Shown here: positions 1 to 64,000 of the stretch, one piece after another | Numbering within the stretch: position 1 is the stretch's first letter | How the letters are laid out: each line of letters starts with the position of its first letter | Assembly: GCA_040755395.1 (NCBI GenBank) | Contig: JBFMAX010000005.1 | Span: forward strand, 1-64,000 | DNA: 64,000 nt | Direction of reading: 5' to 3' | Origin: Nitrospirota bacterium | Lineage (GTDB): Bacteria; Nitrospirota; Nitrospiria; Nitrospirales; Nitrospiraceae | Notes under the pieces: model-generated | Told to the model about the DNA's origin: nothing | Seen by the model: the letters and a program-made list of their open reading frames with translations, nothing else | Database searches by the model: none | Position numbers and translations under genes: made by a program

Positions 1-48
1 GGTTGGACTCGGCGGGGAACTTACTGGACTGAGGGCTCGTTCCTCCAT
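1..48 (-). CDS. Start of next operon gene, cut by left edge
   Basis: Only the first 16 codons are present, starting at an ATG at 48 and reading M-E-E-R-A-L-S-P. A strong ribosome binding site (GGGAGGGA, about 6 nt before the ATG) supports a real start. It lies 48 bp downstream of the E1 beta gene on the same strand, so it probably continues the sugar operon. Nothing about its function can be said from this fragment. Confidence 0.5.
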   Translation of the reverse strand, partial: MEERALSPVSSPPSPT

Positions 49-96
49 CGTGATTCCCTCCCTGTGCCCAGAGAGGGAGGAATTTCAGATGAAAAC

Positions 97-1041
97 TCAG
101 GGGGGAGTTTCGCATGAAAGCTGACAATGCGCTTTCGTGTCGAGGAGTTGCCGAACGGTCTCCGCGATCCGAGGACCGGTGGGGGTGACATTGTCGAGCT
201 GAGGCGCAAATCCGGCTGTCCGGTCGTCCAACCCCATTGCGTAAACAGGCACCTTGGCGCGCCACATCAGTTCGTAGGCTATGGACCGCGCAGCTCCGGC
301 GATGGCGAAATCGGAATCGACGACCAGTCCCACGCGCGTCCGCGCGAGCGATTCCAACATGATGTCGGTCACCGTGAACGGTTTGAGCCACACCACATGA
401 ACGAGATCGCAAACGATCCCGTCGCGGGCCAGCAGATCTACCGCCTCAAGCGCGTTCAGACGAGCAGCGCTAATCGCAAGGATGGTGATATCTGCCCGCT
501 CGTTCAGCCGATGGGCCAGTTCTTCATGGATTGGAAAGCTCCGGCGATGCTCGCTGACATAGAGAGGATTGTCGTGGGCCAGAAACCACTCCCAGGCGGC
601 CTGCCATTCCTTTGGAGTCATCGGGGCAACCACAGGCATGCCAGGCATGCGGATCACCATCCCGTGATGGCAGCCCGTTGATGAAGGCCCGATGCCACCT
701 TCCATCGCAATGGCCCTCACGAACAGCGGACAGGGAATCTTCCACATGTCTTTGGATTTGGCCGCGTAATTGAGCAAAGGCGCCGCGTTGTACCACATGA
801 ACCCCTGATAGCGGATCACATAAATCGGTCGCCGCCCCATGAGAGCGGCCCCAACGGCGATGCCGGCGTTCGCCACATCGGCGATGGAGAGTTCGACGAT
901 ACCCTTCTCCTCTGACAACTCCGGGACGGTTCCGCCAATCCAGCCGACCGCGGTCACACATTGGCCGAACAGCAGGCCATTGTGCTTGGTCAGATGCTCG
1001 CGCGTGATGGTTCTTATGGTGTCAGCAACCGTGCTCGCCAT
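97..1041 (-). CDS. Thiamine-diphosphate enzyme, E1 beta-like (transketolase C-terminal half)
   Basis: Protein of 314 aa resembling the beta subunit of 2-oxoacid dehydrogenase E1 and the C-terminal half of transketolases. The pyrimidine-binding region is visible around VELSIADVANAGIAVGAALM (residues ~49-68), followed by the usual RPIYVIRYQGF segment and a C-terminal transketolase domain from about residue 180. In family members the alpha and beta subunits form a heterotetramer that binds thiamine diphosphate between them and generates an acyl-anion equivalent from a 2-oxoacid or ketose donor. Its start overlaps the E1 alpha gene by 28 bp, so the pair is translationally coupled. No E2 or E3 gene is nearby, and all upstream genes act on nucleotide sugars. 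A role in transferring a two-carbon unit to a keto-sugar is therefore inferred rather than a dehydrogenase role. Confidence 0.8.
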   Translation of the reverse strand: MASTVADTIRTITREHLTKHNGLLFGQCVTAVGWIGGTVPELSEEKGIVELSIADVANAGIAVGAALMGRRPIYVIRYQGFMWYNAAPLLNYAAKSKDMWKIPCPLFVRAIAMEGGIGPSSTGCHHGMVIRMPGMPVVAPMTPKEWQAAWEWFLAHDNPLYVSEHRRSFPIHEELAHRLNERADITILAISAARLNALEAVDLLARDGIVCDLVHVVWLKPFTVTDIMLESLARTRVGLVVDSDFAIAGAARSIAYELMWRAKVPVYAMGLDDRTAGFAPQLDNVTPTGPRIAETVRQLLDTKAHCQLSCETPP

Positions 1042-1937
1042 GCGGCCTCGACTCGTCTGCGGGTCTCCTCCTCAATGACTGCAGCCTCGTCTGCGAGGCC
1101 AAGCTTCCGCACTTCTTCCTTGAACCAGTCAAACCGATTCCAGGCGGGAACCCCATCAACCCCTGTTCCAGCATGCCATCGGTGGCGGCAGGTCCGGATG
1201 TTCAGGAACGCCGGAAGGTGAGACCGCAGTTCCTGGACCTGGTGGGCGATGAGCCACGGATCGTCGGTGATGTCACTGGCCACCAGGCCCAAGGCGTTCG
1301 CGACCTCGACAATGCTCCAAGAGCGACGGACAGATACCGGTGTCAGAATGGACAGGTTGTTGTCTTCACAGATGAACAGCACAGGGAGTTGCTTGGTCGC
1401 AGCGAAGCCCATGGCCCCATAGACATAGTCTTCCTCGGCCGCGGCGTCTCCGAAGACCGCCAGGGTCGGCCGGCCCGATGCCAGCGCTGCACCAACCGCG
1501 ATGGGTACCTGATCCCCAATGAGACCGCTATGCCCGTACAGCCCGATGGTCGCCCCGTGCAAGGAGGCGGATCCCCCCATTCCACCGCTGCACCCGGTCG
1601 ACCGATGGAGGAGTTCATCGATAAGCGCCTCCATGTCGCCGCCAAAGGATAGATAGTACGAGTGCACTCGATGTTGTCCGAAGATCAACCAGTCGCGCGT
1701 CACTGCCGAAATCGCCGCCGGGATGTGTTCCTGTCCGAGCGAGAGATAGATCGGCATCTTGATAACACCCGTGTCGTAGACCCGGGCCGCTTCGAGTTCA
1801 AACCAACGATTGAGGCAGGTTTGCCGAAACATCGCGAGCGTGCGAGCCGTGGGGCTGGCTTGGGCAAGTCCGGGGACTTGCCCAAGCGTGGCACTGTGCT
1901 CTCGCTCCACCGTCTTCGCTGACGTTCGTCCTTCCAT
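1014..1937 (-). CDS. Thiamine-diphosphate enzyme, E1 alpha-like
   Basis: Roughly 307 aa, homologous to E1 alpha subunits of 2-oxoacid dehydrogenases. The thiamine-diphosphate motif is seen as VFGDAAAEED, followed about 25 residues later by CEDNN, matching the GDG-x(~27)-N pattern with Ala for the last Gly. It partners the E1 beta gene just downstream. The start is uncertain: in-frame ATGs occur at 2033, 1937 and 1832, none with a good Shine-Dalgarno. The conserved domain begins only after 1832. If 1832 is used, the perfect inverted repeat at 1858-1887 lies in the leader instead of the coding region. Seventh gene of the sugar operon; there is a gap of 70-170 bp after the kinase gene, the largest in the operon. 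Confidence 0.75.
   Translation of the reverse strand: MEGRTSAKTVEREHSATLGQVPGLAQASPTARTLAMFRQTCLNRWFELEAARVYDTGVIKMPIYLSLGQEHIPAAISAVTRDWLIFGQHRVHSYYLSFGGDMEALIDELLHRSTGCSGGMGGSASLHGATIGLYGHSGLIGDQVPIAVGAALASGRPTLAVFGDAAAEEDYVYGAMGFAATKQLPVLFICEDNNLSILTPVSVRRSWSIVEVANALGLVASDITDDPWLIAHQVQELRSHLPAFLNIRTCRHRWHAGTGVDGVPAWNRFDWFKEEVRKLGLADEAAVIEEETRRRVEAAWRARLLTP
1858..1887. repeat. Perfect 14-bp inverted repeat with 2-bp centre
   Basis: GCTTGGGCAAGTCC, then GG, then its exact reverse complement. It falls in the N-terminal extension of the E1 alpha reading frame, upstream of the alternative ATG at 1832. A perfect 28-bp palindrome inside coding sequence is unusual. It could be a mobile palindromic repeat unit or an RNA hairpin controlling E1 alpha translation. 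Confidence 0.85.
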
Positions 1938-2105
1938 AATGGTTGATGGCGCTTTTTTCACACCGGATCTCCGGCAAGACCTCCGCGTATCAGTCTGTTT
2001 TCTGAAAGCCTCGAACCGGCGCCCTGTTCGCATGCGAGTCCGGGGGGTGGCGGCGGCCCACCCACCGGCGGGTGTTGCTGGTCACCGGTCCGGCTCACGC
2101 TCAGA

Positions 2106-3176
2106 TTACGATGGGCCGAGACACGTACTCAGCGGGCGACAAGCATCCGACAGTTGCCGATCCCTGGCGGCATGTTCCTCCGCATACTCGTGCTCTCGAT
2201 CAAAAAACACAATTTGGCTCCCTGTACTGGCCACGCTCATCGGTACATGAATGAGACGATTAAGCCGGTTCCGCACGGACGTCCGGGCGTCCGGTGTCAC
2301 GAAGAGCAAGAGAAACCCGCCACCGCCAGCCCCGGTCAGTTTGCCTCCAATAGCGCCAGCGGAGCGCGCTGCGGCATAAAGTTCATCGACATAGTCGTTC
2401 GAGACCATGTGGCTGAGGCTGCGTTTCGCTTCCCAGGCCTCGTGCAGCAACTCGCCGAAGGCGACGAGACTTCCTCCGCTCGACAGCACCGATAGGCCTT
2501 CGTCCACAAGATCCTTGATGATGCGAAGATGTCGCCGTCGTTCCTCGAGATGGCTGACATAGCTGTCGGCCACCTGGGACGCCGTTCGTTGAATCCCGGT
2601 GTAGAAGAGCATCAAGTGCTCGTTGAGTTCCTGGACCCGGGAAGCTGAGAGAGGGACTGGGCGGACCGAGAACGTCCCGTTTTGGAGAAAACTGATATGG
2701 TTCAATCCACCGTACGCAGCCAGGATTTGATCTTGGCAGCCCACCGTTTCACGCAGGAGACCCTGTTCGACATGGATGGCTTCCTCAGCCAGTTGCTGGC
2801 GACTCACCATCTGCCCCTTGAGCGCATGAAGGACATGCAGAAGGCCCACCGTGAACGCCGAACTCGACCCCATGCCGCTGCGTGCCGGCAGATCGCCATC
2901 GTGATGGATCTCCACCCCGCGGGTCACCCCGAGAAACTGAAGGACCGTCCTGACGGCGGGATGCTCGATATCGGCGACCGCGACACGATCCTCAATCTTG
3001 GAGTACACAATGCGGAACCGATGTTCGAAGAACGGCGGGAGGTATCGGCACGTCAGGTAGCAATACTTGTCGATGGCGGCTCCCAGAACAGCCCCACCGT
3101 GAGTTCGGAACCATGAGGGATAATCCGTTCCGCCGCCGAAGAAGGAGATGCGAAACGGAGTTCGACTGATAATCAT
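2106..3176 (-). CDS. hddA: GHMP kinase, HddA-like heptose-7-phosphate 1-kinase
   Basis: 356 aa from the ATG at 3176, which overlaps the stop of the guanylyltransferase by ATGA. It begins MIISRTPFRISFFGGGTDYP, the typical N-terminus of D-glycero-alpha-D-manno-heptose-7-phosphate 1-kinases. The GHMP ATP loop is ARSGMGSSSAFTVG, and the C-terminal glycine-rich motif GGKLTGAGGGGF is present. Family members phosphorylate C1 of heptose 7-phosphate; galacturonate/fucose kinases are the main alternative. Its coupling to an HddC-like nucleotidyltransferase and a Cj1427-like SDR supports the heptose assignment. The isomerase GmhA and phosphatase GmhB needed to complete GDP-heptose synthesis are not in the window. 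Longer reading frames upstream of 3176 would run into the previous gene and are unlikely. Confidence 0.8.
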   Translation of the reverse strand: MIISRTPFRISFFGGGTDYPSWFRTHGGAVLGAAIDKYCYLTCRYLPPFFEHRFRIVYSKIEDRVAVADIEHPAVRTVLQFLGVTRGVEIHHDGDLPARSGMGSSSAFTVGLLHVLHALKGQMVSRQQLAEEAIHVEQGLLRETVGCQDQILAAYGGLNHISFLQNGTFSVRPVPLSASRVQELNEHLMLFYTGIQRTASQVADSYVSHLEERRRHLRIIKDLVDEGLSVLSSGGSLVAFGELLHEAWEAKRSLSHMVSNDYVDELYAAARSAGAIGGKLTGAGGGGFLLLFVTPDARTSVRNRLNRLIHVPMSVASTGSQIVFFDREHEYAEEHAARDRQLSDACRPLSTCLGPS

Positions 3177-3943
3177 GGAGATCCCCCTGCCATGCGTGCA
3201 GGCCGGACATCTGCCAGACAAGCCGATTGAAAAAAAGCGTCGGCTTGACGATAAGACTCCGGCGTCCCAATATCCAAGAAGGGCCAATGCCCCGAGAAAC
3301 CGACCAGTCGCCGCGCGAGCCACCGAGGGATGATTTCGTGTTCCAGCGAGAGGGGTACTCCCGCAGGGATGGTAGCCACTAGCTCTCGCGCGAACAGATA
3401 CTGCCCGGCGTTGATCCATGCGCCGACAGGAGGGGCAGCCTTTTCATGGAAGGTCATAATGCGACCTTCGCTATTCAGACCGACGGTGCCATACCGGAGC
3501 GGATCCGGAACCTTCACGAGAAGCAGTGACCCATCCGCTCCTCGTTGGCAATGAGAGGCAAGAAAGTGATCGAGCGGTGCGTCACAGTATGAGTCGCCGT
3601 TGAGAACGAGAACTGGATCTGAATCAAGAAAAGGCAACGCCAACCGAAGCGCGCCTGCCGTTCCGAGAGGACTCTCTTCCTGAGCATATCGGATCTCCAT
3701 GTCCAGCCAGGTTCCGTCGCTGAAGTAACGCCGGATCTGGTGAGCCCCGTACCCGACGCAGAGAACCACTTCCCGGACACCCCACCGTCGCAGCCTGAGC
3801 AGCAGCCATTCGAGAAAAGGCCGGCCAGCGACCAGCGCCATTGGCTTGGGCCGATCGGTCACGCAGGAACGTAAACGCACCCCTTGGCCGCCGGCCAGTA
3901 TGACCGCTGGTATGTCATGAACCTGAATATCAGGTATTGCCAT
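3173..3943 (-). CDS. hddC: Nucleotidyltransferase, HddC-like (GDP-heptose forming)
   Basis: 256 aa, single nucleotidyltransferase domain. The nucleotide-binding signature AGGQGVRLRS is followed by RPKPM, then the metal-site region VLVLNGDSYCD (residues ~110-120). In this family the enzyme joins NMP from NTP to a sugar 1-phosphate; HddC uses GTP and heptose 1-phosphate. The base specificity cannot be read from sequence, but the HddA-like kinase immediately downstream (4-bp overlap) supports this pairing. The gene start overlaps the previous gene by 14 bp. A mannose-1-phosphate guanylyltransferase is the main alternative. Confidence 0.75.
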   Translation of the reverse strand: MAIPDIQVHDIPAVILAGGQGVRLRSCVTDRPKPMALVAGRPFLEWLLLRLRRWGVREVVLCVGYGAHQIRRYFSDGTWLDMEIRYAQEESPLGTAGALRLALPFLDSDPVLVLNGDSYCDAPLDHFLASHCQRGADGSLLLVKVPDPLRYGTVGLNSEGRIMTFHEKAAPPVGAWINAGQYLFARELVATIPAGVPLSLEHEIIPRWLARRLVGFSGHWPFLDIGTPESYRQADAFFQSACLADVRPARMAGGSP

Positions 3944-4874
3944 AACGCATGGACCCCATGATCGTATACGCCTTGATCAGCTCTTCGATTCCCTCCTCGA
4001 GGCTCCAGACCGGCCGATACCCCGTAGCACGAAACCGCGCACTGGAAACGGTGTAATCGCGTTGATCGGGATCACGCCCGATCGGCGCCTCGAAGAAGAC
4101 GAATTCAGGCAACACCCGCTGAATAACCCGGCACAGCTCAAGTTTCGACAGATTGGCGTCGTCTAGCCCGACGTTGTACGGTTGATTTTTCACCGCGTCG
4201 AACTGATCGATGACGTGCAGGAATGCCCGCGCAACATCGCGCACGTGTATGTAGTTGCGTTTGGCATGCCCTTCAAAGATCACGACAGCCCGATCGTGGA
4301 CCGCGTGCCAGACAAAGTCGTTGACCAATAGGTCAACTCTCATGCGTGGCGATGGTCCAAACACCGTGGCGAGACGCAGCGCGACCGCATTACCCCGGTC
4401 CAGCACCACTTGCTCGGCTTGCACTTTCGTCTCGCCGTACAGGCTGATCGGCCGGAGCGGGGACTGTTCCGTGCACAGAACGCCCGGCTGCCCAATGCCG
4501 TATCCGCTGTTCGTGGTCGGGAACAGAAGCCATTGCTGCGGAGAGGACAATTTGCATAGGAGACGAATCGCCTCAAGATTCGTGGTGAGCGCTCCGACAC
4601 GATCACGGTCGCACGCTGGCGCACCCACCAGGGCGGCCAAGGGAATCAAGAGATCCATTCGAGGCAACAAATCGTTGAGAATCCGTTCGTCGCGGCAGTC
4701 CCCGCGGATAATCTCCAGCCCTTCTTTGTGGCAACACTCCAGGAGACTGGTTTGGCGATAAAGAAAATTATCGAGGACCGTAACGCGAAATCCTCTGGCG
4801 AGCAGCGCGCGTGTCAACACTGATCCGATGTAGCCAGCCCCACCCGTGATGAACACTCGCCGCCCGTCTTTCAT
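3930..4874 (-). CDS. Extended SDR, Cj1427-like GDP-heptose 4-oxidase candidate
   Basis: 314 aa from the ATG at 4874 (shares one base with the preceding stop, TGATG). Rossmann motif GGAGYIGS near the N-terminus; catalytic YGETK (Tyr-x3-Lys). The segment TTNSGYGIG replaces the T-D-E active-site motif of sugar 4,6-dehydratases, so dehydration is unlikely. From memory of the family, the segments CTEQSPLRPIS, LRLATVFG, SPRM, LLVNDF, KRNYIHVRDV and PYNVGLDDANLSK strongly resemble Campylobacter jejuni Cj1427, which oxidises C4 of GDP-D-glycero-manno-heptose. It would supply the 4-keto sugar that the ColD-like dehydratase and Fcl-like enzyme need. The next gene starts within its last codons. Confidence 0.75.
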   Translation of the reverse strand: MKDGRRVFITGGAGYIGSVLTRALLARGFRVTVLDNFLYRQTSLLECCHKEGLEIIRGDCRDERILNDLLPRMDLLIPLAALVGAPACDRDRVGALTTNLEAIRLLCKLSSPQQWLLFPTTNSGYGIGQPGVLCTEQSPLRPISLYGETKVQAEQVVLDRGNAVALRLATVFGPSPRMRVDLLVNDFVWHAVHDRAVVIFEGHAKRNYIHVRDVARAFLHVIDQFDAVKNQPYNVGLDDANLSKLELCRVIQRVLPEFVFFEAPIGRDPDQRDYTVSSARFRATGYRPVWSLEEGIEELIKAYTIMGSMRYGNT

Positions 4875-5812
4875 CACTGGCACACCTGTTGCCTGTCGGT
4901 GGTCTCCCGTGTGGCTCGCTGTCCCAGAAACCACGCGATCGTTTTTTGCAGCCCTTCTTCCAGGCTCGTGAACGCAAAATCCGGAAAGTAGTCTGAAAAC
5001 CGGGCGCTTCGAAGCCTCCTGACGCGAACACCTTCTGGTTTGCCATGGTCGAAAAGGATCGGCCCGTGATAGCCCATCTTTCCCGCGATGAGCTCCGCGA
5101 GCCGGCGAATGGTGATCCCACGATCAGGAGCCACGATGACAGAATCCGGACCGCCAGAGGATTTCAGGAGCATTCCGAGCACCCGCGCCACATCATCGAC
5201 AAAGACAAATTGCCGAACGGCTTCTCCGCTCCCCCAGACCACGAACGGCTCCCCTTCCTGCTGAGCCTGCCAGCATCGCTGGATCAGCGCAGCCACAACG
5301 TGACTCCTGCGCGGATCACAATTGTCGCCTGGTCCGTACATCGTGACCGGCGTGATCGTGCTGCATGACCATCCATACTGCTGGGCCATCAGGTGGACCT
5401 GGACGTCGAGCATCCGCTTGGCGTACCCATAGCCGAGATTGCCCGAAAAGGGCGATCCGGTATGAAGATCCGATTCAGTTACGACACGGTCACTTACGGG
5501 GAATGCACAGGACGAGAGCACGCCGATCAGTCGCTCCACACCCTCTTGATAGGCAGCCGCGAGTACATTGGTGTTGATGAGCACATTGTCTATGAAAAAG
5601 TCGGCATTCCGCTCGCAATTGGCGTGGACCCCTCCCACCCAGGCAGCCAAATGAAGGACCCGACGGGGTCGGACACGTCTGAACAGGGCCGTTACCTCGG
5701 TCCGATCGCGCAAGTCAGCCTCGTGTCTGGAGATAAACGTCGCCAACGGAAACAGCCGGCGAACGGCCGAGCCTAGGAGTCCGCTGCCGCCAGTGACCAT
5801 CAGGTCGGTCAT
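4874..5812 (-). CDS. GDP-L-fucose-synthase-like epimerase/reductase SDR
   Basis: 312 aa, extended SDR of the WcaG/Fcl group. Seen: glycine-rich VTGGSGLLGS, catalytic YGYAK, the Cys of SSCAFP and the His of the SHVVAAL segment, which correspond to the epimerisation Cys/His pair of GDP-L-fucose synthase. Known enzymes act on GDP-4-keto sugars, epimerising C3/C5 and reducing C4 with NADPH. Campylobacter heptose clusters carry a homologue (Cj1428) next to Cj1427. Here it overlaps the ColD-like gene by ATGA. If C3 is removed by the dehydratase, it would act at C5 and/or reduce C4, as ColC does in colitose synthesis. The exact substrate is inferred. Confidence 0.75.
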   Translation of the reverse strand: MTDLMVTGGSGLLGSAVRRLFPLATFISRHEADLRDRTEVTALFRRVRPRRVLHLAAWVGGVHANCERNADFFIDNVLINTNVLAAAYQEGVERLIGVLSSCAFPVSDRVVTESDLHTGSPFSGNLGYGYAKRMLDVQVHLMAQQYGWSCSTITPVTMYGPGDNCDPRRSHVVAALIQRCWQAQQEGEPFVVWGSGEAVRQFVFVDDVARVLGMLLKSSGGPDSVIVAPDRGITIRRLAELIAGKMGYHGPILFDHGKPEGVRVRRLRSARFSDYFPDFAFTSLEEGLQKTIAWFLGQRATRETTDRQQVCQ

Positions 5813-7002
5813 GCCGCCTCCAGCACGATGTTCGCGATGCGGTCCACATCGACCGGATCCAGCGAATGGTGATTCGGCAGGAAGAAACCACAGTGATGGA
5901 TGCGGTCGGCCATGGGAAAACTTGCTTTTCCATAGCGATTGATCCAGAACGGATGCAGGCCGAGATTGCCAGCGGAGAAGAGGCGGGTTTCCACGCCGTG
6001 AGCGATTAGAGCCGAGACGATGCGTTTTCGTTGCTCTGTGTGATCGGCCAGGAGACCATAGTGAATGCTGGCCACGCGGGCCCCCGCAGGCGGTTGCTGA
6101 CTGCGGAAACGGCCGGCCAAATGCCTGGCATAACGCTCGTGGTTGGCCCGTCTTTGCGCCGTCATGGCGTCAAGTTTGTCCAATTGGCCAAGGCCGATGA
6201 AGGCATTCAGATCCGTGGATCGCAGATTGAAGCCGGGTTCATAGAACACGAAGGGCGAATGAAAATCGTCGATTTCGTATCGACGAATCAGAGCCTGGTG
6301 ACTCTCAGCATCGAGATCCCTGCTCCACCCATGACTGCGCAGGAGCCGGAGCAAGTCAGCGAATCGCTTGTCCTCCGTCGAGACCATGCCGCCCTCGATC
6401 GTGGACATTTGGTGCCCGAAATAAAAAGAGAAACTGGCCAGATCACCGAATGTTCCAACCCGTCTGCCATGGTACTCTGCGCCGATCGCAGCACAGGCGT
6501 CTTCGAGAAGAATGAAGCCGTACCGAGATTTGAGATCAAGCAACTCGTCCATCTTGTGAGGGACGCCCAAAACCTGGACCAACAACACCGTGGCTGCTCC
6601 CGTCCGCCGTAAGAGATCTTCCAGGTGGTTCAACTCCAGCCCGAAGGTGTCCGGATCGGCCTCACACATGACCGGCTGAAAACCGAACTGAATCGCGGGC
6701 GCGATCGACGTCGCCCACCCCACACTGGGAACAATGACCGTGGTGTTTCTTAGTCGGCCGCTCACAAGCAGCGCGTAATACATGAGCAGGTTGGCGGACG
6801 ATCCTGAATTGCAGAACACCGAATAGGGGATTCCCAGCCACTGGCTCCAACGTGTCTCGAATTCACGGGTGATCGCCCCTTGTGTCAGACGTGGATAGGT
6901 CTGTAACCACGCAACCAGCCGGTTCACGTCGTGCCGATCAATCGTATCTTCAGCCAGATGCCACCGAATGGCTGGTGCCGTCACGCTTGATGATGGTTGC
7001 AT
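5809..7002 (-). CDS. PLP-dependent sugar 3-dehydratase, ColD-like (Lys replaced by His)
   Basis: 397 aa, DegT/DnrJ/EryC1/StrS fold. The PLP-pyridine Asp lies in LEDACAAIGAEYHG (~166-179). At the position of the Schiff-base lysine the sequence reads SFYFGHQMSTIEGG (residues 192-205), with His197 where aminotransferases have Lys. This substitution is the hallmark of ColD (GDP-4-keto-6-deoxy-mannose 3-dehydratase) and RfbH, which use the His as general base to remove the C3 hydroxyl. It is therefore predicted to deoxygenate C3 of a 4-keto nucleotide sugar rather than to transaminate. It is the first gene of the operon; the leader has only a weak SD (GGGGG about 13 nt upstream). Confidence 0.8.
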   Translation of the reverse strand: MQPSSSVTAPAIRWHLAEDTIDRHDVNRLVAWLQTYPRLTQGAITREFETRWSQWLGIPYSVFCNSGSSANLLMYYALLVSGRLRNTTVIVPSVGWATSIAPAIQFGFQPVMCEADPDTFGLELNHLEDLLRRTGAATVLLVQVLGVPHKMDELLDLKSRYGFILLEDACAAIGAEYHGRRVGTFGDLASFSFYFGHQMSTIEGGMVSTEDKRFADLLRLLRSHGWSRDLDAESHQALIRRYEIDDFHSPFVFYEPGFNLRSTDLNAFIGLGQLDKLDAMTAQRRANHERYARHLAGRFRSQQPPAGARVASIHYGLLADHTEQRKRIVSALIAHGVETRLFSAGNLGLHPFWINRYGKASFPMADRIHHCGFFLPNHHSLDPVDVDRIANIVLEAA

Positions 7003-8041
7003 AGGTAGAATCGCCCCCAGTATCCAGGACCAGAGTCAGAGAGGAGCCAACTCGACATGCTACCTTTCAGAGTCAGCGATCGGATCCTCAACCAGTCGCC
7101 ACGGTAGTGCACGAACCGCTTCTGGAACCTGACTTGGTGGCGTCATGAGAGACAGTCCCCTACTGATCCGATTTCTTACCAGGTCCTGAACCCTCTCCGT
7201 GGACTACCAAGATGTGTGCCAAACCGTGGTTGCCTGAAAAGGCGGCCAATCAATGAGGAATTTTTCAGAAATCATACCTTTCTCTTGGCTCGCCTCGGCA
7301 ATCTCTGCCGGAGCATCGATGCCGATCCGGCAAGAATAGCCAGAAACAGGTGGGATGAGCCTGGACCGCCTGAGGTTCCGGATGCTCCCAGTCTGTCAAC
7401 GGGTTGACGGGCGGGAGATGAGTGTGCCTCCTTCGCAACGAGCAGGTTCGCTGGAACTTGCTCCACAGTCCCCACAGTCCGGTTTGGAAGGCCCGTTGAC
7501 TCCCACTCGTGGCTCGGATCCGATGCCGCCAAGTAGCCGATGAACGGGGCCCGCGCTCGTATGAACCACCGCTTCGAGGCCATGCTGGAGGAATTGCGGT
7601 TGCGTTGCGAACAATTGGACATTCATCGCAACCTTTTACGGGAATTGACCCTCTATGTCTCGGCGCTAGGTGCCGCGTGGGGCGCGGGCACGAGCCGATT
7701 GTGCGGGAGATGCTGGAGGAATTCGCCGGGTAGGCGTTCCCCATTGCCGTCTTGGTTTCATCGTCGATCCGACATCCGTACAGATTAACGAGCGCAGGAT
7801 GATGGATGAGCACGTCATGTCCCAGGTTCACGTTGGCTGCGATCGGTATATCCGTTCTGCCTTGCCCTGCACAGACACAAACGGTCCTCAGTGACCGATC
7901 ACGATACATACCCGCACGTCCGCTCCGAAGTACTGTGTACAACACAACTTGCAAAACCTCGTATACGGCGGACCCATCGCCTCATCATCCCGGCAAGAAC
8001 TGCCGAACCGCTAGGCTACTGCAACATGTCGTCGTTCGTCG
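7003..8041. other. 1-kb decayed intergenic region upstream of the sugar operon
   Basis: No intact gene is supportable on either strand. The reading frames present are short, overlapping and compositionally poor. One convincing fragment of a hexapeptide-repeat transferase lies at 7751-7834. The promoter of the sugar operon should lie near the left end (about 7003-7200), but I see no convincing -35/-10 or -24/-12 element. The stretch looks like eroded sequence between the sugar operon and the c-di-GMP block. Confidence 0.5.
7751..7834 (-). pseudogene. Fragment of hexapeptide-repeat acyl/acetyltransferase
   Basis: About 28 residues including HHPALVNLYGCRIDDETK closely match the conserved start of sugar O-/N-acyltransferases with left-handed beta-helix repeats. 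After this point the frame loses all similarity, and no downstream hexapeptide repeats remain. It is on the same strand as, and upstream of, the sugar operon, suggesting a former promoter-proximal gene that has been deleted. Identification is from pattern memory. Confidence 0.5.
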
Positions 8042-8758
8042 TCACAGTTTCTCCGTTGGTTGCTTCTGAAAAACGAAAAGCTCGATGGCCTTCTGCACTG
8101 TCCCTCCCCATCCCCGGTATTCGATGTATTCCATCTGATTGAAGCGAAACTCGATGCCCACGACACAGCAGTCCGGTTGTTCCGACACGTTTTTGACGAT
8201 TCCGGCCAGATTGCTCACATGTCCGATGCCTGGCAACGCGAACTCCAAGCGTACTGCGGTGTCCGGATACAGATTCTGCAACGGCGGAACGAGCGCGGCG
8301 CGGCAACCGGAGATGCTCAGATCCCGCAAGATGCCGCCGAGCAAAGGACCTGACGGGGCATGATGACCCTGCGTGTCACCGTCGACTCGCAGAAGTAGCA
8401 ACGGCTCATGGCTTGGCACCCGCAGGTGCTTTCTCACCAGCACCTGCTCGACCTGCTTCGGATAGGCCAGGAACAAGAGCGGCACCGGCGTGCGAGTCGC
8501 GGTGCGGACTTCGCTGCGAAAGCCGATCAACTTGCCGGCCAAGAAATATCGCACGACGCACGGTGCGCTCGGCTCGCAGGCCACTGCTTCCCCAAGCTGG
8601 AAAGGCCATTCACAAATGAGCCAGGCGCCTTCCTTCCATCCCAGCAGCGTCGAGCCGCACTGAACATTGTGTCCCTCAGCCCGCAGGTTCAGTTGCAACG
8701 CCGATCCGACCTCCAGAAAAGACGGCGCCGTGAGATCGTCCGATTCCCGGCCATTCAT
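8042..8758 (-). CDS. YcgR-like protein with PilZ domain (c-di-GMP receptor)
   Basis: 238 aa. The N-terminal ~100 residues fit a YcgR-N (PilZN) domain. The C-terminal half is PilZ, with the RxxxR motif as RKHLR (109-113) and the D/N-x-S-x-x-G motif as DLSISG (145-150). These residues bind cyclic di-GMP in known PilZ proteins. YcgR-type proteins bind the flagellar switch/stator and slow the motor when c-di-GMP is high. The start overlaps the upstream HD-GYP gene by ATGA, so receptor and phosphodiesterase are co-produced. The location beside the flagellar cluster fits a motor-brake role. Confidence 0.85.
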   Translation of the reverse strand: MNGRESDDLTAPSFLEVGSALQLNLRAEGHNVQCGSTLLGWKEGAWLICEWPFQLGEAVACEPSAPCVVRYFLAGKLIGFRSEVRTATRTPVPLLFLAYPKQVEQVLVRKHLRVPSHEPLLLLRVDGDTQGHHAPSGPLLGGILRDLSISGCRAALVPPLQNLYPDTAVRLEFALPGIGHVSNLAGIVKNVSEQPDCCVVGIEFRFNQMEYIEYRGWGGTVQKAIELFVFQKQPTEKL

Positions 8759-9996
8759 GAGCGACCTCCATCAAGCACGTCGTTCGGATTCAAGCCAGCG
8801 ACTGTGGGATCGAGCACTGTCTCGATCGCACGCACCGGCTTGCACACCTGGGTGGCCAGATCGAGGGACTCCGGCTTGTGCAGCGCGCTCCCAGATCCGT
8901 CTCTGAGCACCAGGACAATCGGCTTGAGCGGTTCGTGATGATTGATTTTGCTCACGACCGCGATCTCACCGGTGTTCAGCACAACACAGGAACCGACGGG
9001 GTAAACCCCGACCACTTGGATGAACCGTTGGACCAGCTCGCTGTGGAGATGGCTGCACTGGCCCAGCATGTAGAGAAACTGAAGCGCCTCGTGCGGCGGC
9101 TTCGCCTTGTGGTAGCACCTATCACTCGTGATCGCGTCGTAGATGTCCACCACGGCCGCAATCATACCGAACTGGCTTAAGTCCTCTTTTTTTCGCCGAT
9201 AGGGGTAACCGGTGCCGTCCACCCGCTCGTGGTGTTCCAGCGCCGGCCGGAGACAAGTGTCGTCCAATCCGGTGGTGGAAGACAGGATCTCCACGCCCCG
9301 CATGACGTGCTGCTTCATGAGCTCGAATTCGTGCGGTTCGAACTTTCCGGGTTTGTTCAGAATCTCGAGGGGGATTTTGGTCTTCCCAATGTCGTGAAGG
9401 AGGGCACCCACACCTAACCGGTGGAGTGCAATCTGGTTGCAACCGAGTCGACGACCCAGTGCAAGCGCCAGGACTGAGGTATTGACGGAGTGGTAAAAGG
9501 TATATTCGTCGAATTTCTTGAGCCGCGAGAGGCTCGTCAGCGCGTCCGGATTTCTTAGCACACTGTCCGCCATTTCCGACACCACGTGGTTGACCGCGTC
9601 CACGTTGATTTCGCGCCCCATGCGGACGTCGTGCATGGCGCCTTCGATGATGTGCTTGGCCGCGCGGTACACCTGCCGCGCGGCGGGAAGCTCCTCTTCG
9701 AAGGAGGTCGCTGGAGGCGGTTCTGGCACTTCAGGCTGAGCGACCCCTAGAGCAGCGGCTGTTTCCTGCGGACCCGATGGCATCGCCTCCTCTGGTCGAT
9801 CGACAACCGCCGCTTCATGGCTGTCTTCGATCTCCACATCGACGAACCGGATTCCGTTGGCTTTGAGCGCCTCGATCTCGGTCTTGTCCGTCACGCGCAT
9901 CCGATGGCTAAGAAACGGCGTCTCCAACCACGACCGATCCAACCTGACAATGCGCATCCCGACGGTGAGCTGTTCGACTGGAATACGTTTGCGCAT
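8755..9996 (-). CDS. HD-GYP c-di-GMP phosphodiesterase with DUF3391
   Basis: 413 aa. N-terminal DUF3391 domain (residues ~1-60, MRKRIPVEQLTVGMRI), a Pro/Glu-rich linker (~60-105), then an HD-GYP domain. The metal-binding HD is in ALLHDIGKTKIP (HD at 201-202), and the GYP loop is intact as HHERVDGTGYP (255-265). Such enzymes hydrolyse cyclic di-GMP to pGpG/GMP. All catalytic motifs are present, so activity is expected. The gene is transcribed divergently from a second HD-GYP gene at 10344 and coupled to the PilZ gene downstream. Confidence 0.9.
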   Translation of the reverse strand: MRKRIPVEQLTVGMRIVRLDRSWLETPFLSHRMRVTDKTEIEALKANGIRFVDVEIEDSHEAAVVDRPEEAMPSGPQETAAALGVAQPEVPEPPPATSFEEELPAARQVYRAAKHIIEGAMHDVRMGREINVDAVNHVVSEMADSVLRNPDALTSLSRLKKFDEYTFYHSVNTSVLALALGRRLGCNQIALHRLGVGALLHDIGKTKIPLEILNKPGKFEPHEFELMKQHVMRGVEILSSTTGLDDTCLRPALEHHERVDGTGYPYRRKKEDLSQFGMIAAVVDIYDAITSDRCYHKAKPPHEALQFLYMLGQCSHLHSELVQRFIQVVGVYPVGSCVVLNTGEIAVVSKINHHEPLKPIVLVLRDGSGSALHKPESLDLATQVCKPVRAIETVLDPTVAGLNPNDVLDGGRS

Positions 9997-10212
9997 ATGG
10001 AGGCCCCATCAAGAAACCAAGATCGCTGGATATTCCAGGAACGCAGACGCGCTCATTGGCCCAGGACGGACCCCGCCCTGCAGGCTCCATCGGCAGTAAC
10101 GGGAAAAATCTTGAGGCATCGGAAGACATTCAACAGAACACCCCGATCTTTTTTTCCGGAAGGCGCCGATGTTACTGCGCCTATGCCAGCGGTAGGCGAG
10201 GTTCCAACGCTA

Positions 10213-10240
10213 TCAAGTTCGGGATTATTTCAGCCGATAA
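10213..10240 (+). promoter_or_regulatory. Sigma-28 (FliA)-type promoter for HD-GYP / hybrid kinase operon
   Basis: TCAAGTTC, 12 bp, GCCGATAA. The -10 is a perfect match to the sigma-28 consensus, and the -35 differs from TAAAGTTT mainly at the second base. The spacer is one base longer than the enterobacterial optimum. The same layout recurs before flgM (20127-20154). Transcription would start near 10247, about 100 nt before the ATG at 10344. The rest of the 347-bp divergent gap (9997-10343) shows no other clear element. Confidence 0.6.
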
Positions 10241-10343
10241 GAAACCCGTCCCCGTGCGCCGGGTGACACCCTTCGTCCTGGACGAGCGTCGGAGATCCGC
10301 TTTTCCCGTTTTCAACCATTAAGGCAGCGCAGCCGTGAGAGCT

Positions 10344-11612
10344 ATGGGAACGCGCAAGCGCATCGCCGTCGACCAGTTGAAGCCCGGCATGTTCCTCGTC
10401 GAACTGGACCGACCATGGATCAAGACCCCCCTTCTCTTCCACAAGCGGCTCATCAGGCGGCCGGAGGAGATCGATCTCCTCAAACGGCACGGCATCCGTG
10501 AAGTCACGATCGATCTTGGCAAGGGAGCGGATATCGATAAATCAGCCGGTAGCGCTCCAGCCTCGTTGCCGCAATCCGCAGAGACGCCAGCCACCAACCC
10601 GGACACGCGAGTACCGTCGGATAGGCCTGGTCTCTTGCCCGGGACCGGCAAGCTGCTCGCCGCCCGCAAAATGTACGCCGAGGCCCACTCCGTGATGGAG
10701 TGCTTCCTTGATGACGCCACGATGGATCGCGAGCCGGCCATCACCCCGCTCAAGGACCTCGTCTCGACTATGCTCGACCGCATCCTCGACGACCGCACGT
10801 CGGTGCTGACCCAGCTCTTCCTCGGGCAAATGCAACGATACGACCGGAGCCTTGCAGTTCATGCCGTCGACACCTGCGTGCTCTCCCTGATTTTCGGCAC
10901 TGAATTCGGACTTACGGGCGAGGACCGAGAGGCTGTGGGCACCGGCGCCCTCCTGCACGACATCGGCTATCTTCGGCTTCCGCGCAATCTGTACCGTAGG
11001 GCGCACAGTTGCACGGAACAGGAACGTCGACTCATGCAAGAGCATCCGCGCCTCGGCGTGGCTATGCTAGCTGGGAGCAAAGATGTGCGCGACAACATTG
11101 CCCGCGTGGTGAGGGAACATCACGAGCGGCGTGATGGCTCGGGTTTTCCGGCAGGTCTCGCCGGCCCAGCGATTTCCCCTCTCAGCCAACTCGTGGGGCT
11201 AGTGGACACCTACGACGGTCTCGTCAACCCCCGAGGCAGTCAGACGCCTTTGATCCCACACGAAGCGATCAGACAACTGTTTGTCCTGGGACAAAAGGGG
11301 CAGTTCGAAATGGAGATCGTCGAAGTGGCCATCAAGGCTCTCGGCGTCTATCCGATCGGCAGCCTGGTGCAACTGAATACCGGGGAACGGGGCGTCGTCG
11401 TCGCCGTCAATCCGTTGCAACGGTTGAAGCCCGTTCTTGCCCTAATTTCGGACGCTCACCAGCAATTGTCTCAGGAGCCGCTGTTCGTGGATTTGTCCGA
11501 GCAGGATGCTTCCGCTCCGCCGCGATCGATTGTGCAATGTTTGGACCCGGCTCATGAGCGTATCGACATCGCGGCATATCTGCAACTCTGTCTCAACGGC
11601 CAACAGACATGA
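10344..11612 (+). CDS. HD-GYP domain protein with DUF3391
   Basis: 422 aa from the ATG at 10344 (a GTG 9 bp earlier is possible). Same architecture as the divergent gene at 8755-9996: DUF3391 (TRKRIAVDQLKPGMFLVELD), linker, HD-GYP. The HD pair is in LLHDIGYLRLP. The second motif reads HHERRDGSGFP, so the GYP Tyr is replaced by Phe and the Thr by Ser. This conserved-type variation may still be active. It is preceded by a sigma-28-type promoter, which would place it in the late flagellar regulon, and overlaps the hybrid kinase by ATGA. Predicted to lower c-di-GMP when motility genes are on. Confidence 0.85.
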   Translation: MGTRKRIAVDQLKPGMFLVELDRPWIKTPLLFHKRLIRRPEEIDLLKRHGIREVTIDLGKGADIDKSAGSAPASLPQSAETPATNPDTRVPSDRPGLLPGTGKLLAARKMYAEAHSVMECFLDDATMDREPAITPLKDLVSTMLDRILDDRTSVLTQLFLGQMQRYDRSLAVHAVDTCVLSLIFGTEFGLTGEDREAVGTGALLHDIGYLRLPRNLYRRAHSCTEQERRLMQEHPRLGVAMLAGSKDVRDNIARVVREHHERRDGSGFPAGLAGPAISPLSQLVGLVDTYDGLVNPRGSQTPLIPHEAIRQLFVLGQKGQFEMEIVEVAIKALGVYPIGSLVQLNTGERGVVVAVNPLQRLKPVLALISDAHQQLSQEPLFVDLSEQDASAPPRSIVQCLDPAHERIDIAAYLQLCLNGQQT

Positions 11613-14545
11613 TGAATCCGGCGCGCATGAGACGGTCGGTGAACGCCGACTCTGCGATCGACGAGAAAACGGTGGACCGGGCCGTTTTGGACGCCCTGCC
11701 GGTCGGAGTGTGCCTCTTGGATCACGACGGACACATCCTCGCCGCGAACGCGGAGGCGGTACGTTTACTGGGATGGAGCGAGGCTTCGCTCAGACGAAAA
11801 TGCCTGGGCGAAGTCCTGGGTTGGTCCGGCGACGCGAACAACCACACGAACGGACAGCAGGCCATCGTCGGCGCGATTCGGCAGCAGCAGACAAGCTCCG
11901 GCGGGGAAGCGGTGATCCGACGCCGCGACGGCCGAGAGGTCACCCTCGAATGGACGTGCAGGCCGCTCAAGGATTCGCTTGGCGTGACGGTCTTTAGTTT
12001 TCGAGACCTGACACCCCAACTCGAGCTGCAGCGTGACCGCGACCGCCTCGCCGCCATCGCCGAGGAAAGCCCCTACCCGGTTGTCGAGCTGGACGCCGAT
12101 GCGAATCTCTACTACGCGAATCCCATGATGACGACCCTATTGGAGCGTTTCGGATACAACGAGGCGGGGTTCCCAGCGGTGTTTCCGTCCGGGATGAGCG
12201 GCCTTGTCAGTCGCTGCTTAAAGTCTGGCACTCCCATTCACAGCCAGGATGTCGATGTCGGAACCGCTTCCTACTCCTGGACCTTCTGCCCGGTCGCAGC
12301 GACCCAATCCGTACGCGGCTATGCGATCGACATGACGATCGTTAAAGCGGCAGAGCGGGAGTTGCGGCGATCGGCCGAGGACTTGCGAGTCGCCAACCGC
12401 GAGCTTGATGCCGCCCTCTCCCAAGCGCAACATGCATCCAAGGCCAAGACCGATTTCCTGGCCACTATCAGCCATGAGCTACGCACGCCCATGAACGGCG
12501 TGATCGGCATGACCGAGTTGTTGCTCGACACGAAGCTGACGCAGGAGCAACGGTCGTTCACGGAGACCATCCGGCAATGCGGGAAGGCACTGCTCGCCAT
12601 CATTAACGACATTCTCGATTGCAGCAAGATCGAAGCGGGGAAACTGGAACTCGAGCACATCGATTTCGATCTGCGAGCGATGGTCGAGGATGTATTGATG
12701 CAATTCGCTGAACCGGCCCAAACGAAAGGGCTGGAGATCACAGGGCTGGTTCACGCGGACGTGCCCACGGCCTTACGAGGCGATCCCGGCCGTCTCCGAC
12801 AGGTACTCACCAACCTGGTCGGCAACGCCGTGAAGTTCACAGACCAGGGGGAAGTCGTGCTGAAAGTAAAACCCGCGCCACACGAAGATCTTGCCGGCGC
12901 TCCCGCCCTTTCGTCAGGCGAGGTACTGCTGCATATTTCCGTATCGGACACCGGTATCGGCATAGACCCGGATGCGCAAGCGCGTTTATTTGAACCCTTC
13001 ACGCAGGCCGATAGTTCCACGACACGACGCTACGGGGGAACCGGACTCGGTTTGTCAATCTGTAAAAAGCTGGTCGAACTGATGGGGGGCCGCATAGGCG
13101 TCCATAGCATCTCGGGCCGAGGGAGCACGTTTTGGTTTACGGTCAGATTGGCCCAACAAGCCACCGTCCAGCCGGCCTCGTTGGCGGCGATGGAATTACG
13201 CGGTCGCCGGATCTTGATCGTAGACGATAACGAATCCAACCGGACGATTCTGCATCATTTAGTGTCTTCCTGGGGTATGGTGGATGACCGGGCAGACAGC
13301 GCCGCTCAGGCGCTTGAACTGGTACGGCGCGCGGCGGCGCGCAAAAGGTCCTATGACCTGGCCATTCTGGACATAGGTATGCCCGGCCAGGACGGTCTCC
13401 AGTTGGCGCGCACGCTCAAGGCCGATCCGGCCACTGCAGCGCTGCCGTTGGTGATGCTCACGTCATGGGTCCAGCGTGGGCATGCGCAGGAGGCGCGCGA
13501 TGCCGGCGCCGTCGCCTATCTGACCAAGCCGGTCCGGAAGGATCAGCTGCACGATTGTCTTCGGACGGTGCTTGGTCTGGTAAGTGTCCAGACGGCGAAA
13601 GAACCCGGTCAGCGTCGCCCTGAGCTGTCCGGCCAGCCGTTCATCACAGGTCATGCGCTGGCTGTCGGCCGAACCAGGACAAGAATTTTGGTAGCCGAGG
13701 ACAACATCGTGAATCAGACGGTCACGGTCAGGATATTGGAGAAGCTAGGATATCAGGTTGATGTCGTCGTGAACGGGGCCGAGGTGGTGAAGGCGCTCGA
13801 GCGCGCCACCTATGCAGCTGTCCTCATGGACATCCAGATGCCGGAGATGGACGGGCTTGAAGCCACGCGCCTGATTCGGAAACGTGAGGCGACAAATTCT
13901 TCCTTCCACGCCTCACCCTTTATGCCTCACCCCTCACGAGTTCCGATCATCGCCATGACAGCCAACGCGATGCAGGGCGATCGAGAACGCTGCTTGGCCG
14001 CCGGCATGGACGACTACCTAGCGAAACCGATTAAGACCGAAGACCTTCGCGCAGCGTTGGACCGCTGGATTGCTCCTTCGCCGGCTCAGCCAGGGGAAGG
14101 GACGGCACCGCTCACCGTCCCCACCGCAGTGACCGACGAGTCGGCGTCGGGCCCAGACCCTGTGGCACTCCCGCCCACCGTCTTCGACCCGGACACCATG
14201 CTTGCGAATGTCGGCGGCGACATTCATTTGCAAGATGAACTGATCTCCCTCTTTTTGACGCGCTACCCGGCGATGCTGGACGATACCTGCAAGGCCGTGG
14301 CCGCGCAAGATTGCCTCGCGCTGGAACGAGCCGTGCATACTCTCAAAGGAACAGCCGCCAATCTGTGCGCACGGGACCTGGCTCACGCCGCCGGAAACGT
14401 GGAAGCCCTCTGTCGGCTTGGCCTGATGGAGGAAGCCAAGAGCGCATGCATGAACCTTGAGCGTGAAGTGACTCGCCTGGCTCAAGCGCTGCGAAACCGT
14501 CTGGATGGCGGCAAGCCTCTGCGTTCGCCAGAAGAACGATCTTGA
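11609..14545 (+). CDS. Hybrid sensor histidine kinase (PAS-PAS-HisKA-HATPase-REC-REC-Hpt)
   Basis: 978 aa, no transmembrane segment, so probably cytoplasmic. Order: PAS (~23-135), a second PAS-like domain (~140-250), coiled coil, HisKA with ATISHELRTPMNG (His289), HATPase with the DTGIGI and GTGLGLSIC boxes, REC1 (phospho-Asp588, LAILDIGMPG), REC2 (Asp741, LMDIQMPEMDG) and a C-terminal Hpt (HTLKGTAAN, His910). This is a BarA/TorS-type phosphorelay kinase. In REC2 an extra stretch, NSSFHASPFMPHPS, separates the Asp helix region from PIIAMTANA; the DNA there (13889-13935) is a tandem CCTCACCC-type repeat. It is coupled to the HD-GYP gene (ATGA overlap). The output partner is unknown. Confidence 0.9.
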   Translation: MMNPARMRRSVNADSAIDEKTVDRAVLDALPVGVCLLDHDGHILAANAEAVRLLGWSEASLRRKCLGEVLGWSGDANNHTNGQQAIVGAIRQQQTSSGGEAVIRRRDGREVTLEWTCRPLKDSLGVTVFSFRDLTPQLELQRDRDRLAAIAEESPYPVVELDADANLYYANPMMTTLLERFGYNEAGFPAVFPSGMSGLVSRCLKSGTPIHSQDVDVGTASYSWTFCPVAATQSVRGYAIDMTIVKAAERELRRSAEDLRVANRELDAALSQAQHASKAKTDFLATISHELRTPMNGVIGMTELLLDTKLTQEQRSFTETIRQCGKALLAIINDILDCSKIEAGKLELEHIDFDLRAMVEDVLMQFAEPAQTKGLEITGLVHADVPTALRGDPGRLRQVLTNLVGNAVKFTDQGEVVLKVKPAPHEDLAGAPALSSGEVLLHISVSDTGIGIDPDAQARLFEPFTQADSSTTRRYGGTGLGLSICKKLVELMGGRIGVHSISGRGSTFWFTVRLAQQATVQPASLAAMELRGRRILIVDDNESNRTILHHLVSSWGMVDDRADSAAQALELVRRAAARKRSYDLAILDIGMPGQDGLQLARTLKADPATAALPLVMLTSWVQRGHAQEARDAGAVAYLTKPVRKDQLHDCLRTVLGLVSVQTAKEPGQRRPELSGQPFITGHALAVGRTRTRILVAEDNIVNQTVTVRILEKLGYQVDVVVNGAEVVKALERATYAAVLMDIQMPEMDGLEATRLIRKREATNSSFHASPFMPHPSRVPIIAMTANAMQGDRERCLAAGMDDYLAKPIKTEDLRAALDRWIAPSPAQPGEGTAPLTVPTAVTDESASGPDPVALPPTVFDPDTMLANVGGDIHLQDELISLFLTRYPAMLDDTCKAVAAQDCLALERAVHTLKGTAANLCARDLAHAAGNVEALCRLGLMEEAKSACMNLEREVTRLAQALRNRLDGGKPLRSPEERS

Positions 14546-14566
14546 GCTATCAGAACCGGACTTGGG

Positions 14567-15043
14567 CTACGACTGGCAGGCGGCTTGCGGCTGCGCGGAC
14601 CGTGATGGCTGCAGCTGGTCCCCGGAGAAAAGCGGATAGCGGGTCGGATAGCGTTCGTCCAGAACAAGTTGCTTACACAGCTTGGTGCGCCAGTTCATCA
14701 GAATCGGCCCTCGTAAATTGGCGGTGATCCGAGCGGGATCTTCGGAAGGAATGGTTAGGATAGTCATGAGCGCCAGATCATCCGCATCCCGGCCTTTCAC
14801 TTCGGCTAACGCTTCGTCCGGGATCTCCACCTGATAGTCCGGCTTAAACAGGGCCGGGTCCATAATCACAAAGGCCAAGCTTCCTTCCTCCGCGCATTGC
14901 AGCCACTTGAACGCCACGTCCGTGTCATGGTCCAGAAGCACATACTTGGTCCAATCCGAAAACCCGAGGATGCCCGAGGGAAACGTCAGAACCTTTTCGT
15001 CGTGGATATCAAGCGGGCCGAAGCGGGTGGAGGCGATTCTCAT
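14567..15043 (-). CDS. fliW: FliW flagellar assembly factor / CsrA antagonist
   Basis: 158 aa, matching FliW (FPSGILGFSDWTKYVLLD, then IPSEDPARITANLRGPI). FliW binds flagellin and CsrA; when free of flagellin it sequesters CsrA allosterically and relieves repression of flagellin translation. Its place directly downstream of csrA (9-bp gap) is the usual arrangement and supports the call. It carries a C-terminal tail beyond the conserved domain (about 20 polar residues). It is the last gene of the 36-kb minus-strand series and ends convergently with the hybrid kinase, 21 bp apart. Confidence 0.95.
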   Translation of the reverse strand: MRIASTRFGPLDIHDEKVLTFPSGILGFSDWTKYVLLDHDTDVAFKWLQCAEEGSLAFVIMDPALFKPDYQVEIPDEALAEVKGRDADDLALMTILTIPSEDPARITANLRGPILMNWRTKLCKQLVLDERYPTRYPLFSGDQLQPSRSAQPQAACQS

Positions 15044-15052
15044 AGACGATCC

Positions 15053-15298
15053 TCAACAGCCACGCCGGACGAGTCCGGGAATGAAGTTCTTAAAGGCGTC
15101 CAGGGGAACGACCTTGGTCGCGGCGGCGATCTTGTTCTCTTCCTGAATTCTGGTGTAGATCTCGTCGCGGTGGACCTCCACGTTCACCGGGGCCTCGATG
15201 CCCAGCCGGACCTGCCCTCCCTTCACGCCAAGCACGACAATCCGTATGTCGGGGCCGACGGTCACGCCTTCGCCCTTTTTTCTCGTCAGTACCAACAT
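15053..15298 (-). CDS. csrA: CsrA translational regulator
   Basis: 81 aa from the ATG at 15298. Begins [11 protein letters not shown], with the RNA-binding strand containing [16 protein letters not shown] (Arg44 region). CsrA dimers bind GGA motifs in leaders and, in flagellated bacteria with FliW, repress flagellin translation until the hook is complete. The C-terminus is longer than the ~61 aa enterobacterial protein, as in FliW-dependent CsrA proteins, where the extension is needed for FliW binding. It lies between flgL and fliW, which supports this partner-switch role. Confidence 0.95.
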
Positions 15299-15327
15299 GT
15301 TGGCTCTCACCCCTAGCCTCTCACCGC

Positions 15328-17097
15328 TTAGCGTAGAAATCTCAGCAGGGTGTTGTCGAAAATCCGCGTCAGGGCTCGACTGGCCGCCTCCAGCGCATAT
15401 TGTTGCAGCGTCAAGTCCGAGATCGCCTTCACCAGATCCACATCTTCGTTCCGCGACAGCGTCTCGGTGACGAAGCCCTTGGCTTCGTCCAGACGCAAGG
15501 ACGTCGTTTCCAGACGATTCGCGAGTGCCCCAACTTCACCCTGGACCGAACCGATCTGGGTCAATGCCTTGTTCACGTCGGCCAGAGCCTGGGAAATCCC
15601 TCCCCGGTAGTTTCCGTTGAGAGCCCCGTAGAGATTGACCATCACGGCGAAAAGGTCCGCCGTCGGACCGCTGAATACCTGGCTCCCCGGCACGTTGCTT
15701 TTGAGCGTCTGGTTGTCTCCGATCTCGACGTTCTGAAGCCTATCGTCTCCCTGGTACTGCACCCCGGCTACGATGCTGAACCGGTCTCCCGCAGCAGGAC
15801 CCGATACGCCATTGGCGATGGAGACCTGGATGCCGTCGAAGCTCACCGCGTTGCCGGAGCCATAGGCCTGATTGGTCAAGACGGCGCGAGCATTCAGCGT
15901 GACCGCGAAGCGGTCTCCGCTTTGGGGAGAACCCTTGGTACCGTTGCTCAAGACGACCCGAAGTCCGTCGAAGTCGATCGCCCCGCCGGATACATAGCTG
16001 TTGCCGGCGGACACGGTAGCCCCGGTCGTCGTGTTCACGATGTCGAACTGCGTCGAGGAGGTGAACCGGATCTCATAAGCGTCCAAGGTCACCTTGGTCG
16101 GCTCAACAACCCCTGCGTCCGTTAGGACTGCCCCTCCCGTGTTGGCCCCATTGGCGGCGACTGTAACAGGCGAGGACACGTTGTAGACATCGAAGGCGGT
16201 CGGCGAGCTGAACCGGATGATGTAGTTGTCGAACGTCACCAGGCTTTGGTCCGTGACCCGTCCCTGCGCGATCAAGCCGCCCCCGGTGTTCGTACCGGCC
16301 GCCTCCGTGGTCGCCGTGACCTGAAACGGATTAGCGCCGGTCGTGGTACTCCCGCCGTTGAATCCGAGGGACGCGAGCGCGCTTCCACCGATGACTCGAA
16401 CCGACGAAACTTCTCCATACCCGTTTGAGGCGATCACCAGCCGCCCTGATTGGAACGTGACCGCGACGCTTTTCTCCGCTGCGCTGAGGGCGGAGTCCGC
16501 ATTGATGCGGCTTTGCAGCCGTGCGGCCAGCGCTGAACCGCTCAAGGCTTCCGTTCCGGAGGTCAAATCGACCGAACCGGACGAAATGCCGTCCACCGAT
16601 ACTTGCAGCGTGTCGTTCACGCCGTTGGTCAGCGTCACCGGTACGTTGATCGCGACGCCGGTAGCTCGCCCGTGTGCGCTGGTTCCGGTAAAGATTGCCT
16701 CGCCGTTAAGTTCCGTATTAGCGATCTGTTTTAACTCCTGGACGATCTGGCGGATTTCTCGCGCGCCGATCGCTCGTTCGGAGGCTCCGTTCGTGTCGCT
16801 TCGCAAACGGATAGCGAGCTCCTGCGCGCGCGCCAAAATCGTTGCCGTATGGGTCATGGCCTTGTCCGTCAGATCCACTCGGGCCGTCGCAAATTGGATG
16901 TTCCGCAGGAGCCGGTCGATCTGCGCCAGCGATGATTTGTCGAACACAATGGTGTTGAAGGCTCCAGGATCATCGGAGGGGCGGGAGATCCGCTTGCCCG
17001 TGGAGATCTGCTCTTGCGTGTTCAGGAGTCGCACCCGCGCCCGTTGGAGGTTGTTCGTCAGGACCGAGAAAATCTGTTGTTCCGTGACGCGCATCAT
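15328..17097 (-). CDS. flgL: Flagellar hook-filament junction protein FlgL
   Basis: 589 aa, about twice the usual ~300. The conserved D0/D1 N-terminus ([20 protein letters not shown]) and C-terminus ([22 protein letters not shown]) are intact. The extra length is a central insertion with a Flagellin_IN-type motif [10 protein letters not shown] (161-170) and two copies of a YxIRFSS unit (292-298, 341-347), each followed by TTG/V-rich strands, plus DGLRV/DGIQV repeats. FlgK carries the same modules. FlgL joins hook and filament after secretion through the flagellar type III system. ATG at 17097 with a second ATG next to it; SD AAGAAG. Confidence 0.93.
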
Positions 17098-17111
17098 GCC
17101 GTTCTGTCTTC

Positions 17112-19136
17112 TTAGCGTTTCAGACCGAGCAGCGTCTGCATCATCTCGTCTGCGATGACGATCATGCGAGACGCCGCCTCAAAGGCCCGTTGGTACTTCA
17201 TCATGTTGACCAGCTCCTCGTCGATCGAGACTCCGGAAACCTGCGCCCGGAACGTCTGCAGTTGTTCTTGGATGAATTGGCGGGCTTGGGATTCCCGGTC
17301 CGCCGCCTGGGCCGAGACCCCAAGACCGGTCGCCGCTTGCCGGTAGGCGTCGTTGAACGTCAGGTTGCCCAGACTCGCCAAGGCAGTGTTTTGTAGAGCG
17401 ATCAACGCCAGCACGGTCGCATTGTTCCCGGGAATCCCCGCCAGTGTGGACGAAGCCGCAACTTGTTGGCCGCTGGTAATAGCCACGGAAAGATTCTTCG
17501 CCGCATCCGTCCGCGAGTTGAACGCGAACACGTCATTGACCGCCGGCGCGCCGCTCAGGGTCACGCTGATGCCATCCACGTTGAAGCTCTGTGGACCGCT
17601 ATACGTCCCCGAAGCAGCCGTGCTCGTTCCGCTGAGCAGACCCAGCGACGCGCGCGCAGTACCGCCAGTGACCGCCACCGCCGAAGTGGACGCCGCTGAG
17701 TTCGAGGTGATAACGAACCGGCGGGTCATCACGTCAAAGGTGACGGTGACGCTCTTTCCCGCAGCGGCTAGCGTGGCATCCGCGTTGATCTTGCTCTGCA
17801 GCTCAGAAGCTAGGGCGGCTCCGCTAGTGTAAGGCTGTCCGGGAGGCGCCGCGCCGGTCAACGTGACCGTGCCCGAGGCGACCCCGTCCACCGTGAGCGT
17901 CAAGGTGTCGTTCGTGCCCGTGACGATCAGGATCGGCGTCTCCGGGGTCGGCGCGGCAATGGCCGTTCCGGTGTAGTTTCCCTTGATAGGGACGCCGGTC
18001 GTCACATCGATGATCGAATAAGCGCTCGCCGATGAGAACCGGATCTCGTAGTCGTGGAAGGCGAGCAGGCTGTTGGCCGTAATGGCTCCGCTTCCAATCA
18101 CCCCGGTGCCCGTGTTCGCGCTCTTGCTCGCCGTGGTCACCGAGAGCGGCACAAAGAAGTCCAACCCGGTGGATCCGTCCAAGCCGTATCCTTGACGGTG
18201 CAGTTGATTAACTTCGTTCGCGAGCGAGGCGGCCAACGTGTCGAAGCTACGCTGCAACTGCGGGATCGTGACATCGCGCACGTCCAACAGTCCCTTGAGC
18301 TTCCCGTCCGAGATCTGCGACGTGATGACGAGGGCCTTCGTCCCCCCGATGTTGTAGCCGACCTCCACCAAACCGTTGTTGTCCAAGTTTTCGACACCCG
18401 TGAGACTGCGGGTGGTCGCATCCTCGACAAGCGACAGGCCTCGTCCGATAAAGACCGACACCGCCCCGGTCGGGGTTTCGATCGCGGCGATATCAATCCG
18501 TTGAGCGAGGTCGTTCAGCGCCTGGTCCCGTTGGTCCCGCAGGTCGTTGGCATTTTGCCCGGTCACTTCGGCCGACACGATCTTCCCGTTCAGCTCCGCG
18601 ATCTGGTCGGCGAGGCTATTGATTTCCGTGATGGTCTGTTTGACTTGGGCGTTCAACGCCAGGCGAGATTCGCTCAAATAGGAGGCCGTTTCGTTCAAAC
18701 CTGCGGCGAGCGTGCCGGCCTTGGCCAGCAGCACAGACCTCGGAGTCGATTGGCCCGGCGCAGTCGAGACATCCGACAGCGCCTTGAAAAATTCGTCGAA
18801 CAGGGCCGAGAGTCCCTGATCGTTGGAGTCCCCGAACAAGCTCTGGAGCCTGAACAATTCGTCACGCGTCACCGTGAGGCGTCCGATACTTTCGTAGGAG
18901 TGTGTCAGTTCGCGGTTGATGAAGGTATCGACTGCCCGGCGGATCTGCGTCACCCGAACGCCTGTGCCGATCTGTCCTGGACGAAGATTCACGGGCTGGT
19001 TTTCACTCAGCATCACTTCCTGTCTGGAATAGCCCGGTGTATTGACGTTGGCGACATTGTGACCGGTCACCGTCAACCCTTGTTGTGCGACGGTCAATGC
19101 GGTCTTCGCGATGTCGAACAGTCCCGTGAGTCCCAT
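17112..19136 (-). CDS. flgK: Flagellar hook-filament junction protein FlgK
   Basis: 674 aa. N-terminal rod/hook motif LTVTGHNVANVNTPGYSRQE (residues 21-40), and C-terminal EELVNMMKYQRAFEAASRMI typical of FlgK. The middle (about 330-560) carries YEIRFSS (363-369), a Flagellin_IN-type NDTLTLTVDG (409-418) and other Thr/Ser/Gly-rich repeats shared with FlgL. FlgK is the first junction protein on the hook. It sits between flgN, its likely chaperone, and flgL, the conserved order. Confidence 0.95.
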   Translation of the reverse strand: MGLTGLFDIAKTALTVAQQGLTVTGHNVANVNTPGYSRQEVMLSENQPVNLRPGQIGTGVRVTQIRRAVDTFINRELTHSYESIGRLTVTRDELFRLQSLFGDSNDQGLSALFDEFFKALSDVSTAPGQSTPRSVLLAKAGTLAAGLNETASYLSESRLALNAQVKQTITEINSLADQIAELNGKIVSAEVTGQNANDLRDQRDQALNDLAQRIDIAAIETPTGAVSVFIGRGLSLVEDATTRSLTGVENLDNNGLVEVGYNIGGTKALVITSQISDGKLKGLLDVRDVTIPQLQRSFDTLAASLANEVNQLHRQGYGLDGSTGLDFFVPLSVTTASKSANTGTGVIGSGAITANSLLAFHDYEIRFSSASAYSIIDVTTGVPIKGNYTGTAIAAPTPETPILIVTGTNDTLTLTVDGVASGTVTLTGAAPPGQPYTSGAALASELQSKINADATLAAAGKSVTVTFDVMTRRFVITSNSAASTSAVAVTGGTARASLGLLSGTSTAASGTYSGPQSFNVDGISVTLSGAPAVNDVFAFNSRTDAAKNLSVAITSGQQVAASSTLAGIPGNNATVLALIALQNTALASLGNLTFNDAYRQAATGLGVSAQAADRESQARQFIQEQLQTFRAQVSGVSIDEELVNMMKYQRAFEAASRMIVIADEMMQTLLGLKR

Positions 19137-19140
19137 CCCT

Positions 19141-19650
19141 TCAACCTTTCTGCATGACCATCGCCGCGGCGGCGCCAGCCGTTTGGACCCGGCCTGAAGC
19201 CGAATAGAGCCCGTCCCCGCCCATGGCGTCCTGCCAGACCCTGAGTCCGCGATACAAGAAATTTTGGAAGTCGGCGATCATCATGGCGTTCAAAGCGATC
19301 TCACGGCGAACTCGACGGATCGTGGCGGCGAAATTCTCGAGTCGCTGGTCGAGCAATCGGGCGTCCGGCGTCTTCACGCGCGAGAGCACGACCGACAGGC
19401 TCATCTTCTCCCGGTCGAGCTTCAAGTCATCCGCGAGACGCCCCATCACGGCTGAGCGCTCCTCTTCCAAGGCCTGAAGAGTCTGGAGAATGTTCACCCT
19501 GGTTTCGTTGATCTCGGCGAATTGTTGAATCGCCAGACGGCGGACGGCGATCCGCTCTTGCTGAACCGTCGCTTCCAGCCGATCGCATTGGATCTCTTCA
19601 CGGCGGAGGATATCGATCAGGTGGGTGATGAGCGAGTGTATGTCCCGCAT
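19141..19650 (-). CDS. flgN: FlgN-like chaperone for FlgK/FlgL
   Basis: 169 aa, largely helical and rich in Glu/Arg, with FlgN-type features such as IHSLITHLIDILRREEIQCD at the N-terminus. FlgN is a cytoplasmic export chaperone that keeps FlgK and FlgL competent for secretion. Sequence conservation in the family is low; the position between flgM and flgK is the stronger evidence. It ends with an Ala-rich tail. Confidence 0.8.
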   Translation of the reverse strand: MRDIHSLITHLIDILRREEIQCDRLEATVQQERIAVRRLAIQQFAEINETRVNILQTLQALEEERSAVMGRLADDLKLDREKMSLSVVLSRVKTPDARLLDQRLENFAATIRRVRREIALNAMMIADFQNFLYRGLRVWQDAMGGDGLYSASGRVQTAGAAAAMVMQKG

Positions 19651-19740
19651 ACGTCTCCCCGCGTCAGGGTCCGGCTGAGCCAGTGTGCGTCCCCGGCCGC
19701 CGCCTGCTCAGATCGGGGTCCTGCAGCAGAGAGGAGCGGA

Positions 19741-20043
19741 TCAGAGAACGGCGTCCGTCAGAACGTCCCGAATGATTGCGTCCGCGACCTGCTTGCCCTT
19801 CACGTCGTAGGTGCCGGCCTCGATCGCCTTGCGGATCTGCTCGACCCGTTCGGTCCGAACGAGATCGGGCTGATCGATCAGAGTCTTGATCCGTTGGAGC
19901 TCCTTGGCCTCCTTCGAGATCTCAACCTGATCGCGGCGGACAGAAAGGTCGCCTTGCTTCTTGCCGGCAACCTTCTCCGTCTCCTGGACGCCGAGCAGAA
20001 CCTTGGCCAGCTCATTTGCCCGGCCGTTGCCTGAAATGCGCAT
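19741..20043 (-). CDS. flgM: Anti-sigma-28 factor FlgM
   Basis: 100 aa with the FlgM C-terminal sigma-binding region (DLVRTERVEQIRKAIEAGTY, then VKGKQVADAIIRD). FlgM holds FliA inactive in the cytoplasm until it is exported through the completed hook-basal body. It starts 32 bp inside the end of flgJ. A sigma-28-type promoter at 20127-20154 inside flgJ would let FliA drive its own inhibitor, as known in other flagellar systems. Confidence 0.9.
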   Translation of the reverse strand: MRISGNGRANELAKVLLGVQETEKVAGKKQGDLSVRRDQVEISKEAKELQRIKTLIDQPDLVRTERVEQIRKAIEAGTYDVKGKQVADAIIRDVLTDAVL

Positions 20044-20500
20044 CGCTCAACTCCTTATTCCCTCCGGAGGGCAAAACCTGCAGAGAGCGCCCCTGTCCCC
20101 CTGCACTTTCGGCCCCGTCGGTTGTTATATCGGCAAAAATCGGTCCGGACTTGAGCGTTATTTTATCACCTGATTCCGCCTGCTTATGAGCATAATGGGC
20201 CTCGATCATCGCAGCCAACCCGAGACCGCCAGCCTGGGCGGCCAACCGGCCGATCTCCTGATCGTAGAATGTGTAGAACATTTGCCCAGCTTTGTTCTCG
20301 AACAGGCCGGTGGGCACCGTTTCCCGCATCGCTTTCATCAACTGCCCGATGAAATAGCCTTCGAATTCTTGCGCAGCTTCCTTGAGACTCCGTAAATCCT
20401 TGGGGTTGGCCGTAACGGCGTGCCCGGCTCGGTCCATCGCGCGGCTCAGGCTCAGCTCGGCCAAGCCTCGGCTCGTATCGTGCAGCACGATACTGTCCAT
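20012..20500 (-). CDS. flgJ: FlgJ rod-binding scaffold, N-terminal domain only
   Basis: 162 aa with the Rod-binding domain (LKEAAQEFEGYFIGQLMKAM, then FENKAGQMFYTFYDQEIGRL). The C-terminal muramidase domain of enterobacterial FlgJ is absent, so another peptidoglycan hydrolase must open the wall for the rod. FlgJ acts as the rod cap in the periplasm. It follows flgI, overlaps flgM by 32 bp, and its 3' half contains the flgM promoter candidate. Confidence 0.9.
   Translation of the reverse strand: MDSIVLHDTSRGLAELSLSRAMDRAGHAVTANPKDLRSLKEAAQEFEGYFIGQLMKAMRETVPTGLFENKAGQMFYTFYDQEIGRLAAQAGGLGLAAMIEAHYAHKQAESGDKITLKSGPIFADITTDGAESAGGQGRSLQVLPSGGNKELSDAHFRQRPGK
20127..20154 (-). promoter_or_regulatory. 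Sigma-28-type promoter before flgM, inside flgJ
   Basis: On the minus strand: TCAAGTCC, 12 bp, GCCGATAT. It matches the element at 10213-10240 in both boxes and in the unusual 12-bp spacing. Transcription would start near 20120, about 75 nt before the flgM ATG. Confidence 0.5.
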
Positions 20501-20564
20501 TCACAACCTCCTCATCCCGAACAGCGCCATGATCCTGACCCTGTGATCCACGCGGTCGTCGGGG

Positions 20565-21725
20565 TCAGATGATTTCGAGATTCGCCTGCAACGCGCCAGC
20601 CGATCTCAACGCCGATAAAATCGCCACCAGGTCGCGTGGCGTGACACCCACGGCGTTGAGAGCCCTGACCACATCCCCGAGCGTGACCGTCTCGTCCACC
20701 ACCATCAACCGCGCTTCTTGTTCCTTCACTTCGGCCTGCACATCTGGCGTCACAACCGTTTGGCCGCCGGTGGACCCGATGACCGGTGCCGGAGGCTGCG
20801 ACACGTTGAGCGTGCTCTTCACAGAGATTGTGAGATTGCCGTGCGAGATGGCGCATGTCGAGAGCCGTACGTACTCGCCCAACACCACGGTGCCCGTCCG
20901 TTCATTCACGACGACTTTTGCCGGCGCGTCCACTGCCACCTCGAGGCCCTCGATCTGGGCGATGTACTCGGCGACCCGACCTTGAAAACTGTTTGGAATC
21001 GACGACTTCACCAGCGTGGCATTCACCGGAACGGCTGTCCCCCGCCCGAACATGTTATCGATTGCTTCCGCTGTCCGGATGGCAGTCGTAAAATCACCTT
21101 GCCGCAGCAAAATCGACACAGAATCCCAGTGTTCGATGTTGACCGCAGCTTCTTTCTCAATGATGGCGCCGCCCGGCACCACGCCGGCGGCCTGGTGGTT
21201 CTTGGTCACCGTCGCGCCGCCGGCCCCGCCGACCCCGCCCAGGAATCCGCCGATCGACACCGGTCCTTGAGCCACGGCGTACACCTGTTGATTCGCCGCC
21301 TTCAATGGGGTGAGCAACAAGGTTCCTCCCTGTAAGCTCTTGGCATTGGCCATCGACGACACCACCGCGTCGACGGTCATGCCGGGCTTTGCGAAAGGCG
21401 GCAGCTTGGCCGTCACCATCACCGAGGCGATGTTCCGCGTCAGCAACTGAATCGGGTCGATCACCAGATTAATCCCCATCTTATTGAGCATCGACATCAT
21501 CGCTTGGATCGTGAACTGGCCGCCGATGACCTGATCGCCGCTGCGATCCAAGCCGACGACAAGGCCATACCCGATCAACTGGTTTTCGCGCACGCCTTCG
21601 AACGTGCCGATATCCTTGATCCGCACGGCTTCGGCCGTTCCGGCTAGCAACACATAGCAAATGGCGAATAGCAGAGTGCGACGAACCTGAGAGGATCGAA
21701 TGGTAAACGGCGAGAAGCGTCTCAT
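20565..21725 (-). CDS. flgI: Flagellar P-ring protein FlgI
   Basis: 386 aa. N-terminal signal peptide (VRRTLLFAICYVLLAGTAEA), then the mature start VRIKDIGTFEGVRENQLIGY, the conserved FlgI beginning. The C-terminal LGDVVRALNAVGVTPRDLVA segment is also diagnostic. FlgI forms the periplasmic P ring around the rod, helped by the chaperone FlgA encoded two genes upstream. Implies a Gram-negative envelope. Confidence 0.97.
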   Translation of the reverse strand: MRRFSPFTIRSSQVRRTLLFAICYVLLAGTAEAVRIKDIGTFEGVRENQLIGYGLVVGLDRSGDQVIGGQFTIQAMMSMLNKMGINLVIDPIQLLTRNIASVMVTAKLPPFAKPGMTVDAVVSSMANAKSLQGGTLLLTPLKAANQQVYAVAQGPVSIGGFLGGVGGAGGATVTKNHQAAGVVPGGAIIEKEAAVNIEHWDSVSILLRQGDFTTAIRTAEAIDNMFGRGTAVPVNATLVKSSIPNSFQGRVAEYIAQIEGLEVAVDAPAKVVVNERTGTVVLGEYVRLSTCAISHGNLTISVKSTLNVSQPPAPVIGSTGGQTVVTPDVQAEVKEQEARLMVVDETVTLGDVVRALNAVGVTPRDLVAILSALRSAGALQANLEII

Positions 21726-21795
21726 CCCGGTTCCCTCTTACCGACTCCTGACCGCCAGCGGCAAGCTATTGGCTCCTCATGAGCACGGTCCAACC

Positions 21796-21825
21796 GGGGA
21801 CAGGCACCGCGTGGGGACTGTCCCC
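21796..21825. repeat. REP-like inverted repeat between flgI and flgH
   Basis: GGGGACAG ... CTGTCCCC, perfect 8-bp arms enclosing GCACC-GC-GTGGGGA, in which CAC/GTG pairs further. This type of GGGGACAGGCACC palindrome is a dispersed intergenic repeat in several genomes. It lies in the 123-bp flgH-flgI gap and could act as an mRNA processing or stability hairpin. Confidence 0.6.
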
Positions 21826-21848
21826 CTTCTCACGCGGATCCACTCCCC

Positions 21849-22562
21849 TTAGAACGGATAAATCCAGTCCAGAATTCTCACCAACCAGCCAGGCCGTTGC
21901 ACGTCATCGACGACCCCCAAGCCTGAATATTCGATCCTCGCATCCGCAATGGCCGTCGAGAGCACCGTGTTCTTGGTATCCACATCGACACGACGGACAA
22001 CCCCGGCGATCTTCATGACCTGCTTTTCGCTGTTGACCGTGACTTCCCGGCTGCCCTCGATGCGAAGATCGCCGTTGGGAAGGACCTCCGTCACCATCGC
22101 CGAGATCGTGCCGGTCAACGTGTCCGCCCGGCTCGTCGCACCTTTTCCGCCGAACTTATTTTTGGCGCCGGCATCAACGCCGAGTCCGCGCTTCGCTTCT
22201 GCGCCCAGCCGGAATCCCGGAATGCCGAGATAGCCGATTCCCGTTCCCGATAAGCCATTCTCGATGGTGGATTCCCGCTCGGCCTTCGTATCGGCAGTCT
22301 TGGACCCACTGTGCTTCTCGACGATTTTGACTGTGAGGATGTCCCCGACCCGCATGGCCCGCAAATCCTCATAGAGATAGGCCCGCCCGTTTTCTTCCTG
22401 CCACAGCGAGCCCGTGGTCTTGGGAGGAGGCAAAGGCGCCACCACGACTTTGGATTGGACCGGTTCAGTGGACTGGCATCCGGCGAGGCTGACGCCGATC
22501 GCCAGCGCCAGGCACGCGAGACCGGATCCGGCCCGAAGGCCTCCGCGATCAATAGTCAACAC
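21849..22562 (-). CDS. flgH: Flagellar L-ring lipoprotein FlgH
   Basis: 237 aa from a GTG at 22562, chosen because AGGAG lies 6 nt upstream and because this start puts a lipobox (VSLAGC, Cys29) at the end of a normal lipoprotein signal. The frame is open further upstream but overlaps flgA. Conserved FlgH segments are GSLWQEENGRAYLYEDLRAM, VGDILTVKIVE and GDLRIEGSREVTVNSEKQ. FlgH forms the outer-membrane L ring. The start lies within the last 14 bp of flgA, indicating translational coupling. Confidence 0.93.
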   Translation of the reverse strand: MLTIDRGGLRAGSGLACLALAIGVSLAGCQSTEPVQSKVVVAPLPPPKTTGSLWQEENGRAYLYEDLRAMRVGDILTVKIVEKHSGSKTADTKAERESTIENGLSGTGIGYLGIPGFRLGAEAKRGLGVDAGAKNKFGGKGATSRADTLTGTISAMVTEVLPNGDLRIEGSREVTVNSEKQVMKIAGVVRRVDVDTKNTVLSTAIADARIEYSGLGVVDDVQRPGWLVRILDWIYPF

Positions 22563-23310
22563 GGACCACTCCTGGGGCGACGACTTTGGCTTTGATCTCC
22601 CGGCCGGAATCGAGATTGGCGACGGAGACGTACTGCCCGAGTTGACCCGCAGACCTGCTGACGCCCACGGTGTGGATGTAGAGCCCCCCGCCTTTCGCTT
22701 CAATCGTGACCCGATCGCCCCTGCGCACGACGTAGGCTTTCCTGAGCACCGACAGCCGTACCGGGCTTTGCGCCTGAATGGGAATGGCGGCGCTCTTGCC
22801 GATGACGTCGTTCATGTCCACGGCGAAGTTGTGCTTGAGATCCACGAGCTTCACCCGCGTGAGGGTCAAATCGTCCGCCTCGATTAGCTCATCCGGCTTG
22901 ATCAGCCGTTTCGCCGCCACGACATCCGCGTACGCGGCGATGTCCGCCAGCGCCTCGACCGTACCGGCATCCCGGCCGTTCGCCCGCATCAGCACGCGAA
23001 AGAGACGGCGGCCTAGACCCTCTTGGAGCGCACCGGGCAGGACGGCCAATTCGAGCGCGCCTCCCGGCGCAGGGATCGGTTCCTGCGGGTCGAGCAGCGT
23101 GACCCGGACCTCGTGCGCCTTGCCGCCGAAGTGTCGCTCGAGATGGCGGGCGATCGTCTGGCGGATGAGTTCCGGTTGGACGACGAAGCCGTTTCTCTTC
23201 GCGCTCACCGGGATCGACTCTCCGGATCCGCGTTGGGCCGCCTCGGCCCACCCGAGCGCGAGACCCATGAACGCCCAGACGGCAACCCCGATTCTCAAGG
23301 CCTGCGCCAT
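22549..23310 (-). CDS. flgA: P-ring assembly chaperone FlgA
   Basis: 253 aa: signal peptide (VAVWAFMGLALGWAEA region), a variable N-terminal domain, then the SAF-type C-terminal domain with IKPDELIEADDLTLTRVKL, YVVRRGDRVTIEAKGGGLYI and GREIKAKVVAPGVVRVDY. FlgA is a periplasmic chaperone for FlgI. The order flgG-flgA-flgH-flgI is the common one. ATG at 23310, 19 bp after flgG. Confidence 0.93.
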   Translation of the reverse strand: MAQALRIGVAVWAFMGLALGWAEAAQRGSGESIPVSAKRNGFVVQPELIRQTIARHLERHFGGKAHEVRVTLLDPQEPIPAPGGALELAVLPGALQEGLGRRLFRVLMRANGRDAGTVEALADIAAYADVVAAKRLIKPDELIEADDLTLTRVKLVDLKHNFAVDMNDVIGKSAAIPIQAQSPVRLSVLRKAYVVRRGDRVTIEAKGGGLYIHTVGVSRSAGQLGQYVSVANLDSGREIKAKVVAPGVVRVDY

Positions 23311-23329
23311 CTTGCCGGCTCCGTACCTT

Positions 23330-24121
23330 CTATCGTCTCAGATTGTTGGCGATCGCCATCATTTCATCGGCCGCCTGGATGGTCTTGGAATTGATCTCGT
23401 AACTGCGCTGGGCGATGATCATGTTGACCATTTCCTCCGCCAAATTGACGTTCGAACTCTCCAGGAAGCCTTGCTGGATCACCCCGAAGCCGGTTGAGAA
23501 GCCGCCAGTGCCCTGAATCGGCGGACCGGATGCGAAACTGTCAAGAAAGAGGTTGTTCCCCATGGCAATCAACGCGGACGGATTGTCGAAACGAACCATT
23601 TGGATCTGCCCGACCTGCGACGCTTGGGTAACGCCGGGCAACAGCACGGAGACCGTGCCGTCCTGAGCGATGTCGATTTTGAGGGCGCCGGACGGAATGG
23701 TGATGACCGGGTTGAGCAGGTCGCCGTCGCCCGTGACCAGGTTGCCGACATTATCCCGTTTGAACGACCCGTTGCGAGTGTACATGATGGTGCCGTCCGG
23801 CCTGGCCACCTGAAAAAAGCCCGGGCCGTCGATGGCCAGGTCCAATTCGTTGTTGGTCTGCCGCATGTTGCCCTGTATCCACTCTTTCGCCACCGTAACG
23901 GGTCTGACGCCGGCGCCGACCTGGACGCCCACGGGAAAGACGCCGACGTTCGACGCATTGGTGCCCGGCAGCCGGTGAATCTGGTAGAGCAGATCCGCGA
24001 ACTCGGCACGGCTCCGCTTGAACGAGTTGGTATTCACGTTCGCCAGATTGTGGGCGATGGTGTCGACGTTCAGTTGCTGCGCGGTCATCCCGGTGGCCGC
24101 AGTCCACATGGCGCGAATCAT
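23330..24121 (-). CDS. flgG: Distal rod protein FlgG
   Basis: 263 aa, exactly the usual FlgG length. N-terminal AATGMTAQQLNVDTIAHNLA (NVNTNSFK follows) and C-terminal EEMVNMIIAQRSYEINSKTI are signature FlgG motifs. FlgG polymerises into the distal rod below the hook. It is preceded by flgF across a 113-bp gap containing a short GGAGA/TCTCC hairpin and pyrimidine-rich sequence. Confidence 0.97.
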   Translation of the reverse strand: MIRAMWTAATGMTAQQLNVDTIAHNLANVNTNSFKRSRAEFADLLYQIHRLPGTNASNVGVFPVGVQVGAGVRPVTVAKEWIQGNMRQTNNELDLAIDGPGFFQVARPDGTIMYTRNGSFKRDNVGNLVTGDGDLLNPVITIPSGALKIDIAQDGTVSVLLPGVTQASQVGQIQMVRFDNPSALIAMGNNLFLDSFASGPPIQGTGGFSTGFGVIQQGFLESSNVNLAEEMVNMIIAQRSYEINSKTIQAADEMMAIANNLRR

Positions 24122-24234
24122 CGTTTCCTCCTCAAAAAGGGCGCACGGCGGCGGGCACGAGGCTAGGAGAAATCTCCGCTTACTGCCTTCTTCTTTCGCC
24201 CATCGCCCCCGGCCCTTTACCTCTAACCCTTGCG

Positions 24235-25008
24235 TTATCCAGCTCGTCCGACATCTTGGATCGCCACTTCCGTGATCCGATCAAAGGTCCGAATCAGCTT
24301 TTGAGCCGCCTCATAGACCCTCATCCCTTGAATCATCTTGACCATCTCTCCGATCGCGTTCACGTTTGATTCCTCGATGTAGCCGGCCTGGATCTGCGGA
24401 TTCTTCATCAGTTCGGCCTTCTCCCCGAAGAACAGTCCTTCAGCCACCTTCTCCGGCATAGCGTCGTCGGGGAATTTCATCACCTTGAGTGTGGCAACCG
24501 TCCGGCCGTCGACCTGAATCGTCCCTTGACCGGTGATCTGGATCGTGCCCGGCGGAATCCTGATCTCTCCCTTCAGCCCCATGACCGGATAACCAAGATT
24601 CGTAACCAACCGTCGCTGGTGATCCAGCGAGAACATTCCGTTGCGCGTGTACCGCGGACCCTGCGGCGTTTTGATTTCGAAAAACCCGTCACCTTGGATG
24701 GCCACATCCAAGGGGTTGCCGGTCATGCGCACCCGGCCCGACTCGAACGCGGTCTTCACCCTGTGCGGCGCGGAGAACACCCGTTCCGACCCTCCGGTCG
24801 GTCGCGCCGTGATCATGTTCGCGATGAAGGTGGTGAGCCCTACTTGAGGAGCCGGACCGCTCATGCGCCGGGTGAACACTGCCTGAAAGGCCTGCTCGTC
24901 CTGCTTAAACCCAGCCGTGTTGACGTTGGCGATGTTGTTGGCAAGGAGCTGCATGCGCCGTTCTTCAGCCAGTGCGCCGGAGAGAATGGGATAAATGCCT
25001 CGATTCAT
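24235..25008 (-). CDS. flgF: Proximal rod protein FlgF
   Basis: 257 aa from the ATG at 25008, selected by the AGGGAG Shine-Dalgarno 8 nt upstream and by the conserved start MNRGIYPILSGALAEERRMQ. Rod signature NNIANVNTAGFK follows, and the C-terminal NAIGEMVKMIQGMRVYEAAQ is typical. FlgF is part of the rod. First gene of the flgF-to-fliW series, with a strong sigma-54 element 45 bp upstream (25053-25067). Confidence 0.93.
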   Translation of the reverse strand: MNRGIYPILSGALAEERRMQLLANNIANVNTAGFKQDEQAFQAVFTRRMSGPAPQVGLTTFIANMITARPTGGSERVFSAPHRVKTAFESGRVRMTGNPLDVAIQGDGFFEIKTPQGPRYTRNGMFSLDHQRRLVTNLGYPVMGLKGEIRIPPGTIQITGQGTIQVDGRTVATLKVMKFPDDAMPEKVAEGLFFGEKAELMKNPQIQAGYIEESNVNAIGEMVKMIQGMRVYEAAQKLIRTFDRITEVAIQDVGRAG

Positions 25009-25052
25009 CGTCTGGCTCCCTGAGTAGGCGTGAGCGTCAGCCGAAAGGACTC

Positions 25053-25067
25053 GCAACATGCATGCCA
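25053..25067 (-). promoter_or_regulatory. Sigma-54 (-24/-12) promoter of flgF operon
   Basis: TGGCATGCATGTTGC on the minus strand: near-consensus TGGCAYG-N4-TTGC with correct spacing. The transcript would start near 25041, giving a leader of about 33 nt to flgF with its SD. Requires an NtrC-family activator such as those at 50273-51691 or 55320-56732. Confidence 0.75.
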
Positions 25068-25084
25068 CCGTTTTCCGTTGACCG

Positions 25085-25123
25085 TTGTCAGTTCTCCGCT
25101 AACCGTAAACGGAGAACTGACAA
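25085..25123. repeat. Perfect 14-bp inverted repeat upstream of flgF promoter
   Basis: TTGTCAGTTCTCCG, 11-bp loop, and exact reverse complement. It lies 18 bp upstream of the -24 element in the 347-bp gap 25009-25355. Flanking it are two diverged copies of CACCGTTTTYCRTTGACCGTT (25068-25088 and ~25143-25163). It has no U-tract. Options are a REP-like unit, a boundary hairpin after the GGDEF gene, or an activator site. Confidence 0.7.
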
Positions 25124-25355
25124 TGGCTTACAGATTCCATTCACCGTTTTTCATTGACCGTTCATTGCCATTGGGGGACGGGAAACGTAGAACGGTTCAC
25201 GGTGCTAGGCAGGGCTTGCCGCGATAGGGAAAAAGGTTCCGGTCCACCGCTCACGGGCCATCGCCGCGCCCGGCTCCGTGACGGATGCCTGACGAACGAG
25301 AACGGCCCGATCCGATGAGCGATGATGCGGCAGAGCCCCGAGGCCTGGCGAAAGA

Positions 25356-26150
25356 TTAGCGCCCGTCGACGGCCGACAGGGAGACCGGCGTAGACGCCGA
25401 TGCCGGTTCAACCTCGGAGAGGGAGAAGTGAATCGACTGCTCTTGGGCCTTGGCGATCGACAGGGCGCGCAAGGCCACGTCGATCAACCTATCGCGATCC
25501 GTTGCGTTGTTGGGATAGAGCGCGACCCCCATGCGGCACGAGAGCAATAGCTCATGTCCCTCGAGCGTCAACGGCAACCCGACGATCTCTTGCATTCGCC
25601 TGGCAAGAGGCAGGATTTCATCCGCGGAGACGAGGTTCTCCAACACCACGCCGAACTGATCCGGCATCAGCCGGGCGATCGTGTCCGTGGAACGCAATGC
25701 GCTTTTCAGCCGTGCAGCCTGCACCCGGATCACCATATCGCTGCCGGCCCGCCCTTGGCTTTCCGCGACGACTGTGAAATGCTCCAATTGCACGATCAGG
25801 ACCGCGACCGTTCGCCCTGTCCGTTCCGCACGGGTCAGCGCCCGACCGAGCAGCGAGAGAAAAAGCCGACGGGTCGGCAGGCCGGTCAGCGGATCGTAGA
25901 CCGAATACATCTCCTTCTGCTTGCCGGGAGCCTGTTTCCGTCGAAGATGTTGCCTCCGCCATCTCTCGACCGCCAGGTAGGTGAACCCGACCACACACAC
26001 CACGAAAAGCAACGGCCCAAGGAACGGATACGGAGCTGGGTCGGGAAGGCGAATCCACTCGAAGGCGGCCGCAGGCGAGACGGAGACGAGCAACTCGGTC
26101 AGGAAGACCATCACGACACGCACGAGGCCCGCTGGGTGTTGGGCGACCAT
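25356..26150 (-). CDS. Membrane-anchored protein with degenerate GGDEF domain
   Basis: About 264 aa. Starts possible at 26195 (GTG), 26150 and 26111; none has a strong SD. N-terminal hydrophobic segment(s): VFLTELLVSVSPAAAFEW, then a transmembrane helix around PLLFVVCVVGFTYLAVERW, followed by a cytoplasmic GGDEF domain beginning DPLTGLPTRRLFLSLLGRAL. The active-site loop reads RLMPDQFGVV where catalytic enzymes have R-x-G-G-D/E-E-F, so two glycines and the central acidic pair are not kept. Cyclase activity is therefore unlikely; a receptor or structural role is inferred. It lies between fliA and flgF in the flagellar series, on the same strand. Confidence 0.75.
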   Translation of the reverse strand: MVAQHPAGLVRVVMVFLTELLVSVSPAAAFEWIRLPDPAPYPFLGPLLFVVCVVGFTYLAVERWRRQHLRRKQAPGKQKEMYSVYDPLTGLPTRRLFLSLLGRALTRAERTGRTVAVLIVQLEHFTVVAESQGRAGSDMVIRVQAARLKSALRSTDTIARLMPDQFGVVLENLVSADEILPLARRMQEIVGLPLTLEGHELLLSCRMGVALYPNNATDRDRLIDVALRALSIAKAQEQSIHFSLSEVEPASASTPVSLSAVDGR

Positions 26151-26486
26151 ACCGTGATCTACACGTGCGCCATGCACGCGTTTGGCGGATGCCACCGCTC
26201 TTATCGGATGAACGATGCGCCAACTGAAGCTTCATAATTCGGAATTCCCCGGCCTGCGGGGGCCCCCAAAAGGAACGAGCAGAAATGAACGTCAACGGAT
26301 ACTGACGACCGTGTGCGGGCAAGAGGCACGGGGCTCGGGGCAAGGGGGAAGAGACTCAGACCTCTATGGGCCTCGCGCCTCGTTTCTCCACAGCATCCTG
26401 GAGCGATCAGGACCTCAGTGTCATCTGCAGAGCAATAAGCTCGCTCCGAGCAGTGACGGCTGTCTCCGCAGCAGTGCAGGGTGGGA
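26151..26486. other. Gap between fliA and the GGDEF gene with low-complexity repeats
   Basis: No gene seen. Around 26320-26390 the sequence consists of short GAGGCACGGGGCTCGGGGC-type purine/pyrimidine-biased units on the plus strand, resembling dispersed intergenic repeats. A weak sigma-28-like -10 (TCCGATAA on minus, 26201-26208) lies just before the GGDEF gene, but its -35 is poor, so I do not call it. Confidence 0.4.
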
Positions 26487-27245
26487 CTACTCAGAAGCGT
26501 TGAGCTGTGCTTTCAGACGCATGACGGCTTTGGTGTGAATCTGGCACACGCGAGATTCCGTGACATTCAGCACGTGACCGATCTCTTTCATCGTCAGTTC
26601 TTCGTAGTAGTAGAGCGTCAACACCAATCGTTCCTTCTCCGGCAGTTGATTGATGGTGTTCGCCAGGCGTACACGCTTCCGCTCGTTCACAATATTCGAG
26701 AGGGGATCGGGATGCTGCGTGTCGGCCAACATCGTGAGGATCTTGTGACCGCCCGATTCCTCGACACCCAGATCGTCGAGACTGATCACCATTGCGCCCT
26801 GCGCACGGGTCAAAAAGTCTTCGAATTCCGGCACGGACAGTCCCAGGGCCTTCGCCAGCTCCTCATCGGACGGCATCCGGCCCAAGCGGTGCATGAGATC
26901 GGTGGTTGTCTTCTGCAAGAGGCCGATGCGTTCGTGCACCGATCTGGGGATCCAATCCATCGACCGGATCTCATCGAGCATGGCCCCGCGAATGCGAAAC
27001 TCCGCGTAGGTCTTGAACCTCGCTTCCCGCGTCGGATCGTACTTCGTGATCGCGTCCATCAGGCCGATGATGCCGGCCGAGACGAGGTCTTCTGCATCTA
27101 AATATGCTGGAAGCCGGAAAGCCAACCGATGAGCCATTATTTTGATAATGGGCGTGAACTCGCGGATGATCCGTTCGCGGGATTCCTCGCCCATGGCGCC
27201 CTGCTCGAGAGGCTTCCGCATCGCAAGTTTATTGGCCACACGCAT
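26487..27245 (-). CDS. fliA: Flagellar sigma factor FliA (sigma-28)
   Basis: About 252 aa. Region 2 is seen in DLVSAGIIGLMDAITKYDP and RFKTYAEFRIRGAMLDEIRS, with WIPRSV typical of FliA; region 4 in YEELTMKEIGHVLNVTESRV. FliA directs RNA polymerase to late flagellar promoters and is held by FlgM, encoded in the same series. The start is not certain: ATGs at 27245 and 27221 both precede the conserved part, and a longer frame overlaps flhG. I use 27245, 32 bp after the flhG stop. Confidence 0.93.
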   Translation of the reverse strand: MRVANKLAMRKPLEQGAMGEESRERIIREFTPIIKIMAHRLAFRLPAYLDAEDLVSAGIIGLMDAITKYDPTREARFKTYAEFRIRGAMLDEIRSMDWIPRSVHERIGLLQKTTTDLMHRLGRMPSDEELAKALGLSVPEFEDFLTRAQGAMVISLDDLGVEESGGHKILTMLADTQHPDPLSNIVNERKRVRLANTINQLPEKERLVLTLYYYEELTMKEIGHVLNVTESRVCQIHTKAVMRLKAQLNASE

Positions 27246-27277
27246 ACCTGTTTTCGTGAAAAGGTCTCTTGTTCCGA

Positions 27278-28138
27278 TTACTGCTGCCTCACTAACCGCT
27301 GCCACAGAAACTGCACGCTGCCCTTGGGCACCAGCGACGGCGTCCACTGAGCGACGAGGTTACCCAGCCGTAGAAATTCCCGACTGGCCGGCGAGTGAGG
27401 ATAGAGGTCCACCACCGCCCGCTGCTGGCTCACAGCCATCGGCACATAGTCGTCAGCCGGAATGAACCCGAGAGAGTCGACGGACACGTTCAGAAAGCGA
27501 TCAGTCGCCATGACCAACTTGCGGAAGACTTCTGCCGCGTCGCGCTGACTCTTGGCCATATTCACAAGCACCCGGAAACGCCGCTCGCGATATCGGGTCG
27601 ACAACACCTTCATGACGGCGTAGGCGTCGGTCAGCGAAGTCGGCTCCGGCGACAGGACCACGATGATCTCCTGCGCTCCCACCGCGAAAAATGTCACGTT
27701 GGCCGAGATGCCGGCTCCGGTGTCGATCAGCAGCAGGTCCACCGACTGCGCCAGCCGGTCGAGTTCGTCCTGCAGAATGACCTGTTGTTCCTGCGTCAGG
27801 GCCGTAAGCTGAGGGATGCCGGAACTGGCGGGCAGGATGCCGATGCCACCGGGACCGGTCAGGAGGATATCCGACAGGCGTTTGTCCCCTCGAAGCACAT
27901 GCTCCAGCGTGAACTGCGGCACAAGCCCCAGCAGCACATCGATATTGCCCAGTCCCAAGTCCGCATCCATCACCAGAACCTTCTTGCCGGCCTTCGCCAG
28001 CGCGAGCGCGAGATTCACCACGACGTTCGTCTTGCCGACCCCTCCTTTCCCGCTGGTCACGGTAATCACCTGCACCTGCGAAAGGCACGGAACCGCCAGG
28101 CATCCGCTCGCTCCCCGGTCCATCACCACCCCATCCAT
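27278..28138 (-). CDS. flhG: FlhG (MinD-like ATPase, flagellar number control)
   Basis: 286 aa. Deviant Walker A SGKGGVGKTNVV (KGGVGKT 31-37), VLVMDADLGLGNIDVLLG and LLLIDTGAGIS are the MinD/FlhG signature. FlhG stimulates the FlhF GTPase and sets flagellar number and placement. SD AAGGAGG precedes the ATG at 28138. Standard order flhF-flhG-fliA. Confidence 0.95.
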   Translation of the reverse strand: MDGVVMDRGASGCLAVPCLSQVQVITVTSGKGGVGKTNVVVNLALALAKAGKKVLVMDADLGLGNIDVLLGLVPQFTLEHVLRGDKRLSDILLTGPGGIGILPASSGIPQLTALTQEQQVILQDELDRLAQSVDLLLIDTGAGISANVTFFAVGAQEIIVVLSPEPTSLTDAYAVMKVLSTRYRERRFRVLVNMAKSQRDAAEVFRKLVMATDRFLNVSVDSLGFIPADDYVPMAVSQQRAVVDLYPHSPASREFLRLGNLVAQWTPSLVPKGSVQFLWQRLVRQQ

Positions 28139-28173
28139 TCGAGTCCTCCTTCATCACCGCCTGCCATCGCCGG

Positions 28174-29517
28174 TCACTGCGCCCGGCGGGGTCGATGACC
28201 CGTCGTTTCCGCCACGTTGCGCTGTTCCGTTCGAGTGTGGCCCAACGGTTTCAACGGCAGCCCCAGCAGCAGGTCTGCCAGCCGCTCCGGCGAGGCCACT
28301 TCCAGATCTTCCGGCACCCGCTGGCCCGTACTGAAATAGGAGAGCGGAAGCCCCGTTTGCAGCATGGTCTCGAAAATGCCGCCGAAGCCCGTTGTCTCAT
28401 CCAACTTGGTGAAGAGCAACCGGTTGATGGGCAATCCCGCGTACCGGGCGAGCGTCGAGAGCAGGTCGCGTTCGCGCGTCGTCGCCGAGAGCACCAGATG
28501 CGTCTCCAACGGACGGCCGGTCGTCACGAGCTCTTTCAGTTCGTCCAACCCCTCGGCGTCCATCGGGCTCCGCCCGCCGGTGTCGATGAGAATCAGTTCC
28601 GAACTCTGCCGGCGGCGGATACTTTCCAACACCTCTTGTCTGGTGAGCGCGATATCTAGAGGTACGCCTAGGAGATTCGCATAGGTCCGCAACTGCTCGA
28701 CGGCGGCCACGCGGTAGGTATCCAACGTAATCAGCGAGACCGATCGTTTCTCGTCCACGCGGTAGTGCGCCGCGAGTTTGGCGATCGTGGTCGTCTTGCC
28801 GACGCCGGTCGCGCCGAAGAAGAGCACAGTCTTGGTCTCGTCGCCGGGACCCAGGAGCGGTCCGCCGACTTTGATGAGTTTGGTCACAGTGCGGCGGAGG
28901 ACATGACGCAACGCGGCCGGTGATTGTCGATCCACCGGCTGTAAACCGGACTGAATATCCTTCAGCAATGTGTAGGCTGTGGGCGGCTGTACTCCTTGGG
29001 CGACGAGCTCCCGATACAGCGTCGTGTCGGCTGTGGACGGATCTTCCGACGAATCGACGGCCGGTCTCGGCATTGCTGAGCCGACTTGGGCGTGCAGACT
29101 CCGCAGCTCGGCCTTAATCTGCTCGAGCTGCTTTCGCAGTTCCTGTTCCACCCTGCTTTCCGCACAGTGCCGCTCGTCTCGCTGCGCCGGACCAATCGTC
29201 GAGCTTTTGTCCCGATAGGCCGATCTCATGGCCCCGCGGAGCGCGTTGTGGAACTCCGATTCCTGCGCCGCCGGTTTGGTTTCACTCGCTTGGCGCGAAG
29301 CACTGGGCGCTGGCGCGGGTTTGGCGGTCGAGGCATGGCCTGCATCACGGTCGGTCGCCGCCGTCACTTCGATGACAGAACGGCTGAACAAGCCGAAGAT
29401 GTGCCCCCCTTTGCGAACCTGTTTGGTGGAGAGGATGACGGCATCGGGTCCCAGCTCTTCCTTGATGGACCTGATGGCATCCTGCATGGTCAAGGCTTGA
29501 TAAGTCTTGATTTTCAT
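28174..29517 (-). CDS. flhF: FlhF (SRP-type GTPase, flagellar placement)
   Basis: 447 aa. N-terminal B domain MKIKTYQALTMQDAIRSIKE, a variable linker (~55-165), then an NG domain with G1 GATGVGKTT (235-243), SLITLDTYRVAAVEQLRTYA and LILIDTGGRSPMD. FlhF recruits the first basal-body parts to the cell pole, which suggests a polar flagellum, though pole placement cannot be read directly. It starts only 3 bp after flhA. Confidence 0.95.
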   Translation of the reverse strand: MKIKTYQALTMQDAIRSIKEELGPDAVILSTKQVRKGGHIFGLFSRSVIEVTAATDRDAGHASTAKPAPAPSASRQASETKPAAQESEFHNALRGAMRSAYRDKSSTIGPAQRDERHCAESRVEQELRKQLEQIKAELRSLHAQVGSAMPRPAVDSSEDPSTADTTLYRELVAQGVQPPTAYTLLKDIQSGLQPVDRQSPAALRHVLRRTVTKLIKVGGPLLGPGDETKTVLFFGATGVGKTTTIAKLAAHYRVDEKRSVSLITLDTYRVAAVEQLRTYANLLGVPLDIALTRQEVLESIRRRQSSELILIDTGGRSPMDAEGLDELKELVTTGRPLETHLVLSATTRERDLLSTLARYAGLPINRLLFTKLDETTGFGGIFETMLQTGLPLSYFSTGQRVPEDLEVASPERLADLLLGLPLKPLGHTRTEQRNVAETTGHRPRRAQ

Positions 29518-29520
29518 TGT

Positions 29521-31611
29521 CTAGACGCCCTCAAGTTCAATCCGCACGGTTTCCATCGCATGGAGTTTGGCCACGCCGTCGATCTCGTTGATGGCCAACA
29601 CTGGCACGGAGTGCAGGATCCGCTCCGTCAGTTTCCGCACATGCCGCCGAATCGCCGACGAACACAAAATGACCGGCTGCCGCCCGGTCGCCGCGATCCG
29701 CTCGGCCGCCTGCCTCAACGCATTCAACAATTTCTGCGAGATCGCAGGGTCGAGCTCAAAAGGGGCGCCCGCCGGAAATGCAGCCGCCTGTTCCACAAGT
29801 GCGCGATCGAGACGCGGATCCAGGCTGACAACCGTCAACGTGCCGTCGGGCGTCTGGTATTGGCGGGTGATTGTGCGTGCCAGCGCGTGACGCGCCGCTT
29901 CCGTCAACACCTCGGGATCCTTTGTCGAGCCAGCGTGATCAGCTACGGCCTCTAGAATGGTTCGCAGATCGCGGATCGGAACGCCCTCGCGCAGCAGGTT
30001 CCCGAAAATCCGCGCCAGAGTGCCCACTGACACCATGGACGGCACGACTTCTTCGACCAACTTGGGATGGACCCTGGCCAGTTCGTCGAGTAGCGCCTGG
30101 GTTTCCTGCCGCCCGAGCAGTTCATGTGCGTGGCGTTTGATGAGTTCCGACAAGTGGGTCGCGATCGCGGCACTTGCATCCACGACCGTGTAGCCGGCCA
30201 ATTGAGCCTGCTCGCGCGCCTGCTCCGGTATCCACAAGGCCGGCAGCCCGAACGCGGGCTCTTTCGTCGCAATGCCCTGCAAGAGGCCCTTTTGGACCGT
30301 GCCCGGATCGATGGCGAGCACGTGGGACGGCAACACTTCCGCCTTGGCCAGTTCCGCGCCTTTGAGCAGGATCGCATACTCGTTCGGACGTAGTTGCAGG
30401 TTGTCGCGGATATGGATGGGAGGAATGACGAATCCCAAGCTTTCGGCGATCTGGCGCCGGAGCGCCTTGATGCGTTCCAGCAACGTCCCCGCGCGGTTCC
30501 CCTCCACGAGACTGATCAGACCGTACCCCACCTGAATTTCCATCGGGTCTGGCGGCGTGACACGCGGCATGGGATCCTCTGCCTGGCCCGGGAGGGCGGC
30601 CGCAGCCGGAGCTTCCCGTTCCGCCTTTTCGCGCCGGAACAGCTCATAGGCCAGCCAAGCCACACCGCCGCCCAATGCAAGAAAGGCGAAGTGGGGCAGG
30701 CCAGGAATCATACCGAGCGCGAGCAGAATGCCGGCGGCCGTGCCGATGGCCTTCGGCGAGATTAAAACCTGCCTGGTGATTTCCAATCCCAAGTCGGCAT
30801 CCGCCGCGGCCCGTGTCACGACGACGCCCGCAGCGGTCGACACGATCAGCGCGGGCACCTGAGCAACCAGACCCTCGCCCACGGTCAACAGCGTATAGGT
30901 CTGCGCAGCCGCCGACAGCGTCATGCCCTGCTGCAGAACCCCGATGACCAATCCGCCGATAATGTTCACAAAAATAATGATGACGGCCGCGATGGCATCG
31001 CCGCGGACGAACTTGCTGGCGCCGTCCATTGCGCCGTAAAAATCCGCCTCTTCGGCGACCTGTTGCCGTCGCCGCCTGGCTTCTGCCTCGTTGATCAGAC
31101 CCGCATTGAGATCGGCGTCGATGCTCATCTGCTTGCCGGGCATGGCGTCCAAGGTGAACCGCGCTGCCACTTCCGCGACACGCCCGGCACCTTTCGTGAC
31201 CACAACGAAGTTGATAATCACCAAAATCGTGAAGACGACCAGGCCGACCGTGTAGCTACCCCCGACCACGAAATTGCCGAAGGCCCGAATCACTTCGCCT
31301 GCAGCCGCCGCCCCTTCGTAGCCGTGCAACAGAATAAGTCTCGTGGATGCAATGTTGAGCGAGAGGCGAAGCAGGGTGACCATCAAGAGAACGGACGGGA
31401 AAACGGAGAACTCGAGCGGTTTGCGCACCTGCATCCCGACGAGCAGAATGATGACCGAGAGCGTGATGTTGAAGCTGAGTAGCATGTCCAGAACGAAGCG
31501 GGGCAGCGGGAGGAGCATGATCATCAGCACGCCAACCACACCGACGGACATGAGAAGGTCCGGGTGTTTGACAATCGCCTTGTCAGCCATGGGGTGGGAA
31601 TGGATGCTCAC
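29521..31611 (-). CDS. flhA: Flagellar export gate protein FlhA
   Basis: 696 aa from a GTG at 31611, overlapping the flhB stop as GTGA and preceded by GGGGAG 6 nt upstream; an ATG at 31590 lacks an SD. About eight transmembrane helices in the first ~320 residues, with the FHIPEP-type cytoplasmic segment GRVAEVAARFTLDAMPGKQM, then a large cytoplasmic domain that docks export substrates and chaperones. Contains a Pro/Ala/Glu linker around 330-360. Core component of the flagellar type III export apparatus. Confidence 0.96.
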   Translation of the reverse strand: MSIHSHPMADKAIVKHPDLLMSVGVVGVLMIMLLPLPRFVLDMLLSFNITLSVIILLVGMQVRKPLEFSVFPSVLLMVTLLRLSLNIASTRLILLHGYEGAAAAGEVIRAFGNFVVGGSYTVGLVVFTILVIINFVVVTKGAGRVAEVAARFTLDAMPGKQMSIDADLNAGLINEAEARRRRQQVAEEADFYGAMDGASKFVRGDAIAAVIIIFVNIIGGLVIGVLQQGMTLSAAAQTYTLLTVGEGLVAQVPALIVSTAAGVVVTRAAADADLGLEITRQVLISPKAIGTAAGILLALGMIPGLPHFAFLALGGGVAWLAYELFRREKAEREAPAAAALPGQAEDPMPRVTPPDPMEIQVGYGLISLVEGNRAGTLLERIKALRRQIAESLGFVIPPIHIRDNLQLRPNEYAILLKGAELAKAEVLPSHVLAIDPGTVQKGLLQGIATKEPAFGLPALWIPEQAREQAQLAGYTVVDASAAIATHLSELIKRHAHELLGRQETQALLDELARVHPKLVEEVVPSMVSVGTLARIFGNLLREGVPIRDLRTILEAVADHAGSTKDPEVLTEAARHALARTITRQYQTPDGTLTVVSLDPRLDRALVEQAAAFPAGAPFELDPAISQKLLNALRQAAERIAATGRQPVILCSSAIRRHVRKLTERILHSVPVLAINEIDGVAKLHAMETVRIELEGV

Positions 31612-32702
31612 TGCTCACTCCCCACTCGCGGCAAGATGCCGCGCGCCCGGTACACGAAGGCGAGGATCTCGGCAACCGCGCGATAGAGGTCCGCGGGGAT
31701 TTCGCGGCCGACCTCGACGAGCTTGTACAGCGTACGGGCGACGAACGCGTTTTCAACGATGGCCACGCCATGCTCCCGAGCCGCCTGAACGATCCGTTCA
31801 GCCACATAGCCTGCGCCCTTCGCAACAACGATCGGAGCCGCCATCTTGGCCTGGTCGTACTTCAAGGCCACCGCATAGTGCGTCGGGTTCCGCACGACCA
31901 CATCGGCGCTCGGCACCGCAGCGAGCATCCGCTTCTTGGCCATCTCGCGCTGAACGCTCCTGACTCGCGCGCGGATCATCGGCTCACCCTCCGCATCACG
32001 CTGTTCTTCCTTGACTTCCTGTTTGGTCATACGCAGACTGCGTTCCCACTCGAAGCGCTGGTACACATAGTCCGCAGCGGCGACACCGGCCATGGCGAAG
32101 GTGATTGCAGCGGCGGCTCTGAACGTCAGCCATCCGATGATCGCGAGCGCGCCCTCCAGGTCGTACTGCACCAGTTCGGGCAGGAGGCCCAGGTCTTTGT
32201 ACACGGCGAGAAAGCCGACGCCGCCGATGGCGGCGACTTTCAACAGCGACTTAATCAGTTCGGCGGCCGACCGAAGCGACACCATCCGCTTCAACCCGTT
32301 CAAAGGACTGAGCCGGCCCAGCTCGAACCGCACGGCCTCAGGACGCCAGAGGAATCCGGTCTGAAGCAGCGACGAGCCAACGCTGACCACGGCCACACCC
32401 ACCACCAACGGCAGGACCACCAACAGCGCGTCGGGCCCCATCTGCGTCACGATCTCGTGGAAGCGGGCCACGGTGAATGGGTTGCGGGAAGCTTGACGGA
32501 CTGTTGAGGAGAGCCATTCGCGGGTGAGCCAAGTCAGTTTGTTGAGCGCCGGGACGAGCAGGAAATACAGGATGCCGATCCCGCCGAGGAGGACCGCGGC
32601 TGTCGAGACGTCTCGGCTGACGGCCACCTGGCCTTTCTTTCTGGCCTCGGCCTTTCGTTTTGGGGTCGCCTGCTCGGTCCGGTTTCCACCGTGGTCAGCC
32701 AT
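31608..32702 (-). CDS. flhB: Flagellar export switch protein FlhB
   Basis: 364 aa from the ATG at 32702. N-terminal EQATPKRKAEARKKGQVAVS is canonical; four transmembrane helices; the autocleavage motif NPTH is at 272-275 (VVVRNPTHYAVALKYD). Cleavage there lets FlhB switch export from rod/hook to filament substrates with FliK. Overlaps fliR by 8 bp and flhA by 4 bp. Confidence 0.96.
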   Translation of the reverse strand: MADHGGNRTEQATPKRKAEARKKGQVAVSRDVSTAAVLLGGIGILYFLLVPALNKLTWLTREWLSSTVRQASRNPFTVARFHEIVTQMGPDALLVVLPLVVGVAVVSVGSSLLQTGFLWRPEAVRFELGRLSPLNGLKRMVSLRSAAELIKSLLKVAAIGGVGFLAVYKDLGLLPELVQYDLEGALAIIGWLTFRAAAAITFAMAGVAAADYVYQRFEWERSLRMTKQEVKEEQRDAEGEPMIRARVRSVQREMAKKRMLAAVPSADVVVRNPTHYAVALKYDQAKMAAPIVVAKGAGYVAERIVQAAREHGVAIVENAFVARTLYKLVEVGREIPADLYRAVAEILAFVYRARGILPRVGSEQ

Positions 32703-33480
32703 GCCCAAGTACCCCCAGCAGCCCGTTGATTGCTTCGAGGAGTCGTCCGAACTCGGCCTGATACAACTCTTGCGCGTACGGCAGCGCGATCCCCATCACC
32801 AGCAGTCCGCAACCGATGGTGACGGGAAAACTCAATACGAACACGTTCATTTGGGCGACGGCCCGTCCCAAAATCCCCAGCATGACATTCACCAGAATGC
32901 TCGCGGCGAGCACCGGGGCCGCCACCTTGAGCGCCACCACGAACATGCCGTGCGTAAGGTGCAGCACGTCTTCAACCAAATCCGATGTGAGGCTGGCCCC
33001 GAACGGGCGAATCATTTCGAAGCTGTCCGCCACGGCGCGCACGAGCAGAAAGTGCGCATTAAGCGAGAGGAAGGTCATCGAAGCGACGATCACCTGGAAG
33101 TGGCTCACCAGCGGCGTCTGGTGCGACGAGAAGGGGTCCAGCAACTGCACGATGCCGAACCCCATTTGAGCACCCATTACCTCGCCGGCGATCTCCAGCG
33201 ACGAAAATAGCAGGCGGACGGCCAAACCGATCATCAACCCGATCGCCAATTCGCTGACAACGCCTGCGGTCAGCAAAAGCGGATCGGCCGGCACATGGGG
33301 CGGATGGACGTTGGGCACGAGCACCAGCCCAATGACGACCGCTATTGCGATTTTGATGTGTGCAGGGATGTTCCGGCTGCCGAGAATCGGCAGCGCGGCC
33401 ATGATGCCACCCACCCGGAACAAAACGACAAGAAAGGTCTGAAACTCAGGAATTGTCAGATGGATCGCGGTCGAGGTCAT
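32695..33480 (-). CDS. fliR: Flagellar export gate protein FliR
   Basis: 261 aa, six predicted transmembrane segments, with FliR features FLVVLFRVGGIMAALPILGS and GEVMGAQMGFGIVQLLDPFS. Forms the FliPQR export gate in the inner membrane. Lies between fliQ (9-bp gap) and flhB (overlap). Confidence 0.95.
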   Translation of the reverse strand: MTSTAIHLTIPEFQTFLVVLFRVGGIMAALPILGSRNIPAHIKIAIAVVIGLVLVPNVHPPHVPADPLLLTAGVVSELAIGLMIGLAVRLLFSSLEIAGEVMGAQMGFGIVQLLDPFSSHQTPLVSHFQVIVASMTFLSLNAHFLLVRAVADSFEMIRPFGASLTSDLVEDVLHLTHGMFVVALKVAAPVLAASILVNVMLGILGRAVAQMNVFVLSFPVTIGCGLLVMGIALPYAQELYQAEFGRLLEAINGLLGVLGHG

Positions 33481-33489
33481 TGAGCTGTC

Positions 33490-33759
33490 TCAGTGCACGT
33501 ACTGCGGAATGTTCGTGAGCAAGGTCGTGGTGAACGTAATCATGGTGCCGAGCATCCAGGGAAGGAACAACAGAGTCGCCACAAAGATGGCTACGATCTT
33601 GGGCACGAACGTCAGCGTTGCCTCGTTGATCTGAGTCATCGCCTGAAACATGCTGACCAGCAGGCCAATCACGAGGCTCAGCCCCAACATGGGAGCCGAG
33701 ACCACTATCGTGGTCTCCAGAGCTTGTCTTCCGATTTCTGTCACCAGATCCGGAGTCAT
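33490..33759 (-). CDS. fliQ: Flagellar export gate protein FliQ
   Basis: 89 aa with two transmembrane helices. The segment SLVIGLLVSMFQAMTQINEA is the family signature. Part of the FliP5Q4R1 gate. Separated from fliP by 80 bp without a clear promoter. Confidence 0.95.
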   Translation of the reverse strand: MTPDLVTEIGRQALETTIVVSAPMLGLSLVIGLLVSMFQAMTQINEATLTFVPKIVAIFVATLLFLPWMLGTMITFTTTLLTNIPQYVH

Positions 33760-33839
33760 GGCTTCGTCGCTCGTCTTTTGTGAAGCGTCGTTCGTCTAAA
33801 TCTCCGCGAGGTCCGCTTCATGCCTCCCATATATTGGTG

Positions 33840-34646
33840 TTAGTAAAAACTTCGGACCATCGATCCCACGACCAGGTACCAGCCGTCGGCCAGCACAAAT
33901 AAAATCAGCTTGAAGGGCAACGAAATCACGATCGGCGGAAGCAGCATCATGCCCATAGACATCAGGACGCTGGCCACGACCATATCGACGATGAGAAAGG
34001 GAATGTAGATAAGAAATCCGATCTGAAAAGCCGTGCGCAACTCACTGAGCATAAAGGCCGGGATCACGAGGTGAGTCGGGACCTGATCCGGCGAGGCCGG
34101 TCTCCCCATCTTGGCCAGCTCGACAAACAGCTCCAGATCTTTCTCACGAACCTGCTGAAGCATGAACCTCCGAATGGGCTCAAAACCGCGCGTCCAGGCC
34201 TCCTCATAGCTGATCTGCTCGGCGATGAGCGGTTGCACGGCATCGTCGTAAACCCTCTGTCCCACCGGCGCCATGATGAAGACCGTGAGGAACAGTGCCA
34301 AACTGATCAGCACCTGATTGGGCGGCACTTGCTGCGTACCCAAGGCTTGTCGCAGGAAGGACAGCACAATGACGATGCGTGTGAAGGACGTCGCCATGAT
34401 GAGCAAGGCCGGTGCGAGCGACAACACGGTCAGCAGCGCCAGGATTTGGATCACGACTGCTGTGTGCTTCGGCCCAATTCCCCTGCCGAGATCGATCGTG
34501 ATCGATGGTCCCTCCGCAAGCGCCAGCGCCGGGTCAACACCGACACACGCCGCCGACACGACACCCACGAGAGTCAGTGCCGCGACGGCGCGGCGCGGGA
34601 AAGTCCGTGCAATCCATTCTCTAAAGCGACCCTTACCCTCGGCCAT
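33840..34646 (-). CDS. fliP: Flagellar export gate protein FliP
   Basis: 268 aa from the ATG at 34646; a longer GTG-started frame to 34688 is possible but overlaps fliO deeply. N-terminal cleavable signal ([20 protein letters not shown] ... ALA), then [20 protein letters not shown] and the conserved FRIFMLQ-like [13 protein letters not shown] region; ends with two transmembrane helices. Builds the export gate with FliQ and FliR. Confidence 0.95.
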
Positions 34647-35070
34647 GCTCGTCTGTCCCTTCGGCCTGCGCTTTGTCCGACTTGCCACATGAGGCCCGCA
34701 CCCATGCCCTGATCGAGGCCATGGCGGACATCGCGCCCGGCTGACCTGGCATGGTCTGTCCGATCACGCCGACGGCCGAACGCTGGGAGACAATCCGCTT
34801 GACCTGCTCGGGATCGGTAATGCGGCCCAGGGGCACGAGATCGTTCGGCGTGGTCCCGACGATCAGGAGCTCCCCGCCGACGGCTACGACCGCGATGGTC
34901 TTGCGTGGTCCGAGGTATCCCGTTCCCAGAACCTGAATTAACGGTGGGCCGCACGGCGCGAGAATCCGGCTGCCAAGCAGCCTTCGCGCGACGGCGGCAA
35001 AAACCGCCATCAGGGCCAGAACGATCACCAGCGACGAAATCGTCCGTACGAGGTTTTCTCCGAAATCCAT
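34633..35070 (-). CDS. fliO: Flagellar protein FliO
   Basis: 145 aa with one N-terminal transmembrane helix ([20 protein letters not shown]) and a cytoplasmic beta-rich domain ([20 protein letters not shown]). FliO assists assembly of the FliP ring. Position between fliN and fliP is standard; it overlaps fliP by 14 bp. Family sequences diverge, so context carries weight. Confidence 0.88.
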
Positions 35071-35150
35071 TTCGCTCCTTGTGTGGAAAAGGCTCGCGGC
35101 CGCAGACTTGGAGATGAATTGGGCTTTCGCGTCGTGTCCCCAGCCGGTTG

Positions 35151-35525
35151 TTACGTCAATTGGTGGATCCGCTCCGCTGCGCTCACGACATCTGTCAAAC
35201 GAACGCCGAATTTTTCGTTCACGACGACCACCTCGCCCTTGGCGACTAGCTTATTGTTGACGAGCACCTCCATCGGTTCGCCCGCCAGCTTGTTCAATTC
35301 GATCACGGATCCCAGACCCAATTGCAGCAAGTCCCGGATCGCCATTCTCGCGGCGCCGATTTGCACCGTCACCTGCACTGGAATGTCGAGGATCAAATCC
35401 AAGTTCTTGGCCGCCGCCGGCGAGCCTGTATTGTCCAGCGCCGGAAACGACGCCGGTTGCGGGGCTGTCGCCTGGCCTCCCGTGGAGGCGCCGCCCGTCA
35501 TCGGATTGGTGTCGGCCTGTGTCAT
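35151..35525 (-). CDS. fliN: Flagellar switch protein FliN
   Basis: 124 aa with a C-terminal SpoA domain (ILDIPVQVTVQIGAARMAIR and LGSVIELNKLAGEPMEVLVN). FliN forms the lower C ring with FliM and controls rotation switching and export docking. The first ~40 residues are a low-complexity Gly/Ala/Thr/Gln segment. 30 bp after fliM. Confidence 0.95.
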   Translation of the reverse strand: MTQADTNPMTGGASTGGQATAPQPASFPALDNTGSPAAAKNLDLILDIPVQVTVQIGAARMAIRDLLQLGLGSVIELNKLAGEPMEVLVNNKLVAKGEVVVVNEKFGVRLTDVVSAAERIHQLT

Positions 35526-35555
35526 TTTGATTTTCTCCTTACTCGGATGGACCGC

Positions 35556-36524
35556 TCACGACAGCACTTCGGTGATACGGCAGGCCTGGTTGCCTCTGGA
35601 GACGCCAGGGGCCGCGTGAAATTTCGGGATGTTTTCAACGAAACACACCACCGGATCGCCGGGATGTTGGTCGAGCACGAGCACGTCGCCTGGGGCAAAG
35701 TTCAGGACGTCCCGAAGTTGCACAGTCGCCGTCCCGAGCCTCGCGGTGATGGTCAGCGGGCACTCCTGCAATCTGTCTTTGAATCGGCTGGCCCAACTGC
35801 CGTCCTGATTCACATGATCGGAGATGAGCCCCGAATAGAGCTTCTCCTTAATTGGCTCGAGCATCGAATAGGGATACACGACGAAGAAGTCCCTGGCCGC
35901 TTCGCCGATCAGCACCTGGAGCGTCACTACGACCACGATCTCGGACACCGATACCACCATGGCAAATTGCGGATTGCTCTCCGAACGCACGTGTTGGACC
36001 GTGACGGGCATCAGCGCTTGCCACGCCTTTTCCAGATCGGAGAACGCCTGCAGCACAATCTTCTTGATCACACGCATCTGAATCGGCGTGAAGTCGCGCC
36101 CCTCCGGTTTCACGTATGTCTGTCCCCTGCCGCCGAAGAAGTAATCCACGATCAAATAAACGAGCATCGCGTCCATGACGTAGAGTCCGTTGCCGCGCAG
36201 CGGATCCATGCGAAAAACGCTCAGAGACGACGGGAGCGGTACTTTCTTGAGGAACTCGCCGAACTTCATGATCTGAGTCCCGACGACACTGAACTCCACG
36301 GACACCCGAAGTAGGCTTCCCCAGGAGATTGACTGCCGGCGACTGAACCGGTTGTTGATCATCTCGAGCGTCGGCATCCGCCCTCGGATGATCCGCTCCT
36401 GATTGACCAAGTCGTATGTCTTGACAGCGCCCGCGTCCTCTTCCTTGGGCGTCGTATCCACTTCGCCGGACACGACCCCTCTCAACAGGGCATCGACTTC
36501 CTCCTGCGACAGAATCTTGTCCAT
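35556..36524 (-). CDS. fliM: Flagellar switch protein FliM
   Basis: 322 aa. The N-terminal CheY-P-binding motif is intact (ILSQEEVDALLRG), then the central FliM domain with VYLIVDYFFGGRGQ-like VYLIVDYFFGG, and a C-terminal SpoA domain (ARLGTATVQLRDVLNFAPGD). FliM links chemotaxis signalling to the motor, so the organism should have CheY although no che gene is in the window. 32 bp after fliL. Confidence 0.96.
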   Translation of the reverse strand: MDKILSQEEVDALLRGVVSGEVDTTPKEEDAGAVKTYDLVNQERIIRGRMPTLEMINNRFSRRQSISWGSLLRVSVEFSVVGTQIMKFGEFLKKVPLPSSLSVFRMDPLRGNGLYVMDAMLVYLIVDYFFGGRGQTYVKPEGRDFTPIQMRVIKKIVLQAFSDLEKAWQALMPVTVQHVRSESNPQFAMVVSVSEIVVVVTLQVLIGEAARDFFVVYPYSMLEPIKEKLYSGLISDHVNQDGSWASRFKDRLQECPLTITARLGTATVQLRDVLNFAPGDVLVLDQHPGDPVVCFVENIPKFHAAPGVSRGNQACRITEVLS

Positions 36525-36556
36525 CGGCGGCAGTCTCCGCTTCGCGCATGCGCCCG

Positions 36557-37093
36557 CTACTGGACGACGAAATCCGTGAAATACGCCGCCCGCACGCCCG
36601 GACGCGGCAGTAAATGATTCACGCGCTGGGTGATCTCGTCGCGAAGCTGGAATTTTCCCTGAGGGCTGCGGACGGTGGTGGAGTCTTTGCTCGTCAGCAG
36701 CACGAGGATCGAATCGCGGATGTGAGGCAACCGCGCCGCGATCTCCGCTCCGGCATCGGTCCGACTCAGCTCGAGCTTGATCGTGACTTTCAGATACCGG
36801 ATCTCCGGCGAATCGGCCAGATTAACGATGAACGGTTCCAGATCGTAGATGGCGCCCGGCGCCTCAGACAGGGCGGTCGAGGCTTTGCCCACCGCGCCAT
36901 CGTGCTCGTCGTTCTTGGCCGTCGAGGCGCCGGTCTTTTCGCCCTCGCCCGAATGGCCGCCGCTCAACTTCAAAAACGCAAACGCGCCGCCGAGGCCCAC
37001 CAGCAGGGCCGCAAGGCCGATGACGATGACCAGTTTGACGGGAATGCCCGCGGGACCCGGCGCGAGGATTTTTTCTTCAACCGCTTCTGCCAT
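36557..37093 (-). CDS. fliL: Flagellar basal-body-associated protein FliL
   Basis: 178 aa from the ATG at 37093, chosen for its GGGAGGT Shine-Dalgarno 5 nt upstream (a GTG 6 bp earlier is less likely). One transmembrane helix (VKLVIVIGLAALLVGLGGAF), a periplasmic linker and the FliL domain (YDLEPFIVNLADSPEIRYLK). FliL surrounds the stators. An IS110-family element ends 11 bp upstream of the ATG, separating fliL from its probable sigma-54 promoter at 38484. Confidence 0.93.
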   Translation of the reverse strand: MAEAVEEKILAPGPAGIPVKLVIVIGLAALLVGLGGAFAFLKLSGGHSGEGEKTGASTAKNDEHDGAVGKASTALSEAPGAIYDLEPFIVNLADSPEIRYLKVTIKLELSRTDAGAEIAARLPHIRDSILVLLTSKDSTTVRSPQGKFQLRDEITQRVNHLLPRPGVRAAYFTDFVVQ

Positions 37094-37104
37094 AGGCACC
37101 TCCC

Positions 37105-37320
37105 ATGAATAGGGCCTGTGTCAACAGCCAACACGAGGCCCGTGACAAATGATGGACCGTTACCCTCCCATGCGGGCTCGATCGCCCACCCGTCCGGTTC
37201 AAAGACAGCCGCCCAATCTCCAAAACGAGGTGCGTGCCTCAAGGCACATGCGGGCTCACTGTCCTGGCCTGTCCATCAGGGCGAGACAACCTGGCCCGAC
37301 CGTCTCTCGCACGCGACGCC
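37105..37320 (-). ncRNA. Candidate bridge/seek RNA region of the IS element
   Basis: The 216-bp non-coding end downstream of the transposase contains hairpin-forming segments such as GTGCCTCAAGGCAC. IS1111-type members encode a guide RNA in this position that pairs with target and donor DNA. The RNA itself is inferred from family knowledge; no loop complementarity was verified. Confidence 0.3.
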
Positions 37321-38349
37321 TTAGGCGGGCTGCAGCTTCCTCGGATCATAGGGCTGCCCGGACTTCAACACGCCGTAGGCCGTGGTCAGCCGCTGGCGCG
37401 CCAGCGCCACGACCGCACTCGTCTTCCCCCGGCGCCGGGCGATCCGCGCGTAGAACTGCTGGAGCGGCTTCGCCCCCGCACTCTTCATCCGCACCACCGT
37501 CTGGGCCCATGGCAAGAGCACCCGCCGGACCTCGCTCCGGCCATCGCGATTGATCCGGCCGAGCTGCCGGACCGCGCCACTCTGATAAATCGTCGGGGCC
37601 AAGGCGCCGTAGTTGGCCACGGCCTTCTGATCGTCAAACCGACGGGCCTCATCGAGCGCGCTGAGCACCACCCGGGCCCCCAGCGGCCCGATGGCTGGAA
37701 TGCTCTCGAGCAGCGGACAGCGGGGGTCCTGGATCGCCACCACCCGCGCGGTGCGCGGCTGCTCCGCCGCCAGCAACGCCTCGATGCTGGCCATGTCCGT
37801 CTCAATGATCAGCCGCAACGGCGCACTCACCGGCAGCTGCGCCAGCTTCGCGGCCCAGGTTGGTCCCGCACAGAACTTCTCCGGCAACCGATGCCCTTCT
37901 TGGGACACGTCGCCCCGGATCGTATTGATCAGCGCGATGCGCTTGCTCGGCCGTTGCTGCCGCGCACTCACCAACTCCCGCAGCTCTCGGACGCGCCCCT
38001 CCACCACAGGCCCCGCGCGCGGGAGGATCCCCGCCCGCGCCAGTTCCGCGAGCTTCTTCGCATCCACCCGATCCGTCTGGCCCTGACTCTCGGTGATCCA
38101 TTTCACGTCGTTCGGATGCACCACATACACCTGCACCTCGGGCATCCGCTTCAAGGTTTCGGCAATCCACTTCAACTGATTGCCGGCCTCAACGACGACC
38201 AGCTTCGCGCCGACTCCCACCTGTTGCCGCAGCGCCCGGAGTCCCGCTCGCGTCGCGGCCGCCGTGCCGGCATACACACAGCGCTTCCGCTCGTTGACCG
38301 CATAGCCCACCACGCTCTTGCCACTGATATCCAAGCCGACGTCCAACAT
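37321..38349 (-). CDS. IS110-family transposase
   Basis: 342 aa. N-terminal DEDD domain: Asp in DVGLDISGKS, Glu in LVVVEAGNQ and the Asp pair in QTDRVDAKKLAELA. C-terminal Transposase_20 domain from about residue 215 (LLESIPAIGPLGARVVLSAL), with the family YQSG segment around residue 265. The full length and intact motifs suggest activity. The gene has the same direction as the flagellar genes, so read-through from the upstream sigma-54 promoter could co-express it. Confidence 0.93.
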   Translation of the reverse strand: MLDVGLDISGKSVVGYAVNERKRCVYAGTAAATRAGLRALRQQVGVGAKLVVVEAGNQLKWIAETLKRMPEVQVYVVHPNDVKWITESQGQTDRVDAKKLAELARAGILPRAGPVVEGRVRELRELVSARQQRPSKRIALINTIRGDVSQEGHRLPEKFCAGPTWAAKLAQLPVSAPLRLIIETDMASIEALLAAEQPRTARVVAIQDPRCPLLESIPAIGPLGARVVLSALDEARRFDDQKAVANYGALAPTIYQSGAVRQLGRINRDGRSEVRRVLLPWAQTVVRMKSAGAKPLQQFYARIARRRGKTSAVVALARQRLTTAYGVLKSGQPYDPRKLQPA

Positions 38350-38483
38350 CTGCTGCCCCCTTTCGTTGGTGGTGATCGCTCACCCCTGACAGTCGGACCT
38401 TCGTACCTCGACTGTCGACCAACGTAAAGGGGGCCCTATTCATAGAATCTCCTCAGGATGGGAATGTGTCGGCCGGTCATTGT

Positions 38484-38498
38484 GCAATGCATGTGCCC
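38484..38498 (-). promoter_or_regulatory. Sigma-54 promoter of fliL operon, now split from fliL by the IS
   Basis: GGGCACATGCATTGC on minus; GGCAC and TTGC with exact -24/-12 spacing. It lies 40 bp upstream of the IS end, in the 343-bp flgE-IS gap (38445-38787), whose only other notable element is the hairpin at 38742-38769. Predicted start near 38472. Confidence 0.7.
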
Positions 38499-38741
38499 AT
38501 GCAGAGCGACAAGCTTTCAGCGGCCCGATGCATGAAAGAGGCTTGAGAAACTGCGAGCTTCGATTACGACGCCGCACGAGGCCGCTGTGTCACCGGGACG
38601 GGTGACGCACCGGCTCGTTGACGGCGTCAGAAAGCTGACGTGGCGAGGCGTCGCCCGAACTGACGGAGAGCAGGCTTGATGGGAAAATCTTGCCGAGCAG
38701 GAAGAGGATGCAACGGGGAGCTATGAGCAGGACCTCCTGCA

Positions 38742-38769
38742 CGGCGCCCGCGCGATGCTGCGGGCGCCG
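38742..38769 (-). terminator. Strong GC hairpin after flgE
   Basis: CGGCGCCCG, 10-nt loop, CGGGCGCCG: a perfect 9-bp GC stem 19 bp after the flgE stop. No U-run follows on the minus strand, so it may be a Rho-assisted terminator or an mRNA 3'-end protector closing the flgB-flgE transcript. Confidence 0.5.
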
Positions 38770-38787
38770 CCCGGAGAGAAGGAGCAT

Positions 38788-40152
38788 TTAGCGCTTCAGG
38801 TTCACCAGTTCCTGGAGAATTTCGTCCGACGTCGTGATCACCCGCGAGTTCGCCTGGAAACCGCGCTGCGCGGCAATCATGTCGATGAAGCTTTCGCCGA
38901 GATCCACGTTGGACAGCTCCAGCGAATTGGAAAGGACCCGTCCCAAGCCGGCGCTATCCGGTGTACCGACGACAGGCTGGCCGGAATTGCCCGATTGCGC
39001 AAAGGTGTTCTTGCCGGTCCGGGTCAGCCCGAGCGGGTCCGGGAAACGCGCCAGCGCCACCTGGGCCAGGGCCCGCAACTGACCGTTGGAAAACCGGCCG
39101 TTGATCACACCGTTGGTGTCGACCGAGAAGGCCTGCAACGAGCCCGCCGCATGGCCATCCTGGGTCTGCTGGACCAACGCCGACTGTGACCCGAACTGCG
39201 TCGTGCCGTCCAGTCCCGTGCCGCTGTCCGTGGTGACGCTTGAGCCGAAGTTATAGGTGATCAATTGGTCCTGCGTCGCTCCGACAAAATCGATTTGGAG
39301 CCGACCCGGTACCGCCCCGGCCGACCCAGCGACCGTCCCGTCGTCATAGCGTCTGGCTACGCTTTCGGTATCCAGCCGCCCGTCCGTCGTAAAGGTCAGC
39401 GTGCCCGATCCGACACGCACGATCCCCAACGAGGTGTTGATGTTGGCGGCATTGTAGTTTGCCGTGACGATATCGCTGGTGCTGGCCACGACGTTATAGG
39501 TCCAGGTATTCGCACCAGTTTTCGTGAAATAGGTGGTCAAGAGATGAGGGTTGCCTAGTGAGTCATAGACCGTCATGGCCGTCGAAAAGTTCGAAGAGCC
39601 GGTCGGATCATTGATGCTAAAGCCCGTGGCGATCACCGATGACTGGGAATTGAGATTCGCCGCGATAAACGCCGTGGTCGTGGCGTTCGGCGGTGCGGTC
39701 GTTGAGGGCAGAGAGATATCCCCTATCGTACCGGTGATCACATTATTGGAGTTCGCCAAAAATCCCTGGAGCTTGAACCCGCTGGGATCGACGACGTTAT
39801 TGTTCTTGTCCAGCCTGAATATCCCGGAGCGGGTGTAGAACGTGCCGCCTTGCGCGTCTTTAACGATGAAAAACCCATTCCCGTCGATGGCGAGGTCGAG
39901 CACGTTACTCGATGTGGCCAGCGACCCTTGCGAAAAGTTGCCCTGCACCGAAGTGAGCGCCACGCCGATGCCGGTCTGAATCGCGCCTGAGCCGCCGGAA
40001 ATCGACGAGCTGATGAGGTCCGCAAAGGTGGCTCTGCTGGATTTGAACCCCACCGTGCTGAGGTTGGCGATGTTGTTCCCGATCACCGACAAGGCCGTGC
40101 CGTTGGCGTTGAGCCCGCTGACCCCGGCAAAGAGAGACGACAGAATACCCAT
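38788..40152 (-). CDS. flgE: Flagellar hook protein FlgE
   Basis: 454 aa. N-terminal FAGVSGLNANGTALSVIGNN (then NLSTVGFKSSR) and C-terminal FIDMIAAQRGFQANSRVITT are FlgE signatures; central hook D2 domain rich in Thr/Asn/Ser. FlgE polymerises into the hook with FlgD as cap and FliK as ruler, both encoded just upstream. Confidence 0.96.
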   Translation of the reverse strand: MGILSSLFAGVSGLNANGTALSVIGNNIANLSTVGFKSSRATFADLISSSISGGSGAIQTGIGVALTSVQGNFSQGSLATSSNVLDLAIDGNGFFIVKDAQGGTFYTRSGIFRLDKNNNVVDPSGFKLQGFLANSNNVITGTIGDISLPSTTAPPNATTTAFIAANLNSQSSVIATGFSINDPTGSSNFSTAMTVYDSLGNPHLLTTYFTKTGANTWTYNVVASTSDIVTANYNAANINTSLGIVRVGSGTLTFTTDGRLDTESVARRYDDGTVAGSAGAVPGRLQIDFVGATQDQLITYNFGSSVTTDSGTGLDGTTQFGSQSALVQQTQDGHAAGSLQAFSVDTNGVINGRFSNGQLRALAQVALARFPDPLGLTRTGKNTFAQSGNSGQPVVGTPDSAGLGRVLSNSLELSNVDLGESFIDMIAAQRGFQANSRVITTSDEILQELVNLKR

Positions 40153-40199
40153 GGTAATGACCTCCCCTTACGTTCGTTTGATACGTTCTCGTCCTGACC

Positions 40200-40856
40200 T
40201 CATCGCAGTTCGAGCACTGCGCCCGGATCGAGCACCTGATCGCCGATCAGCAGCATCGGTTGCCCGTTCTCCAGCCGCACGCCCGTCACGGTCAGCCGAG
40301 ACTGCATGACCGTTCCGACCGGATCGCCTTGCTGGTCGACCGCGGTCACGGAGACCCGATAGACGCCCGGCTGAAGTGGCGCGCCGTTCTGATCGCGCCC
40401 ATCCCAGTTGACCGTTTGCGTGCCGGCTCTCTGCGGACCGCCTTGGAGCGTACGCACAAGCTGATTGTTCATATTCACAATCGTGATTTGCACGTCGGCC
40501 GCGTCGCGATCCAGGGTATAGCTCAGCGGCACGGCTCCCGACTCCCACTGCACCACGCCACCGTCCACGGTGACCTGGCGGCCGACCAGGGATAGCAGCG
40601 TATAAGGAAGGTTCGCCTTTTGGGCCGCGATACTTTGCTCCAGAAGCTTCACCTGCTTGGCGCTCTGCTCCAATTGGCTGAACTGCGCCAGTTCCGCAAC
40701 GAACGCGGTGTTGTCCATCGGCTTGAGCGGGTCCTGATTCTTCAACTGCGTCACGAGCAGCTTGAGAAAATCGTCCTGTCCCAGTTCCCTGGCGCCCAGC
40801 GCACCTGTGAGCGACGGAGACGAAGTCGTTGAGGCAGTTTCCGCGATTGTGACCAT
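40200..40856 (-). CDS. flgD: Hook cap / assembly protein FlgD
   Basis: 218 aa. N-terminal motif LGQDDFLKLLVTQLKNQDPL (PMDNTAFVAELAQFSQLEQ follows) is diagnostic; the C-terminal part has the Tudor-like/FlgD-Ig domain (VNWDGRDQNGAPLQPGVYRV). Caps the growing hook. Lies between fliK and flgE, 24 and 47 bp away. Confidence 0.95.
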   Translation of the reverse strand: MVTIAETASTTSSPSLTGALGARELGQDDFLKLLVTQLKNQDPLKPMDNTAFVAELAQFSQLEQSAKQVKLLEQSIAAQKANLPYTLLSLVGRQVTVDGGVVQWESGAVPLSYTLDRDAADVQITIVNMNNQLVRTLQGGPQRAGTQTVNWDGRDQNGAPLQPGVYRVSVTAVDQQGDPVGTVMQSRLTVTGVRLENGQPMLLIGDQVLDPGAVLELR

Positions 40857-40880
40857 CCGGCGGTTCCTCTTTCAAAACTG

Positions 40881-42413
40881 TTAGGCGAAGACGCTCAAGA
40901 CGCGCGGCTCCGCGCCACGACGCATAATGTGGTCCTGCTGCGCTTGTTCCCGTTGTCCTCGTTGCTGTCGGGGCGGATCGCCGAACGTTCGCGCGATCCA
41001 GTCGTAGCTCGCCTGGCCCGATGCCTGTCGGTCGACAGAAACTTTGAACTGCCCCATGTCCAACCCTGAAGCCTGAAGTGCCGACTCCAACTGATCCCGC
41101 CGGTTCAGTAGGAATTGCCCGACGTCGGCATGCTCGGTCAAGACATGTGTGTGTACCGTCGAGTCCGCGAGCACGACACGCACCCGCACCTGGCCAAGAT
41201 CCTCTGGATCCAGATCTACCTGTACGGCCTGCACCGTCTTCGCGCCGTCCGTTCCTCCGAGGTTCTCCACGTATCGAACTGAAACGTCCGGCTGCGTCGG
41301 CGCTGCCTGAAGCGCCGCGTCCGACTGTTTGATTTCGGTACCCGCGACTGGCGCGGATGGCATGTGAGGCATCCCGTTCTCCATTGAAACGCTCTGGCCC
41401 GGCTCGCGCGACTGAACGGCTCCCTGACCCGCCGGCTTGCCGATCAACTCCCGAGCTTCCTGTTCGTTCGCTGTCGGGTTCTCGGTTGTCTGTTCTCTGC
41501 CCTGGCGAGTTGAGCGATCAGTCGCCGTCGTCGCAGCCACTTGCTCGTCGCCGAGACGTAGCTCGACCGCCGGAGGACCCTGACCTTCTTGTGCGTTTGC
41601 CTGGGTCACGACCGGCTCTCTGCGCTGTGCCGGGCTGGTCTGTGGGTCATCGCCGACCGGAACCGGAGCGAACCCCGGGCGATCGGATGACCGAGTCGGC
41701 TGCTCCGCGCCTGGTTGGCCCAGTTCATCGCTCGACCGCTCTGAAGACGGCGAAAGAACGGGTCGTAAAGCAGTGAGTTGCGCATTTCCTGTTTTCTGAT
41801 TCTGGCTCGGAGCAGCCGGCCTCGCAGACGCAGCATCAACGGATGGTCGGTCACCGTCGCTGCTCGCCATTGGGCTCCTGACCACATGACCGGTTGGTGC
41901 CGAAAAAGCTGCGACGCCTTCAGTCGCAGGCTGCAGGCCGGCCAGGCTCGTTGTCAGCGAATCACCGGATGTGTCGTTCGTCGGCTGATTGCTGGTCCCT
42001 TCCGTCGGCACTTGAGCCACCGGCGCCTGTCCCACTACTGCAGTTGCAAAAAAGATGGCTTCATCGGTCTGTCGTTCATCGCCGGCGAAAGAAACCGCGG
42101 TGGGCATCGTGCCCTCCTGCGTGCGTCGCTCCCCGGAGTCGCCTAGACTGATAGCGGCCAAGGCGATCGTGACGGCCAAGGTCGGTTCGGCGCCTGTGCC
42201 GCCTAAATGATCGGCGGCCTGCTCGGTTTCGCCCTGAGATGGCAAGGCGGCGCAGCAGGTTTCGGATTGGACGGCCTGCAAGGCGGCGTGGAATTCGTCC
42301 GCACCTTTGCCCGCCGCGTGGCCAGTCGATCCGAATCCGTTGTGACCCAACTCGCCCATGGGCGCCACGCTCGGAACCGGAAAAAGTAAGAGCCCCGTTT
42401 CCATACGTTCCAT
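40881..42413 (-). CDS. fliK: Hook-length control protein FliK
   Basis: About 510 aa; start uncertain (ATGs at 42434, 42413 and 42404; none with a strong SD). A long low-complexity Ala/Pro/Gln/Ser/Thr region (1-~370), as expected of the molecular-ruler part, is followed by the Flg_hook C-terminal domain with VQVDLDPEDLGQVRVRVVLA and LLNRRDQLESALQASGLDMG. That domain interacts with FlhB to switch export specificity. Context between the motE-like gene and flgD supports the call. Confidence 0.88.
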   Translation of the reverse strand: MERMETGLLLFPVPSVAPMGELGHNGFGSTGHAAGKGADEFHAALQAVQSETCCAALPSQGETEQAADHLGGTGAEPTLAVTIALAAISLGDSGERRTQEGTMPTAVSFAGDERQTDEAIFFATAVVGQAPVAQVPTEGTSNQPTNDTSGDSLTTSLAGLQPATEGVAAFSAPTGHVVRSPMASSDGDRPSVDAASARPAAPSQNQKTGNAQLTALRPVLSPSSERSSDELGQPGAEQPTRSSDRPGFAPVPVGDDPQTSPAQRREPVVTQANAQEGQGPPAVELRLGDEQVAATTATDRSTRQGREQTTENPTANEQEARELIGKPAGQGAVQSREPGQSVSMENGMPHMPSAPVAGTEIKQSDAALQAAPTQPDVSVRYVENLGGTDGAKTVQAVQVDLDPEDLGQVRVRVVLADSTVHTHVLTEHADVGQFLLNRRDQLESALQASGLDMGQFKVSVDRQASGQASYDWIARTFGDPPRQQRGQREQAQQDHIMRRGAEPRVLSVFA

Positions 42414-42463
42414 CACTCGCGCTCGCGAAGCCATCGCAGGCTTCGGGCCCGGCAAATCGCATT

Positions 42464-42478
42464 ACAAGCGCGATGCCA
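42464..42478 (-). promoter_or_regulatory. Possible weak sigma-54 element before fliK
   Basis: TGGCATCGCGCTTGT on minus: good -24, but -12 reads TTGT instead of TTGC. It lies in the 190-bp gap between the motE-like gene and fliK, about 50 bp from the chosen ATG. Could drive fliK-flgD-flgE separately. Confidence 0.3.
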
Positions 42479-42601
42479 TCGGGCAGCATCTCACAAGCCT
42501 GTGAAAACCAAGGAGTTCGGTGAGATGCACCACAAGGAACTCGGCAAAGGTCGAAAGGCAAGTGGGTAAAAACTTCCGGGGTGTGGTCCGAAGACGATCC
42601 C

Positions 42602-43351
42602 TTACGGCGTGGCCAGGAGTCTCGTGGTGAGGTGGGCGGCCCGAGCCGGGTTGACATTGGCGAGAATCGCTCCGGCGGTCTTGCCCTTGATCAAGCGCAG
42701 GATCTCGACGGCTTGGCGATCCGGAAGTTTCTCGAGACGAGCGGCCGCCTCTTCGGGTTCCATGCTCTCGTACATCTTCGCCAGTTGTTTCTGATAGAGA
42801 TCACGCCGTTCGGCCGTCCGCTCTTGCTCGGCCTTGGTGAGTTTCGCCTGTATTTCCTTCCGTCGGCGCTCCTCGGCTTCCATGGCCTTTTCGTATTTGG
42901 CCAAGACCTGCTCGATCTCCGCTTTGATCACCAGCAAGCGTTCTTCCGTCACGCGGAGCGACTCTTCACGGCGATCCAGCTCTTGCTTGCGCTGGTCGAG
43001 CATCTCGATGATCTCGCGCGGGACGCCGATGGCTGGTCCTTGCACCGGACTCGGTGCCGCCAAAGCCGAGACATTGGCCGAATGAACAACGGAGGCAGGT
43101 TGCCCGGCTGTTTCGATCTTGGGACTCTCGGACGCGGCGGTCGCGCGCACGTTCACGGTCTCCTGCGCCGCACCGGAGAGTGCCTGATCCCATTTTGGCA
43201 GCCCCCAAAACAGCGACAGCGCGCTGGCGAGCAACACGGCCGCGACCACAAGGCGAGGGCGGCGGTCAGGGAACCGGCACGTCAGCTTCTTTCGGTCCGC
43301 CTGGTCGAGAGGGACGCGGGCGTTTCGTCGGTAGTTCATCCTCGCGGGCAT
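42602..43351 (-). CDS. MotE-like protein (membrane anchor, coiled coil, MgtE-N-type domain)
   Basis: 249 aa from the ATG at 43351. One N-terminal transmembrane helix (RLVVAAVLLASALSLFWGLP), an Ala/Val/Pro linker, a long charged coiled coil (~120-200), and a C-terminal helical domain (YESMEPEEAAARLEKLPDRQ, AVEILRLIKGKTAGAILANV) like the N-terminal domain of MgtE and of the periplasmic motility chaperone MotE. The gene lies between fliJ and fliK, the usual place for this family in several phyla. Predicted periplasmic; probably aids stator (MotC-like) stability, by analogy only. Confidence 0.75.
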   Translation of the reverse strand: MPARMNYRRNARVPLDQADRKKLTCRFPDRRPRLVVAAVLLASALSLFWGLPKWDQALSGAAQETVNVRATAASESPKIETAGQPASVVHSANVSALAAPSPVQGPAIGVPREIIEMLDQRKQELDRREESLRVTEERLLVIKAEIEQVLAKYEKAMEAEERRRKEIQAKLTKAEQERTAERRDLYQKQLAKMYESMEPEEAAARLEKLPDRQAVEILRLIKGKTAGAILANVNPARAAHLTTRLLATP

Positions 43352-43364
43352 CACGTGTCTCTTC

Positions 43365-43787
43365 TCACGCGGGACGCCGTCGGCCAGCGACTTCATCCAT
43401 GAGCCGCTGCTCCTGTTGTTCGACGGCGCGCCGTCGCTGCCGTTCGTGTCGCTCTTCCAATATTTCCAATTTCCGCCGTTCCCGCGCGGCCTCAAGCACC
43501 TCTTGTTGTTTGCGTTCCCATTCGGTGCGCAACGCGGCCGCTCGATTCTTGGCCCGTTGAATCAATCGCGCCAGCCCATCCAGAGCCTCGTGCTGCTGCA
43601 CGGCTTCGCGAGCGGTCACCCCGGACTTCGCGCTCTGCACATAGGCGTGAGCCACGGCGCCGACTTCCGACTCCAGCACGACGCGACGCGCTTCTGCTTG
43701 CTGCAGCTGCTGCTCCAGCGCCTCCAACTCGATCCGCAGCGCGCGTTCTTGTTGCGCACAGTAGTTCTTGAGCCTCGTGATAGTCAT
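43365..43787 (-). CDS. fliJ: Flagellar export protein FliJ
   Basis: 140 aa, almost entirely charged coiled coil (ALRIELEALEQQLQQAEARR through RKLEILEERHERQRRRAVEQ). FliJ is the central stalk of the FliI ATPase and escorts chaperones to FlhA. Overlaps fliI by ATGA, which supports stoichiometric production. Sequence conservation is weak; context and coiled-coil pattern carry the call. Confidence 0.88.
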   Translation of the reverse strand: MTITRLKNYCAQQERALRIELEALEQQLQQAEARRVVLESEVGAVAHAYVQSAKSGVTAREAVQQHEALDGLARLIQRAKNRAAALRTEWERKQQEVLEAARERRKLEILEERHERQRRRAVEQQEQRLMDEVAGRRRPA

Positions 43788-45091
43788 GGCGCCGCCTCGG
43801 CCAGTTTCAGAAGCCCTTGAACCGACGTCGTATAGTCCGCCGGCTCTCCGATCTCCTGCCGGAGAAACGAGGTGATCGCGTCATGAGCCGAGACCGCCCG
43901 GTCCAGCGCTTTGTTTGCGCCCGGCTTGTAGGCGCCCAGCGTGATGAGGTCTTCGGACCGGCGGTAGGTGGCGACGGACTCGACGATGGCCCGGGCGGCC
44001 GCGAACTGTTGAGGCGGCACGATGTCCCGCATGACACGGCTTGTGCTTTGCAAAATATCGATGGCGGGAAAATGGTTTCTCGCCGCGAGTTCGCGCGACA
44101 GAATGATATGCCCGTCGAGAATCGACCGGACCGTGTCCGCGACGGGATCGGATAAGTCGTCGCCGTCCACAAGCACGGTGTACAGGCCCGTGATGCTGCC
44201 CTGCCCTTCGCAGGTGCCGACCCGCTCCAACAACTTGGGGAGCAGCGCGAATACCGACGGCGTGTAGCCCTTCGTCGTCGGCGGCTCGCCGACGGCCAAG
44301 CCCACCTCGCGTTGCCCGTAGGCCAACCGCGTGAGCGAATCCATCACGAGCAGCACCTGCTTCCCGCCATCGCGGAAATACTCGGCGATCGACGTCGCCA
44401 TCAAGGCGCCTCTGATCCGGACCAGGGGCGGCTGATCCGACGTCGCGACGATCACGACGGACCGCTGTCTGGAGGCGGGAGTCAGATCGCGCTCCAGGAA
44501 CTCCTTCACTTCCCGCCCCCGTTCGCCGATCAACGCGATCACGTTCACGTCCGCCACGGTATAGCGGCAGATCATGCCGAGCAGCACGCTCTTGCCGACT
44601 CCCGAACCGGCGAAGATTCCCAGTTTCTGTCCGACTCCGCAAGTCAGTAACGCATTGATGGCGCGCACCCCGAGATCCAGCGGCCTGGTTATCCGTGCGC
44701 GGGTCAACGGATTGGGCGGCTCGGCATGCAGCGGATAGGTGGCGTGGCTCCGGATGGCCGGGCCGCCGTCTAATGGTTCTCCAAGACCGTCGAGAATCCG
44801 GCCCAGCAACTCAGGGCCGACGCCCACCGACGCGGACCGACCTTTCATGATCAGCCGGCTGTCCGGCCCGATTCCGCGCATCTCCCCGAGCGGCATCAAC
44901 AATACGCGGTCCCCTCGAAATCCCACAACCTCGGCCAGCACGGCCCCCTCCCCGTCTTCGCGCGTCACCTCACAGATTTCGCCGATCGAGGTCACTGGAC
45001 CGTAGCCCTCGATGACGACACCTACGGCCTGAGCGACGCGGCCATGCACCACGAGCGGATCGACGCCTTCGAGGAGATCGGTGAATTTCAT
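43784..45091 (-). CDS. fliI: Flagellar type III export ATPase FliI
   Basis: 435 aa from the ATG at 45091, 2 bp after fliH. F1-beta-like ATPase with Walker A AGSGVGKSVLL (162-168), Walker B VLLVMDSLTRLAYGQREV and the arginine-finger region. Hydrolyses ATP to release substrates from chaperones. Partners with FliH (upstream) and FliJ (downstream). The open frame further upstream overlaps fliH and is not used. Confidence 0.97.
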   Translation of the reverse strand: MKFTDLLEGVDPLVVHGRVAQAVGVVIEGYGPVTSIGEICEVTREDGEGAVLAEVVGFRGDRVLLMPLGEMRGIGPDSRLIMKGRSASVGVGPELLGRILDGLGEPLDGGPAIRSHATYPLHAEPPNPLTRARITRPLDLGVRAINALLTCGVGQKLGIFAGSGVGKSVLLGMICRYTVADVNVIALIGERGREVKEFLERDLTPASRQRSVVIVATSDQPPLVRIRGALMATSIAEYFRDGGKQVLLVMDSLTRLAYGQREVGLAVGEPPTTKGYTPSVFALLPKLLERVGTCEGQGSITGLYTVLVDGDDLSDPVADTVRSILDGHIILSRELAARNHFPAIDILQSTSRVMRDIVPPQQFAAARAIVESVATYRRSEDLITLGAYKPGANKALDRAVSAHDAITSFLRQEIGEPADYTTSVQGLLKLAEAAP

Positions 45092-45093
45092 GG

Positions 45094-46131
45094 TCAATGT
45101 CTGTCCCTGAGGGCTTCGCCCAGCCGAGCCAATTGCGTCTCCAGCGCGGCATCGACCAGCCTGGTCGGCGTCTGGACCAGACACCCGCCGGGCGCGACGC
45201 GCGGATCGGCCTCGACGACCAAGGTCACCGGTCCGTCGAACACGCCAGCCAGGGCTTCACGCGCGCTTTCCAGCAGCGGCGCGTCGCTGGGATGCACGCG
45301 CAATCGGACGGAGCCGCTGTCTTTGACGCGCGCCAACGCCGCCCGCACCTGTTCCACAACCAAGTCGCGTCTCTCCTCGACGACCTGGCGAACGATCTTC
45401 GCGGCGATCGCGAAGGCCAATGCGCACACCTCCTCTTCGACGGTCGCCCGAACGTTCGCAATCGTTTCTTCCAGGCGCTGAACCGCGTTCGCCAGCAGTG
45501 CGTGCTCGCGCCGGCGAAGGGCGGCTTCCCGCTCCTGGGCCCGCCGCTCGCCTTCAGCTAGGCCGCGCTCGAATTCCGTCAAGCCGTCTGAAACGCCCCC
45601 TCGATCTCCGCGGCTGAAATCCGCCAATGCCACACTCCGGATCCGGACCGCACCCGCCTTCACGATGCCGTGCTTGAGCACAGAATTCTCCTGCCGAAGC
45701 CGATGCAGCTCCACCAACCGTCCGACGGCCGCGAGCACGAGTTGAGCTTGAAAGGGCTTGGTGAGAATGTCCGAGGCGCCGGCCTTCATCGCCTCGACGG
45801 CGAGGTCGATCCGGCCGTGGCCGGTCGCCACGACCCCGAGGATCCGAGCATCGATCTCGAACGCCCGCTGAATGAGCGCGATCCCATCCATGTCGGGCAA
45901 TTGGACATCGGTAATGAGCACCTGAACGGATTGCGCTTGCAGGCACGCGATGGCTTCGGCCCCGGTCTCCGCACACACGGCGCGATACCCTTCCCCGTTG
46001 AGCAGCTCATCGAGGACATGGCGGGCGCCTGCGTCGCCGTCCACAACCAAAATGGACTCGCAGCTTGCGTGCCGTTTGCCTTCCGCCGGCTTCGCTGGCG
46101 CGGCAGTCGATGTCTCGCAACGGACGGACAC
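45094..46131 (-). CDS. fliH: FliH export-ATPase regulator fused to an N-terminal receiver domain
   Basis: 345 aa, GTG start at 46131 directly abutting the fliG stop. Residues ~25-140 form a complete receiver domain: ILVVDGDAGA (Asp31, but the second acidic position is Gly32, Asp33 next), phospho-acceptor Asp75 in VLITDVQLPDMDG, Thr103 and Lys125 in LTKPF. The linker RLVELHRLRQENSVLKHGI matches the signalling helix of NtrC-family regulators, including the one at 55320-56732. Residues ~183-345 are FliH: coiled coil (FERGLAEGERRAQEREAALR) and the FliI-binding C-terminus (CALAFAIAAKIVRQVVEERR ... VEADPRVAPGGCLVQT). Ordinary FliH has no receiver. Gene order fliG-fliH-fliI confirms identity. Confidence 0.93.
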   Translation of the reverse strand: MSVRCETSTAAPAKPAEGKRHASCESILVVDGDAGARHVLDELLNGEGYRAVCAETGAEAIACLQAQSVQVLITDVQLPDMDGIALIQRAFEIDARILGVVATGHGRIDLAVEAMKAGASDILTKPFQAQLVLAAVGRLVELHRLRQENSVLKHGIVKAGAVRIRSVALADFSRGDRGGVSDGLTEFERGLAEGERRAQEREAALRRREHALLANAVQRLEETIANVRATVEEEVCALAFAIAAKIVRQVVEERRDLVVEQVRAALARVKDSGSVRLRVHPSDAPLLESAREALAGVFDGPVTLVVEADPRVAPGGCLVQTPTRLVDAALETQLARLGEALRDRH

Positions 46132-47124
46132 TCAGATCAGTTCCTCTCCAAAGCCGGCGACGACGATGCGTCCCTCCTCTTCCAGTTTGCGACAGATCTT
46201 CAGGATGTTCTGCTGGGCCTTTTCCACGTCGCTCAGTTTCACCGGTCCGCGAGCTTCCATATCTTCCTTCAGCATCTCGGCCGCACGACTCGACATGTTT
46301 CGGAAGAACCTCTCCTTGACGTCCGGACTGGCTCCGCGCAGCGCCACCGGCAATTCGTCCTTGCCGATTTCCTTCAGTAGTTCCTGAATGCTGCGATCGT
46401 CCAGTTTGATCAGATCGTCGAACACAAACATCAACGCACGGATGCCATCCGCCAACATCTGGTCTCGTTCGGTGATTTTCGCCATGATCGCGCTTTCGGT
46501 CGATTTGTCCAACCGGGTTAGGATGTCGGCGATGACCTCGGCGCCGCCGACGCTCATGGTGCCTGGACCCGCGTTCGCCGCCAGCGATTCCTGCAACGCG
46601 TCGCTCAGCTCCTGTAAGACCTCCGGCCGCACCTCCTCCATGGTGGCCAGGCGCAGCGCCACGTCCACCCGCATGGCCTCCGGCAAGCCGGCCAGCACCT
46701 GGCTTGCCTGCTCAGGATCCATATACGCAAGGATGACGGCGACGGTCTGCGGATGCTCGACCCTCGCCAGTTGGACGATCGTTTTGGAGTCGACCCATTT
46801 GAGCATATCCAGTCCGGGATAACTCGCGGATGTCAGCGACTCCAGCACTCTGGCGGCCTTTTCAGGGCCCAGGGCTTTGGTCAGCACCGTTTTGACGTAT
46901 TCCCTGCCCGCAAAGCCGATCTCCCCAGAGGTACTCGCTTTCTCGAATTCCGCGATTACTTCCTCTTCTTCGTCCCGCGCGATGTTGGCCATCTCCTTCA
47001 TGGAGGCTCCGATCCTGCGGATCTCTTTCGGCTCCAGGCACTTCATGACCCGCGCGGCCGCGTCCTCGCCGATAGCTCGCAACAGAATGACGGCTTTCTC
47101 TTCGCCGGTCAGCTTCCTCGCCAT
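46132..47124 (-). CDS. fliG: Flagellar motor switch protein FliG
   Basis: 330 aa with all three FliG domains. The middle EHPQTVAVILAYMDPEQASQ and the C-terminal charged torque helix (SSRAAEMLKEDMEARGPVKL, DVEKAQ follows) are present. FliG couples stator force to the rotor and binds FliF and FliM. The stop abuts the fliH GTG. Confidence 0.97.
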   Translation of the reverse strand: MARKLTGEEKAVILLRAIGEDAAARVMKCLEPKEIRRIGASMKEMANIARDEEEEVIAEFEKASTSGEIGFAGREYVKTVLTKALGPEKAARVLESLTSASYPGLDMLKWVDSKTIVQLARVEHPQTVAVILAYMDPEQASQVLAGLPEAMRVDVALRLATMEEVRPEVLQELSDALQESLAANAGPGTMSVGGAEVIADILTRLDKSTESAIMAKITERDQMLADGIRALMFVFDDLIKLDDRSIQELLKEIGKDELPVALRGASPDVKERFFRNMSSRAAEMLKEDMEARGPVKLSDVEKAQQNILKICRKLEEEGRIVVAGFGEELI

Positions 47125-47136
47125 ATCACGTTGCGA

Positions 47137-48708
47137 TCAGGCGTTGCTCTTCAACCACTGCTTTACGACCATCGCCGTGGACTCCGGATTGCTCCGCGCC
47201 ATATCCACGATCTGCGTCCGAGGCTTGGCTCCCTCCAAGGATGCTTCCACCTCGCGGAGGGGCGCCGGCAACGGCGGCGTCTCTCCCGGTCCCTTCGACC
47301 GGGTAGTCGTCTCCAGCATCGCCAGCAAAGGACGCACGACGAACAGGAGAATCAACAGGAACAGCACGCCGCTCACGGCATAGCGGACATACGGAGCCCA
47401 CGTCCCGGCCGGCGTGGCTTCCGCTTCGGTTCCGGCCGGCGCCCCTTCGTCGGGTCCAAATCCGAACTGGACGTTCACCACTTCGACCTGGTCCTGTCGC
47501 TCCGGCGAATAGCCCATCGCCTTCTTGACGATCTCCTCGATCCGCTTCATCTCCTCTTCCGAGCGCGGAATGTACTTGCGCACCGGTTCCGCCGCCGCCT
47601 TCTCTCCCTCGGCCGCCTTGATCGTTTCATAGGTGCCGTCCACCAGCACGGCGACCGAGAGCTTTTTGATCGTCCCCACGGGCTCCACAATCCGGGAAAC
47701 CGTTCGGCTAATCTCATAATTGATCGTCTCATTCTTTGTCTGGCTGCTGGTTGAACTGGTTTGGGTCGATTCCGACTCCGTCCCGGGCGGGACGTTGGAC
47801 TGCACACCGGGCACGCCTCCCGTCACGCCGTTAACACCGCTGGACTTCTCCTGTCCCCGCTGTTCACTCCGCACGACCTGACCGTTCGGATCGAATCGCT
47901 CTTCGGTCGTCTCGACCTTGCGGAAGTCCAGGACGCTGGACACCCGGACAACAGCCTTGTTCGCGCCGACAATCCGCTCCAGCATGGTTTGAATGCGTGT
48001 TTCGATCTCCTTTTCAAGCGTCCGCTGGTACTCCAATTGCGACCCGGTCAGCTGCACGGTTTCATCCACCGCCGTCTGCCCCGACAAGAGATGGCCGTGC
48101 CCGTCCACAACGGTCACGTCCTTGGCCAAAAGCCCCTCGACGCTGCTGGCGACGAGATGGACGATGCCTTGGACCTGGGCTTTGCCCAGCGTGTGGCCGT
48201 TTCTCAATGCGACGACCACCGACGCGCGAGGCCGATCCTGGTCGGTGGCGAAAAGCCGCCGCTCCGGCAGCGCCAGGTGCACCCTCGCCCGCTCGACTTC
48301 CGGCATCTGCGCAATCGTTCGTGCCAGTTCGCCTTGAAGCGCGCGACGGTAATTCAGTTTCTGGACGAATTCCGACATGCCGAGCGTGGATCGATCGAAG
48401 ATCTCGTATCCGATGCCGCCTCCGCGGGGTAACCCTTGGCCCGCCAACTGGAGACGCAGGTCATGAACCTGGGAACTGGGGACGAAAATCGTGGTGCCGC
48501 CCGCAGTCGTTTCGTACGGCACCTTCGCCTCTTTCAGTTTTTCGACGATGGCGGATGCATCATCCGCCGCCAGGTTGGAAAACAGCACCTGCATGTCAGG
48601 CTGCTGCGTCCAGAGCGCGACCGCGATCAGGCCCGCCACCGGGCCCACGAGGGCTAGGAGAATGACGAATCGCTGGCTGATGGAAAATTCCCTCAATTTG
48701 TGGAACAT
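47137..48708 (-). CDS. fliF: Flagellar MS-ring protein FliF
   Basis: 523 aa from the ATG at 48708. First transmembrane helix FVILLALVGPVAGLIAVALW, ring-building motifs (YRRALQGELARTIAQMPEVE), a Ser/Thr/Gly-rich region around 300-340, a second helix (VRYAVSGVLFLLILLFVVRP) and a C-terminal FliG-binding tail ending VKQWLKSNA. Forms the inner-membrane MS ring on which the motor assembles. Confidence 0.97.
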   Translation of the reverse strand: MFHKLREFSISQRFVILLALVGPVAGLIAVALWTQQPDMQVLFSNLAADDASAIVEKLKEAKVPYETTAGGTTIFVPSSQVHDLRLQLAGQGLPRGGGIGYEIFDRSTLGMSEFVQKLNYRRALQGELARTIAQMPEVERARVHLALPERRLFATDQDRPRASVVVALRNGHTLGKAQVQGIVHLVASSVEGLLAKDVTVVDGHGHLLSGQTAVDETVQLTGSQLEYQRTLEKEIETRIQTMLERIVGANKAVVRVSSVLDFRKVETTEERFDPNGQVVRSEQRGQEKSSGVNGVTGGVPGVQSNVPPGTESESTQTSSTSSQTKNETINYEISRTVSRIVEPVGTIKKLSVAVLVDGTYETIKAAEGEKAAAEPVRKYIPRSEEEMKRIEEIVKKAMGYSPERQDQVEVVNVQFGFGPDEGAPAGTEAEATPAGTWAPYVRYAVSGVLFLLILLFVVRPLLAMLETTTRSKGPGETPPLPAPLREVEASLEGAKPRTQIVDMARSNPESTAMVVKQWLKSNA

Positions 48709-48857
48709 ACCACCCCGTATTGACGACTGCCGCCCCACAGCACCCGTCTGGAAATGGGCGGGCGATTACTGAGTGCCGATGAACGTGTCAGCTTGCCCCG
48801 CGATCGCGCGCGGCCATGGCCTGTGGGGTATTCGCGGCTCGCCGTTCCCCGGCGAAG

Positions 48858-49163
48858 TCACACCTGCATCCGCTGGATCTCCTCGTAGGCGGAAACCAGT
48901 TTGTTGCGGATCTGCATCATCAACTGAAATGAGATCTCGGCCTGTTGCAGCGCCACCATCGTCTGATGGATGTTCTCCGACTGTCCTGTCATCAACGCAT
49001 CCACCTGCCGGCTTGCTTCCAACTGGATGTCATTCGCTTTGGCAATGGCCTCTTTCAACGATCCGAGAAATCCGCCGTCGGTTCGAGAAGGCGACGCCTC
49101 TGACGGCGCAACTGGCTCAGCGATTGGTTGTATGGCCGCAGGTCCGATCTTGAGCGTGTTCAT
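48858..49163 (-). CDS. fliE: Hook-basal body protein FliE
   Basis: 101 aa from the ATG at 49163, 2 bp after flgC. C-terminal HQTMVALQQAEISFQLMMQI and RNKLVSAYEEIQRMQV are FliE signatures. FliE joins the MS ring to the rod. A 149-bp gap separates it from fliF. Confidence 0.95.
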   Translation of the reverse strand: MNTLKIGPAAIQPIAEPVAPSEASPSRTDGGFLGSLKEAIAKANDIQLEASRQVDALMTGQSENIHQTMVALQQAEISFQLMMQIRNKLVSAYEEIQRMQV

Positions 49164-49165
49164 GG

Positions 49166-49612
49166 TTACTTCCCGATGTCGAGCGCCCGATTCCACATGG
49201 ACCGGGCCGCATTGATCGCCTGGACATTGGCTTCGTAGGCCCTCGACGCTCCAATCATGTTGACCATTTCCTCCATGACGTTGACGTTCGGGAGCTGCAC
49301 AAAGCCCTTTTCGTCTGCATCCGGATGCTTGGGATCATAGATCGTCTGGCCCGGCTTCGGGTCCACGACCACCCTCGCCACTTTGACGCCATCGAGCGCA
49401 TGGGCAGTCGGCCCGGCAGCCTGGCGCAAAGCCCGTTGAAAGGGACCGGCGATCGGCACGGCCTGAAACACCACGTCCCGTCGCCGATAGGGACCGCCCT
49501 GTGGCGTGCGGGTCGAATGGGCGTTCGCCAGATTACTCGCGATCACGTTGAGCCTCCTCCGCTGGGCTTCCAGCGCGGAGACCGATACAGCGATGCTGTC
49601 GGTTATGTCCAT
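49166..49612 (-). CDS. flgC: Proximal rod protein FlgC
   Basis: 148 aa from the ATG at 49612, supported by AGGAGGT 7 nt upstream. N-terminal VSALEAQRRRLNVIASNLAN and C-terminal NVNVMEEMVNMIGASRAYEA are the family motifs. Part of the proximal rod with FlgB and FlgF. Confidence 0.96.
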   Translation of the reverse strand: MDITDSIAVSVSALEAQRRRLNVIASNLANAHSTRTPQGGPYRRRDVVFQAVPIAGPFQRALRQAAGPTAHALDGVKVARVVVDPKPGQTIYDPKHPDADEKGFVQLPNVNVMEEMVNMIGASRAYEANVQAINAARSMWNRALDIGK

Positions 49613-49639
49613 CGTCCACACCTCCTGGATGGGCCAAAG

Positions 49640-50047
49640 TTATCTCGCGTCCCTGATCGCACTCATGAGTTGCCGAAACCGTTGTGCCAGAATAGTCGCA
49701 GCGGTGTTGTAGTGCATCGCGTTGTCGGAGAGCTTCGCCATCTCCAATTCAAGATTCACGGAGTTGGCGTCCAATGGCAGGTCACCCGACGGAACTTCCG
49801 CTAGCCGACCTGTCACCCGCGACAACCCATCGCCCTGCGGCCCGATGTGGCTGGCGTGGGTCACAGCCAGTGTGACCGGCAACCGCCCCCGCGCCGCGGC
49901 GGCCAAGGCATCCTGGAAATGGAGGTCTTTCGCCCGGTATCCGGGAGTTTCCTCATTGGCGACGTTGGAGGCGATCACCCGATGACGGGCGCCCCGGAGA
50001 TCGAGTGTCCGCTCGATCAGATCCATCGTTTTGTCGAAGATCGTCAT
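49640..50047 (-). CDS. flgB: Proximal rod protein FlgB
   Basis: 135 aa. LDLRGARHRVIASNVANEET (PGYRAKDLHFQD follows) identifies FlgB. First gene of the flgB-to-flgE series, with a strong sigma-54 element 206 bp upstream at 50253-50267 and an otherwise empty 225-bp leader. Confidence 0.95.
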   Translation of the reverse strand: MTIFDKTMDLIERTLDLRGARHRVIASNVANEETPGYRAKDLHFQDALAAAARGRLPVTLAVTHASHIGPQGDGLSRVTGRLAEVPSGDLPLDANSVNLELEMAKLSDNAMHYNTAATILAQRFRQLMSAIRDAR

Positions 50048-50252
50048 GGGGTTGACTCCGTTCCCTGTCTTGGCTTAACGAACCGGCCAACGGCTTCCAT
50101 CCGATTATGCAAGCCAAATACCGTAGAACTCGCAGGAACCGATCACCGGTTCCCCCCTGTCTCTACTGGCCTGTCTGAGACCGCGCGCAGCAGTTCGCAC
50201 TGGAACGATTTTGCCCAGTGTGCGCGAACATTGTTCCGATTCCGTCTATTGA

Positions 50253-50267
50253 GCAATGTTCTTGCCA
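50253..50267 (-). promoter_or_regulatory. Sigma-54 promoter of the flgB operon
   Basis: TGGCAAGAACATTGC on minus: TGGCA and TTGC with exact spacing. It begins 6 bp after the stop of the FleR-like gene, whose product is the likely activator. The leader to flgB would be about 195 nt. Confidence 0.75.
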
Positions 50268-50272
50268 AGGAC

Positions 50273-51691
50273 TCAGGTTCGCTCACTCACAACCTGCCCG
50301 CCGCACTGACGGTATTCCCGAAGTTTGTTCCTGAGCGTGCGGATGCTGATTCCCAACTCTTTCGCCGCGTGAGTTCGGTTGTCCTTGACGCGGGCCAGGG
50401 TCTTGAAGATCAGCTCCCGTTCCATCTCCCAGAGGCTGCCCCGGCACTGCGTCGAGCCCTCGGGAACGCCGGACGGTTCACCGACCTGAATGGTTAGAGG
50501 GGTCGAGTCCTCGGACACATGCTCGAGACCGATCGTCCCGTTCCGAGCCAGCAGAACCGCACGTTCCATCACGTTCTCCAATTCCCGCACGTTCCCCTTC
50601 CAGGGGCGCCCCTGCAGGACCGACAGAGCCGCATCGGAGATGATCGGGGCGTGAAGCCCGTTGCGGGCCGCTGCCGCCTTGGCGAAATGTCTCGCCAACA
50701 TGGGAATATCAGCCGGCCGCTCGCGCAGCGGGGGGAGTGTAACGGGAAACACGTTCAAGCGATAGTAGAGATCCTCACGGAACCGCCCTTGCTCGACTTC
50801 CCGATACAGCGAGCGGTTGGTAGTCGCGATCACGCGGATGTTGACCCGGACCGGCTCGCGTCCACCTACTCGATCGACTTCGCGCTCCTGGAGAACCCGC
50901 AGCAGCTTGGCTTGAAGGCCAAGCGCCATCTCGCTGATCTCATCCAAGAGCAAGGTGCCGGTGTGAGCCATTTCGAACTTGCCCATCTTGCGGACGAGCG
51001 CGCCGGTGAAAGCTCCGCGCTCATGGCCGAACAGCTCGCTTTCCAGCAAGCCGTCCGGGAGGGCTGCGCAATTCACGGCGATAAACGGTCGGTGCGCACG
51101 CGGGCTCCGGCTGTGGATGAACCGCGCCAGCAATTCCTTGCCCGTTCCGCTCTCGCCCGAGATCAGCACCGTCGCTTGGCTGGCCGCTACAGCTTCCACC
51201 GTGCTCAACAGGCGGATCATGCCGGGGTCCCGGGTGAGGATCGGCTGTCCCGGCGACGGGATTGGCGCCTCCGCGCCTTGTTCCTGTGCAACCTCCAGGT
51301 TGGCAATGACCCGCTCCAGCAGATCCGTCGAAAACGGTTTCAGAATGTAGTCGCTCGCACCGCATTTCATGGCTTCCACCGCCGTTTCGACGGTCGCATA
51401 GGCGGTCATCAACACGACTTTGGTCTGGGGGGAACGCTTCTTGATTTCCTGAACGAGTTCGATGCCGCCGAGTCTGGGCATTTTGAGATCAGTCAAGACG
51501 AGCCATGGCTTACTCGCGAGCACTCGGTCGAGCGCCTCCTGGCCATCGGTCGCCGCCACCACATCATACCCGAACCGCCGCACCGTTTCCGAAAGAGCGG
51601 TCCGCATGGACGGCTCATCGTCGACGATCGCGACGGTTCTGGTTTCGGCCGGCTGGCCGCTCGACGAACGTTCGAAGGCCGTTCCGTTCAT
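50273..51691 (-). CDS. FleR/FlrC-like sigma-54 activator (NtrC-family response regulator)
   Basis: 472 aa: receiver (acidic pair VDDE, Asp68 in VLTDLKMP, Lys in LKPF), AAA+ domain with Walker A GESGTGKE (179-186) and the sigma-54-contacting GAFTGA loop (226-231), and a Fis-type HTH (NRTHAAKELGISIRTLRNKL). Such regulators open sigma-54 promoters when phosphorylated. The gene immediately precedes the flgB promoter and follows its probable kinase by 26 bp, the FleS-FleR / FlrB-FlrC arrangement for class III flagellar genes. Confidence 0.9.
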   Translation of the reverse strand: MNGTAFERSSSGQPAETRTVAIVDDEPSMRTALSETVRRFGYDVVAATDGQEALDRVLASKPWLVLTDLKMPRLGGIELVQEIKKRSPQTKVVLMTAYATVETAVEAMKCGASDYILKPFSTDLLERVIANLEVAQEQGAEAPIPSPGQPILTRDPGMIRLLSTVEAVAASQATVLISGESGTGKELLARFIHSRSPRAHRPFIAVNCAALPDGLLESELFGHERGAFTGALVRKMGKFEMAHTGTLLLDEISEMALGLQAKLLRVLQEREVDRVGGREPVRVNIRVIATTNRSLYREVEQGRFREDLYYRLNVFPVTLPPLRERPADIPMLARHFAKAAAARNGLHAPIISDAALSVLQGRPWKGNVRELENVMERAVLLARNGTIGLEHVSEDSTPLTIQVGEPSGVPEGSTQCRGSLWEMERELIFKTLARVKDNRTHAAKELGISIRTLRNKLREYRQCGGQVVSERT

Positions 51692-51717
51692 GCTCAGAGT
51701 CCCTCCCTTTCCGCTGT

Positions 51718-52980
51718 CTATCCAGATGCTCTGGGTGCATCACCCCTTCCCTTACACACACTCCGGCCCGGCGAGGAGTCGTCCGCAGACGGTCCCATAG
51801 GCAAGACGATTGTAAAGGTGGTCCCGCACCCGACTGTGCTCTCCACGTCGATCCGCCCCCGATGCGCCTCCACGATGGCATGAACGATCGCCAATCCGAG
51901 TCCGGTTCCCTCATCCTTCGTCGTAAAGAACGGATCGAAGATACGCGACCGATGTTCGGGCGGAATGCCGTCTCCGGTATCTGACACGGTCACCCGGACA
52001 CCTGGGATGCCCAAGATCCGTTCTTCATCGAGACCCACCCTGATCCTAAGGGTTCCTCCATATCGCATGACCTGAACGGCATTAAGGATTAGGTTCACCA
52101 GGACCTGCTTCATCTGAAGCGCATCGCACCAGAGCCGCGGGGTCCGGGGATCCACTGAGACTTGTGTCACGACTCCGGCTCGGGCCGTTCCGTGAGCAGC
52201 GAGCGTTAAGGCCTCGCGCACGAGGGATTCGCTCCCCTGCCAGCTCGCCCGTGGACAGTTCGGTTTGGTGTACAGCAAGAGATTCGACAGCAGCCGATTC
52301 ATCGCATGGACGGCTGAGGAAATGTGCTCGGCATAGACTTGAAGGTCCGGCGTGGCTTTGAGCTCTCTGCGCAACATCGAGGCGAACAGCTCGACGCTGC
52401 CCAAGGGGTTCCTGAGCTCATGCGCGATGCGCCCCACCATCTCCCCCATCGCGGCCAGCCGGTCTCGACGCTGCAGGCGTTCCTCTAACCGTCTGACCGC
52501 GGTGATGTCCTGCAACAGCAGGAGGCTGCCGGTCGACACACCTTCCTGGTTCATCATGGGGGTCCGCGTGATCGTGAGAAGCGCGCCGCTGCGGGCGGTG
52601 ACAGGATACTCATTACCATCCAGACCGGCTTGGCGCAGGAATGTAGCCAGCGGCTGCCCGAGCATGTCGGCCTGCGCCATTCCGCTGAGGCGCTCGGCGG
52701 CGCGGTTGCATCGCGTGATCACCCCTTGTTGATCCGTCACGATGACGCCGGTCGCCAAAGACTCCAGAATGGCCGACAGATGGTTTCGCATTTCTTCGTT
52801 TTCGCGCAAATTGCGACGCAGCGCCTCGTTGCTTTCGGCCAGTTCCAGATCGAGCCGTTCCAGTCGGAGCAACAGGGCACGATAGGATTCCTGAAGAGTC
52901 GCGGCCGCTACGTCGAAGCTGCGAAAGGCGTCCTGCAATAACTCTCGTTCCCCGGCTGCAGGCAATGAACCGGCCGGCAT
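51718..52980 (-). CDS. FleS/FlrB-like soluble sensor histidine kinase
   Basis: 420 aa from the ATG at 52980, chosen for AAGGAAGGTG 7 nt upstream; longer frames run through the TPR gene. N-terminal coiled coil, PAS (~70-175, SAILESLATGVIVTDQQGVI), HisKA with GRIAHELRNPLGSVELFASM, and HATPase (ILNAVQ, VSDTGDGIP, GTGLGLAIVHAI). No transmembrane segment, so it senses a cytoplasmic signal, perhaps basal-body assembly state. Predicted partner of the regulator at 50273-51691. Confidence 0.88.
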   Translation of the reverse strand: MPAGSLPAAGERELLQDAFRSFDVAAATLQESYRALLLRLERLDLELAESNEALRRNLRENEEMRNHLSAILESLATGVIVTDQQGVITRCNRAAERLSGMAQADMLGQPLATFLRQAGLDGNEYPVTARSGALLTITRTPMMNQEGVSTGSLLLLQDITAVRRLEERLQRRDRLAAMGEMVGRIAHELRNPLGSVELFASMLRRELKATPDLQVYAEHISSAVHAMNRLLSNLLLYTKPNCPRASWQGSESLVREALTLAAHGTARAGVVTQVSVDPRTPRLWCDALQMKQVLVNLILNAVQVMRYGGTLRIRVGLDEERILGIPGVRVTVSDTGDGIPPEHRSRIFDPFFTTKDEGTGLGLAIVHAIVEAHRGRIDVESTVGCGTTFTIVLPMGPSADDSSPGRSVCKGRGDAPRASG

Positions 52981-52984
52981 CGCT

Positions 52985-55156
52985 TCACCTTCCTTTCTTC
53001 TGAACTCGAGGACGGATCTGTTGCAGCAGGGTCGTCGACACTCGCCGCATGAGCGGATCGTCCACGGCGCCGACCTGCTTGAACAGCGATTCAGCTTCGC
53101 GATAGTTCTTTTGCATGAGCTGGATTCGCCCCAGTTGCAGCCGTGCCCACTGCGCCTGATCAGGCCGCGGCCTTGCCGCCAAGACCTGCCGGTACAGCCC
53201 GACGGCACGGTCGTATTGTTGCACCTTCGCGAGCAAGTCCCCGAATTCGAGTAATGCGGCCGCGTCTCGGAAAGATCCCGTCCGCCAGGCTTCTTCGTAT
53301 ACAAGGAGCGCCTCATCGGATTTCCCCGCCTCCGCCAACGTCCTGGCGAGGAGAATCAGCATGTCCGGCCGATCAGGATGGCGCTCGTACAGACGCAGCC
53401 ATCGGCGACACACCCGGATGGCCCCACTCCGATCGCCCTGTTGTCGCATCGCTTTCACCAGGAGCCCCAGCGCCTCGGGTGTGGATCGTCCCACCGGGAA
53501 TTGGAGCCGGTATCGCTCGAACACTTTTCGAGCCGCGGCGGGATCATGCTGCGCGAGATACGTCCGGCCCAGTCCGATCAGCGCCTGTTCAAGAAACGGC
53601 CTCCCTTTCGGCTCACGAAGGATGGTTTGGTACAGACGGGTGGCCTGGGCTGTGAATCCGAGGCGTCGGTGGGCATCCGCCACGTTCAGGAGCAACTCCT
53701 GTCCCAGATAGACCCGATCGGCAAGCGCCCCATGTCGATGGAACAACGTCACGGCCGTGAGGTCATCTCCTGCTTTGAAGGCTGCTTCCATCCAAGGGCG
53801 AAGAATGGTTGCGATCCGCGATGCGGCGGTCTCCGGCCAGGGATCGCCTTCGATGCGTCCCGACCGCTTTGTGACATCCTGATACGCCTGAATCGCCTGC
53901 ATCCGGTCTCCGGCGGATTCGTAATGCTCGCCCAAGCGAAACAGCGCTTCGCTTGCCAGGACGTTGTCCGCATACCGGGCCGCAATCGTACGAAGGGTCT
54001 CCCGCTGCTCCGCGGGATCGAGGTACGGCGCCGGCTCCCCACGCATCGCGCTCTCGACGGTCAGTCGCAGCAGGTTGCCCTCGGCGTCGGCAACCGCTTC
54101 CAATCCGAGCTGGACCAATCGCAGCTTTGCAAGCGGTTCGGTCGGCGTGCCGGGATACAAGGTCAGGGCTGATGTGTAAAAGATTTCCGCCTGGTGCCGG
54201 AGCCCGGACTTCTGGAACGTATCCCCTATCGAAACGAGCGCGGACGGAGCATCAGCATGGCGCGGATAGAGGTTGTAGAACGTGCTATAGATGTGCCTAG
54301 CCAGATGGAGCCTGCCGGTTTCGAACAACGTGGAAGCAAAGCGCAGCAAGGAACCGGGATCCCGTTTGACGAACGCTGGCCAGCGGCGATAGCAGAAGTC
54401 GAACAGCGGCTGCGCCTCCTGGATGCGCCCCTGCTGGTAGAGCGCGGTCGCCGTCCCCAGGGTCGCGCGCATGACGATGCCCTCGTCTGCCGTCCGCCGG
54501 CGCAGAGTGTCGAGCGCCTGCTCGGCTTCGCGCCATTTTTCGAGCGCCATGAACGTGACGCCCTGTCCGAGCAGAGCGCGATCGGCGTCATAGCCGGACT
54601 GTGCGTGAGCCGCCGCGCGCTCGTACGTGGCGAGGGCTTCGTGGTGCCATCCGAGTTCGTTGTACAGATCGCCGACTCGCCACTCCGCGCGCACCGCATT
54701 CGGCGTCCCGGGATAATCGCGAATCAGCACGCGATACACGTTGATGGCTTCAGATCGACTGGCGTCCGTCCGGCCAGCCAGCGCGGTCGCGTCGGCGAGG
54801 AAGGCCAACGCAGCCTGGGCCACCGGACTGTTCGGCTGTTGCTTGACGGCATTCTGAAAATATCGCACGGCAGCGGCGTAGTCACGTTCCTGAAACGCTT
54901 GGACCCCGTATTGGAACGCGGCGCTCGCCTCTTGTGCCAAAGCATGATTGTAGCGAGGTCCGTCGTCCGGCAGAGGAAAGAGCGCCTCGTAAAGACGCGA
55001 TGACGTGGTCGAGACAGTTTGCTGCATTGACGTGGCCGAGCGGCCCGGCTCTCCGGCGTGAGCTCCTAGACCGAGGCTCCCGAACAGCAGCACGCCAACG
55101 GCCACGCAGCGCGCGATAGTGATGGCTCGATTTAGCACGTGCGAAACAGTGAGCAA
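52985..55156 (-). CDS. Secreted TPR-repeat protein of unknown function
   Basis: About 723 aa. A TTG start at 55156 has an AAGGG 8 nt upstream; a GTG at 55138 is an alternative. N-terminal signal peptide (VAVGVLLFGSLGLGAHA, cleavage likely before GEP), then around 15 helical TPR-like repeats to the C-terminus (e.g. FQYGVQAFQERDYAAAVRYF, ALGLLVKAMRQQGDRSGAIR). Probably periplasmic or outer-membrane associated scaffold. It ends 4 bp before the sensor kinase start, so the two are co-transcribed. I do not recognise a specific family; a flagellar or envelope-scaffold role is inferred from location. Confidence 0.75.
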   Translation of the reverse strand: MLTVSHVLNRAITIARCVAVGVLLFGSLGLGAHAGEPGRSATSMQQTVSTTSSRLYEALFPLPDDGPRYNHALAQEASAAFQYGVQAFQERDYAAAVRYFQNAVKQQPNSPVAQAALAFLADATALAGRTDASRSEAINVYRVLIRDYPGTPNAVRAEWRVGDLYNELGWHHEALATYERAAAHAQSGYDADRALLGQGVTFMALEKWREAEQALDTLRRRTADEGIVMRATLGTATALYQQGRIQEAQPLFDFCYRRWPAFVKRDPGSLLRFASTLFETGRLHLARHIYSTFYNLYPRHADAPSALVSIGDTFQKSGLRHQAEIFYTSALTLYPGTPTEPLAKLRLVQLGLEAVADAEGNLLRLTVESAMRGEPAPYLDPAEQRETLRTIAARYADNVLASEALFRLGEHYESAGDRMQAIQAYQDVTKRSGRIEGDPWPETAASRIATILRPWMEAAFKAGDDLTAVTLFHRHGALADRVYLGQELLLNVADAHRRLGFTAQATRLYQTILREPKGRPFLEQALIGLGRTYLAQHDPAAARKVFERYRLQFPVGRSTPEALGLLVKAMRQQGDRSGAIRVCRRWLRLYERHPDRPDMLILLARTLAEAGKSDEALLVYEEAWRTGSFRDAAALLEFGDLLAKVQQYDRAVGLYRQVLAARPRPDQAQWARLQLGRIQLMQKNYREAESLFKQVGAVDDPLMRRVSTTLLQQIRPRVQKKGR

Positions 55157-55167
55157 GTTCTATGCCC
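55153..55167 (-). promoter_or_regulatory. Possible sigma-54 element at the TPR gene start
   Basis: GGGCATAGAACTTGC on minus: GGCA and TTGC correctly spaced. It overlaps the TTG start and its SD, so if real the translation start must be downstream (for example the GTG at 55138). Confidence 0.3.
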
Positions 55168-55319
55168 TTTTTCATAGGCCAGAATTTCGCAAGATGGATT
55201 TATCAAATAGGTGGCGGGCTCTGACCGGCTAGATCCGGCGTCAACAAATCTGTCAGAATGCACGCCGGAGGGTCAAAGAGTTGACACCAGCATCGGAGAG
55301 AACGGCGGAGGAGACAGAC

Positions 55320-56732
55320 TCAGTTCTGAAACGAATAGGCCTGAGTCTTGGGATCGAATCCTTTCCGCTTCAGCTTTTCCACCAGCGTCGTCCGATTGAG
55401 GTGCAACAGTTGAGCAGCCTTACTGGTGATCCCGTTAGCCTGGCGCAAGGCTTCGACGATCAGCCGATTCTCGTATTGCTCGAGTTCCTTGGCCAGGTTG
55501 ATGCCCCGTTCGCCAAAGTGAATGAACCTCTCACTCTGCGCGGATCGACTGGGCGCTTGTCGCGCGATTTTTTCCGGCAGGTCGGCGAAGCCGATCGTCC
55601 CCGACTTCTTCAGTACCACGAGTCGCTCGATCAGGTTTTCCAGTTCTCTGATATTTCCCGGCCAGTCGTAGGCCGCCAACTGCGCTAGCGCTTCCGGCTC
55701 AATCCCTTGAATCGAGGTCTGCTTGACCTGGTTGAACCGGTGAATGAAATGATTGACGAGCGACGGAATGTCGCTTCGCCGCTCGCGCAGCGGAGGAATG
55801 TGGACAGGAATCACGTTCAGACGGTAGTACAAATCATGCCGGAACTTCTTCTCCTGGACCGCCTGCTCCAGATCCTGATTGGTTGCGGCGATGACACGGA
55901 CGTCCACCGTAATGGTCTTGGTTCCGCCGACACGTTCAAAACACCGCTCCTGCAACACGCGCAGCAGCTTCGCCTGCAGGGAAACAGGCATCTCCGCGAT
56001 TTCATCAAGAAAGATGGTCCCGCCGTGTGCCAATTCGAACCGCCCCATTCTGGTGTAAGCTGCCCCGGTGAACGCCCCCTTTTCATGGCCGAACAACTCT
56101 GATTCCAACAGATTCTCGGGTATCGCCCCACAGTTCACGGGCACGAGCGGACGCCCCCGGCGGTAACTGTTAAAGTGCAACATCCTGGCGACCAATTCCT
56201 TCCCCGTCCCGCTTTCTCCCATAATGAGCACGGTGCTATCGCTGTCGGCCACCCTCTCCACAAAATCCAACACGCCGCGCATCGCCTCGCTGGCGCCGAT
56301 CAAGTTTTCGAAACGGTATTGATCGCGGACTGCCTTGCGCAGCAGGCGATTCTCTTGACGGAGGCGCTGAAATTCGATCGCCTTCCCGACCACCGCCGCA
56401 ACCGCGTCGCACTCGAACGGTTTCGTGATGAAATCGAACGCGCCGGCTTTCATTGCCCGCACGGCGTAATCGATGGTGCCGTAACCGGTCATCATGATCG
56501 CGACGATCTTTGCGTCGATTCGTGAGAGCCGCTCCAAAACCTCCAGCCCGTCCATACCCGGCATCTGCAGATCGGTGACTACGACCTGTACAGGTGTATC
56601 CTTGACGACTTGAATCGCCGTCTGGCCGTCGGCAACGGTCGTGACCTGGTATCCTTCGGCCACGAGTGTTTCGCTCAAGACATCTACGACCGCCGGGTCG
56701 TCATCGACAACGAGAACATGGGGTTGACTCAT
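55320..56732 (-). CDS. NtrC-family sigma-54 activator, FlrA/FleQ- or FlbD-like candidate
   Basis: 470 aa: receiver (VDDD, Asp54 in VVVTDLQMP, Lys in ITKPF), signalling helix RLRQENRLLRKAV, AAA+ domain with GESGTGKE (172-179) and GAFTGA (219-224), and a C-terminal HTH (GITSKAAQLLHLNRTTLVEK) that is the FleQ-type sequence. SD GGAGGA 5 nt before the ATG. No cognate kinase is adjacent, so it may be an orphan master regulator. It stands first in the regulatory set (RR, TPR protein, kinase, RR), all on minus. The FleQ-like HTH suggests control of early flagellar genes. Confidence 0.88.
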   Translation of the reverse strand: MSQPHVLVVDDDPAVVDVLSETLVAEGYQVTTVADGQTAIQVVKDTPVQVVVTDLQMPGMDGLEVLERLSRIDAKIVAIMMTGYGTIDYAVRAMKAGAFDFITKPFECDAVAAVVGKAIEFQRLRQENRLLRKAVRDQYRFENLIGASEAMRGVLDFVERVADSDSTVLIMGESGTGKELVARMLHFNSYRRGRPLVPVNCGAIPENLLESELFGHEKGAFTGAAYTRMGRFELAHGGTIFLDEIAEMPVSLQAKLLRVLQERCFERVGGTKTITVDVRVIAATNQDLEQAVQEKKFRHDLYYRLNVIPVHIPPLRERRSDIPSLVNHFIHRFNQVKQTSIQGIEPEALAQLAAYDWPGNIRELENLIERLVVLKKSGTIGFADLPEKIARQAPSRSAQSERFIHFGERGINLAKELEQYENRLIVEALRQANGITSKAAQLLHLNRTTLVEKLKRKGFDPKTQAYSFQN

Positions 56733-56921
56733 GACATTCCTCCGCCTACTTGATCACAAACGCGAGACGATGCATGTTCGCTTCTTTTGACGGCTGGCGC
56801 CGAACGACGCCGATCGCCAAAGAAATTGGATAGGGAACGAGCACGATTCGAAAAGGGAACCTGAATCGACTCATTGTCCGGGAGGCACAGTTCGTCGCTT
56901 GCCCGACAGATTCTAAAACCG

Positions 56922-56939
56922 GTTGCCAGAGTTGGCAAC
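56922..56939. promoter_or_regulatory. Operator-like palindrome upstream of the orphan sigma-54 activator
   Basis: GTTGCCA-GAGT-TGGCAAC, perfect 7-bp arms, about 190 bp upstream of the regulator start at 56732. The size and position suit a dimeric regulator's binding site, possibly autoregulatory. No promoter was identified between it and the gene. Confidence 0.35.
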
Positions 56940-57345
56940 TTTTCCGTGCTTTTGCGCAGCGCCCCCGATCTTCCGGTGTTCCTCGAGAGTCCTCGATGGT
57001 GATAGACCCGGCACCCAAGCTCAAAATTGAAACAGTCCCATTTTGATGAAAGTCAGATCCGCCAAGTTCAGAGCTTTGAGAGCCTTTTCTGGCGAAATGA
57101 GAATTGTTTCGTGATTTATACACCTCATAGCACGCGCAACCCCCATCGGTAACCGATGTTGAGATGGGTTCGAATCTCCGGGAGACCCCGGCCTCGGTCT
57201 ATGCGGTTTCCCGCTGTCGCTCTCCGCCGCCGAAGGTCAACAAAGACTCCCGGACTCCTTTCTTTGTCTCAGATCTAACTGCTCGACTGGGGTCCCGGAG
57301 TGGGCCACCAAGAAGGTTGATGCGGGACGATCCGATCACTGCGGC

Positions 57346-57369
57346 GTCAAGCGTCAACAGACGCTTGAC
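57346..57369. repeat. Perfect 10-bp stem-loop
   Basis: GTCAAGCGTC-AACA-GACGCTTGAC. It lies 8 bp before the antitoxin fragment on plus. No U-run follows. Confidence 0.7.
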
Positions 57370-57376
57370 ACATCTC

Positions 57377-57481
57377 AGAGGGATTGTGATGTCAATGCGG
57401 TTGAACAACGCGTTCGGCGGCGGTGCGGAGACATGGATGCGGATGCAGGCGGCCTACGACCTCGTCGCGCATTCTTCATGA
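57377..57481 (+). pseudogene. C-terminal remnant of a HigA-like antitoxin
   Basis: The last 34 codons before a stop include MRLNNAFGGGAETWMRMQAA followed by YDL, matching the end of the HigA/VapI antidote domain (RLxxxFGxxxExWxxLQxxYDL). Upstream the frame has no HTH, and no HigB toxin is visible, so this is a truncated relic. Confidence 0.55.
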
Positions 57482-57923
57482 CGGTTCGTCGCACCGCACC
57501 CATTGTTTTAGCTCATTGCAGTGGGCAGAGCAATGGGCGCCCCGAGCAACGGGTACCCGAGAGTCGCCAAGCATCGGACCCCATTGCAGACCCGGAGCCA
57601 TGGTACCAGGCCCGGCTGCCCGCGCGTCCCCGCACGCCCGCCGGGCGCGGACAGGCAGACCGGTCGGCTTGGCTCGCCCACCCCTGGGTGGGTCAGGGTC
57701 CCCAGAGCTTTGACCAGTCGGTTCCCCTTCCGGCCGTCTGGGTAGCTACTGGAATGTCCCGACCTGTCTGCCGGAGCACAGGCAAGCGACTCCCCAGACT
57801 AGACTGGCCCCTGCAAGACACTCAATGCCTTTCACCTCACGGCGCACTGAATTTGCGCGCGAGGTTCTTGACCATGGAAGCCGCCCGCGCTAAGAATGGA
57901 CGCACGCGGATGCACCGCCAACA

Positions 57924-58000
57924 CTGATCTCCCCGCGCTCCAGGAACTGGGCGGCTGGAAGCGCTGAGCATGGTGGAACACTATGGCCATTTTCCCCTGT
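57924..58000 (+). pseudogene. Frameshifted tyrosine-recombinase (phage integrase) fragment
   Basis: DLPALQELGGWK is followed, after a one-base frameshift at about 57961, by LSMVEHYGHF. This is the C-terminal integrase motif carrying the catalytic Tyr (normally ...LQELGGWKTLSMVERYAH). Everything upstream, including the R-H-x-x-R box, is absent. It lies 260 bp before tRNA-Thr, a common integration target. Confidence 0.65.
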
Positions 58001-58257
58001 CTACTATTCCACATGATTCATGTATTCATGACGGTTCGTGACCACACTGCCAAGACGCCACGCGTCGGACCCCATTGCATCGAGAAGAGCTTCGTCGAAT
58101 CGAGTCGAACGGCCGTTCTAGGAGAAGTAGAATGTGGGCGAAGACGCAAGCAGTCGAAACGTTGGCCCCATTGCCCAACGCTTTTCACACCTTGGCTTCG
58201 TTGGCTTTGGAGCTTACCCCACCAATGGAAGCTTAATTCGTTGTTCGTCGTTTGGAA

Positions 58258-58333
58258 GCTGGCGTAGCTCAATCGGCAGAGCAGCGGTTTTGTAAACCGC
58301 CGGTTGGAGGTTCGAGTCCTCTCGCCAGCTCCA
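58258..58333 (+). tRNA. tRNA-Thr (anticodon UGU), CCA encoded
   Basis: Full cloverleaf: acceptor GCTGGCG/CGCCAGC, D arm GCTC..GAGC, anticodon arm GCGGT-TTTGTAA-ACCGC with anticodon TGT, T arm GGAGG-TTCGAGT-CCTCT (one G-U), discriminator T, and genomic CCA at 58331-58333. Stands alone, on the opposite strand to its neighbours. Confidence 0.97.
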
Positions 58334-58571
58334 TACCTTGCTTGACCCGACCGGCGGCTCTTTATCGTTTTATGGAACTTGCGCCGCCGGAGAAACTCCT
58401 CCAGCGCTCTTTCCTCTTCTCTCGCTCGACCCGGAGCCTTTCTCGTTGTTCTCGGCGGCGGGAGAGACCCTTCCAGTCGTTCTGTTTGCTTGCGCAGACC
58501 GACAGAGAAGCTGGAGAAACGGCAAGACGCTAGTTCGTCGGGCTGTAATTCCAGAGGTGCGCGGGTATCGA

Positions 58572-59984
58572 CTACGCCTGGGTGAGATTGCCTTCTTCTT
58601 CGGTATCCTCCAACTCGACTTCGGGCTTGCTCTTGGTGTTGGCGGGATGGAGGCCGTATTTCTTGAGCATCTTGTAAAAATCGGCTCGATATCGGCCGGC
58701 AAACTGGGCGGCGCGGGAAATGTTCCCTCCGGTCAACTGCAGAACCTGCTTCAGGTAGTTGCGCTCGAAATCCTCCTTTGCCTCGGTCAGCGGCTTCAAC
58801 GGCGCGTCGCCCGAGACGCTCACGGACGGAAGCAAATCCGGGGTAATCATGTCTTGTTGGGACATGACCACCGCTTTCTCGATCGCGTTTTCCAACTCGC
58901 GCACATTTCCCGGCCAGGGATACAGCATCAGTTTCTGCATAGCGGCCGGCGTGAATCCACGGATGTCTTTATTCATCCGCTGCGTGCTCTGCTTCAGGAA
59001 GTGCTGCGCTAGGATCGGAATGTCATCGCGCCGCTCGCGCAACGGCGGAATCGTAAGCGGGACGACCTGGATCCGATAATACAAATCGTTCCGGAACGTC
59101 CCCGCCTTCACCGCCTCTCCGAGATCTTTGTTCGTCGCCGCGATGATTCTCACATCGACCTTGGTCGAATAGTCGGCCCCGACCTCCTTCACCTCTCGCT
59201 CCTGCACCGCCCGCAGCAGCTTGACCTGCATGGACAGCGGCATCTCGCCGATCTCGTCGAGAAACAACGTGCCGCCGTTCGCGCTCTGAAACAGCCCGCG
59301 CTTGGGTCCGTGCGCGTTGGTGAAGGCGCCGCGGACGTGCCCGAATAGCTCGCTTTCGAACAGGGTCTCCGGAATGGCCGCGCAATTGAGGGCGACGAAC
59401 GGCCCGCGGGCGCGCCGGCTGTTCGTATGAATCACCCGAGCCAGCACCTCCTTGCCTGTCCCCGTCTCGCCGAAGAGACAGATCGTCGCATCCGAGTCCG
59501 CCACTTGGGCCACCTGCTGGAAGAGCCGCTGCATGGCGGCGCTCCGCGCCACCACGTTCTCGAGGCCGTACAGTTCCTTGACCAGCGACTTGAGCCGCTG
59601 GATCTCTCTACTCATACGTTGCTGCGACAGCGCCTTGTCGATGGTCGCCCGGAGATCCTTGTCGTCGAACGGTTTGGTGAGGTACCCACATGCGCCGCGC
59701 TGCATGGCTTCGACGGCGTTCGGAATGCTACCGTGCGCCGTCAGAATCAGCACCGGCAGGCCCGGGTGAATCCGAAGCAGTTCTTCCGCCACATCGAGAC
59801 CATCCTCGCCTCTCAACCGCAGGTCGGTGATGGCCAAATCGTAGACATCTTTCCGCGCGGCGGCGACGGCTTCCTGACCGGTGGTGCAGGGCGTCACGTG
59901 GAACCCCATTGCGGAGAGCCGCATCTTCAGGAGATGCAACAATCCTTCGTCGTCGTCGATGACAAGAATACGTTCGTGTTCCAT
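58572..59984 (-). CDS. glrR: GlrR-like sigma-54 response regulator
   Basis: 470 aa: receiver (IDDDE, Asp54 in LAITDLRLRGEDG), AAA+ with GETGTGKE, and a Fis-type HTH (GNISRAAQFAGRYRADFYKM). The sigma-54 contact loop reads GAFTNA (219-224) rather than GAFTGA, and the segment ANGGTLFLDEIGEMPLSMQV follows. It is last in the order kinase - lipoprotein - regulator, identical to glrK-qseG-glrR (qseE-qseG-qseF). In enterobacteria GlrR activates rpoE and small-RNA genes for envelope stress. The C-terminal Glu-rich tail is short. Confidence 0.85.
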   Translation of the reverse strand: MEHERILVIDDDEGLLHLLKMRLSAMGFHVTPCTTGQEAVAAARKDVYDLAITDLRLRGEDGLDVAEELLRIHPGLPVLILTAHGSIPNAVEAMQRGACGYLTKPFDDKDLRATIDKALSQQRMSREIQRLKSLVKELYGLENVVARSAAMQRLFQQVAQVADSDATICLFGETGTGKEVLARVIHTNSRRARGPFVALNCAAIPETLFESELFGHVRGAFTNAHGPKRGLFQSANGGTLFLDEIGEMPLSMQVKLLRAVQEREVKEVGADYSTKVDVRIIAATNKDLGEAVKAGTFRNDLYYRIQVVPLTIPPLRERRDDIPILAQHFLKQSTQRMNKDIRGFTPAAMQKLMLYPWPGNVRELENAIEKAVVMSQQDMITPDLLPSVSVSGDAPLKPLTEAKEDFERNYLKQVLQLTGGNISRAAQFAGRYRADFYKMLKKYGLHPANTKSKPEVELEDTEEEGNLTQA

Positions 59985-59992
59985 ACGCTCCC

Positions 59993-60778
59993 CTACGGAC
60001 GTGTGTCGGTCCCCGGCGCCGGCAACACGCTCGTCGGGGGCCTGATGGGTCTGGTTTTTTCTCTCATTTCCTGGTCGATACGTTTGAGCGCCTCGAGTTG
60101 ATTGGTGAGTTCTTCGATCTTCTTGTCCCGTTCGTTGATCTGGCGCTGAAGCGTTTGAAGCGTCAGCGTATCTGCGCCGCCGAGCTTCGGGATGTCGCGC
60201 TTATTGATCATCGCCTCCATTCTACGGTCGCGTTCGCTCAGTTCCCGTTGGAGCGATTCGACGGACGAGGTGTCCGCTTCCTTCATGACCAGAAGCTGTT
60301 GGATCGCCACTTCCCGGTCCAACAAGTCCCGCACCAGGCGCTCGGCCGTCTGGGCCAGCGCCGCGTTGTGTTCCACCAGAGACGGCGCGGTCAACACCGA
60401 CTTGACCCAGGACTGGTCGACAGGATTCGGAGTCTCCTGAAGAAGTCGGATCCAGAGCGCGCTTGACGCCGCCTGACGGCTTTTGGGAGCCACCGCGATG
60501 ACCTTGTGGAAGTACTTCGCCGCGGCTTCTCGGCTCTCAAACAGCGCGACCAACGCCCGTGTGAAGTACACGTGATCGCACGCGTTGTGCTCCACGCATT
60601 TGTTCGCCAGCGCCTCCTGCTTTCGCGCGACGGCCTGGAACATCTTCGCATCGCCCTGTTCGGCCGTAAAGAACGGCGTGGAAGGCAAGGGCGTATCGGC
60701 GAGCATTGCGCAGCCCCACAGTCCAATCAGCAGAAGCGCGGCGCCGATCCCGTTCAGAGGCCGAGAGCACCTCCTCAT
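59993..60778 (-). CDS. qseG: QseG-like outer-membrane lipoprotein
   Basis: 261 aa. Lipoprotein signal with lipobox LWGC (Cys23), a helical domain with a conserved Cys pair (KCVEHNACDHVYFTRALVAL), and a C-terminal coiled coil (LQRQINERDKKIEELTNQLE) ending in a Pro-rich tail. QseG connects to the kinase GlrK/QseE in the envelope. ATGA overlap with the kinase gene upstream and 8 bp to glrR. Confidence 0.8.
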   Translation of the reverse strand: MRRCSRPLNGIGAALLLIGLWGCAMLADTPLPSTPFFTAEQGDAKMFQAVARKQEALANKCVEHNACDHVYFTRALVALFESREAAAKYFHKVIAVAPKSRQAASSALWIRLLQETPNPVDQSWVKSVLTAPSLVEHNAALAQTAERLVRDLLDREVAIQQLLVMKEADTSSVESLQRELSERDRRMEAMINKRDIPKLGGADTLTLQTLQRQINERDKKIEELTNQLEALKRIDQEMREKTRPIRPPTSVLPAPGTDTRP

Positions 60779-62325
60779 GTCGCTCCTCCGGGTTTGGTGA
60801 GACGCAGCGTGAATCGCACCGTCGTCCCTTTGCCCACTTCGCTTTCAATCCAAATACGCCCGCCGTGGGCTTCGACCACCTTCTTCGCCAGCGCCAGGCC
60901 CAGTCCGCTGCCGGGAGAAACGTGCTTGCCCTTCGTCCGTCCCTGGTAAAAGCGTTCGAAGATATGCGGAAGATCCTCGGCTGCGATCCCCGGTCCCCCA
61001 TCTGCGACCGTCACCAGCAGTACACCCGTGTTGGGATCGGGCTCCATCAGAAGCTTGACCACGCCGCCTTCCGGGCTGAACTTCAACGCGTTGGAAAGCA
61101 GATTGTCGAGCACCTGCTCGATCCTGGCAAAATCCGCTTTGACCCAGACTCGATCTGATGGGACTTCCATGAGCAACTGGATGTGCTTCGCATCGGCCAA
61201 CAGCCGAACCTTGTTGATGGAAATTTCAGCCACCCGTTTCAAATCGGTCGGGACGATCCGGTATTCCATCATCCCGGCTTCCATCTTGGACAAATCCAAA
61301 ATCGTCGAAATCAGATGAATGAGGCGGCGGCTGCTGTCCGACATGATGCGCAAGGTCGTCCGCTGCTCTTGCGCCAACGGCCCGGGAATTTCGTCCAGGA
61401 GCAATTGCGTGCCCTCTTGAATCGATGCCATGGGTGTTCGCAACTCGTGCGACACGTGGGCCAGGAATTCGGACTTCATGTCGTCCAACTGCTGGAGCTT
61501 CTTCCCCACCCAATTGACCGTATCGACCAGTTCCCGCAGATCGCTCGGCACGACGATTTGCAAAGGCGTGCCGAAATTCCCCTGCCCGATTTCCTTAATG
61601 TGGCTCTGGAGACGCCGGAGCGGGCGCAAGATGCTGTAACTGGCGATGCCCGCCAATCCGAGACCGAACAGCAACGCAACCAGGGCGAGTTGCTCGGTCA
61701 CCGCCTCCGCACGCGCCGAACTGGCACGCGATTGACTGACACCAACGCTGATCCGCGCTTCGTGCAAGCCGATATAGCCTTGCAGGGTCGAGGTCATGCG
61801 ATCGGTCAAGGCATCGCGCCGATTTTCGTACACCGCCAGAACCTCTTTGGAACCGTTCGCGGTCTGTTCCGCCTCCGAAGTGAACAAAGCCAGTCGCTCT
61901 TTTTGAAGACGTTCAGTGTCCTTCAAGAGTTGCTGTCCCTGTGGGGATGTCTCTTGAGTCAACAAGGTTCGGAGCAGCCGCGCGAACTCTTCAGCCTCTT
62001 CGTGAAAGTTGTGAAGAAACGTCGCATCGCGGACGGCGAAATATTTTTTCTCGCTTTGAATCTGGCTGTAGAGAGAGGTAAGCAACCGTTTGGTCGTTTC
62101 AATCGCGGGATAGTGAAGCGATACCATTTCCGTGCTCAAGACGGTCAACTGCCGAAGCTGAAGAAGCGCATAGAGATTCACTCCTACCATGACGGCAATA
62201 ATAACCAGGGAGGTGAGAACCAATCGCCAGAAAATCGAAACACCGGCCACTGACAATCTCTTGCTCTTGGTGGTCAAAATCGTAGTGGAGGAAGCGCTTT
62301 CATCGATGTAGGCAAATCCATACAT
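60775..62325 (-). CDS. glrK: GlrK-like membrane sensor histidine kinase
   Basis: 516 aa. Cytoplasmic N-tail, transmembrane helix 1 (FWRLVLTSLVIIAVMVGVNL), a helical periplasmic sensor (~55-200), helix 2 (LALVALLFGLGLAGIASYSI), HAMP, HisKA with LAHVSHELRTPMASIQEGTQ and HATPase (NLLSNALKFS, ADGGPGI, GSGLGLALAKKVVEAHGG). The GTQLLLDE region after the His box is typical of GlrK. The ATG at 62325 follows AT-rich DNA without a clear SD; the 276-bp upstream gap holds a terminator of the preceding gene. Confidence 0.85.
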   Translation of the reverse strand: MYGFAYIDESASSTTILTTKSKRLSVAGVSIFWRLVLTSLVIIAVMVGVNLYALLQLRQLTVLSTEMVSLHYPAIETTKRLLTSLYSQIQSEKKYFAVRDATFLHNFHEEAEEFARLLRTLLTQETSPQGQQLLKDTERLQKERLALFTSEAEQTANGSKEVLAVYENRRDALTDRMTSTLQGYIGLHEARISVGVSQSRASSARAEAVTEQLALVALLFGLGLAGIASYSILRPLRRLQSHIKEIGQGNFGTPLQIVVPSDLRELVDTVNWVGKKLQQLDDMKSEFLAHVSHELRTPMASIQEGTQLLLDEIPGPLAQEQRTTLRIMSDSSRRLIHLISTILDLSKMEAGMMEYRIVPTDLKRVAEISINKVRLLADAKHIQLLMEVPSDRVWVKADFARIEQVLDNLLSNALKFSPEGGVVKLLMEPDPNTGVLLVTVADGGPGIAAEDLPHIFERFYQGRTKGKHVSPGSGLGLALAKKVVEAHGGRIWIESEVGKGTTVRFTLRLTKPGGAT

Positions 62326-62532
62326 TATTTTTTATTGAATAACAATCAGTTTTATTGTTCGAAGCATACACACTGAATGGACCATCCACCCCTGGATACT
62401 GGAACCTTCACTTTTTCCAAGACACAAAGCCGGCGGATATGGGTGAATTGCTTTGGCAAAACAATCAGATAACGGAGAGGGCGTGGAAAAGTTCTGAGGC
62501 AGCGACTGCAGGTCATTAGAACTAAAATAAAG

Positions 62533-62560
62533 CAAAAACGTTGCCCGTCACTGGACGGGT
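62533..62560 (-). terminator. Rho-independent terminator after the membrane protein gene
   Basis: On minus: CCCGTC-CAGT-GACGGG followed by CAACGTTTTT. 6-bp GC stem and U-run, 42 bp after the stop at 62602. Separates this gene from glrK. Confidence 0.6.
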
Positions 62561-62601
62561 TCAGAAGGCGAATCAGCGGATGAAAGAAGAAGTCGATACA
62601 T

Positions 62602-63414
62602 CTAGGGAGAGCCGAATCGACGTTTGAAAAGACGCTGTCGACGGGAAGAGCCGTACAGAGAGGCGAAGAGGTGCCCGCGGAAGAACATGATTGCGATTGC
62701 CAGCGGTGGAGTCAGGATGAAAACTAGCAACGTGCTGGCGCCTTCGGGCAGACCGAGATAAGCCAGCCAGGCCGTCAAGAGCGTAAACGGAAGAGCCAGC
62801 ATCTGAAACAAATCCAGTCCCGCTCCTCTCCCCAGCACACTCGAGAGACCGAAGAAGAAGGACAAGCCTAACGGCGCCAGGACGACCGCCAGAGGCAGAA
62901 ACCACTCGATCCAGTTCTCAATGACGAACTCATAGCTCGTTTTGAGCACATCCAAGGGAGAACTGTGTCTGACCTGATAGATCACTTCGGGCGTGGGATT
63001 CAACAGAATGAACAGCAAGAGAAACACGGCGGTGGCCAGAAAGGCCCCGTTGGGGTTGGCCGTCAGTCCCGTGTCCAGCAACATGATCGGGACCCAGAGG
63101 ACAAACCCGACACTGATCACATCCCAAAAATACTGTCCGAAACTCCCGAGAATATCCCGAAGCTCAAGGCGCCGCGCGCTCAGGACCGCCTGTTCGATCA
63201 GACTCAGCATCGCCCCGATCAGCAACGCGTTCACCGCGCCCAACATGAATCCTCCCGCGATACCCAGCGGCGCCGCCAACTTGGTTGCGAACAGCATCAA
63301 CGCGGCGAACGCCACCATCGCCGGCACGGTGACCCACCCTCTGGCGAGCGAGATGATCGTCCCGCGTAACGCGTCCTTATAAAGACTGAGCGTGGCGAAG
63401 AGCAGCTCCGACAT
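62602..63414 (-). CDS. Polytopic membrane protein of unknown function
   Basis: About 270 aa (ATG 63414; a GTG 6 bp earlier is possible). Around six hydrophobic segments, including VPAMVAFAALMLFATKLAAP, GAVNALLIGAMLSLIEQAVL, VGFVLWVPIMLLD, FLATAVFLLLFILL, WFLPLAVVLAPLGLSFFFGL and LLVFILTPPLAIAIMFF. Ends in an Arg-rich tail (RRQRLFKRRFGSP). I do not recognise a named family; no catalytic motif is visible. It is 18 bp after the SDR gene and shares its strand. Confidence 0.6.
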   Translation of the reverse strand: MSELLFATLSLYKDALRGTIISLARGWVTVPAMVAFAALMLFATKLAAPLGIAGGFMLGAVNALLIGAMLSLIEQAVLSARRLELRDILGSFGQYFWDVISVGFVLWVPIMLLDTGLTANPNGAFLATAVFLLLFILLNPTPEVIYQVRHSSPLDVLKTSYEFVIENWIEWFLPLAVVLAPLGLSFFFGLSSVLGRGAGLDLFQMLALPFTLLTAWLAYLGLPEGASTLLVFILTPPLAIAIMFFRGHLFASLYGSSRRQRLFKRRFGSP

Positions 63415-63438
63415 CGGCACGGGTTCGCAATCGCCGGG

Positions 63439-64000
63439 TTAGACGGGTGACTTCATCCATCGGCCCGCCCCTCGAATCAGGACACGCCGGGGGACACAGC
63501 GGCTCACCAGAGCCAGGAGGACCCCGCTCACACCCACGGTGACCAGCGAGGGACCCTGCTTCAGGGCCGAGAGAGACGCGCGGACGACTTTTTCCGGACG
63601 CTGGGAGCCGAACGGGTTTCGGGGACGGAATCCCGCGGTGCGGTGAAACTCCGTATCGGTCGATCCAGGGCAGCAGACCTGTATGCGCACGCCGGACCGG
63701 CGGACTTCCTCATCCAGGGCCTGGGAGAAATTGATCAGAAACGCTTTGGTCGCGGCATATTCGGCCATATGCGGCACGGCGAACAATCCGGCGATGGAGG
63801 CGACGTTCACGATAGCGCCTGAGCGACGCTCCACCATGCCGGGCAGGAACAACCGCATACTCTCGACGACCGTATTGACGTGCAATCGCAGCATCTGCTG
63901 AATTCTCGCCATCGGCATCTCGGCGAATTCTCCGAACAACCCGAAACCAGCGTTATTCACCAGCAAGTCGGGGAGCCCGCGAAATTGACACGCGGCGACA
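63439..64000 (-). CDS. Short-chain dehydrogenase/reductase, cut by right edge
   Basis: At least 186 aa; the N-terminal cofactor-binding part lies beyond 64000. The open frame continues upstream through FRGLPDLLVNNAGFG to the edge. Visible: the NNAG motif, the catalytic Ser region IVNVASIAGLFA and YAATK (Tyr-x3-Lys), then CPGSTDTEF. A classical SDR; the C-terminal hydrophobic segment (VSGVLLALVSRCVPR) suggests membrane association, as in several lipid or acyl reductases. Substrate unknown. Confidence 0.8.
   Translation of the reverse strand, partial: VAACQFRGLPDLLVNNAGFGLFGEFAEMPMARIQQMLRLHVNTVVESMRLFLPGMVERRSGAIVNVASIAGLFAVPHMAEYAATKAFLINFSQALDEEVRRSGVRIQVCCPGSTDTEFHRTAGFRPRNPFGSQRPEKVVRASLSALKQGPSLVTVGVSGVLLALVSRCVPRRVLIRGAGRWMKSPV

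Follow-up and report, generated by a model that had tools for sequence, protein, structure and literature searches.

Flagellar export is known to receive signals by way of transcription, cyclic-di-GMP binding to FliI and assembly checkpoints. A 64,000-nucleotide stretch of a Nitrospiraceae genome (hereafter the window; contig JBFMAX010000005.1) raises the question of whether two-component phosphorylation also reaches the export machinery, as its flagellar cluster contains a FliH preceded by a response regulator receiver domain. If such a receiver is active, it would feed phosphorylation signals directly into the export ATPase complex. Each of the two domains is well known; what is new is their combination, its descent and its constraint across a clade. 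A search of the open-access PMC literature yielded no description of a receiver-FliH, and published work on Nitrospira genomes notes FleQ and FleSR homologues, with FliH unmentioned (PMC5767232). The question concerns the motility of globally important nitrifiers; the Nitrospiraceae include major nitrite oxidizers and comammox relatives.

Architecture and genomic setting of the fusion protein

The open reading frame at 45097–46131 (minus strand, as for all features of the window described here; stop codon 45094–45096) encodes one protein of 345 amino acids, here termed REC-FliH, comprising an NtrC-type receiver, a signalling helix, a tether and a complete FliH. Both Pfam domains exceed their curated cut-offs, with Response_reg (PF00072) matching residues 27–136 (79.7 bits, E 2.3e-22) and FliH (PF02108) matching residues 212–336 (76.3 bits versus a cut-off of 24.1, E 2.6e-21). 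An AlphaFold2 model, built from 37 fused sequences (mean pLDDT 83.9, pTM 0.45), agrees with this assignment and gives the receiver a canonical, complete fold, bearing out a preliminary description of the sequence as a FliH fused to an NtrC-type receiver. The receiver, from β1 to β5, spans residues 26–128 (45748–46056), and its closest structures are the NtrC1 receiver (1zy2_A, the best match, TM 0.85 by target) and NtrC1 (4l4u), together with other NtrC-type or CheY-like receivers. In the model, α5 and its extension form a single unbroken helix (residues 129–158; 45658–45747) that includes the LRQEN signalling motif at residues 145–149. There follow a predicted disordered tether (residues 159–185; 45577–45657), with pLDDT below 50 across residues 162–181, a 68-residue helix predicted to form the FliH coiled coil or stalk (residues 186–253; 45373–45576), and the C-terminal domain of FliI-binding type (residues 254–345; 45097–45372). 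REC-FliH resembles Salmonella FliH in its C-terminal domain homology (PF02108; match of the FliH part to the solved structure 5b0o, E 2.8e-4), its long helix, its placement between fliG and fliI and its status as the sole genomic FliH. It differs in carrying a 130-residue receiver plus helix in front, and in that the usual short docking peptide is not N-terminal.

The surrounding genes indicate that this protein serves as a genuine FliH. Directly upstream lies fliG (46132–47124; TIGR00207, E 7.7e-103), with its stop codon abutting the start of REC-FliH, and directly downstream lies fliI (43784–45091; FliI/YscN family), with the ATG 3 bases past the REC-FliH stop taken as its start. Together with fliF, fliE, flgBC, fliJ, flhA, flhB, fliP, fliR, fliM and fliN, fliI makes up a complete set of flagellar genes around REC-FliH, implying that REC-FliH is the working FliH, and a genome-wide search detected no second copy. 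The order RegA-TPR-kinase-RegB-flgB-flgC-fliE-fliF-fliG-fliH-fliI(-fliJ) is identical in genomes with fused and unfused FliH, and the position of fliH between fliG and fliI is the ancestral one. In this order, RegA (55320–56732) is a sigma54 activator of REC-AAA+-HTH architecture, RegB (50273–51691) is a FleR/FlbD-like sigma54 activator, and the kinase (51718–53316 as listed) is a FleS-like PAS histidine kinase with HisKA, HATPase_c and PAS domains. The true start of the kinase is uncertain because the frame as listed overlaps the TPR-repeat gene (52985–55156; 723 amino acids), which separates RegA from the kinase in genomes with either form of FliH. Between fliL and flgE, within the flagellar cluster, lies a transposase-like frame, presumably of IS110 type (37321–38349). 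In genome G004, the start of fliI matches in two pieces (locus L167, 13736–13825 and 13857–15152), as if through a short repeat or an alternative start.

A start-site artefact, with translation beginning behind the receiver, had been named beforehand as an observation that would undermine the fusion. The start codon of REC-FliH is a GTG directly adjoining the fliG stop, and a Shine-Dalgarno-like GGAGAGGA lies within the 3′ end of fliG; in fused relatives the start codons likewise lie at or overlap the end of fliG, and the frame is open across both domains. The window sequence contains a candidate internal start, a GTG at residue 151 with AGGAG upstream. Of the 60 distinct fused sequences, 21 have this GTG, close to the background of Val codon use, and 16 have a start there together with a Shine-Dalgarno-like site; a search for hidden internal starts yielded no conserved one. 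An internal start producing a receiver-less FliH was therefore rejected, and these observations exclude the artefact.

Distribution and descent of the receiver

In the Nitrospirota surveyed, the fusion is restricted to a single GTDB family. A fusion profile was run against 396 Nitrospirota genomes, 110 of them from the family of the window genome, and full-length matches were obtained in 84, all within those 110 family members (hand count). Two further fused genomes (G013 and G026) came from a separate search, bringing the total to at least 86 Nitrospiraceae genomes, and the conservation in relatives expected of a genuine fusion is thus found. Among the matches listed are named records of Candidatus Nitrospira defluvii (FP929003.1), N. 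lenta and other Nitrospira MAGs. The profile search found no fusion in the 286 other Nitrospirota genomes; FliH frames of Nitrospirota beyond the family are mostly 200–290 residues long, leaving no room for a receiver. Within the family, an unfused FliH occupies this locus in some members (G006, G010, G018, G025 and G030) and others possess no FliH, in agreement with the published absence of flagella from N. japonica (PMC5767232). In four other phyla, profile searches at an E cut-off of 1e-45 (three of the four scoring 5–14 candidates per genome) recovered the fusion in none of 769 genomes, drawn from the phyla of Desulfacinum (148), of a Burkholderiaceae genome (398), of an Acidobacteriota genome (199) and of a Nitrospinota genome (24). 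Among the matches listed, those in Desulfacinum, Burkholderiaceae and others looked long but contain no FliH and were rejected as fusions. The FliHs examined in other-phylum genomes (up to 30) have no receiver.

The receiver originates from the same gene cluster. Its resemblance to the activator at 55320–56732, remarked upon in the preliminary description, amounts to 46% identity with the RegA receiver (119 bits; the genome's next-best receiver scores 85 bits). In a tree of 75 receivers, including many other receivers of three genomes, the FliH receivers form one clade (98/85) nested inside the RegA receivers, with the combined FliH and RegA clade supported at 98/94 and the RegB receivers forming a separate clade (100/99). 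CheY was rejected as a source, the nearest relative in the tree being RegA. Profile alignment pairs RegA residues 4–136 with the fusion (E 3.8e-44); homology ends at the signalling helix, approximately eight residues before the RegA AAA+ domain begins at residue 144 (Pfam). The graft thus comprised receiver and linker, with the AAA+ domain left behind. By Pfam, neither an AAA+ sigma54-interaction domain nor an HTH is present in REC-FliH, and the receiver and linker alone are common to it and RegA. On the evidence of the tree and the profile alignment, the donor is identified as the RegA lineage, the cluster's own sigma54 activator, as anticipated in the proposal that the front end of a regulator had been grafted onto FliH. 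REC-FliH thus shares its receiver, extended α5 and signalling linker with NtrC-family activators (Aquifex NtrC1, DctD and RegA); unlike them, it lacks AAA+ and HTH domains and has as its output FliH, the stator or regulator of a different ATPase.

A single gain is the simplest history of the fusion. A tree of flagellar proteins, with two other families from the same order as root, requires one change for the fused genomes, with moderate support (70/81); loss of the fusion in the unfused sister group is a possible alternative history. The locus represents a datable domain graft within one gene cluster, and since donor, acceptor, unfused sister lineages and fusion point can all be identified, the putative step from transcriptional to post-translational control is open to study. 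RegA proteins (65–71% identical) also occur with no fliG or fliH detectable nearby in G008, G016 and G002 (loci L020, L178 and L019), and no FliH was found in the G008 genome; RegA may therefore control something besides flagella. A second sigma54 activator, together with a lipoprotein-sized frame and an adjoining CHASE3/HAMP histidine kinase, is encoded at 58572–62325, and its receiver is unrelated to that of FliH.

Constraint on the predicted phosphorylation site and signalling helix

The residues of receiver phospho-chemistry, located at the positions first described, are almost all retained across the 60 distinct fused sequences. The phospho-acceptor Asp75 (45907–45909) and the conserved receiver lysine, Lys125 (45757–45759), are present in all 60, the switch hydroxyl residue at Thr103 (45823–45825) is Thr or Ser in 59, and the first acidic residue is Asp or Glu in all 60. 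The window protein has an incomplete acidic pair for Mg, with Gly32 (46036–46038) at the expected second acidic position (that of CheY D13); this position is Asp in 49 sequences, Ala in 8, His in 2 and Gly in 1, such that the second acid is lost in 11 of 60. As one of several such losses, Gly32 is unlikely to be a sequencing error. The earlier suggestion that Gly32 may alter phosphorylation holds in part: the residue is real and may weaken phosphorylation in the window protein; however, it is not a family-wide feature, and the retention of Asp there in 49 sequences indicates a local change, with phosphorylation probably normal in most members. Independently of Gly32, one related group (loci L012, L013 and L072–L079; G024, G034 and named Nitrospira MAGs) has lost the second acid to Ala or His.

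Purifying selection is as strong on the receiver as on the FliH part, and no segment of the protein is more tightly constrained than the signalling helix. Pooled dN/dS is 0.078 for the receiver, 0.026 for the helix extension (residues 141–158), 0.081 for the tether, 0.115 for the coil and 0.062 for the FliH C-terminal domain. In the 12 genomes where both proteins were compared, the receiver is about equally conserved in FliH (0.50) and RegA (0.54), whereas the helix extension is better conserved in FliH (0.59 versus 0.41), which argues that the extension matters in its new place. Together, these values indicate that the receiver is maintained and that the signalling helix is specially maintained. 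A short tether motif around Leu169 and Phe172, ending in the latter residue, is also conserved despite predicted disorder (Phe172 in 57 of 60 sequences) and is possibly a docking peptide.

Candidate kinases and the role of the receiver

Specificity towards kinases was compared in 12 genomes at 17 contact-type positions, with the Spo0F reference sequence serving for numbering only. FliH receivers agree with RegA at 24–65% of these positions, mostly 47%, and with RegB at 18–41% (18% in the window genome), agreement being higher with RegA in 12 of 12 genomes. This dissimilarity to RegB, the presumed partner of the FleS-like kinase, does not favour that kinase as phosphodonor to the FliH receiver. 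The α1 helix of RegB is nearly invariant (conservation 0.80), as expected of the partner of a conserved adjacent kinase; in FliH, this kinase-contact helix is weakly conserved (0.38, compared with 0.40 in RegA), so no dedicated kinase is evident.

The reading best compatible with these data, to which we assign a probability of about 0.5, is that REC-FliH is a phospho-controlled FliH that tunes FliH/FliI docking or activity through its RegA-derived receiver. A histidine kinase would phosphorylate the receiver, altering its dimerization or surface at the docking end of FliH; this would tune recruitment of the export ATPase, most likely by changing how FliH docks or how its dimer is arranged at the C-ring or the export gate, and would couple export to the same signal that controls expression of the flagellar genes. 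In Salmonella, FliN and FlhA are bound by the extreme N-terminus of FliH, which thereby docks the FliH2-FliI complex (PMC9114704; PMC7911332), and the receiver of REC-FliH sits at this same end. In NtrC-type proteins, the receiver-plus-linker unit controls assembly of an ATPase ring through dimer geometry. Here, the same unit would be applied to the dimeric regulator of another ring ATPase, FliI. A rigid lever from receiver to FliI-binding domain is unlikely, as the modelled flexible tether of 27 residues between signalling helix and coiled coil argues against rigid mechanical coupling. The losses of the second acid, including that in the window protein, and the weak conservation of α1 relative to RegB count against phospho-control. 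The sequence data suggest that signalling kinases may act directly on the flagellar export machine in Nitrospiraceae. In its wider form, that the type III export ATPase complex of the family is under direct two-component phospho-control via a receiver copied once from the cluster's sigma54 activator, with transcription and export perhaps answering to one signal, the proposal is more tentative.

Related modes of control are known at the flagellar base. Like cyclic-di-GMP control of FliI (PMC4591828), the proposed mechanism would deliver a post-translational signal into the export ATPase complex, with a covalently fused receiver on FliH in place of a small molecule on FliI. Like CheY on FliM/FliN, the receiver would act on flagellar base proteins; however, CheY is a free single-domain protein and steers rotation, not export.

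A first alternative, judged unlikely here, is that the receiver is a phosphorylation-independent docking module that took over the anchoring of FliH at the C-ring, perhaps through CheY-like binding to FliM or FliN, with its phospho-residues kept for the fold or for occasional use. In its favour, the N-terminus of unfused FliHs, in relatives and in other phyla, often opens with a short [RKNS]-[IV]-[ILV]-K motif, which the fused proteins lack at that end. A possible partner is encoded in the window itself, as FliM (35556–36524; FliMN_C) has an N-terminus of CheY-binding type, MDKILSQEEVDALL. The repeated loss of the acidic pair from proteins that are otherwise retained, and the drift of the α1 kinase face, also suit such a module. 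However, the near invariance of Asp75, Lys125 and Thr/Ser103 at approximately 50% overall receiver identity speaks against it, as would a possible remnant of the docking motif after the receiver in two sequences, for which the profile search was not significant (E 1.1).

In a second and less probable alternative, the receiver is a phosphate sink or assembly checkpoint: it would compete with RegA for RegA's kinase, so that flagellar transcription would respond to the quantity or position of FliH-FliI complexes while export is not acted upon. Having descended from the RegA receiver of the same cluster, the FliH receiver would have had RegA's kinase at birth, and its contact positions remain nearer to RegA than to RegB. 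Assembly of the export apparatus is coupled to a flagellar two-component system in the FlgSR pathway of Campylobacter and Helicobacter, a precedent for such feedback. However, positions 18 and 22 (Spo0F numbering) have moved from RegA to Leu/Leu-type in most FliH receivers, which may mean insulation, and a sink would not call for the signalling helix to be under the strongest constraint. The last alternative regards the receiver as a functionless passenger or as an artefact of read-through, a wrong start site or faulty assembly; it could draw on the internal GTG of the window sequence but is refuted by conservation, given the identical fusion in at least 86 independent genomes, the receiver dN/dS of 0.07–0.08 and the lack of conservation of that internal start.
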